This document shows, piece after piece, positions 1-50,651 of a stretch of 50,651 nt of DNA (position 1 is its first letter; each line of letters begins with the position of its first letter). The notes beneath the pieces are model-generated. The model ran no database searches. It was not told the DNA's origin and saw nothing but the letters and a program-made list of their open reading frames with translations. The stretch is from Verrucomicrobiota bacterium. GTDB lineage: Bacteria; Verrucomicrobiota; Verrucomicrobiia; Opitutales; UBA953. The stretch covers positions 1-50,651 of the forward strand of contig JAURJZ010000003.1 of the NCBI GenBank assembly GCA_030831965.1, written 5' to 3'. The translations under genes and the position numbers were made by a program.

Positions 1-832
1 CCGCGCGATCAACGCCAAGGGCCTCGCCGACATCACCCAGGGCGAGCTCACCAACTTCGAGAACATCGCCAAGAGCGCCGGCGCCAAGGGCCTCGCGTTC
101 ATCAAGTGCGAAGCGGGCGAATGGAAGTCCCCGATCGTGAAATTCTTCTCCGACGACGAGAAGGCCGCCCTGAAGCAGCAGCTCAACATCGAGGACGGCG
201 ACATCGTCTTCTTCGCCGCCGCCCCGTGGGAGCAGGCCTCGACCATCCTCGGCCGCATCCGCCTCGAATCGTCCTACCTGCTCAAGGCCCGCGGCCGCAT
301 GAACCTGCCGGCCGACCAGTACAATTTCCTCTGGGTCATCGAATTCCCGCTGATGCTCTGGGACGAGGAGGAGAAGCGCCACGTCTCCGCCCACCATCCC
401 TTCACCGCCCCGGTCGAGGAGGACGAGCCGCTCCTCGCCACCGACCCCGCCAAGGTCCGCGGCCAGCACTACGACATCGTGCTGAACGGCGTCGAGCTCG
501 GCGGCGGCTCGATCCGCATCCACAACCCCGCCGTGCAGAAGCGCGTCTTCGAGGAGGTGCTCAAGATCCCGCAGGACCTCGTCGAGAGCCGCTTCGGCTA
601 CATGCTGAAGGCCTTCTCCTTCGGCGCCCCGCCGCACGGCGGCATCGCCCTCGGCTTCGACCGCGTCGTCGCCATGCTCGCCGGCCGGAGCTCCATCCGC
701 GACATCCTCGCCTTCCCCAAGAACCAGAACGGCCGCGACCTGATGGCCGACTGCCCCGGCCCCGTCTCCGCGCGCCAGCTGCGCGAGCTGCGCATCCGCG
801 CCGCCGACGAGGAGCCCCGCCCGAAGGCCTGA
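1..832 (+). CDS. aspS: Aspartate--tRNA ligase, C-terminal part (5' end outside window)
   Basis: Class II aminoacyl-tRNA synthetase that charges tRNA-Asp in the cytoplasm. The frame is open from base 2 with no start, so the gene begins upstream of the window. The first roughly 85 visible residues match the bacterial insertion (GAD) domain, including the AKGLAFIK and GEWKSPIVKFF stretches. The catalytic core follows, with the flipping-loop-like FTAP segment and class II motif 3 (GGIALGFDRVVAMLAG) near the end, then the usual C-terminal SIRDILAFPKNQ stretch. The GAD domain shows it is the bacterial and not the archaeal type. About half of a typical 590-residue protein is visible. Whether it is discriminating or non-discriminating cannot be judged from this part. 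Confidence 0.96.
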   Translation, partial: RAINAKGLADITQGELTNFENIAKSAGAKGLAFIKCEAGEWKSPIVKFFSDDEKAALKQQLNIEDGDIVFFAAAPWEQASTILGRIRLESSYLLKARGRMNLPADQYNFLWVIEFPLMLWDEEEKRHVSAHHPFTAPVEEDEPLLATDPAKVRGQHYDIVLNGVELGGGSIRIHNPAVQKRVFEEVLKIPQDLVESRFGYMLKAFSFGAPPHGGIALGFDRVVAMLAGRSSIRDILAFPKNQNGRDLMADCPGPVSARQLRELRIRAADEEPRPKA

Positions 833-851
833 GCGCCGCGCCAGTAGGGGG

Positions 852-881
852 TTGCAAGGGCGGAGGGTGCCGGCCTAGGTT
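852..881 (+). promoter_or_regulatory. Candidate promoter of the NSS symporter gene
   Basis: A -35-like TTGCAA (852-857) and a -10-like TAGGTT (876-881) are separated by 18 bp. Only 5 bp separate the -10 from the ATG at 887, so transcription would start at about the start codon and give a leaderless mRNA. The same layout recurs at several other genes in the window. Confidence 0.45.
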
Positions 882-886
882 GCGCC

Positions 887-2488
887 ATGACCTCTCGTCC
901 CCCGGAGGCTTGGAGCTCGAAGCTCGGCGTCATCATGGCCGTGGCCGGAAGCGCGGTCGGCCTCGGCAACTTCCTCCGCTTTCCCGGCCTGGTGGCCGAC
1001 CCCGAGACCGGCGGCGGCGCCTTCCTCGTCGCCTACTTCGTCTCGCTGCTCCTGGTCGGCCTCCCGGTCTGCTGGGTGGAGTGGACGCTCGGCCGCTTCG
1101 GCGGCTCGCGCGGTTTCAACTCCTCGCCGGGCATCTTCCACGCCCTGCTGGGGCGCCCCTGGGGCAAGTACCTCGGCCTGCTCGGCTTCGTCGTGCCCGT
1201 CGGGGTCTACTTCTACTACGTGGTGATCGAGTCCTGGTGCCTCGGCTACGCCTGGCACAGCTTCGCCGGCAACCTCGACCTGGCCGATCCCAAGGCCTTC
1301 GCCGGCTTCTTCGCGGGCTTCACCGGGCAGGGCGAGGACGGCCACCTGCTGCTTGGGGGCGGCGCGCTCGCCTTCTTCGCCGCGGTCTTCGTCCTCAACT
1401 TCGCCATCATTTACCGAGGCATCTCCGGGGGCATCGAGCTGGTCTGCAAGTGGGGGATGCCCCTGCTCATCCTCCTCGCCCTCATCCTGCTCGGGCGCGT
1501 CCTCACCCTCGGCGCCCCCGACCCCTCGAGGCCCGAGCTCAGCGTCTGGAACGGTCTCGGTCACATGTGGAACCCCAAGGCCATCGCGACCGGCCTCTCC
1601 AACCCCGCCGTCTGGCTGAAGGCGGCCTCGCAGGTGTTCTTCACCCTCTCGGTCGGCTTCGGGGTCATCATCACCTACGCCAGCTACCTGAAGCCGAAGG
1701 ACGACGTGGTGCTCAGCGGGCTCACCTCGAGCTCGGCCAACGAGTTCTGCGAGGTCGCCCTGGGCGGCCTGATCACGGTTCCCGCCGCCTACGCCTTCCT
1801 CGGCGCCTCGGCCGTCGCCGGCGGCACCTTCGCCCTCGGCTTCAATGTCCTCCCCCAGGTCTTCGCCCAGATGCCGATGGGGCATTTCTTCGGCGGCTGC
1901 TTCTTCCTCCTCTTGTTCATCGCGGCCATCACCTCCTCGCTCTCGATGCTCCAGCCCGGCATCGCCTTCCTCGAGGAGGGTCTCGGCCTGGATCGCCCCC
2001 GCTCGGTCGCCCTGCTCGGCCTGATCACCGCGGTCGGCTGCACCCTGGTGCTCTGGTTCAGCAAGGACCTCAAGGCGCTGGCGACGGTCGATTTCTGGAT
2101 CGGGGACATCGGCATCTTCCTCCAGGGGACGCTGCTCATCTATGTCTTCAACCTGGGTCTCGGGGTGGAGCGCGGCTGGCAGCAGGCCCACCTGGGCGCG
2201 GAGATGCGCATTCCCGGCATCTTCCGCCCCATCCTTCGCTGGGTCACGCCCGCCTACCTCACGGCCATCTTCGCGATGTTCCTGCTGACCAACCTCGCCG
2301 GCTGGAACCTCAGCCTCGCCTCGCCCGCCTTCGCCCCGACGGGGCCGGTGCTGGACCTCGTTGGCTCGGCCGATGCCCCGGCCAGCCCGGTCGCGCGGCT
2401 CGCCTTCCTCTTCCTCCTGACCTTCCTGGCCTTCTCGGCCCTTCTCATTCACCTGGCCGGCCGCCGCTGGTCCCGCCGCCCTTCCTGA
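887..2488 (+). CDS. Sodium-dependent NSS/SNF-family symporter
   Basis: Integral membrane symporter of the neurotransmitter:sodium symporter family, which takes up amino acids or related solutes with Na+. At 533 residues it has the expected size and about 11-12 hydrophobic segments. The diagnostic TM1 motif GSAVGLGNFLRFP lies at residues 17-29 and includes the unwound Na+/substrate-binding region. The start is the ATG at 887, just after a -10-like hexamer; no Shine-Dalgarno is visible. A tiny membrane protein of the MetS type follows 4 bp downstream, which supports assignment to the bacterial two-component NSS branch (MetP-like, methionine/alanine transport). The substrate cannot be read from sequence alone. 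Confidence 0.9.
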   Translation: MTSRPPEAWSSKLGVIMAVAGSAVGLGNFLRFPGLVADPETGGGAFLVAYFVSLLLVGLPVCWVEWTLGRFGGSRGFNSSPGIFHALLGRPWGKYLGLLGFVVPVGVYFYYVVIESWCLGYAWHSFAGNLDLADPKAFAGFFAGFTGQGEDGHLLLGGGALAFFAAVFVLNFAIIYRGISGGIELVCKWGMPLLILLALILLGRVLTLGAPDPSRPELSVWNGLGHMWNPKAIATGLSNPAVWLKAASQVFFTLSVGFGVIITYASYLKPKDDVVLSGLTSSSANEFCEVALGGLITVPAAYAFLGASAVAGGTFALGFNVLPQVFAQMPMGHFFGGCFFLLLFIAAITSSLSMLQPGIAFLEEGLGLDRPRSVALLGLITAVGCTLVLWFSKDLKALATVDFWIGDIGIFLQGTLLIYVFNLGLGVERGWQQAHLGAEMRIPGIFRPILRWVTPAYLTAIFAMFLLTNLAGWNLSLASPAFAPTGPVLDLVGSADAPASPVARLAFLFLLTFLAFSALLIHLAGRRWSRRPS

Positions 2489-2492
2489 CGCC

Positions 2493-2648
2493 ATGACAAC
2501 CGCCGGCCTCGCCTTCATGATCCTATCCGTCGGATTCGTCACCGTGCTCTTCGCCTGGTGCCTGGTCCGCGTCCTCCGCTCCGACAAGCGCCCGGATCAC
2601 CTCGCGCATGTCGAGCCGGTCGAGACCGAGGACCTGCCGCGCCGCTGA
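2493..2648 (+). CDS. metS: MetS-like small subunit of NSS transporter (51 aa)
   Basis: A 51-residue single-pass membrane protein. It starts MTTAGLAFMILSVGFVTVLF, giving one hydrophobic helix at about residues 4-27, followed by a short basic then acidic cytoplasmic tail. It lies 4 bp after the symporter stop, so it is almost certainly co-transcribed. Small proteins of this size and shape next to NSS symporters are known as MetS (methionine/alanine importer small subunit) and are needed for transport by MetP in Corynebacterium. The match here rests on size, topology and position; I cannot run a profile search. The 54 bp after it hold a weak GCCTC/GAGGC hairpin at 2665-2679. Confidence 0.72.
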   Translation: MTTAGLAFMILSVGFVTVLFAWCLVRVLRSDKRPDHLAHVEPVETEDLPRR

Positions 2649-2702
2649 GGACGTCCGCCGATAAGCCTCGCAAGGAGGCCCCTCGGTTGTCACGGCTAGG
2701 GG

Positions 2703-4031
<1,329 letters not shown>

Positions 4032-4034
4032 GGC

Positions 4035-5573
4035 TCAGAGTTCCTCGATGCCCGCGCGCAGCGCCGCGGCCTTCGCGCGGATCGCGGCCTTCTCCGCGGG
4101 ATCCATCCGCATCGCCTGCCGGACCGCCATGCCGATGCGGGGGTTGTCCTTGAAGCGCCCGGCGTGCCGGAGCCAGAAATCCCAGTAGAGGGCGTTGAGC
4201 GGACAGGCGAGCGGCCCCAGCCGGTCCTTGGGGTCGTAGGGGCACCCCTTGCAGTAGTCCGACATCCGGTTGATGTACGCCGCGGCGCCGCAGTAGGGCT
4301 TCGAGCCGAGGAAGCCCCCGTCCGCGTGCTGGCTCATGCCGATGACGTTCGGCAGCTCGACCCACTCGAAGGCGTCGACGTACACCCCGAGGAACCACCG
4401 CTCGACCTCCCGCGGCCTCACCCCGGCGGTCAGGCAGAACGAGCCGATCACCATCAGCCGCTGGATGTGGTGGGCGTAGGCCGTCGCGAGCGACTGCCCG
4501 ATGGCGTGCCGGAGGCAGTTCATCCGCACCGCCCCGGTCCAGAACCAGGAGGGCAGGGGGAGGTCGTGGCCGAGCGCGTTGCTCTCGGCGTATTCCGGCA
4601 TGCGGGCCCAGTAGACGCCGCGGATGTACTCCCGCCAGCCGATGATCTGCCGGACAAATCCCTCCGTCGCCGCCAGCGGCACGCGCCCGGGGTCGGCCCG
4701 GTGCGCCTCCACCGCCGCCTGGGCGACCTCCAGCGGGTGGAGGAGCTTCACGTTGAGCGCGTGCGAGAGCCGGGAGTGGAACAGCCGGTCGCTCGAGGTG
4801 TGCATCGCGTCCTCGTAGTCGCCGAAGCTCGGCAGCCCGCGCTCCATGAAGGCGCGCAGGTGGGCGAGGGCCTCGCGCCGGTCGAGCGGCCAGGGGAAGG
4901 CCCCGGCCGAGGGCTCGCCGAAGGTCGCCACGCCCGCGGCCTGGATCTCCGCCCAGAGCCCGCGCAGGTCGGCCTTGCCGTCCCAGGGCCGCGGCGCGGG
5001 CGGCTGGCCGTGCCAGGGTTTGCGGTTGTCCGCGTCGAAGTTCCACCTGCCGCCCTCCGGCTCGCCGTCCGCGTCCATCAGGAGGCCGGTGCGGGCGCGG
5101 ACCGAGCGGTAGTAGGACTCCATCAGCCAGCGGCTGCGGGACTTGCCGAAGTGGCGGGCGACGCCGTCGCGCGCGTCGAGGAAGTGGTCCGAGCCGACGA
5201 CCGCGGCCTCGATCCCGCATTCCCGGCGGAAGGCCGCCAGCTCCTGGTCCAGCCTCCACTCGTCCGGTTCCTGGTGCTCGAGGCGCGTCGCGCGCGCCTC
5301 GGCGAGCGCCGTGCGAAGGTTGGCCGCGAACCCCTGGGCGTTGTCGGGGTCGCCGAGGCGGAAATAGCGCACCTTGTGGCCCTTGCCGCGGAGGTGGTCG
5401 GCCAGCCGCCTCATGCCCGCGAGGACGGCGAGGACCTTCTGGGCATGGTGCCGGACATAGTCCGTCTCCGACCTGACCTCCATCAGCACATAGGTGACCG
5501 ACGGGTCCCGGCGGCGGAACCAAGGGTGCTCCGGGTTGAGCTGGTCGCCCAGGATCAGCCGGACGGTGCTCAT
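4035..5573 (-). CDS. phrB: FeS-BCP type photolyase / cryptochrome-related protein
   Basis: Flavin-dependent DNA photolyase of the iron-sulfur bacterial cryptochrome/photolyase group, expected to repair (6-4) photoproducts with light. The 512-residue protein opens with VRLILGDQLNPEHPWF, the typical antenna-domain start. Four cysteines fit the [4Fe-4S] ligands: C353 (MNCLRH), C441 and C444 (DYCKGC) and C457 (LACPLN). Their spacing is identical to the known ligands of Agrobacterium PhrB. The ATG at 5573 is chosen because it begins exactly at the family N-terminus and overlaps the stop of the DUF2256 gene (ATGA). Longer upstream reading frames exist but belong to that other gene. Confidence 0.93.
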   Translation of the reverse strand: MSTVRLILGDQLNPEHPWFRRRDPSVTYVLMEVRSETDYVRHHAQKVLAVLAGMRRLADHLRGKGHKVRYFRLGDPDNAQGFAANLRTALAEARATRLEHQEPDEWRLDQELAAFRRECGIEAAVVGSDHFLDARDGVARHFGKSRSRWLMESYYRSVRARTGLLMDADGEPEGGRWNFDADNRKPWHGQPPAPRPWDGKADLRGLWAEIQAAGVATFGEPSAGAFPWPLDRREALAHLRAFMERGLPSFGDYEDAMHTSSDRLFHSRLSHALNVKLLHPLEVAQAAVEAHRADPGRVPLAATEGFVRQIIGWREYIRGVYWARMPEYAESNALGHDLPLPSWFWTGAVRMNCLRHAIGQSLATAYAHHIQRLMVIGSFCLTAGVRPREVERWFLGVYVDAFEWVELPNVIGMSQHADGGFLGSKPYCGAAAYINRMSDYCKGCPYDPKDRLGPLACPLNALYWDFWLRHAGRFKDNPRIGMAVRQAMRMDPAEKAAIRAKAAALRAGIEEL

Positions 5574-5710
5574 CGTCGGGCGCGCCGGCAGCGCTCGGAG
5601 CAATGCCGCACCTCCGCCCAGCAGCGCTCCCAGCGCTTGCGCCACGAGAAGGGGCGCCCGCAGGTGGCGCAGTCCTTGGTCGGCAGATTGGCTTTCTTGA
5701 CCCCTCGCAT
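5570..5710 (-). CDS. DUF2256 zinc-ribbon-like mini-protein (46 aa)
   Basis: A 46-residue cysteine-rich protein starting MRGVKKANLPTKDCATCGRP and containing FSWRKRWERCW and HCSERCR. The paired CxxC and CxxxC-type cysteines (C14, C17, C37, C41) suggest a small zinc-binding knuckle. The sequence matches my recollection of the DUF2256 family, which is often found beside FeS-BCP photolyases. Its TGA stop overlaps the photolyase ATG by 4 bp, so translation is probably coupled. Its biochemical role is unknown; a link to photolyase cofactor assembly or DNA binding would be inference. Confidence 0.85.
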   Translation of the reverse strand: MRGVKKANLPTKDCATCGRPFSWRKRWERCWAEVRHCSERCRRARR

Positions 5711-5727
5711 TCCCGCAGGGAGGGCGG

Positions 5728-5746
5728 GCTTGCCAGGAAGGCAAGC
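5728..5746 (-). terminator. Stem-loop between the ApbE-fusion gene and the DUF2256/photolyase pair
   Basis: A 7-bp perfect stem (GCTTGCC/GGCAAGC) with a 5-nt loop lies 14 bp after the ApbE-fusion stop and 18 bp before the DUF2256 start. It has no U tract, so it is at best a weak terminator or mRNA-end structure. Similar CTTGCC/GGCAAG hairpins occur in other gaps of this window. Confidence 0.4.
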
Positions 5747-5759
5747 GGGGCGGACGGGT

Positions 5760-8327
5760 TCAGCGCGCGGGTAGCGCCCCCGGCTCGGTCGCGAGCTCCC
5801 GGCCGTCGGCGTCGACCACCAGGGCCTCGAGGCCCTCGCGACGCGCGAGGTCGAGGGCCTCGGCGGGGCCGAGCGACATCAGGGCGGTCGGCCAGCCGTC
5901 GGTCGGGCGGTCCCAGGCCCGGCGCACGCAGACCAGCCGTGGCACCGCTCCCTGCCGGGGTTCGCCTGTGCGCGGGTCGATCAGGTGGTGCGCCTGCCGG
6001 CCGTCCGCCAGCCGCCGGCTGGACCGATGGAGGGCGGAGGTCGCGAGGGCCGAGTCGCGCAGCTCGATGCGCCGAAGGACCCTGCCCGGCGCGGAGGGAT
6101 CCTCGATGCCGACCGTCCACGCGCCGCAGGCGAGGAGCTCGCCTCCGCACTCGAGGAGGAAGTCGCGATGACCCCTTGACCGAAGCAGCCTGGCCGCCCG
6201 GAGGTTGGCGTGGCCCTGCAGGAGCGCGCCGAGGTCGAGCTCGAGCTCGGGATGTGCCTTGGCGAGGGAGGGTCCCGCGGGGTCGAGGCTGAGCTTGCGC
6301 CAGCCCGTGCGCTCGCGGAGGCGGGCAAGCTCGTCCGCGGAGGGAGCCTTCGCCACCTCGCCGTCGGGACCGTAGCCCCAGGCCCGCGTCAGGGGACCGA
6401 GGGTGGGGTCGAAGCCGCCGTCCGTCGCCCGGCTGAGGGCCAGGGCATGGGCGAGCACCTCGGCGAGCCCGGGATCGATGGGCCGCGGCCCGGTTGTCCT
6501 CTCGCGGTTGAACCGGCTGGTGGCCGACTCCGCCTTCCAATGCGACAGGGCCAGCTCGGTGCCGGAGTAGGCCGCCGCGAGCTCGCGCTCGAGATCCTCC
6601 CTGCCCGTGATCGGACCGCGCACCTTGACCCGCCAGCTCGTGCCGAACGCGCGCCCCTCCCAGGTGACCGTCGCCGGGGGCTCGTCCGCGGGAGCCTTGC
6701 TCGCCATGGCCAGGGCGCCGGCAAGGATCAGGGCCAGCGCCGCCAGGTCCTTCCGGCTGAGCCGTCGCTCGTCCCCGGTCGTGCGGACGTAGCCAAGGAG
6801 GGCGCCGGTGGGGCATCCGTAGCGGCAGTAGGCCATCGGGACGAAGGGCGCGAGGGCCAGCCCGAGCGCGGCGAGGATGGCCGAGGCGAGCGCGGCCCCG
6901 CCCAGCACCCAGGCGTCGAAGGGTTCCAGCGCCGCAAGGTCGATGCCCGGCCAGGCCACGGCGGCCAGGAAGGCGGCGGCGAGGGTGACGTGGGGAACCG
7001 CGCGGAGGAGGCGGTCGGCGCGGGGCGCGACGGCGAGGCGAGGCGCCGGGATCCTCGCGAGCAGCGACTGGGCGGCGCCGTGCGGGCAGATTTGGTGACA
7101 GTAGACCTGCCTTCCGCTCAGCCAGGGAACAAGCAGGGCGACCGCGGCCAGCAGGGCCAGCGACCCGAGCTCGCCATGGTGTCGGGCATGCCCCGCCAAC
7201 TGCCCGAGCGAGAGCAGGTGTCCCGCCCAAAGGCCGAGACCGAGCACGAGCACAACCTGCCACGAGGTTCTCACCCAGGCCTTGCCGCGGCCGGGTGACA
7301 AGGCCAGCCCGACCGCGCCGGCGAGGATGGCGGCCGTGGCCAGGCCGCGCCAGCGATCCTCGGCCTTGCCCGCCTCGGTCGCGGTGGCCGCGAAGCGCCG
7401 GCGCAGGCCGTCGGCCACCGCGAAGCTGGTCTGGGTGGCGCCCGCCACGCCCTCGATGCCGGCGGCCTGGAGGTCCAGCCGCGACCATTCGGCCGGCGAC
7501 CAGCGCGCGAGCGAGGGCAGGAAGCCCGGGTCCTCGGTCACGCGCGCGACGTACTCGGGGGTGTCGTAGGAATCCCGGATGGAGACGGACCGCACCTTGG
7601 CGCCGTCGGGCGAGACGACGGCGAGGGCGTCCGTGGGCCCGGCATAACCCAGCACGCTGTCCGCCTGGGGGCTCGTCCGCACCAGGAAGCCGAGCGTGCG
7701 CCCCTGGGCGTCCAGCGCCCGGTGCCAGCCGACGCGCCCCGGGTCGGGCTCGAGCCGCGAGCAGCCGGCCAGTCCGGCGGCGACCGCCTCCGCGGGGGTC
7801 GGGGCGCGGGGGAAGCGGAGCGATCCCGTCCGGCCCGTGAGCCGCTTGCGCACGGACTCGACGATGGCGAGCGAGGTCAGGGTCGAGCCCGCCACGGCCT
7901 CGACCCGCGGGGGCTCGGGATTGGCCGGGCGCCAGCCGCGGAGGCTCTCGAGGAAGCGGCGGTCGCGCCGGACGTCGTCCACATGGTCGGGCGAGTCGGC
8001 GCTGTCGACGATGCGGAGGTCGGCGACGTCGCCCCGCGCGTCGAGGGCCACCCGCACGCGGGTGGGCCCGGAGTAGCCCACGATGTCGTCCGCATCCGGC
8101 CAGGTGACCCAGAGCTCGCCCAGGCGCTGGTTGAGCTCATCCCTCACCTCCCAGCCGCCCCGGTCGAGGGCGCTGAAGCCCGCGGCCTCGGGGAAGATGC
8201 CGCGCGCCTCCTCCAGCGTCGGCTCCCAGTCGGGTTCCGCCGCCTGGCGCGGCGCCGAGGACCATAGGATGAGGGCCGCCGCCGCCACGGCGCCGAGCCG
8301 CCAGCCCCGAACGGCCCATGCCCGCAT
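5760..8327 (-). CDS. Membrane flavoprotein fusion: two FMN-binding domains + CxxxCP membrane core + ApbE flavin transferase
   Basis: A likely extracytoplasmic electron-transfer protein. Positions below count from the upstream ATG at 8339 (859 aa); the ATG at 8327 (855 aa) is preferred because GAGG lies 4 bp before it. Order of parts: signal/anchor (about 12-30); FMN_bind domain 1 (60-165) with AGST at 150-153; FMN_bind domain 2 (185-310) with AGAT at 299-302, the threonines being candidate covalent FMN sites; several TM helices (about 330-545) with CHQICP (C414, C418) and CRYGCP (C505, C509), as in NosR/NapH/CcoG-type proteins; and an ApbE domain (560-859). The ApbE part has DLG at 702-704, HLIDPRTG, and D814/T818 as likely Mg2+ ligands. 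It lies 15 bp (3 bp from the upstream ATG) after a secreted FAD oxidoreductase gene. The physiological electron partner is unknown. Confidence 0.87.
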   Translation of the reverse strand: MRAWAVRGWRLGAVAAAALILWSSAPRQAAEPDWEPTLEEARGIFPEAAGFSALDRGGWEVRDELNQRLGELWVTWPDADDIVGYSGPTRVRVALDARGDVADLRIVDSADSPDHVDDVRRDRRFLESLRGWRPANPEPPRVEAVAGSTLTSLAIVESVRKRLTGRTGSLRFPRAPTPAEAVAAGLAGCSRLEPDPGRVGWHRALDAQGRTLGFLVRTSPQADSVLGYAGPTDALAVVSPDGAKVRSVSIRDSYDTPEYVARVTEDPGFLPSLARWSPAEWSRLDLQAAGIEGVAGATQTSFAVADGLRRRFAATATEAGKAEDRWRGLATAAILAGAVGLALSPGRGKAWVRTSWQVVLVLGLGLWAGHLLSLGQLAGHARHHGELGSLALLAAVALLVPWLSGRQVYCHQICPHGAAQSLLARIPAPRLAVAPRADRLLRAVPHVTLAAAFLAAVAWPGIDLAALEPFDAWVLGGAALASAILAALGLALAPFVPMAYCRYGCPTGALLGYVRTTGDERRLSRKDLAALALILAGALAMASKAPADEPPATVTWEGRAFGTSWRVKVRGPITGREDLERELAAAYSGTELALSHWKAESATSRFNRERTTGPRPIDPGLAEVLAHALALSRATDGGFDPTLGPLTRAWGYGPDGEVAKAPSADELARLRERTGWRKLSLDPAGPSLAKAHPELELDLGALLQGHANLRAARLLRSRGHRDFLLECGGELLACGAWTVGIEDPSAPGRVLRRIELRDSALATSALHRSSRRLADGRQAHHLIDPRTGEPRQGAVPRLVCVRRAWDRPTDGWPTALMSLGPAEALDLARREGLEALVVDADGRELATEPGALPAR

Positions 8328-8342
8328 GCCGCCTCGCATCCC

Positions 8343-10337
8343 TCAGTTGGGCTTCTTGGCGGGGGCGGGCGCCTTGGGCTTCGGGGGCGTGGCGGGGCGG
8401 TCGAGGTCGCGGTTGGTCGAGTGGCGCGGCGCCTTGGTCGGGTCGGCGATGGCGGCGTCGGCCACGAGCGGCTCGCGGAGCGAGGCCCGGCGCATGCGCC
8501 CGGGCTCGTTGAGCAGGCCGAGCAGCTCGGGAAGGTGGCGGTCGTGGACGCCGCGGGGATCGGTGCCGTGGAGGATCGCGAGGTAGGCGGCCTTGCCGAC
8601 CACCTCGCCCATCATGCCGCAGGTCCGCATGACGCGCACGGTGCCGAGGGCCTCGCGGGTGACGCTGATGTTGCGGCCCGCCATGAAGAGGTTGGGCACG
8701 TTGCGGGAGTAGAGGCAGCGGTAGGGCACGGGGTAGCCGTTGCGGCGGTCGATGTGGTGCCCGAAGATCGCGCGGGAGATGAAGGGGTTGTCCGGGGTCT
8801 TCTTGGCGAACTGCTCCCTCGGCACGTGCAGGTCGATGTCCCAGGTCGTCGGGATGCAGCCGTCGGGAAACTCGCGCTTGGCCAGGAAGTCGGGCAGCGC
8901 CAGCACGACGTCGCCGAGCAGCTGCTGGGTCTCGCGGGTGCCGCCCACGGGCGAGACCCAGCGGAGCTCGGCCCGCTCGGCCGCCAACCGCTGGGCGTCC
9001 AGGCGCGCCGCGGCGGCCGGATCGGCCGGCGCCGGTCCGGCGGGCATCGGCGCCTTGAGGGCGGAGAAGGCGCCGAAGACCGCCCGGAGGTTCCAGTCGC
9101 GGATGCGCTCAAGGTCCCGGATCGGGTGCAGGTCGTATCCGGATTCCCAGAACCACTCGCCCTTGTAGAAGGGCCGGTCGCCGTCCGCGCCCCTGCTCTT
9201 GGGCAGCCCGGGGAAGTCGCCCCGCTCGAGCTCGAGCGCCCAGGGCGTGGGCTGCCAGGCCGCGGGGCCGTCGGCCAGGGTGTAGTACCACATGTTGGAC
9301 ATGCCCATGCGCCCGGCGGGCGTCATCACGTGGTCCGCTCCCGCGGACACCCCCAGCGTGCCGTGGCCGGTGCAGTCGGCGAAGAGGCGGCCCCGGATCT
9401 CCCGCTCGCGCCCGGTTCGCACCTGCAGCAGCTTGACCGAGCGGATGCGGGGCCCGTCCTTGGTCACGCCCATCGCATAATGGCCGAGGAGGAGGGTCAG
9501 GTTGGGCTCGGCCTTGCAGACCGCCTCCTTGAGCGCGTCGCCGAAGGCGGCGGCGGGAGCCGGCGAGTCCTGGGCGCGGTCGGAGAACTCCTCGACGATC
9601 TCCCCGAGCCGGGGGTACTTGCCCCGAAGCGTCCCGCCCATCGCCCAGACCGCGATCTCCGAGCTGCCGTTGCCGCCCAGCACCTCGCGGTCCTGGATCA
9701 GGGCGACCTTCAGCGACTGCCGGGCGGCGGAGATGGCGGTGCCGAGTCCGGCGTAGCCGCCGCCGACCACGACGAGGTCGAATTCGCCGAGGTCCTCGGC
9801 CTTGTCGGAGGGATTGTTGCGGCGCCGTCGCTCCTCCGCGAGCTTGGCCGGCTCGTCGGGCGGGAGGTAGGAGGGGTCGGAGCTGAGGACGATGGCGTCG
9901 CAGCGGCCGTTGAAGCCCGTGAGGTCGCGCAGCGCGAGGCGGGCGGGCCCGGCGGGCAGGTCGACCTCGCCCGCGGGTTGCCAGCGCCAGTCGGCCCCGT
10001 TGGTGCCGAGGATGGCGCCGGTGGGCTTGCCGTTGACGTGCAGCTCGAAGCGGCCCGGGTTGCCGGCGGCTCCCCAGGGAGCCACCCAGTCCCGGGTGCG
10101 AACCCAGGCCCGGAAGCGTCCGGCCTTGGCGATCTGGACGCTGCCGCTCGCGTCGGCCACGGGTTTGCCCAGGCCATGGGCCATGAGGTAGGGGGACCCG
10201 ACGGAGAGGGTGGGTTGGGTGTCGGTGAACCAGCCGCCGCGGTCGGCCAGCGCCTCGGCCTCGACCCAGGCGGTCTCGGCTTGGGCGCAGGCCGAGACGG
10301 CGAGGAGGAGGGACAGGGCGGGGAGGCGGTGTCGCAT
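8343..10337 (-). CDS. Secreted FAD-dependent oxidoreductase
   Basis: 664 residues with a cleavable signal peptide (MRHRLPALSLLLAVSACAQA); the cysteine at 17 could also mark a lipoprotein. Residues about 22-155 form a beta-rich module resembling a carbohydrate-binding or concanavalin-like domain. From 187 the FAD fold begins with DLVVVGGGYAG, followed by ALIQDREVLGGNGSSE, typical of the FAD-dependent oxidoreductase family that includes PF12831 members. Such proteins are common in polysaccharide-degrading Verrucomicrobia and Planctomycetes, but their substrates are mostly unknown. It is the first gene of an apparent operon with the ApbE-fusion flavoprotein, so it may pass electrons to that membrane protein; that is inference. 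Confidence 0.85.
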   Translation of the reverse strand: MRHRLPALSLLLAVSACAQAETAWVEAEALADRGGWFTDTQPTLSVGSPYLMAHGLGKPVADASGSVQIAKAGRFRAWVRTRDWVAPWGAAGNPGRFELHVNGKPTGAILGTNGADWRWQPAGEVDLPAGPARLALRDLTGFNGRCDAIVLSSDPSYLPPDEPAKLAEERRRRNNPSDKAEDLGEFDLVVVGGGYAGLGTAISAARQSLKVALIQDREVLGGNGSSEIAVWAMGGTLRGKYPRLGEIVEEFSDRAQDSPAPAAAFGDALKEAVCKAEPNLTLLLGHYAMGVTKDGPRIRSVKLLQVRTGREREIRGRLFADCTGHGTLGVSAGADHVMTPAGRMGMSNMWYYTLADGPAAWQPTPWALELERGDFPGLPKSRGADGDRPFYKGEWFWESGYDLHPIRDLERIRDWNLRAVFGAFSALKAPMPAGPAPADPAAAARLDAQRLAAERAELRWVSPVGGTRETQQLLGDVVLALPDFLAKREFPDGCIPTTWDIDLHVPREQFAKKTPDNPFISRAIFGHHIDRRNGYPVPYRCLYSRNVPNLFMAGRNISVTREALGTVRVMRTCGMMGEVVGKAAYLAILHGTDPRGVHDRHLPELLGLLNEPGRMRRASLREPLVADAAIADPTKAPRHSTNRDLDRPATPPKPKAPAPAKKPN

Positions 10338-10384
10338 GGCGTTTTGACAGGCAGACCCGATTGTCGTTCCGCCCGCTTCGTCCC

Positions 10385-10413
10385 TTGACTTCCTTGCCTG
10401 ACTCCCGAAGGGT
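10385..10413 (+). promoter_or_regulatory. Candidate tRNA-Pro promoter
   Basis: TTGACT (10385-10390) and AAGGGT (10408-10413) are 17 bp apart. Transcription would start near 10420, leaving a leader of roughly 9 nt before the mature tRNA 5' end at 10429. The -10 is weak. Confidence 0.35.
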
Positions 10414-10428
10414 GGGGGTCTCCGCTAT

Positions 10429-10506
10429 CGGGCTGTAGCGCAGTCTGGCTAGCGCACTTGCTTAGGGTGCAAGGGGTCGTGGGTTCAAATCCCCCCAGCC
10501 CGACCA
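10429..10506 (+). tRNA. tRNA-Pro with anticodon AGG
   Basis: A full cloverleaf can be drawn. The acceptor stem pairs CGGGCTG (10429-10435) with CAGCCCG (10496-10502); A at 10503 is the discriminator, and CCA is encoded at 10504-10506. The D arm pairs GCGC with GCGC. The anticodon stem pairs CTTGC with GCAAG around the loop TTAGGGT, so the anticodon is AGG (10464-10466) with G37, as in proline tRNAs. The T loop is TTCAAAT. Overall sequence closely resembles bacterial tRNA-Pro. Two oddities: A at position 34, and a U-C mismatch in the T stem (10480 with 10494). Confidence 0.93.
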
Positions 10507-10569
10507 GCGGAGGCCCCCGGGAAGTTCCCCTTGGAACCGCCCCGGGGATGCCTTAGGGGATGTTTTCCC

Positions 10570-12540
10570 ATGCGATGCCTGCTGGCCGCCCTCCTGTTCC
10601 TCGGGTCCTCCCTCGGCGCCGACCTTCCCCGTTTCGGCGACGAGTCCGTCAACCGGTTCGTGGCCGAGGCGGACGCCGCGGCGCGGCGCGGCGCGCCCCT
10701 GACGCCGGAATTCTGGTCCTGGGTCGACCGCCATCCCGAGGTCCGCGCGGGTCTGCTCTTCGCGCGCCATCCCATGCCGGCCGTTCACGCGGCCAACCTC
10801 GACCTGCTCCGTCGTTCCGTGACCCCGCAGCAGGCGGATCGCTACGCCCACCTTTTGCTCGCGGTCGCAGTCAACGGCGACCAGCCGCTCCGCGCCGAGG
10901 CCGAGCAGGCGCCCGCCAGCTGGCCCGAGCCGGTGACCAGGGTGGCGGCGTGGATGCGCGCCTCGGGCACGAGCTATCTCCAGGCGATGGGGGACGCCGC
11001 CGCCGCGCTCGGCGCCGCGGGTGTCCCCGCCGCCGAGGCCGCGAGGGATCGGGGATTCTGGACGAAGGTGGCCCATGCCTCGGGCGCTTACCCGCCGCGG
11101 CTGGCGGCGTCGGTGCCCGCGCACATCCGCTGGTTGGTCGACCGCCTCGATGCGCCCGCGCCCGAGGGCGGCAAGCAGCCCTGGCCGGCCTTCCCGATGG
11201 CCAAGGCTCCCTGGCCCCTGCTGACCTGGTTCCGCGACGTGCCCCCGGAGCGTGAGCGCGACTGGGTCTGGGACTATTACTGGGGCAAGCTGCCCGGCCA
11301 ATCCAAGTCGGGCATCATCGGTTACGGGCGCTACTCCTGGGACTACGACCGGGTCCCGGCGGTGAAGCACAAGGCGAGCGCCTGGCATCCCTCCTCGCTG
11401 CCTCGCATCTGGGAGGACGGCGGGGTGTGCGGCCGCCTCTCCACCATGGGCGACACCTTCCGCCGCACGCTCGGGATTCCCGCGCGCGGGGCGGGGCAGC
11501 CCGGGCACCGCGCCTTCGTCAGCTACGGCTGGGATGCCAAGCGGGGCCTCTGGACCTTCGGCGTCGGCCAGAGCATCGCCGGCATCGAGGTGACGACCAG
11601 CTCGCCCGAGCTCGCCCAGCCCGCCGAGTTTCTCCGCAACGGAGCGGTCAATTGCCAGGCGCTGGTCGGCGCGATGAACCTCGGGCTGGAGCGCTGGACC
11701 CGGGCCCGCATCCTGGCTTGGCACGCGCAGGAGCTGCCCGTCGCGGCAAGGGACCGCGCGCGGCGCGACGCCCTTGCCCTGAATCCCTACGACCTCGGCC
11801 TGTGGCGCCAGTCGGCCGAGGCCGCCCCGGACGTCCCGGCCCTCGCCCGGGTGCTGGCCGAGATGGACGCCCTGCTGGTCAATCCCAACGGCCGGCTCGA
11901 GGAGGCCGAGCGCCTCTCCGCCTCGACCGATTTCGCGACGCTCGGCGGCGGCGACCCCAAGGCCCGCTCCGATGTCGGCAACTCGGTCGCCCGCGTGGCC
12001 GGCGACGCGCTCCTGCGCCAAGGCGTCGAACGCCTGCTCGCCGCCGGGGGCTCGCGGGCGGAATTGCGCTCGATGGTCCGGGCGGAGATTGGCCGCCGTG
12101 CCGCCCTCGGGCTGCCCCACGGCTCCCTGGTGACCGTCCAGCTGCTCACCCGGCTCGACCTCCTTGCCGACGGCGCGGCGCCCGTGCTCGCCTCGGTCGA
12201 GTCGGGCGTTCGCGCGGCCGACGCGCTCAAGGGCAAGGCCCGCGAGCGCGCGCTTTCCGACCTCGCCCTGCGCCTCGCCGTCCTGCGCGAGGCGGACCCC
12301 GCCCAGGTGGAGGCGTGGTCCTCCCGCATCATCGCCTCCCTCGCCGGCCCGTCGCGCTGGACCTTGGACAAGGACGGCAAGCCGGTCCCGGACAAGCTGC
12401 TCGCCGACCTGCACGGCCTGCGCGCGCATGCCCTGCGCAAGCTCGGTCCCCCCGCGAAAGGCAAGATCGCCTTGGCCCTGGCCCAGTTCGAGGAGGGCAG
12501 GCCCCGGCCGGCCGCGGTGCCCGCCTCCCCGTCGCGCTGA
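10570..12540 (+). CDS. Secreted transglutaminase-like protein
   Basis: 656 residues with a signal peptide (MRCLLAALLFLGSSLGA). The ATG at 10570 is chosen because it starts the signal peptide; an upstream in-frame start would add a non-hydrophobic stretch close to the tRNA. Around residues 280-325 is a transglutaminase/cysteine-protease-like core: GGVCGRLSTMGDTFRRTLGIPARG supplies C287, PGHRAFVSYG supplies H313, and an Asp (WD, about 322) follows. The large N- and C-terminal parts are helical and of no family I recognise. Expected location is periplasm or outside the cell. Enzymatic activity is inferred from the Cys/His spacing only. Confidence 0.66.
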   Translation: MRCLLAALLFLGSSLGADLPRFGDESVNRFVAEADAAARRGAPLTPEFWSWVDRHPEVRAGLLFARHPMPAVHAANLDLLRRSVTPQQADRYAHLLLAVAVNGDQPLRAEAEQAPASWPEPVTRVAAWMRASGTSYLQAMGDAAAALGAAGVPAAEAARDRGFWTKVAHASGAYPPRLAASVPAHIRWLVDRLDAPAPEGGKQPWPAFPMAKAPWPLLTWFRDVPPERERDWVWDYYWGKLPGQSKSGIIGYGRYSWDYDRVPAVKHKASAWHPSSLPRIWEDGGVCGRLSTMGDTFRRTLGIPARGAGQPGHRAFVSYGWDAKRGLWTFGVGQSIAGIEVTTSSPELAQPAEFLRNGAVNCQALVGAMNLGLERWTRARILAWHAQELPVAARDRARRDALALNPYDLGLWRQSAEAAPDVPALARVLAEMDALLVNPNGRLEEAERLSASTDFATLGGGDPKARSDVGNSVARVAGDALLRQGVERLLAAGGSRAELRSMVRAEIGRRAALGLPHGSLVTVQLLTRLDLLADGAAPVLASVESGVRAADALKGKARERALSDLALRLAVLREADPAQVEAWSSRIIASLAGPSRWTLDKDGKPVPDKLLADLHGLRAHALRKLGPPAKGKIALALAQFEEGRPRPAAVPASPSR

Positions 12541-12547
12541 CCCAGCC

Positions 12548-13231
12548 TCAGCTTTCCCGCCGGCGGAACGCGCCCCAGAGGGTTTGCCGGGCGGGGGCCG
12601 CCAGGTGCTCCAGGCGCGCGGCCGCGAAGGCGTCGTCGACCTCGCCCGCGGGATGCCCGTCGAGCAGGCGCGCGTCCTCCAGGGCCGCCCGGCCGCGCCG
12701 CGCGGCGGCGATCACGGTCAGGTGGGCGAGGATCTGCGCGGCGGCCATCGCGAGGGCGAAGGCGGCGAAGGCGCGCAGCCCGCCGAGGCGACCCGGCGCG
12801 AGCAGGATGAGGAGGAGCGCCACGGGCCAGGCGTTGCCCCAGAGCACGCCGAGCCCGTCGAGCCGGGCGAGCCGACCGGCGCCGCGGTCCCTCGCGCGGT
12901 GCTGCAGCGCGTGGGCGGCTACCCGGGCGGCGCGGGCCGCCGCGAAGAGCGTGCGGCCGAAGTAGGTGCGGTGCGCCAGCCTGACCGCGGGCAGGTGGGC
13001 GGCGTAGCTGTCCCCGAGAAAGTCCAGGGTCTCGTCCACGGGGAGGTCGGGCAGCTCGCCGCGCAGGAGGACGATGCGCGCCGCCTGGTCGCCGTTGACA
13101 CCCCTGACCAGGAGCCGCGCGCCGCTGCGGCGCTCCAGCCAGCGCAGGCGGGCCCAGGCGAGCCAGGGTAGCATGACCGCGAGGGCGCCCAGCCCGAGCA
13201 GGACCACGTCGAGCCTTTGGCGAGGCGTCAT
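12548..13231 (-). CDS. Degenerate YugP-like zinc metallopeptidase homologue
   Basis: A 227-residue membrane protein with an N-terminal helix (8-27) and further hydrophobic segments (about 128-172). Middle and C-terminal parts align by eye with the YugP/Zn-peptidase-2 family: [10 protein letters not shown] before the active site, then [14 protein letters not shown] where the family has AVAAHEVGHAIQH. The catalytic HExxH is therefore RVAAH (103-107): the first His and the Glu are missing. The family's later acidic ligand, near the [14 protein letters not shown] stretch, also looks lost. It is intact as a reading frame, so I treat it as a pseudo-enzyme and not a pseudogene. Function unknown. It is divergent from hemF. 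Confidence 0.6.
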
Positions 13232-13301
13232 GCCTTCGGAAACAAGGCATCCGTCGGCCGGTGGCGAGCCAAACAGCCCGCCTTGCCGGATGCCGCGGCG
13301 G

Positions 13302-13328
13302 CCGGGGTCAGCGTCGGGTTGACCCCGG
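13302..13328 (+). promoter_or_regulatory. Inverted repeat overlapping the hemF -35 region
   Basis: A perfect 9-bp inverted repeat, CCGGGGTCA (13302-13310) and TGACCCCGG (13320-13328), is separated by 9 bp. The right arm covers the proposed hemF -35 (TTGACC, 13319-13324). This is the geometry of a repressor or activator operator. The binding protein is unknown; as a hairpin it would lie upstream of the predicted transcript. Confidence 0.42.
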
Positions 13329-13347
13329 GGCTTCCGTCGGCGAGCGT
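13319..13347 (+). promoter_or_regulatory. Candidate hemF promoter
   Basis: TTGACC (13319-13324), 17 bp, then GAGCGT (13342-13347). The -10 ends 9 bp before the ATG at 13357, predicting a very short or absent leader. Confidence 0.42.
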
Positions 13348-13356
13348 GTCCCCGCC

Positions 13357-14235
13357 ATGGACATCGCCGCCGTACGCGAATATCTCCTCGGGCTGCAGGA
13401 CACGCTCTGCGCCCAGATCGAGGAGGTCGACGGCGCCCAGGTCTTCCGGACCGACAGCTGGGAGCGTCCGGAGGGTGGCGGCGGCCGCACCCGGGTCCTC
13501 GCCGGCGGCGCCGTCATCGAGAAGGGCGGGGTGGCCTTCTCCGACGTGCGCGGGACCCGGCTTCCGCCCTCGGCCACCCAGCACCGCCCCGAGCTGGCCG
13601 GACGCGCCTGGCGGGCAATGGGTGTGTCGGTGGTCCAGCATCCGATCAATCCCCATTGCCCGACCTCCCACCTGAACGTCCGCTTCTTCTGCACCGAGGG
13701 CCCCGACCCGGTCTGGTGGTTCGGCGGGGGCTTCGACCTCACGCCCTTCTACGGCTACGAGGAGGACGCGCGCGACTGGCACGCGGCCGCGCGCGAGGCG
13801 ACGGGCCCGCTCTACCCGCGCTTCAAGAAATGGTGCGACGAGTATTTCTGGCAAAGGCACCGGCAGGAGCCCCGCGGCATCGGGGGTGTCTTCTTCGACG
13901 ACTTCAGCGAGGGCGGGTTCGACGCCGCCTTCGCGCTCATGCGCCGCGTGGGCTCCGCCTACGGCCCGTCTCTCTGCCGCATCCTGCGGCGTCGCAAGGA
14001 CACGCCTTACGGCGCCCGCGAGACGGCTTGGCAGGAGATTCGCCGCGGCCGGTACGTCGAGTTCAACCTGGTCTGGGACCGCGGCACCCTCTTCGGGCTC
14101 CAGTCGGGGGGACGCACCGAATCCATCCTGATGTCCCTGCCCCCCCGGGCCCGCTGGGAATACCGCCACGAGCCCGAGCCCGGCACGCCCGAGGCGGCGC
14201 TGCTCGACTTCATCCGGCCCCGCGAGTGGGCCTGA
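13357..14235 (+). CDS. hemF: Oxygen-dependent coproporphyrinogen III oxidase
   Basis: Oxidatively decarboxylates coproporphyrinogen III to protoporphyrinogen IX with O2, in the cytoplasm. The 292 residues are close to the 299 of E. coli HemF. Family blocks are clear: [60 protein letters not shown] and [17 protein letters not shown]. The start is the ATG at 13357, which matches the usual N-terminus; an in-frame GTG further upstream would add an Arg-rich tail. It is first in a hemF-hemE-hemH run. An O2-dependent enzyme indicates heme synthesis under aerobic conditions. Confidence 0.96.
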
Positions 14236-14245
14236 CGCCCTCCTC

Positions 14246-14262
14246 CCCGCTTGCCAAGCGGG
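14246..14262 (+). other. Stem-loop in the hemF-hemE gap
   Basis: CCCGCTT (14246-14252) and AAGCGGG (14256-14262) form a 7-bp stem with a 3-nt loop just after the hemF stop. It overlaps the proposed hemE -35. It could limit read-through from hemF or simply stabilise the hemF mRNA end. Confidence 0.35.
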
Positions 14263-14278
14263 CCCTCGGCGGGATGCT
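14251..14278 (+). promoter_or_regulatory. Candidate hemE promoter
   Basis: TTGCCA (14251-14256), 16 bp, GATGCT (14273-14278), then 6 bp to the ATG. If used, the hemE transcript would be leaderless. Confidence 0.38.
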
Positions 14279-14284
14279 GGCGCC

Positions 14285-15313
14285 ATGAACTCACGGGAGC
14301 GCCTCCTTGCCGCCGTCCGTCGCGAGCCGCATGGCCGCGCGCCGGTCTGGATCATGCGCCAGGCCGGTCGCTACCTGCCCGAGTACCGCGAGCTGAAGTC
14401 GAGGCACGACTTCGTCACCCTCGTCCGCACGCCCGACCTGGCGACGGAGGTCACGCTCCAGCCCCTGCGGCGGTTCCCCCTCGACGCCGCGATCCTGTTC
14501 AGCGACATCCTCGTCGTGCCCGAGGCGCTGGGCGTGCCCTACCGCTTCCGCGAGTCCGGGGGCATCCAGATGGACCGCGCCCTGGCCACCCCGGCCGACC
14601 TCGCCGCGCTTTCCGCCGAGGGCGCGGCCGACCGTCTCGGCTACGTCTACGACACCCTCCGCCTGCTCCGCGCCGAGCTTGGCGCCTCGAAGGCCCTCCT
14701 CGGCTTCGCCGGCAGCCCCTGGACGCTCGCCTGCTACCTCGTCGACGGCGGGAGCGCCGAGGGATTCCCGCGCACGCTCGCCCTCGCACGCAACGAGCCT
14801 GCCGCCTTCGCCCGCCTGCTCGAGACCCTGGCCGACACCGTCGCCGAGTATCTGCGCCGCCAGCTCGAGGCCGGTGCCGACGCCGTCCAGGTGTTCGACA
14901 GCTGGGCGGGGCTCCTCGCGGGCGCGGAGTACGAGGCGCTCTCGCTGCGCTGGACGCGGGCGGTGCTCGACCGGCTTCCCGCGGGCGCCCCTGTCATCCT
15001 CTACGCCAAGGGCAAGTCGGCCGAGGCGCGCGCGCTCGCCGGCACGGGCGCCGCCGTGCTCGGGGTCGATTGGGAGCTGCCGCTCTCGCGGGTTCGCGCG
15101 CTCGCCGGCCGGCCGGTCTGCCTGCAGGGCAACCTTGATCCGGAGTGGATGACCCGCGACCCGGAGGCCGCCGCCGGGGCGGCGCGCGCGGTGCTGGCGG
15201 ACAACGCCGGCGATCCCGGGCACATCTTCAACCTCGGCCACGGCATCACCCCCGAGGCGCGCATCGAGACCGTCGCCGCCGTGGTCGCGGCCGTCGTCGG
15301 CTCGGGCGATTGA
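14285..15313 (+). CDS. hemE: Uroporphyrinogen decarboxylase
   Basis: Decarboxylates the four acetate side chains of uroporphyrinogen III to give coproporphyrinogen III, the substrate of HemF encoded just upstream. At 342 residues it has typical length. Signature motifs are present: PVWIMRQAGRYLPEYR (about 20-35) and the second block GFAGSPWTLACYLVDGG, plus the catalytic FSDILVVPEALG aspartate region. No Shine-Dalgarno is visible; a -10-like hexamer sits 6 bp before the ATG. The hemH start lies 31 bp after its stop, so hemE and hemH are likely co-transcribed. Confidence 0.97.
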   Translation: MNSRERLLAAVRREPHGRAPVWIMRQAGRYLPEYRELKSRHDFVTLVRTPDLATEVTLQPLRRFPLDAAILFSDILVVPEALGVPYRFRESGGIQMDRALATPADLAALSAEGAADRLGYVYDTLRLLRAELGASKALLGFAGSPWTLACYLVDGGSAEGFPRTLALARNEPAAFARLLETLADTVAEYLRRQLEAGADAVQVFDSWAGLLAGAEYEALSLRWTRAVLDRLPAGAPVILYAKGKSAEARALAGTGAAVLGVDWELPLSRVRALAGRPVCLQGNLDPEWMTRDPEAAAGAARAVLADNAGDPGHIFNLGHGITPEARIETVAAVVAAVVGSGD

Positions 15314-15344
15314 CTCCCCCGCCTTTCCCCCTCCCTCCTTCCCC

Positions 15345-16370
15345 ATGCCCAAGCGCGCCGTCGTCCTGCTCAACCTAGGCTCACCCAGGAGCACCTCCGT
15401 GGGGGACGTCCGGGTCTACCTCCGCGAGTTCCTCGGCGACGAGCGCGTCATCGACTATCCCGCGGCCTTCCGCTTCGCCCTCCTCGAGGGCATCATCCTC
15501 CGCACCCGGCCCCGCAAGACGGCCGAGGCCTACCGGACCGTCTGGACTCCCGAGGGCGCGCCCCTGCTCGTGACCACGGAGAGGCTGCGGGCCAAGCTCG
15601 AGGCCGCCTGCGGGCTTCCGGTCGTCACGGGCATGCGCTACGGCGAGCCTTCCTGCGCGCAGGCGGTCGAGCGCCTGGTCGAGCTTGGCGCGGAGGAGGT
15701 CTTCGTCCTCCCGCAGTATCCCCACTACGCGATGTCGAGCTACGAGACCGTGGTGGTCAAGTTCCAGGAGGAGCTCCTCCGGCGCGCGCCCGGCATGCGC
15801 TGGCAGGTGCTCCAGCCCTATTTCGACGACCCCGCCTACATCGCCGCCTTGGTCGAGTCGGCCCGGCCCTGGCTGGACAAGCCCTTCGACAAGGTCCTGT
15901 TCTCCTACCACGGCGTGCCCGAGCGGCACCTTCGCAAGGGCGACGCCTCGAAGGCCCATTGCACCAAGATACCCAACTGCTGCGAGGTGGCCAACCCGAG
16001 CCACGCCAACTGCTACCGGCACCAGTGCGTGCGCACGACCGAGCTCTTCCGCCAGGCGGCCGGCCTGCGCAAGGACCAGGTGGAGCTCGCCTTCCAGTCG
16101 CGCTTCGGCCCGGAGCAATGGCTCACCCCCTACACCGACAAGCGCCTCGAGGCCCTGCCGGGCGAGGGCGCCAGGCGCCTGCTGGTGATGTGCCCGGCCT
16201 TCACCGCCGACTGCCTCGAGACCATCGAGGAGATCAGCGAGGAGGGGAGGGAGGAGTTCATGGAGGCCGGCGGCGAGTCGTTCGAGCAGATACCCTGCCT
16301 CAACGACCAGCCCGTCCATGTGCGCTACCTCGCCGAGCGTGTCGCCCGCTGGCAGCCCTCGCACAGGTGA
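15345..16370 (+). CDS. hemH: Ferrochelatase
   Basis: Inserts Fe2+ into protoporphyrin IX. 341 residues, with the catalytic His in FSYHGVPERH (H189) and the acidic metal-path region MCPAFTADCLETIEEI. Residues 206-228 contain five cysteines (C206, C212, C213, C223, C228) in the CCEVANPSHANCYRHQC block. A comparable cysteine block is found in bacterial ferrochelatases that bind a [2Fe-2S] cluster, such as that of Myxococcus, so a cluster is plausible here. Being beside hemF (which makes protoporphyrinogen) suggests the protoporphyrin-dependent branch. The 31-bp leader after hemE is almost pure pyrimidine and has no Shine-Dalgarno. Confidence 0.95.
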   Translation: MPKRAVVLLNLGSPRSTSVGDVRVYLREFLGDERVIDYPAAFRFALLEGIILRTRPRKTAEAYRTVWTPEGAPLLVTTERLRAKLEAACGLPVVTGMRYGEPSCAQAVERLVELGAEEVFVLPQYPHYAMSSYETVVVKFQEELLRRAPGMRWQVLQPYFDDPAYIAALVESARPWLDKPFDKVLFSYHGVPERHLRKGDASKAHCTKIPNCCEVANPSHANCYRHQCVRTTELFRQAAGLRKDQVELAFQSRFGPEQWLTPYTDKRLEALPGEGARRLLVMCPAFTADCLETIEEISEEGREEFMEAGGESFEQIPCLNDQPVHVRYLAERVARWQPSHR

Positions 16371-16373
16371 CCG

Positions 16374-17387
16374 TCAGGGGTTTCTCCGACGCCACTCGGG
16401 ATGCTCCCGGTCCAGCAGCGCCCGCGGGGTCGGCACGTACCACGCGTAGCCGTTGCGGCGCTCGTGCCCGATCTCGGCGAGGGAATCCTTGGGTTTGCCG
16501 TCGCGGTCGCAGAAAATGGGCTTCCCGGTCTGGAGGGAGCGGAAACGGGCCCAGAGGGGCGGGGCCCCGGGTCGGGTGACGACCCGGGCGTCGCCGTCGA
16601 CCCGCTCGATGGCGAGGTTGTCGATCCGGGTTGAGCGAAGCCAGGACACCGCCCCCTCGACGGACTCGCGGATCTCGGGCGAGGGCTTGGGGACGGACAT
16701 CAGCAGCCGGACCAAGGTCGCCGTGTCGTGGCTGCTCAGCGAGGCCAGCTCGTAGCTGCGGGCCGACGCGGGGGCGAGCGTCTCCCGGTCGTGCTGGGCG
16801 CCCCAGGCGGCCGGCTTGCCCCCGATCCGAACCTGGCACCGCAGGATGCAGGCGATTCCCTTCTCGAACGCCGCCCGCGCCTCGCGTCGGCGGGGTTCGC
16901 CCACGAAGGCGAAGTCGGGCGAGAAGGCGATGTCGCGGAGCAGCGCCATCACGCTGGCCATGGCGTCGTCGTTGAAGGTGATGTGGCGGTCGTAGCCCTT
17001 GCCCGGCGGGTGGGACTGGGGAAAGCCGCCGTTGGGGTATTGCGCGGACAGGATGTGGGCGAGGCCGCGATCGAAGGCGGCGAGCAGGGCGGGATCGCTC
17101 CTCCGGGCGAGCACCTTGCCGAGGAAGCGGAGCTCGGTGGTGGTCGCCGCGTTGTCGAAGGTCGGCCGCGCGACCGCGGTGTCGCCGGGCCGACGCCCCT
17201 TGCCGAAGGTGTCGAGGTTCTTGGGCCAGCCGCCGAGCTTGGTCTGGTGGGAAAGGATGTTCGCCGCGACCGCCGCCGCCTCGGGACCCTTGTACCAGTC
17301 GTCGGCCCGCCGCATCCAGGAGGGATCGACCTGGGCCGCGGCCGCGGCGACCATACCGGCAAGCGCGAGCGCCGTTCGCAGGTGCAT
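16374..17387 (-). CDS. Secreted pectate lyase, PL10 family
   Basis: Cleaves polygalacturonate by beta-elimination, outside the cytoplasm. 337 residues with a signal peptide (ending near AAAAAQ). PL10 features: an N-terminal WMRRADDWYKGPEA segment, TKLGGWPKN, the FDNAATTTELRFLGKV block, YPNGGFPQ, HITFNDDAMASVM, and the conserved ARSYELASLS. The pattern of helical repeats fits the (alpha/alpha) toroid of this family. It is convergent with hemH (3 bp between stops). No transporter or other pectin genes sit beside it, though other secreted carbohydrate enzymes are elsewhere in the window. Confidence 0.9.
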   Translation of the reverse strand: MHLRTALALAGMVAAAAAQVDPSWMRRADDWYKGPEAAAVAANILSHQTKLGGWPKNLDTFGKGRRPGDTAVARPTFDNAATTTELRFLGKVLARRSDPALLAAFDRGLAHILSAQYPNGGFPQSHPPGKGYDRHITFNDDAMASVMALLRDIAFSPDFAFVGEPRRREARAAFEKGIACILRCQVRIGGKPAAWGAQHDRETLAPASARSYELASLSSHDTATLVRLLMSVPKPSPEIRESVEGAVSWLRSTRIDNLAIERVDGDARVVTRPGAPPLWARFRSLQTGKPIFCDRDGKPKDSLAEIGHERRNGYAWYVPTPRALLDREHPEWRRRNP

Positions 17388-17431
17388 GCCGCCACACTCG
17401 GCCGGTTCGTCGCCCAGTCAAGCGTCTCGTC

Positions 17432-17460
17432 TTGTGCCCGCGGCGCGGCCTTGCTCAACT
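17432..17460 (+). promoter_or_regulatory. Candidate maf promoter
   Basis: TTGTGC (17432-17437), 17 bp, TCAACT (17455-17460), then 5 bp to the ATG at 17466. Predicts a leaderless transcript. Confidence 0.4.
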
Positions 17461-17465
17461 GACGC

Positions 17466-18059
17466 ATGGTCCCGCCCGCCGAGCTCGTCCTCGCCTCCGC
17501 CTCCCCGCGGCGAACCGAGCTGCTCCGGGAGGCCGGCCTCCCGCACCGGGTGGTCGTCGCCGGCGTGACCGAGCGCGAGGATCCCGCCTCCGACCCGCGC
17601 GAGATGGTCCTGCACAACGCCCGGCTGAAGGCCCGGTCGGTGGCCGAGCGCGAGCCGGATGCCGTCGTCCTGGGGGCGGACACGACGGTGGCCCTCGGCG
17701 ACCGGGTCCTGAACAAGCCGGCCGACCTCGCCGAGGCCCGCGCCATGCTCCGCATGCTCTCGGGTCGGGAGCACACCGTGCACACCGGCATCTGCCTGAT
17801 CCATCGTCCGAGCGGGCTCGACGAGTCGCGCTGCGTGACGGCCCGGGTGGTTTTCCGCAAGCTGACGGAGGACGCGATCGGGCGCTACCTTGGGCTGGTC
17901 AACCCGCTCGACAAGGCGGGCGCATATGGGATCCAGCAGGGCAAGGACCTCATCATCGAGAGGCACGACGAGCCCATCTCCGTCATCATGGGGCTCCCCG
18001 TGGAGCTCGTCTCGGCCCGCCTGGCCGAGCTCGGGCTCTCGCCCGCGGTGCGGGATTGA
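17466..18059 (+). CDS. maf: Maf-family nucleoside triphosphate pyrophosphatase
   Basis: House-cleaning enzyme that hydrolyses non-canonical nucleotides (dTTP/UTP or modified forms) to monophosphates. 197 residues with the Maf signature: LVLASASPRRTELLREAGL at the start, GADTTVALGDRVLNKPAD in the middle (catalytic Asp in ADTTV), the SGREHTVHTG loop, and DKAGAYGIQ near the end. The start is the ATG at 17466, placing the signature at residue 7 as usual. Substrate subgroup (YhdE-like or YceF-like) is not certain. It is followed 30 bp later by a secreted protein of unknown function. Confidence 0.94.
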   Translation: MVPPAELVLASASPRRTELLREAGLPHRVVVAGVTEREDPASDPREMVLHNARLKARSVAEREPDAVVLGADTTVALGDRVLNKPADLAEARAMLRMLSGREHTVHTGICLIHRPSGLDESRCVTARVVFRKLTEDAIGRYLGLVNPLDKAGAYGIQQGKDLIIERHDEPISVIMGLPVELVSARLAELGLSPAVRD

Positions 18060-18089
18060 GTCCGTCCGCCCGCCGCCCATGACGGAGGC

Positions 18090-19013
18090 ATGCGTCCCGC
18101 CGCCTGCCTCCTCCCCGTCCTCCTCCTGCAGGCCCATCCGGTGCTCGCCCAGGTCGCGGGCGATGCCGAGCTTCGCGCGACCGTGCTCGGCCAACCCCTG
18201 GTCATCCGGACGACGTCGCGCACGGCCGGCGCCATCGATTCCGTGCGTTGGGCGGGGGTCGAGCACATCGACACCTTCGACCACGGCCGCCAGCTGCAGT
18301 CGGCCCTGAACGCCGACGTCGACGGCGTCTTCTATCCCGAGGCCTACAACCCGACCGAGGCGGGCTCGAGCCGCGACCACACCGGCCCGACCTCGTCCAG
18401 CCGGCTGGAGCTCCACCAGCTCGACCAAGGGGAGCTCCGGAGCCGCGTCCGGATGGCCTTTTGGCTGGCTCCCGGCGAGACGACCCTCGGCAAGCCCGCG
18501 CTCAACACCGCCGTCCTCTCCGACCACGTGCTGTCGAAGCGCGTCCGGGTCGGCTGGAGGGGCATCCCCAACGTCCTTGATTACCGCGTGGCCTTCGCCG
18601 TGCCTGGCGACCGTCCCCATCGCCTGCTGCAGTTCGAGGTGCTGACCGGCTACATGCCGCCGGCCTTCTCCCTGCCCCTGGAGTTCCACCCGGCGCAGGG
18701 ACGCTTGCTGCCGATGGCGCCCCGCACCGGGGAGGGGCCCTTGCCCGTGGTGCTTTCCACGCCCGACGGGGCCCACGCGATGGGCGTGGTCGCGGCCGAG
18801 CGCCCGGCGGGAATGCGCGGGCCGGGTTATGGCAGCTTCACCTTCGCGCAGGAGAGGGTGGTGAAGTGGAATTGCGTCTTCCGCCTTGGTTCCGGGCAAC
18901 CCATCCCTCCGGCCGAGCACGCCTTCCATGTCCTGGTCGTCTTCGGTCCGCGCGCCGAGTGCGAGCGGGCCTTGGCCGGGATCCATGCCCAGCTGCCGGC
19001 GCCCGGTCGCTGA
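18090..19013 (+). CDS. Secreted protein of unknown function
   Basis: 307 residues with a signal peptide (MRPAACLLPVLLLQAHPVLA). The mature part is beta-rich, with short hydrophobic strands throughout and no cysteine pair pattern. A distinctive stretch reads YNPTEAGSSRDHTGPTSSSR at about residues 86-105. I do not recognise the family; an all-beta sandwich such as a sugar-binding or mutarotase-like fold is possible but unproven. GGAGG lies 1 bp before the ATG, too close for an ideal ribosome site. It sits between maf and a TonB-like gene; nothing in this context defines its role. Confidence 0.72.
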   Translation: MRPAACLLPVLLLQAHPVLAQVAGDAELRATVLGQPLVIRTTSRTAGAIDSVRWAGVEHIDTFDHGRQLQSALNADVDGVFYPEAYNPTEAGSSRDHTGPTSSSRLELHQLDQGELRSRVRMAFWLAPGETTLGKPALNTAVLSDHVLSKRVRVGWRGIPNVLDYRVAFAVPGDRPHRLLQFEVLTGYMPPAFSLPLEFHPAQGRLLPMAPRTGEGPLPVVLSTPDGAHAMGVVAAERPAGMRGPGYGSFTFAQERVVKWNCVFRLGSGQPIPPAEHAFHVLVVFGPRAECERALAGIHAQLPAPGR

Positions 19014-19019
19014 TTCCGG

Positions 19020-19047
19020 TTGTCTTGCCGGTCGGGTCGGCAAGCCT
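19020..19047 (+). promoter_or_regulatory. Candidate promoter of the TonB-like gene, overlapping a stem-loop
   Basis: TTGTCT (19020-19025), 16 bp, AAGCCT (19042-19047), then 6 bp to the ATG. A 7-bp inverted repeat, CTTGCCG (19024-19030) and CGGCAAG (19038-19044), lies between and across these boxes and could be an operator or the end structure of the upstream mRNA. Confidence 0.35.
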
Positions 19048-19053
19048 GCGCGC

Positions 19054-19920
19054 ATGCAGGCCGCGCCCCACCGAGCGGACGACCCGGGACCCCCGCTGCT
19101 CGCGCTGGCCCTGACCGCGGCCCTGCACGCCGGGGCCTTTGCCCTGCTGTCCGTCCCCCTCGAGATCCCCCCGCCCGCGGCGCGCGCGGCGGTCGCCCGC
19201 GCCGCCGCCCCCATCCCCGCCGCCAAGCTTCCCCCCTCGCTTCGGCTGGCCGAGCCCTCGCCCGCAGGCAACCGGGAGGAGCCGGTCGCCGCTCCCTTTG
19301 TGGCGGCCCGCAACCAGTCCGCGGCCCAGCCCGCGCCGCGCCCCGGCGCGGTCTCCCCCTTGCCGCGCTCGGAGGGCGAGTCGGCCGAATCGCTTCGGCT
19401 GGCCCAGGCGGTTCCCCGGCCCCCTGAGCCGGCGGCCGCGCCGCCGTCTCCTCCCTTGCCGGAGGCGGGCACGCCCCGGGTGGCGGCGACCTCGTCCCAT
19501 CCGCGCAGGTCGAACCCCCTGTTGGCGCCCCCGTCCAAGGCCGCTGGCACCTCGGGTCTGCTCCTGCGCAACCCGGTCGACGTGGGGCGCGCGGGCTCGC
19601 TGGCGCTCGACGCGCGTTTCTCCGCCTACGGCGACTACGCCCAGCGCATGCTCGAGGCCGTGCAAGCCAGCTGGTGGGGCATCCTGAGCCGGACCCGCCT
19701 GGACGATTTCGCGGCGGGCAGCGTGGTCGTGCGGTTCCGCCTGGCGAGGGACGGCACCGTGCCCGAGGCGGAGATCGTCTCGGCCACCGTCCCCCTCCTC
19801 GCCGCGCTGGCGTGCAAGGACGCCGTCCAGCTCCCCGCCCCTTACGACGCCTGGCGCCCCGAGATGGTCGCCTTGCTCGGCGAGGAGGAGACGGTGACCA
19901 TCACCTTCCATTACCGATGA
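19054..19920 (+). CDS. TonB-like energy-transducing protein
   Basis: 288 residues built like TonB: short cytoplasmic N-terminus, one membrane helix (about 13-31, LLALALTAALHAGAFALL), a long Pro/Ala-rich linker (about 35-180), and a compact C-terminal domain (about 190-288) with WWGILSRTRL, VVVRFRLARDGTV and a final beta strand (TVTITFHYR). This fits the TonB/TolA C-terminal fold that spans the periplasm and energises outer-membrane transport. The ATG at 19054 directly precedes the membrane helix. No exbB/exbD or TonB-dependent receptor is nearby. Its stop overlaps the next ATG by 4 bp. Low-complexity linkers limit certainty. Confidence 0.78.
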   Translation: MQAAPHRADDPGPPLLALALTAALHAGAFALLSVPLEIPPPAARAAVARAAAPIPAAKLPPSLRLAEPSPAGNREEPVAAPFVAARNQSAAQPAPRPGAVSPLPRSEGESAESLRLAQAVPRPPEPAAAPPSPPLPEAGTPRVAATSSHPRRSNPLLAPPSKAAGTSGLLLRNPVDVGRAGSLALDARFSAYGDYAQRMLEAVQASWWGILSRTRLDDFAAGSVVVRFRLARDGTVPEAEIVSATVPLLAALACKDAVQLPAPYDAWRPEMVALLGEEETVTITFHYR

Positions 19921-20747
19921 GCTCGATCCTCGCCGGCGTCCCGTTGCACGAGGGCGTGCGCGTCCTGGCGGAGCATCCCTGCGGCCTGGTCGCGGTCGAC
20001 AAGCCGGAGGGCGTGCTTGCGCACCCCAACCGGTCCGAGGACAACGCGCGGTCCCTCCTGACCGCCAATTACTCCCTGGAGGAGGAGGCCTACCACGTGC
20101 GCGACGGCGCCGGCGGGGTGCGCCGGGTCTGGCTGGCCAACCGCCTCGACGGGCCGACGAGCGGCGTCATCCTGCTGGCGACGAACCTCGCCGCGGCCGA
20201 CGCGGCCCGGAGGGAGTTCGCGCGCGCCGCCGTGACCAAGCGCTACGTCGCCGTCTGCGCCGGCCGCGGCGCCGTCGCCGGCCAGAGGGGGAGTTGGAAC
20301 GACCTGCTCGCCAAGCGCGGCGGCGGCGAGGAAGGGGTCCGTTCCGAGCCGGTCCGGCCAGGGTCCGTCCCGCGCGGCCCCGTGGTCCGGGCGCTCACGC
20401 TTTTCAAGGTCGGTGCCCTCGCCCCGGGCGGCCTCGGGCTGGCGACCTTCCACCTCGAGCCCAAGACCGGCCGGACCCACCAGCTTCGCGTCCAGTGCGC
20501 GCTGCGCGGCTTCCCCATCCTCGGCGACCGGACCTATGGGGATTTCGAGGCGAACCGCGCGCTCGGGGCCGAGCGAGGCTTCCGCCGGCTTTTCCTCCAC
20601 GCCGAGTCGCTGGAGATGGCCGCGGACCTGGCGGGGGCCAAGGTGCGATTCGTCGCGCATGCCCCGGTCCCGCCGGCCTTCTCCGAGGTGATGGGAGGGG
20701 CTTCCGGGGGACCGGGTGACCGCGGCCTGGGCCGGGTGCGCGTCTGA
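19917..20747 (+). CDS. RluA-family RNA pseudouridine synthase
   Basis: Isomerises uridine to pseudouridine in rRNA or tRNA. 276 residues with LVAVDKPEGVLAHP (motif I region), the catalytic block ANRLDGPTSGVILLA (the Asp of RLD is the nucleophile; the usual preceding His is Asn here), and KTGRTHQLRVQCALRGFPILGDRTYG. No S4 domain is apparent at the N-terminus. The start ATG overlaps the stop of the TonB-like gene (ATGA), indicating translational coupling with a functionally unrelated gene. Its TGA stop directly abuts the TCA of the convergent response-regulator gene. Target nucleotide unknown. Confidence 0.92.
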   Translation: MSSILAGVPLHEGVRVLAEHPCGLVAVDKPEGVLAHPNRSEDNARSLLTANYSLEEEAYHVRDGAGGVRRVWLANRLDGPTSGVILLATNLAAADAARREFARAAVTKRYVAVCAGRGAVAGQRGSWNDLLAKRGGGEEGVRSEPVRPGSVPRGPVVRALTLFKVGALAPGGLGLATFHLEPKTGRTHQLRVQCALRGFPILGDRTYGDFEANRALGAERGFRRLFLHAESLEMAADLAGAKVRFVAHAPVPPAFSEVMGGASGGPGDRGLGRVRV

Positions 20748-21443
20748 TCAGACGAGGTCGCTGTCGACCAGCTCGTGTCGGATGGCGAAGCGCACCAGCG
20801 CCGCCGTGTCGTGGATGCCGAGCTTGCGCATGAGGTTGGTGCGGTGGTTCTCCGCCGTCTTCACGCTGACGCCGAGCTTGACCGAGACCTCCTTGCTGCT
20901 GTGGCTCTGCGCGACGAGCAGGAGGACCTCGTGCTCGCGCGGGGTCAGGAGCCCGAGCTGGGCGTCGGGGCTGGGTTGGCCGAGGGCCTGGCGGAGCAGG
21001 GTGTTGAAGCGGTCGTCGAACCAGGTCCGGCCGGCCAGGACGGCGGCCGCGGCCTGGCGGATGGCGGCGAGGGGCGAGCCCTTGTCGACATAGCCGTGGG
21101 CGCCGGATTGGATGATGCCCCTCACGACCTGGAGGTTCTGGAGGGAGGAGAGGACGAGCAGGCGGGTGTCCGGCAGCTCGCGGCGGGCGCGGCGGAGGAA
21201 CTCCAGCCCGTTGGATCCCGGCAGGCCGATGTCGACCACGGCGAGCCGGGGTTGGTGCCGGCGGGCGAGGGTGAGGGCCTCGGGGACATCGCCCGCCTCG
21301 AGGGTGCGGAGCCCGAGCCGCTCGCGGAAGAGCTCGCAGAGCAGCTCGCGGAGGGTGCGGTGGTCCTCGAGGATGAGCACGGTGCCGGGCTCGGCTCGGG
21401 GGGTTGCGTTGCGGGGGGTGCGGGGGTTCTTGGGGTTTCTCAT
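20748..21443 (-). CDS. LuxR/NarL-type response regulator (orphan)
   Basis: 231 residues: receiver domain (about 20-140) and LuxR helix-turn-helix (about 167-225). Receiver residues are intact: acidic pair E26/D27 (LEDHRTL), phospho-acceptor D71 (VVDIGLPG), S99/S100, and K121 (VDKGSP). The DNA-binding part has LTPREHEVLLLVAQ and KEVSVKLGVSVKTAENHRTNLMRKL. The ATG at 21443 gives a short disordered N-terminal tail before the receiver. No histidine kinase lies next to it, so partner and targets are unknown. Transcription could start from a TTGCCA-type -35 located in the 120-bp gap shared with the divergent Bax-inhibitor gene. Confidence 0.93.
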   Translation of the reverse strand: MRNPKNPRTPRNATPRAEPGTVLILEDHRTLRELLCELFRERLGLRTLEAGDVPEALTLARRHQPRLAVVDIGLPGSNGLEFLRRARRELPDTRLLVLSSLQNLQVVRGIIQSGAHGYVDKGSPLAAIRQAAAAVLAGRTWFDDRFNTLLRQALGQPSPDAQLGLLTPREHEVLLLVAQSHSSKEVSVKLGVSVKTAENHRTNLMRKLGIHDTAALVRFAIRHELVDSDLV

Positions 21444-21532
21444 GGGTGGGGGTCTTGTCCATTCTGCCCTTCCGCGGCGGCTGGCAACGTCGCCCCGCTG
21501 GGGTCTTTTGCCCAGGTGGCCAAGGTCCTGCG

Positions 21533-21560
21533 TTGACCCGGGGGCGCCGGGCGGCACGCT
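21533..21560 (+). promoter_or_regulatory. Candidate promoter of the Bax-inhibitor-1 gene
   Basis: TTGACC (21533-21538), 16 bp, CACGCT (21555-21560), then 6 bp to the ATG at 21567. Predicts a leaderless transcript. Confidence 0.42.
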
Positions 21561-21566
21561 GGGGCC

Positions 21567-22304
21567 ATGTCCTCCGACAACCCGTTCGTCATCGACCAGG
21601 CCGCCCCCTCCGAGCGCGCCGACTTCTACCGCCGCGCCTACCTCACGGTCGCCGCCGCCTTCGCCGCCTTCGCCCTCCTGCTTTTCGCGTCCTTCACCGT
21701 GCCCCTCGGGCAGGCCCCGCTCGCCTTCCATTACGCCGAGGCGGTCGGCTCGCTCTACGGCGCCCTGGGGGGCTGGGCCACGCTGGTTGTCCTGGGCCTC
21801 TTCTGGCTGGGCACCTCGGTGGCCCAGTCGGCGGTCTACGCCTCCGCCTCGCGCCCGGCCAAGCTCGCCGGCTTCCTCGGCTACATCCTCCTCCAGGTCG
21901 CGATCTTCATCCCGCTCATCTGGATGGTGCTCCTCAAGACCGAGGGGCGCCCCGCCGAGATCCTGCTTCCGGCCTGCGGCGTGACCGGGGCGCTTGTGCT
22001 CGGCCTGACGGTCGCCGCCTTCGTGACGCAGGCCGATTTCTCCTTCCTGCGCACGGTCCTCGTGGTCGGCAGCTTCGCGGCGCTGGGCGTGGTTGTCGTC
22101 GCCGCCGTCGCCGACACGTCCCTGGGCACCTGGTTCTCGCTGGCGATGATCGCGCTCATGGCCACCGCGGTCCTCTACCAGACCTGGCAGGTCCGGACCC
22201 AATTCGGGACGGGGCAGCACCTCGAGGCGGGCTTCGCGCTCTTCGCGGCCTTCGTCACCCTGCTGTTCTACGTCATCCGGCTCTTCCTCCAGCGCCGCAG
22301 CTAG
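21567..22304 (+). CDS. Bax inhibitor-1 / YccA-YbhL family membrane protein
   Basis: 245 residues with seven hydrophobic segments, as in the BI-1 (UPF0005) family of inner-membrane proteins, some of which act as pH-sensitive Ca2+ leak channels or interact with the FtsH protease. Recognisable stretches include the N-terminal ERADFYRRAYLTVAAAFAAF, SVAQSAVYASASRPAKLAGFLGY, TQADFSFLRTVL and the C-terminal HLEAGFALFAAFVTLLFYVIRLF. Length and helix spacing fit the family. The role in this organism is not predictable. Its TAG stop shares the palindrome CTAG with the stop of the convergent methyltransferase gene. Confidence 0.85.
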   Translation: MSSDNPFVIDQAAPSERADFYRRAYLTVAAAFAAFALLLFASFTVPLGQAPLAFHYAEAVGSLYGALGGWATLVVLGLFWLGTSVAQSAVYASASRPAKLAGFLGYILLQVAIFIPLIWMVLLKTEGRPAEILLPACGVTGALVLGLTVAAFVTQADFSFLRTVLVVGSFAALGVVVVAAVADTSLGTWFSLAMIALMATAVLYQTWQVRTQFGTGQHLEAGFALFAAFVTLLFYVIRLFLQRRS

Positions 22305-23011
22305 CCGCGGCCGGGGCGCTCGGCGACAAACCAGCGGGTGTCGTCCGAGAACGCCCGCACCGCCGGGGGCTCGTCCGCGAGCTCGGAGCGCATGGCGGTG
22401 AGCCGCACCCTCCACCCTGCGCCCTCGAGCTCGGCGCGGGTCTCCGCCTCGGTTCCCGCATGCAGGAAGACCGGCCCGGACTCGCTGCCGTGCCACCGGT
22501 CGCCGAGCTCGCCGTCGGTCGGGGCGCTTTCCGCGGCCCAGCGGTCGCGGTTCTCGCCTCGCTCGCGGTCGTGGGCGGTGAGGAGAAGGAGGCCGCCCGG
22601 GCGCACGACCCGCCGGATCTCGGCGAGGGCCCCGCGGCGCGCGTCGGCGCCGGGGATGCACATCAGGCCGTTGAAGCCGAAGAGCGCGCCGGCGAACGCG
22701 CCGTCGGCGTGGGGTAGGCGGCGCGCGTCGGCCAGGGTGGCCCGGAACGGGCAGCCGGCCTCGGCGAAGACGGCGTCGGCCAGCTCGACCATGGCGGGGG
22801 AGAGGTCGGTCGGCGCGACGCTCGACCAGCCTTCTCGCCAGAGTCCCAGCGCGATGCGCCCGCCGCCGCAGCCGAGCTCCAGCAGGGGCTCCGCGGGGTC
22901 GAGGTGGGCGCGGCAAAGCCGTCGCTCGGATTCCCAGAGGCCGACGGAAACGGCGGCCCGGGCGTAATGGAGCGCGGTGCGGATATCCCTCCAGTGGGCC
23001 TCGGCATCCAT
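22301..23011 (-). CDS. Class I SAM-dependent methyltransferase
   Basis: 236 residues. The SAM-binding motif I is LLELGCGGGRIALGL (about 42-56), followed by an acidic residue after the second strand (PTDLSPAMVELA), ADARRLPHADGAFAGAL (motif for strand 4) and VVRPGGLLLLTAHD (post-motif). This is the Methyltransf_11/25 pattern. The substrate is unknown. The ATG at 23011 is chosen because the upstream in-frame extension is Arg-rich and lies in the divergent promoter gap. The gene is divergent from the DUF192 gene (54 bp) and overlaps the BI-1 stop. Confidence 0.86.
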   Translation of the reverse strand: MDAEAHWRDIRTALHYARAAVSVGLWESERRLCRAHLDPAEPLLELGCGGGRIALGLWREGWSSVAPTDLSPAMVELADAVFAEAGCPFRATLADARRLPHADGAFAGALFGFNGLMCIPGADARRGALAEIRRVVRPGGLLLLTAHDRERGENRDRWAAESAPTDGELGDRWHGSESGPVFLHAGTEAETRAELEGAGWRVRLTAMRSELADEPPAVRAFSDDTRWFVAERPGRG

Positions 23012-23030
23012 GGAAATCGGGTGGTTAGGC

Positions 23031-23058
23031 TTGTTCGCCCAAGGGCGGCGGCTAGCAT
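23031..23058 (+). promoter_or_regulatory. Candidate DUF192 gene promoter
   Basis: TTGTTC (23031-23036), 16 bp, TAGCAT (23053-23058), then 7 bp to the ATG at 23066. One of the better -10 matches in the window. Confidence 0.45.
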
Positions 23059-23065
23059 CGCTCCC

Positions 23066-23566
23066 ATGAGGTCCTTGGCAATCCTCGCCTGCCTTGCCCT
23101 GGCCGCCTGCGAGCCGGAGGGTCCGGCCGCGCCGGCGGCGTCGGAAGGGCTGCCGTTCGCCAGCGTCCATGAGCTCAGGCTCGACGGCAAGGTCCTGCTG
23201 GCGCAGCTGGCGGTGACGGAGACCGAGCGCACGCAGGGGTTCACCGGCGTGAGTCCCCAGGAGGACCGCGGCATGCTCTTCGTCTACCCCCTGCCGGCCC
23301 GCGGCCGCTTCTGGATGAAGGACACGCCGGCCGACCTTGACATCGCCTTCCTCGACCGCGAGGGCCGGATCCTTCAGGTCAGCCCGATGCGCGCGCTCGA
23401 CACCGAGGCGACGGTCTCCGAGTCCGACAAGGTCAAGTTCGCCCTCGAGATGCGCCGGGGGTGGTTCGCCGAGGCGGGCATCCGTCCGGGAGCGAAGCTC
23501 GACCTCTACGGCGTGGTCAACGCGCTCCGGGCCCGCGGCTTCAACCCGACGCGCCTGGGGCTCTGA
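23066..23566 (+). CDS. DUF192 lipoprotein
   Basis: 166 residues. The signal peptide ends in a lipobox (LALAAC, C15), so the protein is probably lipid-anchored and faces the periplasm. The body fits the DUF192 (UPF0127) family: AQLAVTETERTQGFTGVSP, GMLFVYPLPARGRFWMKDTPADLDIAFLD and the C-terminal LEMRRGWFAEAGIRPGAKL, where the family normally reads LE-x-NaGW. Function in this family is not established. The ATG at 23066 directly begins the signal peptide. The last 26 bases overlap, on the other strand, a 43-codon gene. Confidence 0.9.
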   Translation: MRSLAILACLALAACEPEGPAAPAASEGLPFASVHELRLDGKVLLAQLAVTETERTQGFTGVSPQEDRGMLFVYPLPARGRFWMKDTPADLDIAFLDREGRILQVSPMRALDTEATVSESDKVKFALEMRRGWFAEAGIRPGAKLDLYGVVNALRARGFNPTRLGL

Positions 23567-23672
23567 CCCACTCGGCGCGCCAGGCGAGGCCGATGGCCGC
23601 GGCGAGGGCGAGCGCGAGCAACAGCCAGGCCAGGGCCCTGCGCTCCCCCTTGGTCGTGTCGCCGAGGCTCAT
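23541..23672 (-). CDS. Membrane mini-protein coupled to prenyl synthase (43 aa)
   Basis: A 43-residue reading frame: MSLGDTTKGERRALAW, then a hydrophobic helix (about 15-32, WLLLALALAAAIGLAW), then a short polar tail. Its ATG overlaps the stop of the prenyl synthase gene (ATGA), which favours translation by coupling. It overlaps the DUF192 gene end by 26 bp on the opposite strand. No known family recognised; single-pass topology is the only prediction. Could be a chance frame in G+C-rich DNA, though the coupling and clean helix argue otherwise. Confidence 0.5.
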   Translation of the reverse strand: MSLGDTTKGERRALAWLLLALALAAAIGLAWRAEWVRAPGASG

Positions 23673-24637
23673 GACGGCGACAGCCGGCGGACCTCGCCGG
23701 CGGCGGTCCTGAGGAAGGCGGTCAGGCGGCGCAGCAGCTGGGCGCCGGGAGCCGCCCCGAGCGGGACGAGGGCGGATTCGGCGGCGTCGATCTCCGCGTC
23801 GAGCGCGGCGAAGCTGGCCGCCCAGCGCGCGGGGGCGACCACGGCGCGCAGGTCCTCGCCGCCGAGGGCCCGTTCCACCGCGGAGGCCCCGACGGCGTCG
23901 CGCTCGAGCAGGAGGGGCAGGGTGAGCTTGCCCGAGGCGACGTCGGTGCCGAGCGTCTTGCCGGCCCGGTCGCTGGTCAGGAGGATGTCGGCCAGGTCGT
24001 CGTAGATCTGGTAGGCGATGCCCAGGCGTAGCCCGAACTCGGCGGCGGCGGCGTGGGCCGGGTCGCCCGCCGGGCGCCCGGAGAGGTGGGCGCCCGCCCG
24101 GCAGGCGGCGGCGAAGAGCTCCGCGGTCTTCAGCCGGATGTGGCGGCGGTAATCCTCCAGGCTGAGGTCGGCCCTGCCGCGCGAGAAGGTTTGGCAGACC
24201 TCGCCGGAGCAGACCTCGCGGGCGCCGGTGGCCACGAGGCGGCACAGCTCGGGCGAGGGCAGCTCGGCGGCGAGCACGAGGGCGTGGGCGAAGAGCGCGT
24301 CGCCGAAGAGGATGGCGGCGTGGGCGCCATGGGTGCGGTTGGGCGTGTCGGATCCGTGGCGGGTGTCGGCCCCGTCGAGGACATCGTCGTGGACCAGGGT
24401 GGCCAGGTGGACCAGCTCGACCACGGCCGCGCCGCGGACGACCTCGGGGGAGGGCGGGGCGCCGTCGTGGGCCGTGGCGAAGAGGAGCGTGGGGCGGAGG
24501 AGCTTCCCCGGATGGGCGAGGGCCTCGCGGACCATCGGGCGCACCTCGGGCTCGAAGGCCCCGACCTGGCGGTCGAGGAATTCCCGCAGCGCCGCGCGAT
24601 GCGGCGCCAATTCGGGGAACTCCGGGGCGCGGGCCAT
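23669..24637 (-). CDS. Polyprenyl (trans-isoprenyl) diphosphate synthase
   Basis: Condenses isopentenyl diphosphate with an allylic diphosphate; product probably a long-chain quinone side chain or a C15-C20 intermediate. 322 residues with GKLLRP (44-49), first Asp-rich motif DDVLD (84-88), GDALFAHA, and second Asp-rich motif DDLAD (213-217) followed by a GKTLGTDVASGKLTLPLL block. The residues before the first DDxxD (HLATLVHD) are small, which tends to favour longer products, so an octaprenyl/heptaprenyl type is more likely than FPP synthase. The ATG at 24637 gives the normal N-terminus. A coupled mini-protein follows. Confidence 0.9.
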   Translation of the reverse strand: MARAPEFPELAPHRAALREFLDRQVGAFEPEVRPMVREALAHPGKLLRPTLLFATAHDGAPPSPEVVRGAAVVELVHLATLVHDDVLDGADTRHGSDTPNRTHGAHAAILFGDALFAHALVLAAELPSPELCRLVATGAREVCSGEVCQTFSRGRADLSLEDYRRHIRLKTAELFAAACRAGAHLSGRPAGDPAHAAAAEFGLRLGIAYQIYDDLADILLTSDRAGKTLGTDVASGKLTLPLLLERDAVGASAVERALGGEDLRAVVAPARWAASFAALDAEIDAAESALVPLGAAPGAQLLRRLTAFLRTAAGEVRRLSPS

Positions 24638-24689
24638 GGGGTCGAGGTTGCCCCGGAGGGCTTCGCGCGCAAGCCGCGAGACAGCGGGC

Positions 24690-24718
24690 TTCCCCTGCGG
24701 CCGATTCCCTGCCATCCT
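24690..24718 (+). promoter_or_regulatory. Candidate promoter of the secreted zinc-motif protein
   Basis: TTCCCC (24690-24695), 17 bp, CATCCT (24713-24718), then 6 bp to the ATG. Weak boxes but the same spacing and position as the other candidates. Confidence 0.3.
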
Positions 24719-24724
24719 CGCCGC

Positions 24725-25651
24725 ATGTCCCGACCTCTCGCCGTCGCCTGCCTCGCGGGGTTGCTCTGCGCCGAAGCCTCGGCCGGCGGCGGCCTTTTCG
24801 GCCGGCGCCTTCGCGTCGTCGAGGAGCCCGCCCGCGCCCAGCCCGCCGCGCCCGCGGAGGAGGGCAAGGGCAAGCCGGCGCGGGAGGAGCCCGAGGACCC
24901 CTTCGCCCCCGCCAAGCCCCGGGAGGAGAAGGAGGAGCCCGCGGAGGACGGCCAGGTTCGGATCCGTCCGATCGAGCTGGCCAAGGCGGAGAAGGACCTG
25001 CCGGTCGACACCCGGATGGATTTCCGCCTGTCGCGCATCGACAAGCCGCTCTCGACGGAGACCTCGGCGCTCTTCCGCGAGGCATGGAAGGCCTTCCGCG
25101 AGCAGCACGCGCGCGTCGACGGCGCCTTCGAGCGCCTTCCCGGCGCCCCAATCGCGCTTTCCCTCACGCTGCGCCAGGACCTGGGCGAGGGGCGATGGCT
25201 TGCCGACGCCGCCTGGGACAACCCGGGCGCGCTCGCCTGGTGCCGCCAAGGGTCCAATTCCGCCCAGGTGATCGCGGTGCTCGACGCCGCGGGCCGTCCG
25301 GGCGAGCGACGCGAGGTGACCGCCCTCCGCATCGGCCTGGTCGAGGCCAGCTTCGTCGCCGCCATCCCCCCGGCCGAGGGCCGGCGCGTCCGCCTGCGCC
25401 GGCAGGCCTTCGTCGAGACCGCCCCGCTGGCGGACGATGACCCGACCCGCCAGGCCTTCCAGGTGGCGGTGACGGCGGGCAAGCCGCTCCGGACCGTGCT
25501 GACCCAGGAGCGGGACTGCCGCTCCTGCGGCGGCGTCGGCTACCTTCGGCGGAAGGTCCCGGGCAAGATCCAGGACGCGCGGGATCCCTGTCCCGGCGCG
25601 TGCGACCGGGGCAAGCGCGAGGTCGGGCTCGAGGTCACGTTCCGGCCCTAG
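24725..25651 (+). CDS. Secreted protein with a C-terminal DnaJ-like cysteine motif
   Basis: 308 residues. A signal peptide (MSRPLAVACLAGLLCAEASA) is followed by a charged Pro/Glu/Lys-rich linker (about 35-80), a central mixed alpha/beta part of no recognised family, and a C-terminal DCRSCGGVGYLRRKV...DPCPGACDRGKRE segment. The CxxCGGxGY and CxGAC elements look like one zinc site of the DnaJ central domain, although with an altered second pair. Such a motif in an exported protein is unusual because it would have to fold outside the cytoplasm. No chaperone J-domain is present. Function unknown. Confidence 0.7.
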   Translation: MSRPLAVACLAGLLCAEASAGGGLFGRRLRVVEEPARAQPAAPAEEGKGKPAREEPEDPFAPAKPREEKEEPAEDGQVRIRPIELAKAEKDLPVDTRMDFRLSRIDKPLSTETSALFREAWKAFREQHARVDGAFERLPGAPIALSLTLRQDLGEGRWLADAAWDNPGALAWCRQGSNSAQVIAVLDAAGRPGERREVTALRIGLVEASFVAAIPPAEGRRVRLRRQAFVETAPLADDDPTRQAFQVAVTAGKPLRTVLTQERDCRSCGGVGYLRRKVPGKIQDARDPCPGACDRGKREVGLEVTFRP

Positions 25652-25654
25652 GCC

Positions 25655-26596
25655 TCAGTCGAGGGGCCGCAGGTCCCGCCCGGGCTGATCGGGCGCCGGG
25701 TCGTCGTCCGGGGAGCGGTCGGGGCTGTCGCCCAGGTCGTCCTCGTCACCGCCTTCCGTCCCGCGCCGCGCCCCGGGCCCGGGGCGCTCCTCCTCCTCGG
25801 GGTCCGCGGTGTCGCCCCGCGCCAGCCGCTTGCGCCGGACGAGGGCGCCGCCGACGCCGACCGCGGCGAGGTAGAGGACGAAGAGCAGGCCGGAGAGGAT
25901 GCCCAGGGTGATGGGGTCGCCGATCGGCGTGACCACCGCGGCCAGGACGACGATGCCGAAGAGCATGCCGCGCCAGGAGCGGAGCAGGGTGCGCGGCCGG
26001 ACGAGCTCGAGCCACATCAGGATGATCAGCGCGAGGGGGAACTGGAGGGCCACGCCGGTCAGCAGCGACATCATGACCACGAAGCCGTAGTAGTCGGAGG
26101 CCTGCCAGTCGGTCTGCAGGCCCATGCCGGTGGCGAAGTCGTGCCACACGATGATGGACATCGGGGTGAGGAAGGCGAAGGCCAGCACGGCGCCGCAGGC
26201 GAAGAGGACCAGCGCCCCGAGGCAGAACGGAATCAGGCCGCGCTTCTCGCGGTCGGTCAGGGCCGGCCCGACGAAGCGCGCCACCTCGTAGATGAGGACG
26301 GGGGAGGCGAGCGCGATGCCCACCGAGGCGGCGGTGTACATCAGGACGGACCAGACGCCCATGAAGGTGAACTCGCGGAGCTCGCCGAAGGTGGCCATGC
26401 CCGGGCTCTTGGCCTTGGCCCAGTCGAGCGGCAGCCGGAGGAACTCGGGCATCTCCCGGTAGAAGACGAGGGCGGCGAAGAAGCCGAGGGCGAAGACAAT
26501 CGCCACGCGCATGACCGAGACGCGCAGGTCCTCGACGTGCTCGAGAAAGGTCATCTCGGAGCGGGGGCGCTTGCGGCGGAGGAGGTCGGCGAGCAT
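25655..26596 (-). CDS. tatC: Twin-arginine translocase subunit TatC
   Basis: Core membrane receptor of the Tat export system for folded proteins. 313 residues with six membrane segments and the family start MTFLEHVEDLRVSVMRVAI, where the family normally has HLxELR. The C-terminal 60 residues are a very acidic, Pro-rich cytoplasmic tail (EEEERPGPG onward) not normally seen in short TatC proteins; it may be disordered. tatA/tatB are not in the window. The start is 3 bp after the stop of the SNF2 helicase gene, so the two are co-transcribed although functionally unrelated. A Tat substrate (metallophosphatase) is encoded at 42248-43501. Confidence 0.95.
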   Translation of the reverse strand: MLADLLRRKRPRSEMTFLEHVEDLRVSVMRVAIVFALGFFAALVFYREMPEFLRLPLDWAKAKSPGMATFGELREFTFMGVWSVLMYTAASVGIALASPVLIYEVARFVGPALTDREKRGLIPFCLGALVLFACGAVLAFAFLTPMSIIVWHDFATGMGLQTDWQASDYYGFVVMMSLLTGVALQFPLALIILMWLELVRPRTLLRSWRGMLFGIVVLAAVVTPIGDPITLGILSGLLFVLYLAAVGVGGALVRRKRLARGDTADPEEEERPGPGARRGTEGGDEDDLGDSPDRSPDDDPAPDQPGRDLRPLD

Positions 26597-26599
26597 GGG

Positions 26600-29530
26600 T
26601 CAGTCCTCGAGGAGCGCCTTGAGCTCGGCGAGCGAGATCTTGGCCGAGGCCGCGTCCGACTCGCTGAGGAGCTTGCGCAGCATTTCGGACTTCGAGCGCT
26701 GGAGCTCCATCACGCGCTCCTCGATGGTGCCGGAGGCGATGAGCTTGATGCTGGTGACCTTGCGGGTCTGGCCGATGCGGTGGGCCCGGTCGGTGGCCTG
26801 GGCCTCGGCCGCGGGGTTCCACCAGGGGTCGTAATGGACGACGGTGTCGGCCCCGGTGAGGTTGAGGCCCGTCCCGCCCGCCTTGAGCGACATCAGGAGG
26901 ACGGGGATGCCCGCGTCGCCGTTGAAGGTGTCGCAGACGCCCTGGCGGTCGCGGGTCGACCCGTCGAGGTAGGCGTAGCGGACGCCGCGGTCCTCGAGCG
27001 CCTTGCGGATGAGGGTGAGGGCGGAGACGAAGGTGGAGAAGACCAGCATGCGGTGGCCGGCGTCGCGCGACTCCTCGAGCAGCTCGAGGAACGCCTGGAG
27101 CTTGGCCGAGTCGGCCTCCTCCATCTTGGGCTGGAGGATCCGGGGGTCGGCGCAGACCTGGCGCAGCCGGAGCAGCTGGTTGAAGGCGGCCATGCGGATG
27201 CTGGCCTCGCTGGCCCCGCCCATCTCCATCTCGAAGATGGCCTTGCGGGTGCTTTCCTGCACCTCGCGGTAGAGCTCGTCCTGCCGGTCCTCGAAGTCGC
27301 AGTAGAGGACCTGCTCGATCTTCTCCGGGAGCTCCTTGGCCACCACGGCCTTGGAGCGGCGGAGGATGTAGGGGGCGGCCATGGCGAGGAGGCGCTCGTC
27401 GTGCCACTTGGCCTCCTCCGCGCCGCGGTCCTCGGGCTTGGGCAGGTAGCCGGGCATGAGGAAGCCGAAGAGGGAGCGGAGGTCCTCGAGGGAGTTCTCG
27501 ACCGGCGTGCCGGTGAGGATGAAGCGCCCCTTGGCGCGAAGCTGCTTGACCGCCTTGGCGGCCTGGGCCCGGGGGTTCTTGATGTTCTGGCCCTCGTCGC
27601 AGATGACGACGCCCCAGGGGATCGAGCCGAGCGCCCCGATGTCCCTCGCCAGGGTGCCGTAGGAGGTCACGACCAGGTCGTGGGCCTTGACCGCCTCCGG
27701 CTCGCTCCGCCGGTTCTGGCCGTGGTGGGCCAGGGCGCGGAGGCCGGGGGTGAAGCGGCGCGCCTCTCGGCGCCAGTTCTCGACCAGCGACGCGGGGCAG
27801 ACGACGAGGCAGGGCCCGTCGTCGGGCAGCTCGCGCCGGACGGCCTGGAGGAAGGCGAGGGCCTGGACGGTCTTGCCGAGGCCCATCTCGTCCGCGAGGA
27901 GGCCGCCGAGGTTGTTGCGGTGGAGATGCCAGAGCCAGGCGACGCCGAGCCGCTGGTAGTCGCGCAGCTTGCCGTCGAGCTCCGGCTCGATCGGCGCGGG
28001 CCGCAGCTTGGACAGGTTGCGGATGGCCGAGGAGCGCTTGGTCCAGGTCTCGGGCGGGGCGAAGGCGGCCTGGATCTCCTCGGCGATGGCGTCGGCGCTG
28101 GCCAGCTCGGCGTAGCCGACCTTGAGGTCCATCTCAAGGTCGACCTCCTTGCGGGCGGCGTGGCGGGCGTCGCCGAGGATGCGGCCCTGGGCGCGCTTGA
28201 TCGAGTCGAGCAGCTCGGGCGAGATCAGCCGCGGGCCGCGGGGGGTGTAGAAGAACATCCGGCCGCCCGACACCGCCTCCGCCACGACCTTGGGCGAGGC
28301 GCCCTCCGGGTCGATGCCGATGGCGAACCGGAAGCCGTCGCCTTCCTCGCGCGCGTCGCACTTCGCCCGCGCGAAGGCCACGTTGCGGAGCGAGTGGGCG
28401 AGGTTGTGGGTGAAGTACGCGTCCTGCTGGTCGCGCAGGACCTTCCAGTTGCGGGCGAAGAAATTCAGCACGCTGAGCGTCCCGCGCAGGCGCCATTCGC
28501 GCGAGACGGTGTCGAGCATGAAGCCGCTGCGCTGGAGGAGGTCCCGCAGCTCGGCGGTCGGCCCGGTGGCCTGCTGGGGCAGGCGGACGCAGAGCCATTT
28601 CACGGAGCCGTCGACCCACGGGCGAGCCTCGTCGCCCCGGTCCTCGGAGGGGCGCCCGGGGCCGTCGTCCTCGTCCTCCTCGTCCCCGCCTCCGGGGGCG
28701 GCGCCGCCGGCCGGCGCCGGGATCTCGCCCTCGAGGTGCCCGGAGACGCGCTCCAGCGCGTCGCCCGACCAGGCGAGCGGGGTGTCCGGCGCGTTGGCCA
28801 TGCGGAAGATGGGGAGGCCCTTGCCCACGGCCAGGAGCTGGCGCAGGTGGCGTCGGGTCAGGGGAAGGATGCCCTGAAGCTTGCCGCCGCAGAGGTTCTC
28901 GACGATGGCGAGGAAGACCGTGGTCGGCGCGTCGAGATTCCACGCCTTGCCGCGGTCGAGGTTCTCGGGCGCGACAGGCCGGTCGTCGACCCGCAGCTCG
29001 AGCCGGGCGATGATCTGGTCGCGCGGCGCGGCCGCGGCGAGGTTCGGCGGGATGAGGAACCGGACCTCGATCGGCGTGCCCTTGGCGGAGGACAGGACGA
29101 GGGACTTGAGCCGCGGGCCCGCGCCGCCCTCGGCGGCCGCGGGCGCCTTGGCGTCGGCGGTCGCCGCGGACGGGTCCGCCTTGGCCGCCGACCTGGCGTC
29201 GGCGACGGCCGAGGGCTTGGGCATGAGCCCCTCCTGGATGGCGTTCTGGAGATAGGCGGCGACGGCGTGGATGCAGAGCTTGCGGCGGCGCGCGACCTCG
29301 CACCCGCAGCTGTTGCGGAAGAAGGTGGTCGACTGGAGGTCGAGCTCGACCTCCCGGGTCCCCTGCTGGCCGTCGTTGACCTCGGCCGTGACCAGGGGGT
29401 GCTTCCACGCCGCCCGTCTCACCGCGCCCTTGAGGACCAGTTCCTTGGCGCTGCGCACGGTCACGCCGCCGGCGAGCTCAATGAGCTCCTCCTCGGACAA
29501 TCGGGGCAGGGGACGGCTGGTGGTTGCCAT
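26600..29530 (-). CDS. SNF2-family DNA helicase/translocase with SWIM-like zinc motif
   Basis: 976 residues. An N-terminal CGCEVARRRKLCIH (C-x-C-x8-C-x-H) matches the SWIM zinc-finger pattern. The middle part (about 100-520) is a bacterial SNF2-associated region with Glu/Asp-rich low complexity near residues 280-310. The SNF2 ATPase follows: LRDYQRLGVAWLWHL, Walker A ADEMGLGKT, DEGQ box ICDEGQNIKNP, and C-terminal helicase motifs including SLKAGGTGLNLTGAD and DRAHRIGQTRKV. Probably acts on DNA or nucleoprotein; RapA-like roles are possible. The ATG at 29530 is preferred to a GTG 18 bp upstream; neither has a Shine-Dalgarno. Co-transcribed with tatC. Confidence 0.9.
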   Translation of the reverse strand: MATTSRPLPRLSEEELIELAGGVTVRSAKELVLKGAVRRAAWKHPLVTAEVNDGQQGTREVELDLQSTTFFRNSCGCEVARRRKLCIHAVAAYLQNAIQEGLMPKPSAVADARSAAKADPSAATADAKAPAAAEGGAGPRLKSLVLSSAKGTPIEVRFLIPPNLAAAAPRDQIIARLELRVDDRPVAPENLDRGKAWNLDAPTTVFLAIVENLCGGKLQGILPLTRRHLRQLLAVGKGLPIFRMANAPDTPLAWSGDALERVSGHLEGEIPAPAGGAAPGGGDEEDEDDGPGRPSEDRGDEARPWVDGSVKWLCVRLPQQATGPTAELRDLLQRSGFMLDTVSREWRLRGTLSVLNFFARNWKVLRDQQDAYFTHNLAHSLRNVAFARAKCDAREEGDGFRFAIGIDPEGASPKVVAEAVSGGRMFFYTPRGPRLISPELLDSIKRAQGRILGDARHAARKEVDLEMDLKVGYAELASADAIAEEIQAAFAPPETWTKRSSAIRNLSKLRPAPIEPELDGKLRDYQRLGVAWLWHLHRNNLGGLLADEMGLGKTVQALAFLQAVRRELPDDGPCLVVCPASLVENWRREARRFTPGLRALAHHGQNRRSEPEAVKAHDLVVTSYGTLARDIGALGSIPWGVVICDEGQNIKNPRAQAAKAVKQLRAKGRFILTGTPVENSLEDLRSLFGFLMPGYLPKPEDRGAEEAKWHDERLLAMAAPYILRRSKAVVAKELPEKIEQVLYCDFEDRQDELYREVQESTRKAIFEMEMGGASEASIRMAAFNQLLRLRQVCADPRILQPKMEEADSAKLQAFLELLEESRDAGHRMLVFSTFVSALTLIRKALEDRGVRYAYLDGSTRDRQGVCDTFNGDAGIPVLLMSLKAGGTGLNLTGADTVVHYDPWWNPAAEAQATDRAHRIGQTRKVTSIKLIASGTIEERVMELQRSKSEMLRKLLSESDAASAKISLAELKALLED

Positions 29531-29602
29531 GTGGCTTGTCGCGGACACCCCGTCGGGGCGCCGCGCGCGTTTGCTGGTAAGGTTAGGAGGGGAAGAGACG
29601 CC

Positions 29603-30457
29603 TCAGAGGGCGACATCCTGGGCCAGTACCCCGGGATGCATCTGATAGGTGCCCACGGGGGTGGTCGGACCGGTCATCACAATGGCATAGTCGGGTCCGA
29701 TGCCAATCCCAATCTTGCCCCCCGGCATATGGACGGTCACCTCGGGGCCGACCAGCCCCAGGCGCCGCGCCACGGCGGCCGAGGCCGAGCTGCTCGAGCC
29801 CGAGGCCAAGGTGTAGCCCGCTCCCCTTTCCCAGATCTCAATCCGGATGTTGGCCGGGTCGAGGACCTGGAGGAATTGGACATTGGTCCGGTTGGGGAAG
29901 AGCGGGTGGGTCTCGAGGAGGGGGCCGAAGGTCCTGGCCAGTTCCGCCGTGGCCTGGTCGACCGGGATGACGCAATGGGGATTCCCCACGGTGGCGGCGC
30001 AAAAGCGGAAAGTCCGCCCTCCGACCTCGATGGTCTCCTGGATGACCTCGCGGTCGGCGCCTGCCACCGGGATCTCGGGAGCCCGGAAGGAGACCCGTCC
30101 CATCTCGACGCGGATGCGGGCCCCGCCGTCGCGCACGACGCACGCGACCGCTCCCCCGGGGGTGTGGATGCGGAACGGCTCGCCCTCGCGCGCGCGCCCG
30201 GTCTCGACCAGGTGTCGGCAGAAGATGCGGATGCCGTTGCCCGACTTCTCCGCCTCCGAGCCGTCGGGGTTGAGGATGCGGAGGCCGAAGGCGCCGTCCG
30301 CGCGGGGCAGGGGACCGTACAGGATGCCGTCGGAGCCGAGGCCGTAGTGGCGGTGGCAGATCTTGCGCGTCGCGAGGGGGGAGGGCAGCTCGGGGCAGTC
30401 GGACGGCTCGAGGACCAGGTAGTCGTTGCCCAGGGCGTGGTACTTCGCGAAACGCAT
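29603..30457 (-). CDS. dapF: Diaminopimelate epimerase homologue with both catalytic Cys replaced by Ser
   Basis: 284 residues of the DapF fold: opening MRFAKYHALGNDYLV, NPDGSEAEKSGNGIR, ATVGNPHCVI, NRTNVQF and ERGAGYTLASGSSSSA. Classical DapF interconverts LL- and meso-diaminopimelate with two cysteines (C73 and C217 in E. coli). Here the matching positions are S72 (EKSGNG) and S219 (LASGS). The rest of both active-site loops is well kept, so this is not random decay. It may be a lineage variant that still epimerises, or an enzyme with a different substrate. Nearest genes (SNF2, sulfatase) give no help; no other lysine genes are in the window. Confidence 0.88.
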   Translation of the reverse strand: MRFAKYHALGNDYLVLEPSDCPELPSPLATRKICHRHYGLGSDGILYGPLPRADGAFGLRILNPDGSEAEKSGNGIRIFCRHLVETGRAREGEPFRIHTPGGAVACVVRDGGARIRVEMGRVSFRAPEIPVAGADREVIQETIEVGGRTFRFCAATVGNPHCVIPVDQATAELARTFGPLLETHPLFPNRTNVQFLQVLDPANIRIEIWERGAGYTLASGSSSSASAAVARRLGLVGPEVTVHMPGGKIGIGIGPDYAIVMTGPTTPVGTYQMHPGVLAQDVAL

Positions 30458-30464
30458 GGTCCCG

Positions 30465-30493
30465 AGGGTGTCGCCCGGCGCCGTGGGTGGCAA
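30465..30493 (-). promoter_or_regulatory. Candidate dapF promoter
   Basis: On the minus strand, TTGCCA (30493-30488) and CACCCT (30470-30465) are 17 bp apart, with 7 bp to the ATG at 30457. The -10 is weak. Confidence 0.3.
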
Positions 30494-30512
30494 GTCCGGG
30501 CGCTTTCGCCTT

Positions 30513-30537
30513 GGAACACCGCCGCCGGGGGTGTTCC
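30513..30537 (+). promoter_or_regulatory. Inverted repeat in the dapF-sulfatase divergent gap
   Basis: Perfect 8-bp arms GGAACACC (30513-30520) and GGTGTTCC (30530-30537) flank a 9-bp spacer, ending 13 bp before the sulfatase ATG. A wider pair GGCAAG (30489-30494) and CTTGCC (30543-30548) encloses it. It could be an operator for the sulfatase or a leader hairpin. Confidence 0.42.
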
Positions 30538-30550
30538 TTGGGCTTGCCCC

Positions 30551-32104
30551 ATGCGACTCGCCGCCGTCCTCTGCCTCCTCGCCGTTGCCGCCCCGGGCGC
30601 GGTCGAGCGCCCCAACATCGTGCTGATCTACGCCGACGACATCGGCTGGGGCGACCTCGGCTGCTACGGCGCCAAGGCCATCCCCACCCCGAACATCGAC
30701 CGCCTGGCGGCGCAGGGCGCCCGCTTCACCTCGGGCTACTGCACCTCGGCGACCTGCACGCCGTCCCGCTACTCGATGCTGACCGGCGAGTATGCCTGGC
30801 GGCGAAAGGGCACCAATGTCCTTCCCGGCGACGCCGCGCTGGTCATCCCGACGTCGCGTCCCACCGTGGCGACCGCGCTGAGGGATGCCGGCTACGCCAC
30901 GGCCGTCGTGGGCAAGTGGCATCTCGGGCTGGGCGCGCGCAAGGGCGAGGAGGCCGGCTCCCTCGACTGGAACAAGCCGATCGCCCCCGGTCCCCGCGAG
31001 GTCGGCTTCCAGTTCAGCTTCATCATGGCCGCGACCGGCGACCGGGTGCCAACCGTCTACGTGCGCGACGGCTCGGTGGTCGGGCTCGACCCCAAGGACC
31101 CGATCGAGGTCAGCTACAAGGGGCCCTTCCCGGGCGACCCCGACCTCAAGTCGGAGGCGATCCGCCGCACCTTGCGGCAGGACTGGTCGCACGGGCACAA
31201 CATGGCCCTGGTCAACGGCGTCGGGCGCATCGGCTGGATGCGCGGGGGCAAGGCGGCCGTCTGGGACGACACCACGATGGGCGATGTCTTCGCCGGACAG
31301 GCGGCGCGGTGGATCGAGTCGGTCAAGGACAAGCCCTTCTTCCTCTACTACGCCTCGCACGAGAACCATGTCCCCCGGGTGGTCCATCCGCGTCATGCCG
31401 GGAAGACGCCCCTCGGCCCGCGCGGCGACGCCGTCGTGGCCTTCGACGAGCAGGTTGGGCGGATCCTCGAAGCGCTGGAGAGGTCCGGCGTGGCCGGCAA
31501 GACCCTCGTGCTGCTCTCCTCCGACAACGGGCCGGTGCTCGACGATGGCTACAAGGACGAGGCCTTCGAGCGCAACCGCGACGCCGGACACCTGCCCGCC
31601 GGACCCTTCCGCGGGGGCAAGTACAGCCCACACCAGGGCGGCACCCGGGTCTCCCTCCTCGCCCGCTGGCCCGGCGTGATCAAGCCTGGCGCGGTCAGCG
31701 ACGCCCTGGTCTCGCAGGTCGATTTCCCCGCCACGCTCGCCCGCCTCGGCGGCGCGGACCCCGCGCCGTTCGCGGCGCTCGACAGCGTGGATGTCTCGGC
31801 CTCGATCCGCGACGGCTCCCCCGTCCGCGACCATGTCGTCTCGCACGCCGGCGGGCCCCGCTACTCGCTGCGGGAGGGCAACTGGGCCTACGTCGCCCCC
31901 TACGCCGCGGCCAATCTGCGCACCTACCATGGTCCCGGCCATGTCACGCCCGGCCCGACCAACGTCGACCAGCTCCACGACCTGGAGAAGGACCCCGGCG
32001 AGCGACGCAACGTGGCCGCGGACAACCCCGAGGTCGTCGCCAGGCTGAAAGCCAGGCTGGACGCCGCCCGGGCCAAGGGTGAGAACCAACCCCTCCCTCG
32101 CTGA
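30551..32104 (+). CDS. Secreted arylsulfatase-type sulfatase (Cys-type)
   Basis: Hydrolyses sulfate esters, probably on algal or other sulfated polysaccharides. 517 residues with a signal peptide (MRLAAVLCLLAVAAPGAVE). The sulfatase signature CTPSR starts at C69, which must be converted to formylglycine; metal ligands appear as ADDIGWGDLG near the N-terminus and SDNGP at about residue 320. KWHLG lies in the middle as in other S1 sulfatases. Formylglycine formation needs an anaerobic-type or FGE-type maturase, neither of which is in the window. No Shine-Dalgarno; the region before the ATG contains an inverted repeat. The next gene starts 36 bp downstream; a palindrome AACCCCGGGGTT lies at 32117-32128. 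Confidence 0.92.
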   Translation: MRLAAVLCLLAVAAPGAVERPNIVLIYADDIGWGDLGCYGAKAIPTPNIDRLAAQGARFTSGYCTSATCTPSRYSMLTGEYAWRRKGTNVLPGDAALVIPTSRPTVATALRDAGYATAVVGKWHLGLGARKGEEAGSLDWNKPIAPGPREVGFQFSFIMAATGDRVPTVYVRDGSVVGLDPKDPIEVSYKGPFPGDPDLKSEAIRRTLRQDWSHGHNMALVNGVGRIGWMRGGKAAVWDDTTMGDVFAGQAARWIESVKDKPFFLYYASHENHVPRVVHPRHAGKTPLGPRGDAVVAFDEQVGRILEALERSGVAGKTLVLLSSDNGPVLDDGYKDEAFERNRDAGHLPAGPFRGGKYSPHQGGTRVSLLARWPGVIKPGAVSDALVSQVDFPATLARLGGADPAPFAALDSVDVSASIRDGSPVRDHVVSHAGGPRYSLREGNWAYVAPYAAANLRTYHGPGHVTPGPTNVDQLHDLEKDPGERRNVAADNPEVVARLKARLDAARAKGENQPLPR

Positions 32105-32140
32105 AACCCACGGCGCAACCCCGGGGTTAACCATCCGACC

Positions 32141-32875
32141 ATGAAGCTCACGACCCACGCCGCCTGCCTGTTCCTGGCGGTCTCGCTCCTCGCCGAGGAG
32201 ACGCCCGACCGCAAGGGCCGCCCGTCCGACCGACCCGCGCCCGCCGAGGGCGAGGCGTCCCGCATCCGCCCCCGCGACGGCGGCGAGCGCCCCGGCTTCC
32301 GCGGCGAGATGGCCGAGCGCCTCGGCCGGCTGAAGGACGCCGGCGTCACGCCCGAGGAGATGGCCAAGCTGCGCGCCGCGCTCGAGGCGGCCCGCGACGA
32401 CGACTCGGTCAAGGCCGCCCGCGCCGAGGCCGAGAAGGCCCGCGAGGCCTTGCGCCAGGCGCTGCAGGCCTTCGCCAAGTCCAAGGGGGTCGCGCAGCCC
32501 GAGCCTCCCCGGGACGGCGAGCGCCGCGAGCGCCCCTCGCCCGAGCGGATGGCCGAGATGCGCAAGGCCATGGAGGGCGCGCGCAACGACCCTGCGGTGA
32601 AGGCCGCCTTCGAGCAGTCCCGCGCCGCCGGGGCCAAGCTGCGCGACGCGGTGTCCGCCGCCGTGACCAAGGCCGACCCCTCCCTTGCCGCGACCCTCGG
32701 GAAGATGGGCGAGCTCCGGAACGAGTTCCTGGGGGACCGTCCGCGCGACGGCGCTCCCCGCGGGCCCCGTCCGGAGGGCGATGCCCCGCGCGGACCTCGC
32801 CCCGACGGCGCCAAGCCCAAGGGGCCGCGTCCGGACGGGTTCGAATCCGCGCCCGCGAGGCCCGAGGGCGCCTGA
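32141..32875 (+). CDS. Secreted Ala/Glu/Arg-rich coiled-coil protein
   Basis: 244 residues with a signal peptide (MKLTTHAACLFLAVSLLA). The mature part is highly charged with two helical coiled-coil-like stretches (about 60-120 and 130-195; AKLRAALEAARDDDSVKAAR and similar), each preceded by a Pro/Arg/Asp-rich disordered segment. The last 40 residues contain repeats of the type PRPxG (PRGPRPEGDAPRGPRPDG). It somewhat resembles periplasmic LTxxQ/Spy-type helical proteins, without the LTxxQ motif. Function unknown. A good stem-loop terminator lies 22 bp after the stop. Confidence 0.72.
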   Translation: MKLTTHAACLFLAVSLLAEETPDRKGRPSDRPAPAEGEASRIRPRDGGERPGFRGEMAERLGRLKDAGVTPEEMAKLRAALEAARDDDSVKAARAEAEKAREALRQALQAFAKSKGVAQPEPPRDGERRERPSPERMAEMRKAMEGARNDPAVKAAFEQSRAAGAKLRDAVSAAVTKADPSLAATLGKMGELRNEFLGDRPRDGAPRGPRPEGDAPRGPRPDGAKPKGPRPDGFESAPARPEGA

Positions 32876-32896
32876 GGCTCTCGCTTTCCCCGCGCC

Positions 32897-32925
32897 AAGG
32901 CGTCCCGTCCGGACGCCTTTCTTGC
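32897..32925 (+). terminator. Rho-independent terminator after the coiled-coil gene
   Basis: A perfect 9-bp stem, AAGGCGTCC (32897-32905) with GGACGCCTT (32911-32919), has a 5-nt loop and is followed by a short T-rich run (TTTCTT). It lies 22 bp after a stop codon and before a separate promoter, the best terminator in the window. Confidence 0.65.
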
Positions 32926-32941
32926 GTCCGGGGGAAGGAAC

Positions 32942-32970
32942 TTGTCTCGGGACGCCGGCGAGGCTACCCC
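32942..32970 (+). promoter_or_regulatory. Candidate promoter of the MFS transporter gene
   Basis: TTGTCT (32942-32947), 17 bp, TACCCC (32965-32970). The ATG is 18 bp further on, so the leader would be about 12 nt and without a Shine-Dalgarno. Confidence 0.4.
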
Positions 32971-32988
32971 TGATCCAACCCCCGCGCC

Positions 32989-34200
32989 ATGTCCCCCCGC
33001 GTCCTCGCCGGCATCGTGATGTTCCTGACCTTCTTCGGTTGGGGCGTCTTCTTCGTCCCCATGGGCCCCTACCTGGCGAAGGCGTTCGCCAACGACTCCA
33101 CGGTGATTGGCATCGCCTACGGCATGGGTCCGCTGGCCGCGATGATCTCGCCGCTGGCGGCCGGCTGGCTCGCGGACCGGGCTTTCTCGCCGCGCAAGTT
33201 GCTCGCGGTTCTCGGCGCCGTCGCCGGCGGGCTGCTTTTCCTCCTGCCCGAGGCCGGCACGGCCCGCCAGTTCCAGGCCGGCCTTTTCATCCACTCGCTC
33301 GCCTTCTTCGCCGCGCTTCCCCTGCTCAACGCCGTGGTCATGGCCTCCCTCTCGGATCCCGGCCGCGAGTTCGGCTCCATCCGCCTGTGGGGCACCGTGG
33401 GCTGGATAGTCTCCGGCGTCGCCGTGGGCAGCCTGCTGCCGGCCTTCCTCGGGGCGGATGTCGCCACGAGCCCCCTCATCTTCCAGCTCGGCGGCGGCGC
33501 CCTGGCGCTGATGGCGATCGGCGCCTTCCGCCTGGCCGACCCGGAGCCGAGGGCGGCGACGGGCGAGCCCAAGGTCGCGGGCGGCATCGGCCGCCTGCTC
33601 GGCGACGCGAAGTTCCTCCTGTTCCTCGTGTTCTCGGTGCTCTTCTGCATCCCGCTCGCCCTCTACTATTCCTACGCCAACGGTTTCCTGAAGAGCGCGG
33701 GCATCGGCCAGACCGAGACGTTCATGACCGCCGGCCAGGTGTCGGAGGTCGTCTTCCTCGCCCTGCTCCCCCTGCTGGCGACGCGCCTGACGGCCAAGAC
33801 CATCCTGCTGGTCGGCATGGCCTGCTGGGCCTTGCGCTACTGGCTGTTCGCGGAATTCCCCTCCTCCGGCGCGGCCCTCTTCGTCGCCATCGCCCTGCAC
33901 GGCGCCTGCTACGACTTCTTCTTCGTGACGGGCACCCTCTACGCCGACCGCAAGGCGCCCGAGGGCCTGCGCAACACCGCCCAGTCGGTCGTGGCCTGGG
34001 CGACCCTCGGGCTCGGCCTGTTCATCGGCAACCTGCTGGCCCCGGTCCTGCACGCGCGCTTCATCACCTCCGGCGCCGGCGGCGCGATGGTCTTCGCCCG
34101 GGAGTTCTGGCTCTACCCCTCCCTCTTCGCCCTCGGCCTGCTCGTCGCCTTCGCCGCGGTCTTCCGGGACGACACCCGCCTGAGCGACGCCAAGGAGTGA
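32989..34200 (+). CDS. MFS transporter, nucleoside:H+ symporter (NupG/XapB-like) type
   Basis: 403 residues with twelve hydrophobic segments. The opening FLTFFGWGVFFVPMGPYLA, the GSIRLWGTVGWIVSG block before helix 5, and LHGACYDFFFVTGTLYADRKAPEGLRNTAQ in the second half are typical of the nucleoside:H+ symporter group of the major facilitator superfamily. In Verrucomicrobia and Planctomycetes such genes often sit beside sugar-oxidoreductase genes, so the substrate may be a nucleoside or a sugar derivative. The next gene (Gfo/Idh/MocA) starts 10 bp after the stop, indicating an operon and a catabolic link. Confidence 0.87.
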   Translation: MSPRVLAGIVMFLTFFGWGVFFVPMGPYLAKAFANDSTVIGIAYGMGPLAAMISPLAAGWLADRAFSPRKLLAVLGAVAGGLLFLLPEAGTARQFQAGLFIHSLAFFAALPLLNAVVMASLSDPGREFGSIRLWGTVGWIVSGVAVGSLLPAFLGADVATSPLIFQLGGGALALMAIGAFRLADPEPRAATGEPKVAGGIGRLLGDAKFLLFLVFSVLFCIPLALYYSYANGFLKSAGIGQTETFMTAGQVSEVVFLALLPLLATRLTAKTILLVGMACWALRYWLFAEFPSSGAALFVAIALHGACYDFFFVTGTLYADRKAPEGLRNTAQSVVAWATLGLGLFIGNLLAPVLHARFITSGAGGAMVFAREFWLYPSLFALGLLVAFAAVFRDDTRLSDAKE

Positions 34201-34210
34201 CGCCCCGCCC

Positions 34211-35287
34211 ATGTCCCAGCCCATCCGTGTCCTCTGCGTCGGCGCCGGCAACATGGGGCGCTCGCACGCCCTCGCCTACCATCGCATCCCCGGCTTCCAG
34301 ATCGCCGGCCTGGTGACCCGCTCGGCGGAGTCGCGCCGCAAGCTCAACGCCGAGCTCGGCGGCGGCCACGCCGAGTTCGCCGACTTCCACCAGGCGCTGC
34401 GCGAGACCAGGCCCGACGCGGTCTCCATCTCCAGCTATCCCGACACCCACGCCGAGTACGCGCTCGCGGCCCTCGACGCGGGCTGCCATGTCTTCGTCGA
34501 GAAGCCCCTCGCCGCCTCGGTCGAGGAGGCGGAGCGCATCGCCGCCAAGGCCAAGGCCGCCCGCCGCAAGGTGGTCATCGGCTACATCCTCCGCCACCAT
34601 CCCGCCTGGACCCAGTTCATCCGCGTCGCGCAGACCCTGGGCAAGCCCCTGGTCATGCGGATGAACCTCAACCAGCAGAGCTCGGGCGACACCTGGAGGA
34701 CGCACCAGGCGCTGATGCGGACGTGCAGCCCGATCGTGGACTGCGGCGTGCACTACGTGGACATCATGTGCCTGATGACGGGGAGCCGACCGGTGCGCGT
34801 CTCCGGCATCGGGGCGCGCCTCTCGGACGAGCTGCCCCCGGGCATGGTCAACTACGGCCAGCTGCAGGTGACCTTCGCCGACGGGTCCGTCGGCTGGTAC
34901 GAGGCGGGCTGGGGCCCGATGATGTCGGAGGAGGCCTTCTTCGTGAAGGACGTGGTCGGGCCCCGCGGCTCGGTCACCATCGTCGCCGGCAAGGGAGCCC
35001 GGGAGGGCAACTCGGCCAGCGTCGACGACCACACCGGCGCGCAGGCGCTCAAGGTCCACCACGCCGAGCTCGGTCCCGACGGCAAGTTCGCCCGCAAGGA
35101 CGAGCTGGTGCCGACCGACGCCGATCCCGGGCACGACGGGCTTTGCCAGCGCGAGCAGGAGTATTTCCTAAGGGCCATCCGCGAGGACCTCGACCTGACC
35201 GCCCACCTCGACGACGCGGTCAACTCGATGCGCATCGTGGCCGCGGCCGACCTGTCCTTCCGCACCGGCAGGACGGTCGACCTCTGA
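34211..35287 (+). CDS. Gfo/Idh/MocA-family NAD(P)-dependent oxidoreductase
   Basis: 358 residues. The N-terminal Rossmann fold has VLCVGAGNMGRSHALAY, and the family's EKPLAA block (catalytic Lys in EKP) lies near residue 100. The C-terminal domain carries DCGVHYVDIM (His that usually helps in catalysis) and GWYEAGWGPMM. Substrate is some sugar, inositol or related polyol; it cannot be fixed from sequence. Placed directly after the MFS transporter gene, it probably oxidises the imported compound. The stop is 32 bp from the convergent stop of the glycosidase gene. Confidence 0.92.
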   Translation: MSQPIRVLCVGAGNMGRSHALAYHRIPGFQIAGLVTRSAESRRKLNAELGGGHAEFADFHQALRETRPDAVSISSYPDTHAEYALAALDAGCHVFVEKPLAASVEEAERIAAKAKAARRKVVIGYILRHHPAWTQFIRVAQTLGKPLVMRMNLNQQSSGDTWRTHQALMRTCSPIVDCGVHYVDIMCLMTGSRPVRVSGIGARLSDELPPGMVNYGQLQVTFADGSVGWYEAGWGPMMSEEAFFVKDVVGPRGSVTIVAGKGAREGNSASVDDHTGAQALKVHHAELGPDGKFARKDELVPTDADPGHDGLCQREQEYFLRAIREDLDLTAHLDDAVNSMRIVAAADLSFRTGRTVDL

Positions 35288-35319
35288 GCGGCCGCCGGGC
35301 CCTTGGCCGGCTCGGAAGC

Positions 35320-38193
35320 TCACTCGCCGAGGGCGATCGGGCCGCTGTCGGTGGGGCTCGCGAAGCGGCGACCCTCGGCGTGGGGCCAGTCGCCCAAGGT
35401 GGTCAGCGCGCCCGAGGCGTCGCCGGCCCACTCCGAGCCGTCGGCCAGCGTGAGGACGAGGCGGAGGCCGCGCACCTTGTAGGAGTCGCCCCGGTCCTTC
35501 TCCGTGGTGATGCGGGCGGCGGCGGCCGGACCTTGGGCGCGCAGCGCGTCGAGGGCGGGGCCGGCGATGGTCAGGCTGATCGCCTTCCAGGAGTCGCCCT
35601 GGGCGGGTAGGATGCCGACCTGGGCCCCGTTGAGGAGGACGGTCTTGTCGCCGTGGGTCTCGCCGTTGTTGCCGAAGACCTCAAGCTCGAGCCGGGCCTT
35701 GGCGACCTTGGCCCAGGCGTCGCGGGCGAGCGGGGGCGTGGGCGCGGCGGGACCGGCGTGGACGAGGAGGGTCTCGCGGCGGTGGCCGGGGAGGGTGAGG
35801 GGCGTGAGCTTGCCCTGGGGGGTGGGATTGTCCTCGAGGATCTCGGTGAGGATGTGGGCCTCGACCCGGGTGCGGCGTCCCTCGAAGCCCAGGGCGACGT
35901 CCGTCCCGCGCAGGTCGGCGAGGTTGTAGCTGGCCATTTCCCAGGGCTCAGCGAGCGCCGTGGGCATGCCGTCCTTGGCGTAGCTGGGGAACTGGTTGAT
36001 GGCGCCCTTGGCGCGGCGCAGGGGCTGCGCGGCCTTGCCGTTGATGAGGACAGTCGGGAGCACGGGGCGTCCGATGACGAGCAGCTCGCAGCGTCCGTCG
36101 ACGAAGCTCGCGGGCGCGACCACGGCTTGGCCGGCGGCCTTGCCCGGCTTGACGACCGCGCAGGGCATGCGCTTGACGACGGGGCCGAGGCCGCGTCCGG
36201 GGCGCAGCTCGAGGGCGACGGTGGCGTAGCCGGGGAGGGCGATTTCCATCGCCTCCCCCGAGGTCCAGCTCTCGGCGAGCTCGGCGCGGGCCGGGTAGAC
36301 CTGGGTGCCGGTCCAGGCTTGGCCCGCGGCGGCGCGGAAGAGCGTGGAGGCGTCAAGCGGCACGCGCAGGGTCTGGGCGGCCGCGGAGGGGTTGCGGGCG
36401 ACCAGGGTGCCCGTCTTGCCGTCGCGGGACCAGCCGACGTAGCCGTAGGCGCGGCCCTCGTCGGGTCGGCCGCCGACATAGGTGCTGTTGACGAGGTCGG
36501 CGCGGCGGCTGTCGGTCCAGCGGTGGACGGCGATGACGGATTTCCACTCCTCCGGGGTCAGGGAGCCGGGAAGGAAGTACCATTCGCGGAGCAGGGTGCC
36601 GCGGCCGTAGTGCATGAGGACGTGGTCGCACCAGTCCTGGAGGGTGTCGGTCCTGAAGGACATCTGCCCGCGCGGGTTGCGGATGATGCCGTGGGTCATG
36701 ATGGAGGCGATGGGGTACCAGGGGCGGTCCTTCGGGTCGCCCCACATGCGCCAGAAGAAGAGGTCGCGGTCGGTCGTGGCTTGGGCGCGGCCGGCCAGCT
36801 CGGGCCAGTTGCCGTTGAAGCCGTCGTCGCCCGCGAGGAGCCAGACGCTGTCGGCGTGGTTGCGCCAGGCGGGGCTGTGCCAGGTCCAGTTGGTGACGTT
36901 CAGGAAGACGTCCCTGGGCAGGCCCTCGATGGCGGCGGCCAGGCCGCGGAACTCGCCGACGTGGCCGTGACGGTCGGTCGGGTTGACGTTGGAGAGGTGG
37001 TTGAAGTCGAACTTGAGGTAGTTGACCTTGGCCTCCGCGACCAGTCGCCCGAGCTGGGCGCGCAGCGCCTGGCCGTAGGCGGGGTCGGCGAGCGAGACGT
37101 GGGCGAAGTACCGGGAGAAGTAGCCGTTGGGCCTGGCCTTGGCGTAGCCCGCCTTCTCCGCCCAGCCGATGTCGTTGGTGGTCATGTCGGGCGCCAGCCA
37201 GAGGCCGAGCGAGGTGCCCTGCCCGCGGAGGCGGCTGCCGAGCTTGCCGAGGCCCTCCATGCCGTCGGGGAAGTGGCCCTTGGACGGTTGCCAGACGGAG
37301 GCCCGGTCCTGCCAGCCGTTGTCGGGCACGAGGGAGGCGACCTTGATGCCCGTGCCTTGGAGGGCGCGCTCGAACTCGGCGGCGATGCGCGGAAGAGTCT
37401 CGCCGCCGATGGCCTTGGCGGAGCCGTCGAACCAGTTGTTGTAGTGGGTGAACTCGCGGAGGGGCCGGGGGGCGAGGTCGAGCACGGCCATCTCGGGGGT
37501 CTCGCCGGGCTCGCACAGGAGGATTTGGAACCCGTGGGCGCGCACGACCCAGGCGCCGTCGGGCTGGCGCTCGGCGGGGGCGAACTCGATGGCGCGCACG
37601 AGGCCGGGTCGGCGGACGGGATCGATGTCGGCCTTCTCGAAGTCGACGAAGCTGTGGTTGCCGACCTTCTCGAATCGGCGGCTGTAGGCGGCCGGCTCGT
37701 TGCCGTCCGTGTGGCGGGTCAGGGTGGTGGGGTGCCAGGGCAGCAGGACCCAGCGGCCGTCCAGGACCACGGGCTCGCCGCGTCCCCCGCGATCGGCCGG
37801 GACGCGCACCCTGAACCGCTCGGGCTCAAGCGAGGCGACCTTGGGCTGGCGGTCGAAGAAGGCGGTGACGACACGGGGGTGCGATTCGACCCGGACACGG
37901 GTGGGCGCGCCCTCGGGATAGACCCTTCCCGTCAGGCGCCGGTACTCGATGGCTCCGGCGAGCTCCTCCCCGGCGAAGTCGAGGGCGGTGAAGGTCGAGC
38001 CGTCCTCGAGGCGCACGAGGAACTCCTCGCTCTCCACCGGCAGCCGCCCTCGCCCGTCGGCGCCGGTCAGGGCGGTGGTGACGAGCGCCCCCTCGACCTT
38101 GCCGAGGACGCGCTCGGCGAGCTCGGCGGCGCCGCCCTGGGAGGTGAGCAGGGACAGGCTGAGCCATGCGGCCAGGGGCAGGGGGCGGGGCAT
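35320..38193 (-). CDS. Secreted GH-D-clan-like glycoside hydrolase (alpha-galactosidase-related)
   Basis: 957 residues with a signal peptide (ends about SQGGAA). The N-terminal beta-rich part (to about 245) precedes a TIM-barrel-type region, with YNNWFDG, VPDNGWQDRAS, LGLWLAPDMTTND, and NYLKFDFNHLSN (D396 the probable nucleophile), then WRNHADSVWLLAGDD for the acid/base. This resembles GH27/GH36 (clan GH-D), but overall I cannot name the exact family or linkage. C-terminal beta modules follow. The ATG at 38193 is chosen over a TTG two codons upstream. Two palindromes lie 39-80 bp before the start. Confidence 0.7.
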   Translation of the reverse strand: MPRPLPLAAWLSLSLLTSQGGAAELAERVLGKVEGALVTTALTGADGRGRLPVESEEFLVRLEDGSTFTALDFAGEELAGAIEYRRLTGRVYPEGAPTRVRVESHPRVVTAFFDRQPKVASLEPERFRVRVPADRGGRGEPVVLDGRWVLLPWHPTTLTRHTDGNEPAAYSRRFEKVGNHSFVDFEKADIDPVRRPGLVRAIEFAPAERQPDGAWVVRAHGFQILLCEPGETPEMAVLDLAPRPLREFTHYNNWFDGSAKAIGGETLPRIAAEFERALQGTGIKVASLVPDNGWQDRASVWQPSKGHFPDGMEGLGKLGSRLRGQGTSLGLWLAPDMTTNDIGWAEKAGYAKARPNGYFSRYFAHVSLADPAYGQALRAQLGRLVAEAKVNYLKFDFNHLSNVNPTDRHGHVGEFRGLAAAIEGLPRDVFLNVTNWTWHSPAWRNHADSVWLLAGDDGFNGNWPELAGRAQATTDRDLFFWRMWGDPKDRPWYPIASIMTHGIIRNPRGQMSFRTDTLQDWCDHVLMHYGRGTLLREWYFLPGSLTPEEWKSVIAVHRWTDSRRADLVNSTYVGGRPDEGRAYGYVGWSRDGKTGTLVARNPSAAAQTLRVPLDASTLFRAAAGQAWTGTQVYPARAELAESWTSGEAMEIALPGYATVALELRPGRGLGPVVKRMPCAVVKPGKAAGQAVVAPASFVDGRCELLVIGRPVLPTVLINGKAAQPLRRAKGAINQFPSYAKDGMPTALAEPWEMASYNLADLRGTDVALGFEGRRTRVEAHILTEILEDNPTPQGKLTPLTLPGHRRETLLVHAGPAAPTPPLARDAWAKVAKARLELEVFGNNGETHGDKTVLLNGAQVGILPAQGDSWKAISLTIAGPALDALRAQGPAAAARITTEKDRGDSYKVRGLRLVLTLADGSEWAGDASGALTTLGDWPHAEGRRFASPTDSGPIALGE

Positions 38194-38231
38194 GCCCAAG
38201 GGACAACCCCGTGGCGGCGAGGTTCCGCCGT

Positions 38232-38273
38232 CCGCCTTGGCGGGGAGCAGGCCGCAGTGTCCCGCCTAGGCGG
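38232..38273 (-). promoter_or_regulatory. Paired palindromes upstream of the glycosidase gene
   Basis: CCGCCTTGGCGG (38232-38243, near-palindrome) and CCGCCTAGGCGG (38262-38273, perfect) are exactly 30 bp apart start to start, about three helical turns. They occupy the 162-bp gap before the glycosidase start at 38193. This looks like a two-site operator; the regulator is unknown. No other strong feature is visible in the gap. Confidence 0.4.
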
Positions 38274-38355
38274 CGACCCGGCGACCGTGCGCGTTCGCGG
38301 CCTCCCGTCATCGGGGCCGAAGGGCGCGCGCGAGGCCCGGGCCCCGAGGTTCGTC

Positions 38356-39885
38356 TCAGCCGCGCCGGTCGAGGCTGCGGTAGTGGATGGCCTCGAGGAG
38401 GTGGGCGGTCGCGATGCGGTCGGCGCCGGCCAGGTCCGCGATGGTGCGGGCGACCTTGAGCACGCGGTCATAGGCCCGCGCGGAGAGGCCGAGGCGCTCC
38501 ATGGCCTGCTGGAGGAGGTCGCCCTGGGCGCGCTCGAGCGCGGCATGGTCCCTCAGGTCCGAGGGGCCCATCGCCGCGTTGCAGGCGCCGGTGCGCCCGC
38601 CGAAGCGGCGGCGCTGGGTCTCCCGCGCCGACTCGACCCGCGCGCGCATGGCGTCGGAGCTCTCCCCTGGGCGGGCGGAGCGCAGCTCGTCGATGCCGAG
38701 CGCGGGCGCCTCGACCTGGATGTCGATCCGGTCGAGCAGGGGACCCGAGATGCGCCCCCGGTAGCGTTGGACGGCGGCCGGGGAGCAGCGGCATTCGCGC
38801 AGGCGGTCGCCGAGATGGCCGCAGGGGCAGGGGTTCATCGCGGCGACGAGCATGAGGCGAGCGGGCAGCGTGACCTTGGCCGAGGCGCGGGAGACGGTGA
38901 CGTGACCGTCCTCCAGGGGCTGGCGGAGGACCTCGAGCGCCGAGCGGCGGAACTCGGGGAGCTCGTCGAGGAAAAGCACGCCGCGGTGGGCGAGCGAGAC
39001 CTCGCCCGGGCCGGGCATGCTGCCGCCGCCGATCAGGCCGACGTCGCTGATGGTGTGGTGCGGGGCGCGGAAGGGCCGGCGCCAGCCTTGCTCCATCCCC
39101 GTCTCCCGCAGGCCCGCGGCGGAGGCGATGGCGAGGATTTCGAGGAACTCCTCCGCCGTCGGCTCGGGCAGGAGGGTGGGGATGCGGCGGGCGATGAGCG
39201 ACTTGCCGGAGCCGGGGGGGCCGATGAGGAGGAGGTTGTGGCCGCCGGCCACCGCGACCTCGGTGGCGCGACGCACGGCCTGCTGTCCCTTGACCTCCTC
39301 GAAGTCCACGTCGCGGGGGGCGGCGCGTCGCCGGAAGGGGCTGTCCTCGGGGCGGAGGGGCTCGAGCCGCAGCTCGCCGGTGAGGAAGCGCACGGCCTCG
39401 TCGAGGGAGCGGACGCCCCGCACCTCGACGCCCTCGACCAAGGCGGCCTCCTCCGCGGACGCGGTCGGCAGCAGCAGGCCGCGCAGCCCGAGCCGGCGCG
39501 CCATGAGGGCGAGGGCGACGCCGCCCCGGACGGGGCGGAGGGCCCCGGAGAGGCTGAGCTCGCCCGCGAGCACCATCCCGTCGCAGCGGGCGAGGTCGAG
39601 CCGGCCGAGCGCTCCGGTCAGGGCGACGGCAATCGGCAGGTCGTAGAGGGCTCCCTCCTTGCGCAGGTCGCCGGGGGCCAGGTTGACGGTGGTGTGGGTC
39701 TGCGGGCGCGAAAGCCCGGTGTTGGCCATGGCGGCGAGGACGCGGTCCTCGGACTCCTTCACCGCCGTGTCGGGCAGCCCGACGATGAAGAGGCCGAACT
39801 CGCCGATCTCCCCGGTGTTGACCTCGATGTCGACCGGCAAGGCCTCGACCCCCACGAGGGCCCCGGAGCGGATGATGGCGAGCAT
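38356..39885 (-). CDS. comM: ComM/YifB-family Mg-chelatase-like AAA+ ATPase
   Basis: Hexameric AAA+ helicase that promotes branch migration during natural transformation and recombination. 509 residues, the standard length. N-terminal region ([32 protein letters not shown]) is the ChlI-like subunit domain; Walker A is [19 protein letters not shown] at about residue 219; Walker B is FLDELPEF; the C-terminal part carries [15 protein letters not shown]-type cysteines and RTIADLAG. The start ATG at 39885 is followed by [15 protein letters not shown], the normal N-terminus. Natural competence genes are not otherwise seen here. Confidence 0.93.
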
Positions 39886-39958
39886 GGGCCGAGGGAATCG
39901 GCCGAGACGCCCGGCTCCAATCCCGCCCGGCTGGGGTCCGCGCCCCGGGAGGGAATCC

Positions 39959-41116
39959 TCAGACCCGGGCGGCGTCGAGGATGGCGTCGAGGTCGACGTG
40001 GTTGGCGACGAGCTCGCGGATGAGGGGGATCTTGTCGTCGTCCTCGGCCTGGGTCTTGACCGTCATGTTGTTGATGCGGGCGGTCACGGCGAAGGCCTCG
40101 GTCTCGACCGCGAGCAGGGGGATGCCGGCCGCCGTCAGCGCCCCGACCACGGGCTCGGGCGGGAGAAGGCCGTTCGAGAGGAGGATGCCGGCGAGGGACT
40201 TCGCGGCCTCGGGGGTGGCGAGGGCCCCGAGGAGCTTCTCGCGGTCGCCGGAGACGATGAGGAGGGTGCCGGGCTTGCTGAGGCACTCGGCGGCGCTTCG
40301 GGCGGACATCGCGCCCATGATGACGCGCCGGACGCGGCGGTTCCCGCGGGGCCGATGGAGCCAGCGGGCGTGGGTCTCCTCGGCCACCTGGCTGAGGTTG
40401 GGGTAGGCGAGGTTCTCGCGGAGCGGCAGGACGCCGAGGACGGGCAGCCCGAGACGGCGCAGGCCACGCCCCGCGTAGTCGCGGATGAAGTCGAGCTTGT
40501 CGGGCTGGACCTTGTTGAGGATGGCGCCGACGACCTCGACGCCGGCCTGGCGGAAGAGGGCCTGGTTGATGGCGAGCTCGTCGACCGGCTTGCCGATGCC
40601 GCCCGCGGCGACCATGACGACGCGGCAGCCGAGCATGCGGGCGTTGTCGGCGTTGGAGGCGCCGAAGACGGAGCCGACGCCGGCGTGGCCCGAGCCCTCG
40701 ACCACGATGATGTCCTTGCCGTAGGCGGCGCGGTCGAAGGCGCGGCAGATGCGGTCGAGGAGGACGGGGCCGTTGGCCGCCGGGTCCTCGAGGAACTGCC
40801 GGGTGAAGTCGGGACCGATGGCGACGGGCGACATGGCGGCCATCGGGATGTCGAGGCTGAACAGGGAGTTGAGGAGAAGGGTGTCCTCGTCGACCTGGTC
40901 GTCGCCCGACTGGACGATGCGCTGCGCGATGGGCTTGATGTAGCCGACCTTGAGGCCGCGCGCCCGCAGCGCGGCGGTGAGGCCGAGGCAGGTGGTGGTC
41001 TTGCCGTCGTTCATCCGGGTGGCCGCCACGAAGATGCGCGGCGTGGTTCGGTTGAGCGGCCGGGAGAGCAGGCCCGGGGTGTCCTGGCCGAAGCGGCTGC
41101 GCCCGGAGATGGCCAT
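39959..41116 (-). CDS. BioD-like P-loop / DRTGG-domain protein (Pta N-terminal-like)
   Basis: 385 residues. An N-terminal P-loop domain of the BioD-like type ([16 protein letters not shown], about 31-46) is followed by a DRTGG domain (about 210-330), where the sequence [17 protein letters not shown] lies. These two domains form the N-terminal half of long phosphotransacetylases such as E. coli Pta. The catalytic half is encoded by the gene just upstream (41119-42174; 2-bp gap). Here they are separate proteins, in the order Pta-catalytic then BioD-DRTGG, opposite to the fused order. The protein likely controls Pta by nucleotide or NADH binding, by analogy. Confidence 0.86.
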
Positions 41117-41118
41117 GG

Positions 41119-42174
41119 TCAGGCGCCGGCCTGGCGGTTGACCGGGTAGAGGTAGCGGCGGTCGACGGCCTGGGCGGCGACGATGACCGCGGCGCCGAGG
41201 ATGTCGTGCGCGGAGGCGCCGCGCGAGATCTCGGCGGCCGGACGCTCGAGCCCGGTGAGGATCTGGCCGTAGGCGGGGATGCCGGCGACGATCTGGACCA
41301 TCTTGGAGGCGATGTTGCCCGAGTTGAGGTCGGGGAAGACGAGGACGTTGGCCCGCCCGGCGACGGGACCCTCGACGCCCTTGGCCTCGGCGGTGAAGGC
41401 GTCGAGGGCGGCGTCGGCCTGCAGCTCGCCGTCGATCTCCGCCTTGACGCCCAGCTCGCCGGCGCGGCGGCGGGCGATCTCGACCGCGGCCTTGACCCGC
41501 TGGATGGACGGGATGCGGCTGCCGGGCGCGTGGGTGCTGTAGCCCAGCAGGGCGACCCGGGGGAGCTGGTCGGTCAGGTGGGCGGCGAGGCCGGCGGTGG
41601 TCACCGCGATGTCGGCCAGCTGCTCGGGCGTCGGGTCGGGGACAACCGCGCAGTCGGCGAGGAAGAGCACGCCCTGGGCGCCCAGCTTGGCGTTCTCCTC
41701 CGACTCGAGGATGAGCATGGAGGAGACGGTGCGGACACCCTCCTGGCGGGGCAGGGTCTGGAGCATGGCGCGGAGGCCCGAGGCCGCGCTGCCCGTGGCG
41801 CCCGTGACGATGGCGTCGGCTGCGGCCGAGGCGACCATCATGCAGCCGAAGTAGTTGGGGTTGGCGGCGAGCTCGGCCGGGTCGCCCGCGAGGTTGCTCT
41901 GCCCGTAGCGCTGGATGGACGCGAGCTTGTCGGCGTAGGCCTTGGCCTCGTCGGCCCGCTCGGGCTCGAGCAGGCGGATGCCCTCGAGGGGGATGTTGAG
42001 CCGGGCGGCGTTGATCTTGATGCGCTGCCGGTCGCCGAGCAGGATGGGCACGCCCAGCTTCTTGGTCGCGAACTGGCGCGCGGCCTGGATGATGCGCGGG
42101 TCGGCGCCCTCGGTGAAGACGACGCGCTTCGGGTGGTTCTGCAGCCGGGCGGCGAGGCGGGAAATGAGGCTCAT
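41119..42174 (-). CDS. pta: Phosphate acetyltransferase, catalytic PTA_PTB domain
   Basis: Converts acetyl-CoA and phosphate to acetyl phosphate and CoA. 351 residues, corresponding only to the PTA_PTB domain. Family features: VVFTEGADPRIIQAAR at the start, ADAIVTGATGSAASGLRAML in the middle, SSMLILESEE, and GRANVLVFPDLNSGNIASKMVQ near the end. The short form alone is active in other bacteria. No acetate kinase (ackA) is nearby. A hairpin (GGGTCGC/GCGACCC, 42184-42201) lies between its start and the metallophosphatase stop. Confidence 0.94.
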   Translation of the reverse strand: MSLISRLAARLQNHPKRVVFTEGADPRIIQAARQFATKKLGVPILLGDRQRIKINAARLNIPLEGIRLLEPERADEAKAYADKLASIQRYGQSNLAGDPAELAANPNYFGCMMVASAAADAIVTGATGSAASGLRAMLQTLPRQEGVRTVSSMLILESEENAKLGAQGVLFLADCAVVPDPTPEQLADIAVTTAGLAAHLTDQLPRVALLGYSTHAPGSRIPSIQRVKAAVEIARRRAGELGVKAEIDGELQADAALDAFTAEAKGVEGPVAGRANVLVFPDLNSGNIASKMVQIVAGIPAYGQILTGLERPAAEISRGASAHDILGAAVIVAAQAVDRRYLYPVNRQAGA

Positions 42175-42183
42175 GGTCGACGT

Positions 42184-42201
42184 GGGTCGCCTTCGCGACC
42201 C
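42184..42201 (-). other. Short hairpin upstream of pta
   Basis: GGGTCGC (42184-42190) and GCGACCC (42195-42201) form a 7-bp stem with a 4-nt loop, 9 bp before the pta ATG on the minus strand. It could be the metallophosphatase mRNA end or a leader structure. No U tract is present. Confidence 0.35.
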
Positions 42202-42247
42202 GCTCAGGCTAGGGCGGGGAACCCCCGGCGGGCGAGGCAGAAGCGAC

Positions 42248-43501
42248 TCAGCGGCTCAGGTCCAGCCGGGTCAGTTCCCTCCCGTCGAGGGCGGCGAGGA
42301 CGCGGAGGGAGAGCCGCGAGGCCGTTGCCTCGAGGAGCATGACGGTGGCGGCCTTGGGGTCGGGCCCGCCGCCGATGACGGTGGGGAACGGCGGGGTGTA
42401 GCGGACGACCCGGTCGAGCGGCTGGCTGTCCCTGGGGCTGGCCTTGAAGGTGATGGCCTGCTCCTTGCCGGCGGGGATGATCTTCCACTGGTGGTCGTGG
42501 CCGGCGAGGGCGACGTCCACCTTGCCCTCGACGAGGGCCGGGGTCCAGGTGAGCCGGGCGTGCTCGGAGTTCCAGATGCTGTCGTTGAAGAGCGGGATGT
42601 GGGTCGCGAGCACGCGCCAAGGGGCGTCCTTGGCCTTGTCCAGGGCGGACCTGAGGCCGGGCAGCTGGCGCTCGCGCAGGACGTGGAAGACCTCGGGCCG
42701 CTTCTCGAAGTCCTCCCCGGTGTCGGCCCCGAGGAGGGCGACCGGGCCGAGCTCGAAGTCCCATCCCTGGTCGGCGGCGCCGATGCCGCCCTTGGGGTCG
42801 TGTCTGGAGGGGTGGATCCGCGGGGCGAGGAAGAGGTCGTCGACCCGGTCGGCGAAGGCGCCGCGGTAGTCGTGGTTGCCGGGCAGGTAGAGCATCGGCA
42901 CCTCGTCGGCGCGAAGGAGGGTGGCGAGGGCGTGGAGGGTGCGGAAGGTGCGCTCGGCGCCGTCGCGCCCGCTGGGGTCGTTGAAGATGTCGCCGAGGAG
43001 GACGGTGAGCCCGTGGTTCTCGGGGGTGAGGCGCGAGGCGGCGAGGGCGAGGGTGCCGGTCCGGTCGTGCAGGTCGTTGAGGAAGGCGACGCGGGCGCGG
43101 TCGGCGGTGGCGACGGCGCGGAGGCGGCGAAGGCCGCCGTGCGCGGCGCCGTCGACGAGGATGCGGTAGGGGCGGTGGGGCGCGACGGGCGCGTGCCAGA
43201 TCGTCCAGGGCGTGCCGCGGATGGGCCGACCTGCGGCGGGATTGCGCATGAAGACCCGATTTTTATCGGGATCCCAGCCCTCGATGACGACCTCGCGGGC
43301 GGCGCGCGCGGGCACGCAGACCCAGGTGGACACGGCGCCTTGGGTCAGCTGGACGTAGGGGGCGAGGATGTCGGGCAAGGGGTCCTTCTCGAAGTCCGGC
43401 GCCGCGGGTGCCGGTGCTTCCTGCGCGAGCAGCGGGGAGGCGCCGCCGACCAGGGCGGCCAGGGCCAGCGAGCGGAGGAACTCCCTGCGGGTGGGGCGCA
43501 C
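42248..43501 (-). CDS. Tat-exported calcineurin-like metallophosphatase
   Basis: 417 residues. The N-terminus MRPTRREFLRSLALAALVGG is a twin-arginine signal. The phosphoesterase core has FLNDLHD (D143, H145), LLGDIFND (D171), LPGNHD (N209, H210) and ATHIPLFNDS plus AGHDHQW, the five blocks of the calcineurin-like fold with a two-metal site. A beta-rich N-terminal module (about 45-130) precedes it, as in purple-acid-phosphatase-like proteins. The GTG at 43501 is the start because it begins the signal; the nearby ATG at 43505 is out of frame. Substrate unknown. It lies 34 bp after purU. Confidence 0.88.
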   Translation of the reverse strand: MRPTRREFLRSLALAALVGGASPLLAQEAPAPAAPDFEKDPLPDILAPYVQLTQGAVSTWVCVPARAAREVVIEGWDPDKNRVFMRNPAAGRPIRGTPWTIWHAPVAPHRPYRILVDGAAHGGLRRLRAVATADRARVAFLNDLHDRTGTLALAASRLTPENHGLTVLLGDIFNDPSGRDGAERTFRTLHALATLLRADEVPMLYLPGNHDYRGAFADRVDDLFLAPRIHPSRHDPKGGIGAADQGWDFELGPVALLGADTGEDFEKRPEVFHVLRERQLPGLRSALDKAKDAPWRVLATHIPLFNDSIWNSEHARLTWTPALVEGKVDVALAGHDHQWKIIPAGKEQAITFKASPRDSQPLDRVVRYTPPFPTVIGGGPDPKAATVMLLEATASRLSLRVLAALDGRELTRLDLSR

Positions 43502-43535
43502 CCATCACGAGACACCGCCGGGTCGGGGGGGTTCC

Positions 43536-44372
43536 TCAGCGGAAGACGACGGTGCGCTGCCCGGCGAGGAAGACGCGGTCCTCGACGGCGCTCCGGAGAC
43601 CGCGCGCGAGGACGGTGACCTCGATGTCGCGCCCGCGCCGGGCCATGGCCTCGGGGCTATCCGCGTGGTCGACGCGGATGACATCCTGCTCGACGATGGG
43701 GCCGGCGTCCAGGTCGGCGGTGACGAAGTGGCAGGTGGCGCCGACGAGCTTGACGCCCTTGGCGTGGGCCTGGTGGTAGGGCTTGGCTCCGGGGAAGGAC
43801 GGGAGGAAGGCGTGGTGGATGTTGAGGATGCGTCCGGCCAGCGCCTCGCAGGTGGGCGCGTCGAGCACCTGCATGTAGCGGGCGAGAACCATCCAGTCCC
43901 CCTGCGCCTCGGCGAAGAGGTCGCGGATGCGCGCCATGGCCGCCGCCTTCGTCCCGGGCGAGACCGGCACGTGGTGGAAGGGGATGCCGTGGGCCTCGAC
44001 GACCCTGCGGTGGGTCTCGTGGTTGGAGATGACGCAGGGGATGACGAAGGGGAAATCGCCGTCGGCCTGCCGGGCGAGGAGATCGTAGAGGCAGTGCCCC
44101 TCCCTCGAGACGAGGACGACGACCCGGGCGGGCCGGTCGGGGTCCGCAAGCCGGGCGTGGGCGCGGAGGTCGGAGGCGAGCTTGGCGAGGTCGCCTCGGA
44201 GCGCGTCGCCTTGGCGGGGCGACCTGAAGCAGAAGCGCAGGTAGAGGCGGCCGCCCTCCACATGGTGCTGGGCGGAGGAGACGTCGCCCTGGTGGTCGCG
44301 GATCCAGGCCGAGACCTCGGCGAGGAGGCCCGCCCGGTCGGGCAGGTCGAGGGTGAGGCGGTGGCGGTTCAC
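43536..44372 (-). CDS. purU: Formyltetrahydrofolate deformylase
   Basis: Hydrolyses 10-formyl-THF to THF and formate, balancing one-carbon units. 278 residues: an N-terminal ACT domain (RLTLDLPDRAGLLAEVSAWIRDH) and a formyltransferase-like catalytic domain with VSREGHCLYDLL, VISNHETHRR, ILNIHHAFLPSFPGAKPYHQA, and HFVTADLDAGPIVEQD. The Asn-His-Asp catalytic set of this fold is intact. The start is the GTG at 44372, overlapping the TGA of the M60 peptidase gene by 4 bp (GTGA); no internal ATG would keep the ACT domain. Pairing with a secreted-type peptidase gene is unexpected. Confidence 0.94.
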   Translation of the reverse strand: MNRHRLTLDLPDRAGLLAEVSAWIRDHQGDVSSAQHHVEGGRLYLRFCFRSPRQGDALRGDLAKLASDLRAHARLADPDRPARVVVLVSREGHCLYDLLARQADGDFPFVIPCVISNHETHRRVVEAHGIPFHHVPVSPGTKAAAMARIRDLFAEAQGDWMVLARYMQVLDAPTCEALAGRILNIHHAFLPSFPGAKPYHQAHAKGVKLVGATCHFVTADLDAGPIVEQDVIRVDHADSPEAMARRGRDIEVTVLARGLRSAVEDRVFLAGQRTVVFR

Positions 44373-46501
44373 GGGTTGTTGGAGGGGTTGTCCTCGCCGT
44401 GCACCTCGCCGGCGTCGGCCATGGCCTCGTTGCGCGAGCCGAAGAGCGCGGTCTTGGCGCGGGGCGCGGCGGCGAGCGCGGCGGGCTTGGGCGGGAAGTC
44501 CCTGGGCATCCACGGCTTCAGGCCCTTGTTGAAGGCCCTCATGTGGTCGGTGTGCGGCCAGCCGAAGGTGGCGAAGTAGGGCCCCAGGTCGTGACCGGCG
44601 TGCTTGGACCAGATCTTGACGAAGATCTCCTTCTTCCGGTCGTCGGAGTCCTGGCGGGAGAGTGCGGTGACGGCCTCGCCGGCCTGCTTGATCTCCTCGC
44701 GCAGGTTGGTCAGGCGGCCGGTGATCTCGGCGCGCTCGTCGACCTTGGCGGCGGCGGGCTTCGATTCCTTGTCGAGCAGGCGCAGGCGCTTCTCGAGGTC
44801 GGCCTGCTCCCTCTCGAGGGCCTCCTGGGCCTTGGTCAGGGTGCGGCCGGCGCGGTTGTTGGTGCGGGTCACGAGGCCGTCGGCCTTGGCGATGTCCTTC
44901 CGGTCGTTGAGCTCGTCGAAGGTGGCCTGGAGGGGTTCCCATCCGAAGGCGGCGATGGGGTGGTAGTACTGCGCGAGGAGGTGGAAGGGCGAGCCCGCGT
45001 GGGCCTTGTTGTCGAGCGCGAGCTCGTTGGCGAGCGGGACGAGGTCGCTGTGGCCCTGGCCGACCTTCTTGCCCGCGATGCGCTCCATGCAGATGAGGGA
45101 GAAGAGGTTGCAGGTCACCTCGGTGTAGCCCGCGTAGGTCCAGAGGCGGGATTGGCGGTTGTGGCCGAGCTCGTGGAAGAACCCCCAGTTGCCCTCGGTG
45201 GTGAGGTGGCGGATGCTCACCATGTCGGGCGCGCTGGCCAGGTAGCACATGATGGGGTAGCCGGAGTGCATCCACCCGATGGAGATCTCGGCGTCGGCCA
45301 CGATGCGCTCGGGGGAGCGCCGGGGCCCGATGGCGGCGAGCCAGTCGCCGGTGTCCACGATCCTCTCCCAGACCTTCATGAGATCCTCGGGGTAGGGCAG
45401 CTTCCGGAGGAGCTCGGAGGGGACGGAGAGGACCATCCTGCCGCTCACGAGCTCGCCCCAGGGGGCGGGGGCGAGGCGGCGGTTGTCCCACTCGGCCTTG
45501 GTGGTCTTGCCCAGCTCGAAGAAGGGGGCCTCGACGGCGCCGACGATCTCGACGCGGACGCGGTCGCGGGTGCGCTCCCATTCGCCGCGGCCGGGAATCT
45601 CGATGTAGATGGGGCCGCCGAAGGGATTGGCCATCTCGACGGTTCGGGCGTTGAGGGGCTTGGCGTTGGTGAGGACGGGCCAGCGGTGCCAGACGTCGCG
45701 CCTGCCGCCGAGGAGGTTGTCGGAGTGGCAGCCGATGCGCGCCACGAAGCCCTTGTCGATGTCGTCGGCCGGGATGCGGAACGTGATGCGCTCGCCCGGG
45801 GCGGCGTAGAGCCCGGTTGAGTGGCGGCGCGGGATGTTGAGCGGGATGTTGACGGCGGTGATGACGCGGTCGGCGCCGGGCGCGACGGGACCGGGGAACA
45901 GCTCGGCGTCGGGATGGGGCACGCATCGGTCGGGGTCGATGGAGGCCCAGTAGGCCTCGACGATGCCGCGGACGCGCGCCTGCTCCGCGCTGTCGCCCGG
46001 GCTGATGCGGAAGGGGGCCTTGGGGCTGGCCCGGAAGGCGTGGGCGGCGAGGGCCTCCTTCGAGGGCTTCTCGCCCAGCGCGGCCTTGGTCAGGCGCGAG
46101 GAGACGGTCTTGTAGCGGCGGAGCGCGTCGAGGTCGACCGCGTCGGGCTCGTAGACGGGAGGGGGCGGCAGGTCGGCCGCGACCCGGGCCGTCGGCGTCT
46201 CGGCGACGACCTCGGGCTTGGCGAACTCGCCGAGGATCGAGCCTTCCGGCTTGGGCTCGGCCGGGGCCGGGGTCGGGTCGACCACCCTGACGGTCGGCGT
46301 CGGCGGCGCCTCGGCGAGCGGCGCGGGTTCCGGGGGGCGGTTGAGCCGCTCGAGCACGACGATGGCTCCGCCGCCGACCAGCAGCACGAAGAGCAGCCAG
46401 TAGGCGGGGCCTCCCCAAAAGCCGGAATCCTCCGAGGCCCGCGCCGGCGGACGGGGCGGGGGCAGGGGGCGCCGCGGGGACGCGGGTCTGCGGGGAGGCA
46501 T
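44369..46501 (-). CDS. Membrane-anchored M60-family (enhancin-like) metallopeptidase
   Basis: 710 residues (positions below count from the ATG at 46501). Short cytoplasmic Pro/Arg tail, one membrane helix (about 33-50), a Pro-rich linker (about 55-115), then an extracytoplasmic part. The zinc motif HELGH (443-447) with the third ligand E461 (YTE) fits the M60 pattern HExxH-x(8-28)-E. Upstream stretch GDWLAAIGPRRSPERIVADAEISIGWMHSGYP is also typical. A coiled coil (about 565-640) is inserted after the catalytic site. M60 enzymes act on glycoproteins such as mucins. The ATG at 46501 has GAGG 7 bp upstream, one of the few good ribosome sites here. Confidence 0.82.
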   Translation of the reverse strand: MPPRRPASPRRPLPPPRPPARASEDSGFWGGPAYWLLFVLLVGGGAIVVLERLNRPPEPAPLAEAPPTPTVRVVDPTPAPAEPKPEGSILGEFAKPEVVAETPTARVAADLPPPPVYEPDAVDLDALRRYKTVSSRLTKAALGEKPSKEALAAHAFRASPKAPFRISPGDSAEQARVRGIVEAYWASIDPDRCVPHPDAELFPGPVAPGADRVITAVNIPLNIPRRHSTGLYAAPGERITFRIPADDIDKGFVARIGCHSDNLLGGRRDVWHRWPVLTNAKPLNARTVEMANPFGGPIYIEIPGRGEWERTRDRVRVEIVGAVEAPFFELGKTTKAEWDNRRLAPAPWGELVSGRMVLSVPSELLRKLPYPEDLMKVWERIVDTGDWLAAIGPRRSPERIVADAEISIGWMHSGYPIMCYLASAPDMVSIRHLTTEGNWGFFHELGHNRQSRLWTYAGYTEVTCNLFSLICMERIAGKKVGQGHSDLVPLANELALDNKAHAGSPFHLLAQYYHPIAAFGWEPLQATFDELNDRKDIAKADGLVTRTNNRAGRTLTKAQEALEREQADLEKRLRLLDKESKPAAAKVDERAEITGRLTNLREEIKQAGEAVTALSRQDSDDRKKEIFVKIWSKHAGHDLGPYFATFGWPHTDHMRAFNKGLKPWMPRDFPPKPAALAAAPRAKTALFGSRNEAMADAGEVHGEDNPSNNP

Positions 46502-46564
46502 GGCCACGCCTCGGAGCGTGTCGCCCGCCTCGGCGCCGTCAAACCCCGACGGTCACCCTTGGGA

Positions 46565-46592
46565 TTGACCCGTTCCCGGCGCCGCTTACGAC
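46565..46592 (+). promoter_or_regulatory. Candidate leuC promoter
   Basis: TTGACC (46565-46570), 16 bp, TACGAC (46587-46592). The ATG at 46620 is 27 bp further, giving a leader of about 20 nt. A small hairpin, TTGCCC (46599-46604) with GGGCAA (46609-46614), lies in that leader, 5 bp before the ATG, and no Shine-Dalgarno is seen. No leader peptide or T-box is visible. Confidence 0.45.
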
Positions 46593-46619
46593 TGCCCCTT
46601 GCCCCCGCGGGCAACCCTC

Positions 46620-48029
<1,410 letters not shown>

Positions 48030-48031
48030 GC

Positions 48032-48331
48032 ATGCTCGCCCCCGCCGCCGCCCGCGTCCTCGACCGCGCCTCCCGCGGCGAGGCGCTTGCGCGCGCCGCG
48101 GCGGCGGAGTCGGTCGCGTTCCTCGCCGACGTTGCCATCGACGCCTGCCACGATGGCAAGCCGGTCTGCCCCGTGCGCCCCCTCGCCGTGCTCGCCGACA
48201 TCCCCGTCTTCGCCGAGGCGGCGTCCGCGCCGCCCTCCGTTCTGGCCGCCCGGCGCTCCTCGCTGGCCCGGGCCCTGAACCGCCCGGTCGCCTTCCTCGG
48301 CGCCGGCGCCTGGTCGGTCGCCGCCCCCTGA
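48032..48331 (+). CDS. Unknown 99-residue protein between leuC and leuD
   Basis: Starts 2 bp after leuC and ends 59 bp before leuD. Ala-rich, with MLAPAAARVLDRASRGEALARAAAAESVAFLADVA, then two cysteines in DACHDGKPVCPVRPLA, then a helical C-terminus. No signal peptide or membrane helix. I do not recognise a family. The tight spacing to leuC and the run between two leu genes favour a real gene; low complexity in a G+C-rich region argues some caution. A role in the isomerase or its Fe-S cluster would be speculation. Confidence 0.55.
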   Translation: MLAPAAARVLDRASRGEALARAAAAESVAFLADVAIDACHDGKPVCPVRPLAVLADIPVFAEAASAPPSVLAARRSSLARALNRPVAFLGAGAWSVAAP

Positions 48332-48390
48332 TCCCCGCGCGCCTTTGCCCTTTCATCCCCCCATCCCCTGATTCCCCAGCCGCCTCTCCC

Positions 48391-48990
48391 ATGTCCCTCG
48401 CCAAGATCACCCGCATCCCCGGCCGCGCCCTCGCCGTTCCCGGCGACGACATCGACACGGACCGCATCATCCCGGCGCGTTTCCTGCGCTGCGTGACCTT
48501 CGACGGGCTGGGCGAGCACGCCTTCCGCGACGAGCGCTTCACGCCCGAGGGCGTCGCGCGCGAGCACCCCATGAACCGCCCTGACGCGCGCGAGGCCTCG
48601 ATCCTGGTCAGCGGCCAGAACTTCGGCTGCGGCAGCTCGCGCGAGCACGCGCCCCAGTCGCTCTGGCGATTCGGGTTCAAGGCGATCATCGCGGGGAGCT
48701 TCGCGGAGATCTTCTTCGGCAACTCGACCGGCATCGGCGTGCCCTGCGTGACGCTCGGGCCGGGCGACCTGGCCGCGCTGACGGCCTGGGTTCAGGCCAA
48801 CCCCGCCGGCGAGGTCGCCGTGGATCTCGAGGCGATGACGGTTTCCGCGGGCGGCAAGGTGATGAGGGCCGCGATGCCCGACTCGGCCCGCAGCTCGCTG
48901 ACCGCGGGCAAGTGGGACAGCATCGCCGACCTGCTCGAGGGCGGGGCGGAGACGGGGCGGGTCGCCAAGACCTTGCCCTACGTGGCCTGA
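48391..48990 (+). CDS. leuD: 3-isopropylmalate dehydratase small subunit
   Basis: Swivelling-domain subunit of isopropylmalate isomerase. 199 residues, as in E. coli (201). Motifs: GDDIDTDRIIPARFLRCVTFDGLGEHAF near the start and SGQNFGCGSSREHAPQSLWRFGFKAIIAGSFAEIFF in the middle, with the GxGSSREHAP loop that contacts substrate. The upstream 59 bp are pyrimidine-rich with no Shine-Dalgarno. It ends 7 bp before the convergent heparinase gene's stop. Confidence 0.96.
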   Translation: MSLAKITRIPGRALAVPGDDIDTDRIIPARFLRCVTFDGLGEHAFRDERFTPEGVAREHPMNRPDAREASILVSGQNFGCGSSREHAPQSLWRFGFKAIIAGSFAEIFFGNSTGIGVPCVTLGPGDLAALTAWVQANPAGEVAVDLEAMTVSAGGKVMRAAMPDSARSSLTAGKWDSIADLLEGGAETGRVAKTLPYVA

Positions 48991-48997
48991 GCCTGGC

Positions 48998-50651
48998 TCA
49001 GCGGCCCGCCCAGGCGTCGAGCGGCTTGGTCGGCCCGGCTGGCGCCGCTCCTTCGGGGAGAAGGTCGACCGTGATCGCGCGCGTCTCGCCCGCGGGGACG
49101 TCGACCCTGATCGCGAGCTTGCGGAGACCCGCGTTTTCGCGCTCTCCCGGGGCGGGCTTGGCGGGAGGAAGGGGCGCGGCGGGCAGGTCCTCGAGGCGCG
49201 CCGCGGAGTCGCCGCGCAGCTCGACGCGCAGGATTGGCCTCGCCTTGCTCCCCTTGGGGGCGGGCAGGGTCAGGGTCGCGGATCGCCCGTCGGGGGCCAC
49301 CGTGACGGAGGCGCGGGTATGGAGGGACCAGAGCAGGCGGGATTCGCCGGCGCCGCCCCTGAGCTCGTCCTGGATGCGGAGCGAGCGGTCGGGGCGCAGG
49401 TGGAAGCCGCGGCGGGCGGACGCAAGTCCGGGCAGGGCGCCTGTGAGCTCGGCGACGGCCAAGCCCCCGGCCGGGGTCTGCTCGCAGCGCAGGAGTCGGC
49501 AGTCGGCCCTGGGGTTTTGGTCGGCCTCCGCGTTGCCGCGCAGGGCGAGCGTGTTGTGACCCTCGGCGCGCAGGCGGTGGTAGGACCAGCGCTGCTTGCC
49601 GAAGTATCCGGGGAGGTTGTAGTCGTCGCCCCCGAGGTCGACCGCCCAGCGGTGCCCGCCGGCCTCGTAGACGAAGCTCCCGATGTCGAGGTGGGCGTGG
49701 TTCACCCGGTTGTCGCCGGCCTTGAGCCCGACAAAGGCGTCGGAGGGCCCGAAGCCGGTGCGGAGGAGCCCGACCTGGTTGGCCTCGAAGCGCGCGGCCA
49801 GGGGTGGCTGGGCCGGGACCGTCGCCGGCGGGGGGAGCCAAAGGACATCGAGGGCGGAGGCTCCGGCCTGCGCCTTGCGGCGCTGCCACTCGGCGCCGAG
49901 GGGCCGCCGATGGCGGGTGGCGAGCCAGCCGATCTCGGGCATCGGCACGGAGCGCTCCCCGCAGTCGGCGTAGGGAAAGACGAGGCCGGACGGGCCCTCC
50001 ATCAGCGCCGGGTAGTCGGCCGCGCGGTCCAGCCCGGGGAGGCGGTCGAGCCCGGCGGTCGTCCCGGTGGCGGTCTCGAGCGCGGCCATGAAGGCGACGG
50101 CGTAGCCGGCGGCGTAGTGGAAATAGCCGTACCCCTCGTCCCAGCCGCCGTCGGGTCCGAACTTGGCGAGCGACCGGCGGAGGGAGGGCAGGGTCAGCCG
50201 CAGCAGCTCCCGGGCGAGCTCGGGGTCGCTGTCCGCGACCGCCAGGGCGCCGATGCCGACGCCGCCGTTGCAGACCTGGTTCCAGTTGTGGGTGACGCGC
50301 GGGAAGAAGCCGCCGCGGAGCTTGCCTTGGTGGACGAGCAGGGCGGGGCGGAGGCCTTTCTCGACAAGCGCGGCGCGGAGGCGGGCGCGCCGCTCGGGGC
50401 CCAGGGGCTCGTGGAGCCAGTCGAGGCCCAGGCCGAAGGCCCGGCAGAGCTCGGCGGTGTCAAGGAAGTGGCTCGGGTTCCAGTCCTTCCAGCCGGCGGC
50501 GGCGTCGAGCTCCGCGGCGGCCCGGTCCGCGAAGCGGCGATCCCCGCTCAGCAGCCACGCCATGCCGAGGGTCTCGGTGCGCCCGACAACCCTCCGCGCC
50601 GCGTTGAGCAGCCGCTTGCCGTCGGGTATCGCGTAGGCGGTGACGGGCTCG
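48998..50651 (-). CDS. Heparinase II/III-like polysaccharide lyase (5' end outside window)
   Basis: The frame stays open to the right edge of the window, so about 550 C-terminal residues are seen and the N-terminus is missing; the ATG at 50563 is internal. An (alpha/alpha) toroid region includes VTHNWNQVCNGGVGIGALA and WDEGYGYFHYAAGYAVAF (the Tyr region used in catalysis by this group). The heparinase II/III C-terminal beta-domain follows with NHAHLDIGSFVYEAGGHRWAVDLGGDDYN. Likely acts on acidic polysaccharide in the periplasm. Substrate (heparin, alginate or other) cannot be set. Confidence 0.88.
   Translation of the reverse strand, partial: EPVTAYAIPDGKRLLNAARRVVGRTETLGMAWLLSGDRRFADRAAAELDAAAGWKDWNPSHFLDTAELCRAFGLGLDWLHEPLGPERRARLRAALVEKGLRPALLVHQGKLRGGFFPRVTHNWNQVCNGGVGIGALAVADSDPELARELLRLTLPSLRRSLAKFGPDGGWDEGYGYFHYAAGYAVAFMAALETATGTTAGLDRLPGLDRAADYPALMEGPSGLVFPYADCGERSVPMPEIGWLATRHRRPLGAEWQRRKAQAGASALDVLWLPPPATVPAQPPLAARFEANQVGLLRTGFGPSDAFVGLKAGDNRVNHAHLDIGSFVYEAGGHRWAVDLGGDDYNLPGYFGKQRWSYHRLRAEGHNTLALRGNAEADQNPRADCRLLRCEQTPAGGLAVAELTGALPGLASARRGFHLRPDRSLRIQDELRGGAGESRLLWSLHTRASVTVAPDGRSATLTLPAPKGSKARPILRVELRGDSAARLEDLPAAPLPPAKPAPGERENAGLRKLAIRVDVPAGETRAITVDLLPEGAAPAGPTKPLDAWAGR

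Follow-up and report, generated by a model that had tools for sequence, protein, structure and literature searches.

Membrane proteins of the NapH-like type that carry an N-terminal FMN-binding domain form a described class, for which Meheust et al. 2021 counted 1926 gene clusters (PMC8238504). In the available part of that survey, such systems combine a Fer4_5/NapH-like membrane protein and its N-terminal extracytosolic FMN_bind domain with a nearby ApbE, and the partners named are nirS, exaA, nosZ and pceA, with no PF12831 enzyme among them. PceC/RdhC spans the membrane with six helices and carries two CX3CP motifs but no further ferredoxin motifs; its single FMN domain lies on the outer face, and its partner is a dehalogenase (PMC5928378). 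NosR joins FMN_bind to a CX3CP membrane module, bears two C-terminal 4Fe-4S motifs (PMC5928378) and serves NosZ. The cofactor bound by CxxxCP in this protein class is not settled (PMC5928378). Flavin transferases joined to their own substrates are known as well, from bacterial ApbE-DUF2271 proteins (PMC8238504) and from the trypanosomatid fumarate reductase FRDg, a redox protein flavinylated by the FMN transferase attached to it (PMC8065229, PMC12052999).

The window analysed here is a stretch of 50,651 nucleotides from the small genome of a Verrucomicrobiota bacterium of the order Opitutales. It contains a gene pair in which a secreted FAD-dependent oxidoreductase precedes a single protein made of two FMN_bind domains, a NapH-like membrane core and ApbE (Table 1). 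With a probability of roughly 60%, we propose that the two genes encode a periplasmic respiratory system, in which a self-flavinylating conduit would pass electrons from a saccharide-oxidizing FAD enzyme to quinone.

The fusion protein differs from the NapH-like systems of the survey, as far as its available part describes them, in its two FMN_bind domains, its C-terminally fused ApbE and its PF12831 partner. It shares helix number, an outer-face FMN domain, both CX3CP motifs and the lack of extra ferredoxin motifs with PceC/RdhC, but has a second FMN domain and an ApbE domain, and its partner is a PF12831 FAD_oxidored rather than a reductive dehalogenase. Set against the RdhC/PceC pattern [ST]G[AS]TX[ST], its acceptor motifs AGSTLT and AGATQT each start with A. 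We rejected membership in NosR because the NCBIfam profile matched residues 399-515 below the cut-off (E=1.6e-6, 26.7 bits versus 1000) and the ferredoxin motifs are missing: sequence and Pfam place no ferredoxin domain after the core, where ApbE comes next, and NosZ is not the partner. Of the 4Fe-4S/NosR-like core that the sequence-only reading had proposed, Fer4_5 and the two CxxxCP motifs stand, whereas the extra 4Fe-4S motifs of NosR are absent and the core is NapH/PceC-like. Fer4_5, six hydropathy peaks and extracytosolic FMN_bind domains thus assign the protein, as judged from its sequence, to the NapH-like flavinylated class, with covalent FMN predicted.

ApbE-DUF2271 proteins differ in their substrate domain and in having no NapH-like membrane core; FRDg is eukaryotic and glycosomal, with an N-terminal ApbE and no membrane core. 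ApbE-DUF2271 fusions were seen in Chthoniobacter flavus (L120:1983-4079), the Co_bin.47 bacterium (L121:2064-3623) and Thalassoglobus neptunius (L124:1571-3172), and a 659-aa frame (L123:2386-4365) joins ApbE to a formylglycine-generating-type FGE-sulfatase domain. No use of the words "fused" or "fusion" was found in the main survey papers outside the supplementary tables of PMC8238504, which could list such clusters, and the FAD enzyme was not found as a partner of FMN-binding systems of these phyla in the literature searched. The three-in-one fusion and its conserved FAD partner therefore appear undescribed, while the class and the joining of ApbE to a substrate are already known.

Domains, predicted acceptor sites and predicted topology of the fusion protein

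The proposal that FMN_bind domains, a CxxxCP core and ApbE lie in one chain was borne out: the gene is one uninterrupted frame with 0 stops, and Pfam finds all three parts above their cut-offs. ApbE matches with E=1.5e-57 and 195.6 bits (cut-off 25.6), and FMN_bind and Fer4_5 (PF12801) each match two stretches, best at residues 88-166 (E=1.4e-14) and 395-432 (E=1.4e-11). A lack of FMN_bind or ApbE similarity, named beforehand as a refuting outcome, can be set aside, since both lie far over their cut-offs. AGST (150-153), AGAT (299-302), CHQICP (414-419), CRYGCP (505-510), D814 and T818 all occur where they had been claimed. The full chain was modeled by AlphaFold with a mean pLDDT of 90.5 and a pTM of 0.69; in this model the ApbE part matches the solved ApbE 6nxi (Foldseek, E=2.5e-21, TMt 0.86), and a weak structural match to RnfG (E=0.01) is expected for FMN_bind.

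Table 1. Features of the gene pair in the window (aa, residue numbers of the encoded protein)
Feature	Position	Strand	Basis
Secreted FAD-dependent oxidoreductase (PF12831), 664 aa, first gene of the pair	8343..10337	-	Pfam; conserved partner
N-terminal golvesin/CBM-like beta domain of the FAD enzyme, aa 24-156 (candidate)	9870..10268	-	Homologous segments match Golvesin_C, window segment without match; fold hits
FAD_oxidored catalytic domain, aa 187-602	8532..9779	-	Pfam E=1.5e-61
Fusion gene, FMN_bind x2 + NapH-like membrane core + ApbE, 859 aa	5760..8339	-	Pfam; AlphaFold pLDDT 90.5
N-terminal signal/anchor helix, aa 5-28	8256..8327	-	Helix in model; sequence
FMN_bind domain 1, aa 88-166, acceptor T153	7842..8078	-	Pfam; T153 95/96
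T153 codon, predicted FMN attachment site 1, motif EAVAGST	7881..7883	-	Conservation; motif rule PMC12052999
FMN_bind domain 2, acceptor T302	7401..7649	-	Profile search; GAT 96/96
T302 codon, predicted FMN attachment site 2, motif EGVAGAT	7434..7436	-	Conservation
NapH-like six-helix membrane core, aa 332-550	6690..7346	-	Six hydropathy peaks, positive-inside pattern, Fer4_5; NosR/NapH profile matches below cut-off
First CxxxCP (CHQICP, aa 414-419), predicted cytoplasmic side	7083..7100	-	Cysteines 96/96; topology
Second CxxxCP (CRYGCP, aa 505-510), predicted cytoplasmic side	6810..6827	-	Cysteines 95/96; topology
ApbE FMN-transferase domain, aa 565-840, predicted extracytoplasmic	5820..6647	-	Pfam, alignment, Foldseek to 6nxi
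S768, predicted Ser-His-Asp triad	6036..6038	-	31/35 conserved; triad per PMC12052999
H785, predicted general base, V. cholerae His257 equivalent	5985..5987	-	31/31; alignments; PMC12052999
D814, triad / metal site (predicted)	5898..5900	-	34/35; PMC12052999

The predicted acceptor sites are conserved among the homologues, T153 in 95 of 96 and G300-A301-T302 in all 96, as are the cysteines of the first (96/96) and second (95/96) CxxxC. Both acceptor motifs lie slightly off the flavinylation consensus D-x-x-[ST]-G-A-[ST] (PMC12052999), reading E-A-V-A-G-S-T and E-G-V-A-G-A-T, with E for D and A for S/T. The FMN_bind domains sit between the N-terminal signal/anchor and the first core helix, and six hydropathy peaks follow them. 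Core loops 351-361, 410-452 and 501-531 are positive, the last two containing the CxxxCP motifs, and loops 381-390 and 472-481 are neutral or negative; by the positive-inside rule, this alternation predicts that both CxxxCP motifs face the cytoplasm and that both FMN_bind domains and ApbE lie outside.

The ApbE domain and its predicted targets

Alignment to the solved ApbE structures from Salmonella and E. coli covers the whole ApbE part, whose sequence carries the putative Ser-His-Asp triad (S768, H785, D814) that is described for ApbE of V. cholerae and FmnB of L. monocytogenes (PMC12052999). In the ApbE alignment, H785 is conserved in 31 of 31 sequences, D814 in 34 of 35, and S768 and T818 in 31 of 35 each. 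The sequence-only reading had correctly noted QGH where many relatives have KGY. We rejected this as a sign of inactivity: Q708 aligns with E169 of E. coli ApbE, which is active, and with K165 of T. pallidum ApbE (PMC4767422), and position 708 varies among K, Q, E and P within this family.

Departures from relatives at A769, H771, H710 and P817, positions that are otherwise conserved, could indicate that the domain is degenerate and inactive, a relic or scaffold, and that the FMN_bind domains receive their FMN from another ApbE; the window genome (on contig C7) and the sister genomes searched do have a second ApbE-like sequence, which in the window genome is divergent. We consider this unlikely. 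S768, H785, D814, T818, N611 and D644 are all retained, the domain scores 195.6 bits and is kept in 33/33 full-length fusions, whereas the second sequence is a weak match (40.7 bits, a 287-aa frame) whose relative in sister genome G006 has, by eye, no evident signal peptide.

That the protein is self-contained, as had been suggested, is supported at the level of whole genomes. The sole FMN_bind matches in the window genome are the two in the fusion protein, and in five sister genomes (G006, G010, G013, G016 and G042) FMN_bind likewise occurs only within the fusion, two per genome. The fused ApbE is thus without another recognized target in these genomes within FMN_bind, the substrate family searched. 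NqrB/RnfD (PF03116) has no match in the window genome, so we rejected service to Nqr/Rnf there; across the window genome and five sister genomes with the fusion it is absent or below the cut-off.

Recurrence and origin of the fusion

The window genome is a fragmented draft of 96 contigs, a setting in which a fusion might arise from an assembly or frameshift error. We give this explanation practically no weight, since the fusion recurs unbroken in 32 further full-length homologues, so the frameshift that had been named as a possible refutation is not borne out. Among 95 related genomes searched, full-length fusions of 42-49% identity occur in a sister genus of the same family, and a scan of genome contigs yielded further homologues in Verrucomicrobiota and Planctomycetota. 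A survey of three-part fusions, which the sequence-only reading had called for, counted 33 full-length open frames of 841-922 aa, the window included: 24 genomes of the window's family and nine further loci, among them Verrucomicrobiaceae and one contig labelled Planctomycetaceae (two of the fusions, L037 and L045, belong to one genome). An extra fusion of 801 aa in G337 stands outside this count, and an apparent one in G320 (reported open frame 1081) was rejected, being two adjacent genes. The fusion protein is absent from the five same-genus genomes searched, which are 71-90% complete, so its distribution is patchy.

At unfused loci, a separate ApbE gene lies directly behind the core, often overlapping it. 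One planctomycete group has ApbE about 6 kb upstream of the core, and where the fetched stretch held no ApbE, one was found elsewhere in each of the 18 such genomes searched. The fused and unfused states are separated by one change on the trees of the core, for which the simplest history would be a single fusion of an adjacent gene pair. Where the Verrucomicrobiaceae fusions (L036, L037 and L045) branch inside the fused group has weak support (90/53).

Other core architectures were also seen. Short cores of about 425 aa, seemingly with one FMN_bind region and with the FAD enzyme still upstream, occur at L095:10016-11287 of Chthoniobacter flavus, a cultured relative, and at L097:9989-11266, and similar short frames in G458, G479, G562, G591 and G608. 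The planctomycete loci L052, L055, L057, L065 and L070 have a longer core of about 740-770 aa, and their ApbE gene lies some 6 kb upstream, ahead of the gene for the FAD enzyme; the core extension of L055 has a PGPGW match. The core of L032, from a contig labelled Akkermansia muciniphila, groups with Chthoniobacteraceae sequences, and the label is probably wrong.

The FAD oxidoreductase partner and the proposed electron path

A secreted FAD oxidoreductase upstream in the same operon was part of the sequence-only reading, and it is there: the gene, with a Sec-type signal and a PF12831 FAD_oxidored match of 209.4 bits (cut-off 27), directly precedes the fusion gene with a 3-nt gap. Its conservation beside the core, posed as a question at the time, holds across two phyla. 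The FAD enzyme lies directly upstream of the core in 68 of the 93 loci where the sequence reaches far enough; the two genes usually overlap by 4 nt or are separated by 3 nt. It is more conserved than the core (mean column identity 59% over 38 homologues). Where it was not adjacent or not visible, a homologue was found elsewhere in 25 of 25 such genomes searched: 23 are strong matches, another is partial (51% identity) and the last is weak (38%). Among 95 related genomes, a close homologue is present in 29/29 with the core versus 5/66 without it (Fisher, p=1e-19), and among 199 Planctomycetota genomes the full-length enzyme is present in 12/12 versus 1/187 (p=2e-18), although both p-values overstate independence because the genomes compared are related. 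The Planctomycetota positives score above 1100 bits; thresholds were set after the scores had been seen, with a wide gap between 1100 and 864 bits. In that phylum the two genes are neighbors in 8 of the 12 genomes with the core and far apart in the other 4. The FAD oxidoreductase is a real partner of the core.

Clustering of flanking genes gave no conserved neighbor of the core beyond the FAD enzyme and ApbE. A sulfatase cluster (20 loci) was rejected as a third one, as its members occur on either strand and at widely varying distances. The next gene downstream of the fusion in the window, with the same orientation, encodes a photolyase-related protein (DPRP, PF04244; 4035-5744) that is not conserved there at other loci. 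The 669-aa product of 10531-12540 matches nothing in Pfam or NCBIfam; the antisense alternative to this frame, 10462-12429, overlaps tRNA-Pro (10429-10506).

Flavinylated systems function elsewhere in iron assimilation and extracellular electron transfer (PMC8238504), and the pair might accordingly be thought to carry out metal redox or envelope redox repair rather than respiration, with the FAD enzyme as an operon bystander. Co-occurrence of this enzyme with the core survives separation of the genes, a pattern that a bystander would not give, and no other gene is conserved beside the core, the sulfatases being scattered over both strands; we judge such a role very unlikely.

Several clues bear on the substrate. 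A C-terminal domain resembling Golvesin_C is found in most homologues of the FAD enzyme but lost in the window and sister genomes, the window enzyme ending in a Pro/Ala/Lys-rich tail. At the N-terminus, Golvesin_C is matched by nine of ten homologous segments (best E=2.2e-6), and CBM_35 weakly; the window enzyme's own segment matches neither, and the N-terminal domain has no significant match among PDB sequences. The CBM35-containing mannanase 3zm8 is among the fold matches of the enzyme. We rejected the catalytic fold as a guide to the substrate, its matches being generic FAD enzymes with low TM-scores, among them oxidases and also the reductases flavocytochrome c3 and fumarate reductase. In G006, Pfam identifies gluconolactonase-like (SGL), zinc dehydrogenase, SDR and GntP permease genes convergent with the fusion (L114:711-4920), and genes resembling them by appearance occur in G013 (L117). 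Together, the golvesin/CBM-like domains and the G006 neighbors point weakly to a carbohydrate substrate.

In our working model, the fusion protein would be an inner-membrane electron conduit that flavinylates itself. ApbE, on the outer face, would use periplasmic FAD to place FMN on T153 and T302 in the two FMN_bind domains of the same protein, either within one chain or from one copy to another. The substrate of the secreted FAD oxidoreductase is probably a sugar or saccharide; this enzyme would contact the fusion protein and give electrons to its FMNs, from which the NapH-like core, through its two predicted cytoplasmic-face CxxxCP sites, would deliver them to the quinone pool and onward to an oxidase.

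The direction of electron flow is the least certain step of this mechanism. The same complex could run in reverse, from quinol through the NapH-like core and the FMNs to the FAD enzyme, and reduce an extracytoplasmic substrate in the pattern of PceC/NosR and of fumarate- or urocanate-reductase-type systems. The characterized NapH-like relatives NosR and PceC do feed reductases (PMC8238504, PMC5928378), and flavocytochrome c3 fumarate reductase is among the best fold matches of the FAD enzyme. However, PMC8238504 also places NapH-like systems beside the alcohol oxidase gene exaA, the golvesin/CBM-like domains and the lactonase/GntP neighborhood of G006 fit sugar oxidation better, and genomes hosting the fusion encode haem-copper oxidase subunit I, which favors substrate oxidation with quinone reduction, opposite to NosR and PceC. 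We regard reverse flow as possible but doubtful, and retain saccharide oxidation coupled to quinone reduction as the preferred reading. Of the new extracytoplasmic electron path suggested by the sequence-only reading, the pairing is upheld in two phyla; the class of the core is already described, and the path itself is one that we infer.

The fusion offers a clean single-chain case for the question of whether ApbE acts in cis, as it holds the only recognizable FMN_bind domains of those genomes. The FAD enzyme is also a candidate for the catalytic partner in some of the NapH-like flavinylated systems that still lack an assigned reaction (PMC8238504). Since it accompanies the core even in genomes where their genes lie at distant sites, the substrate of the whole system should be findable through one secreted protein. 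We tentatively suggest, at a confidence clearly short of even, that the pair represents a respiratory dehydrogenase of two genes not described before, with a patchy occurrence in Verrucomicrobiota and Planctomycetota, in which a secreted saccharide-oxidizing FAD enzyme would pass electrons through covalent FMNs and a NapH-like core to menaquinone, and of which one lineage would have absorbed its own flavin transferase, needing no separate assembly factor. The pair is probably an overlooked route by which electrons from outside the membrane are fed into respiration and, if it oxidizes saccharides, would supply respiration in a way so far missed in two phyla with many polysaccharide degraders.
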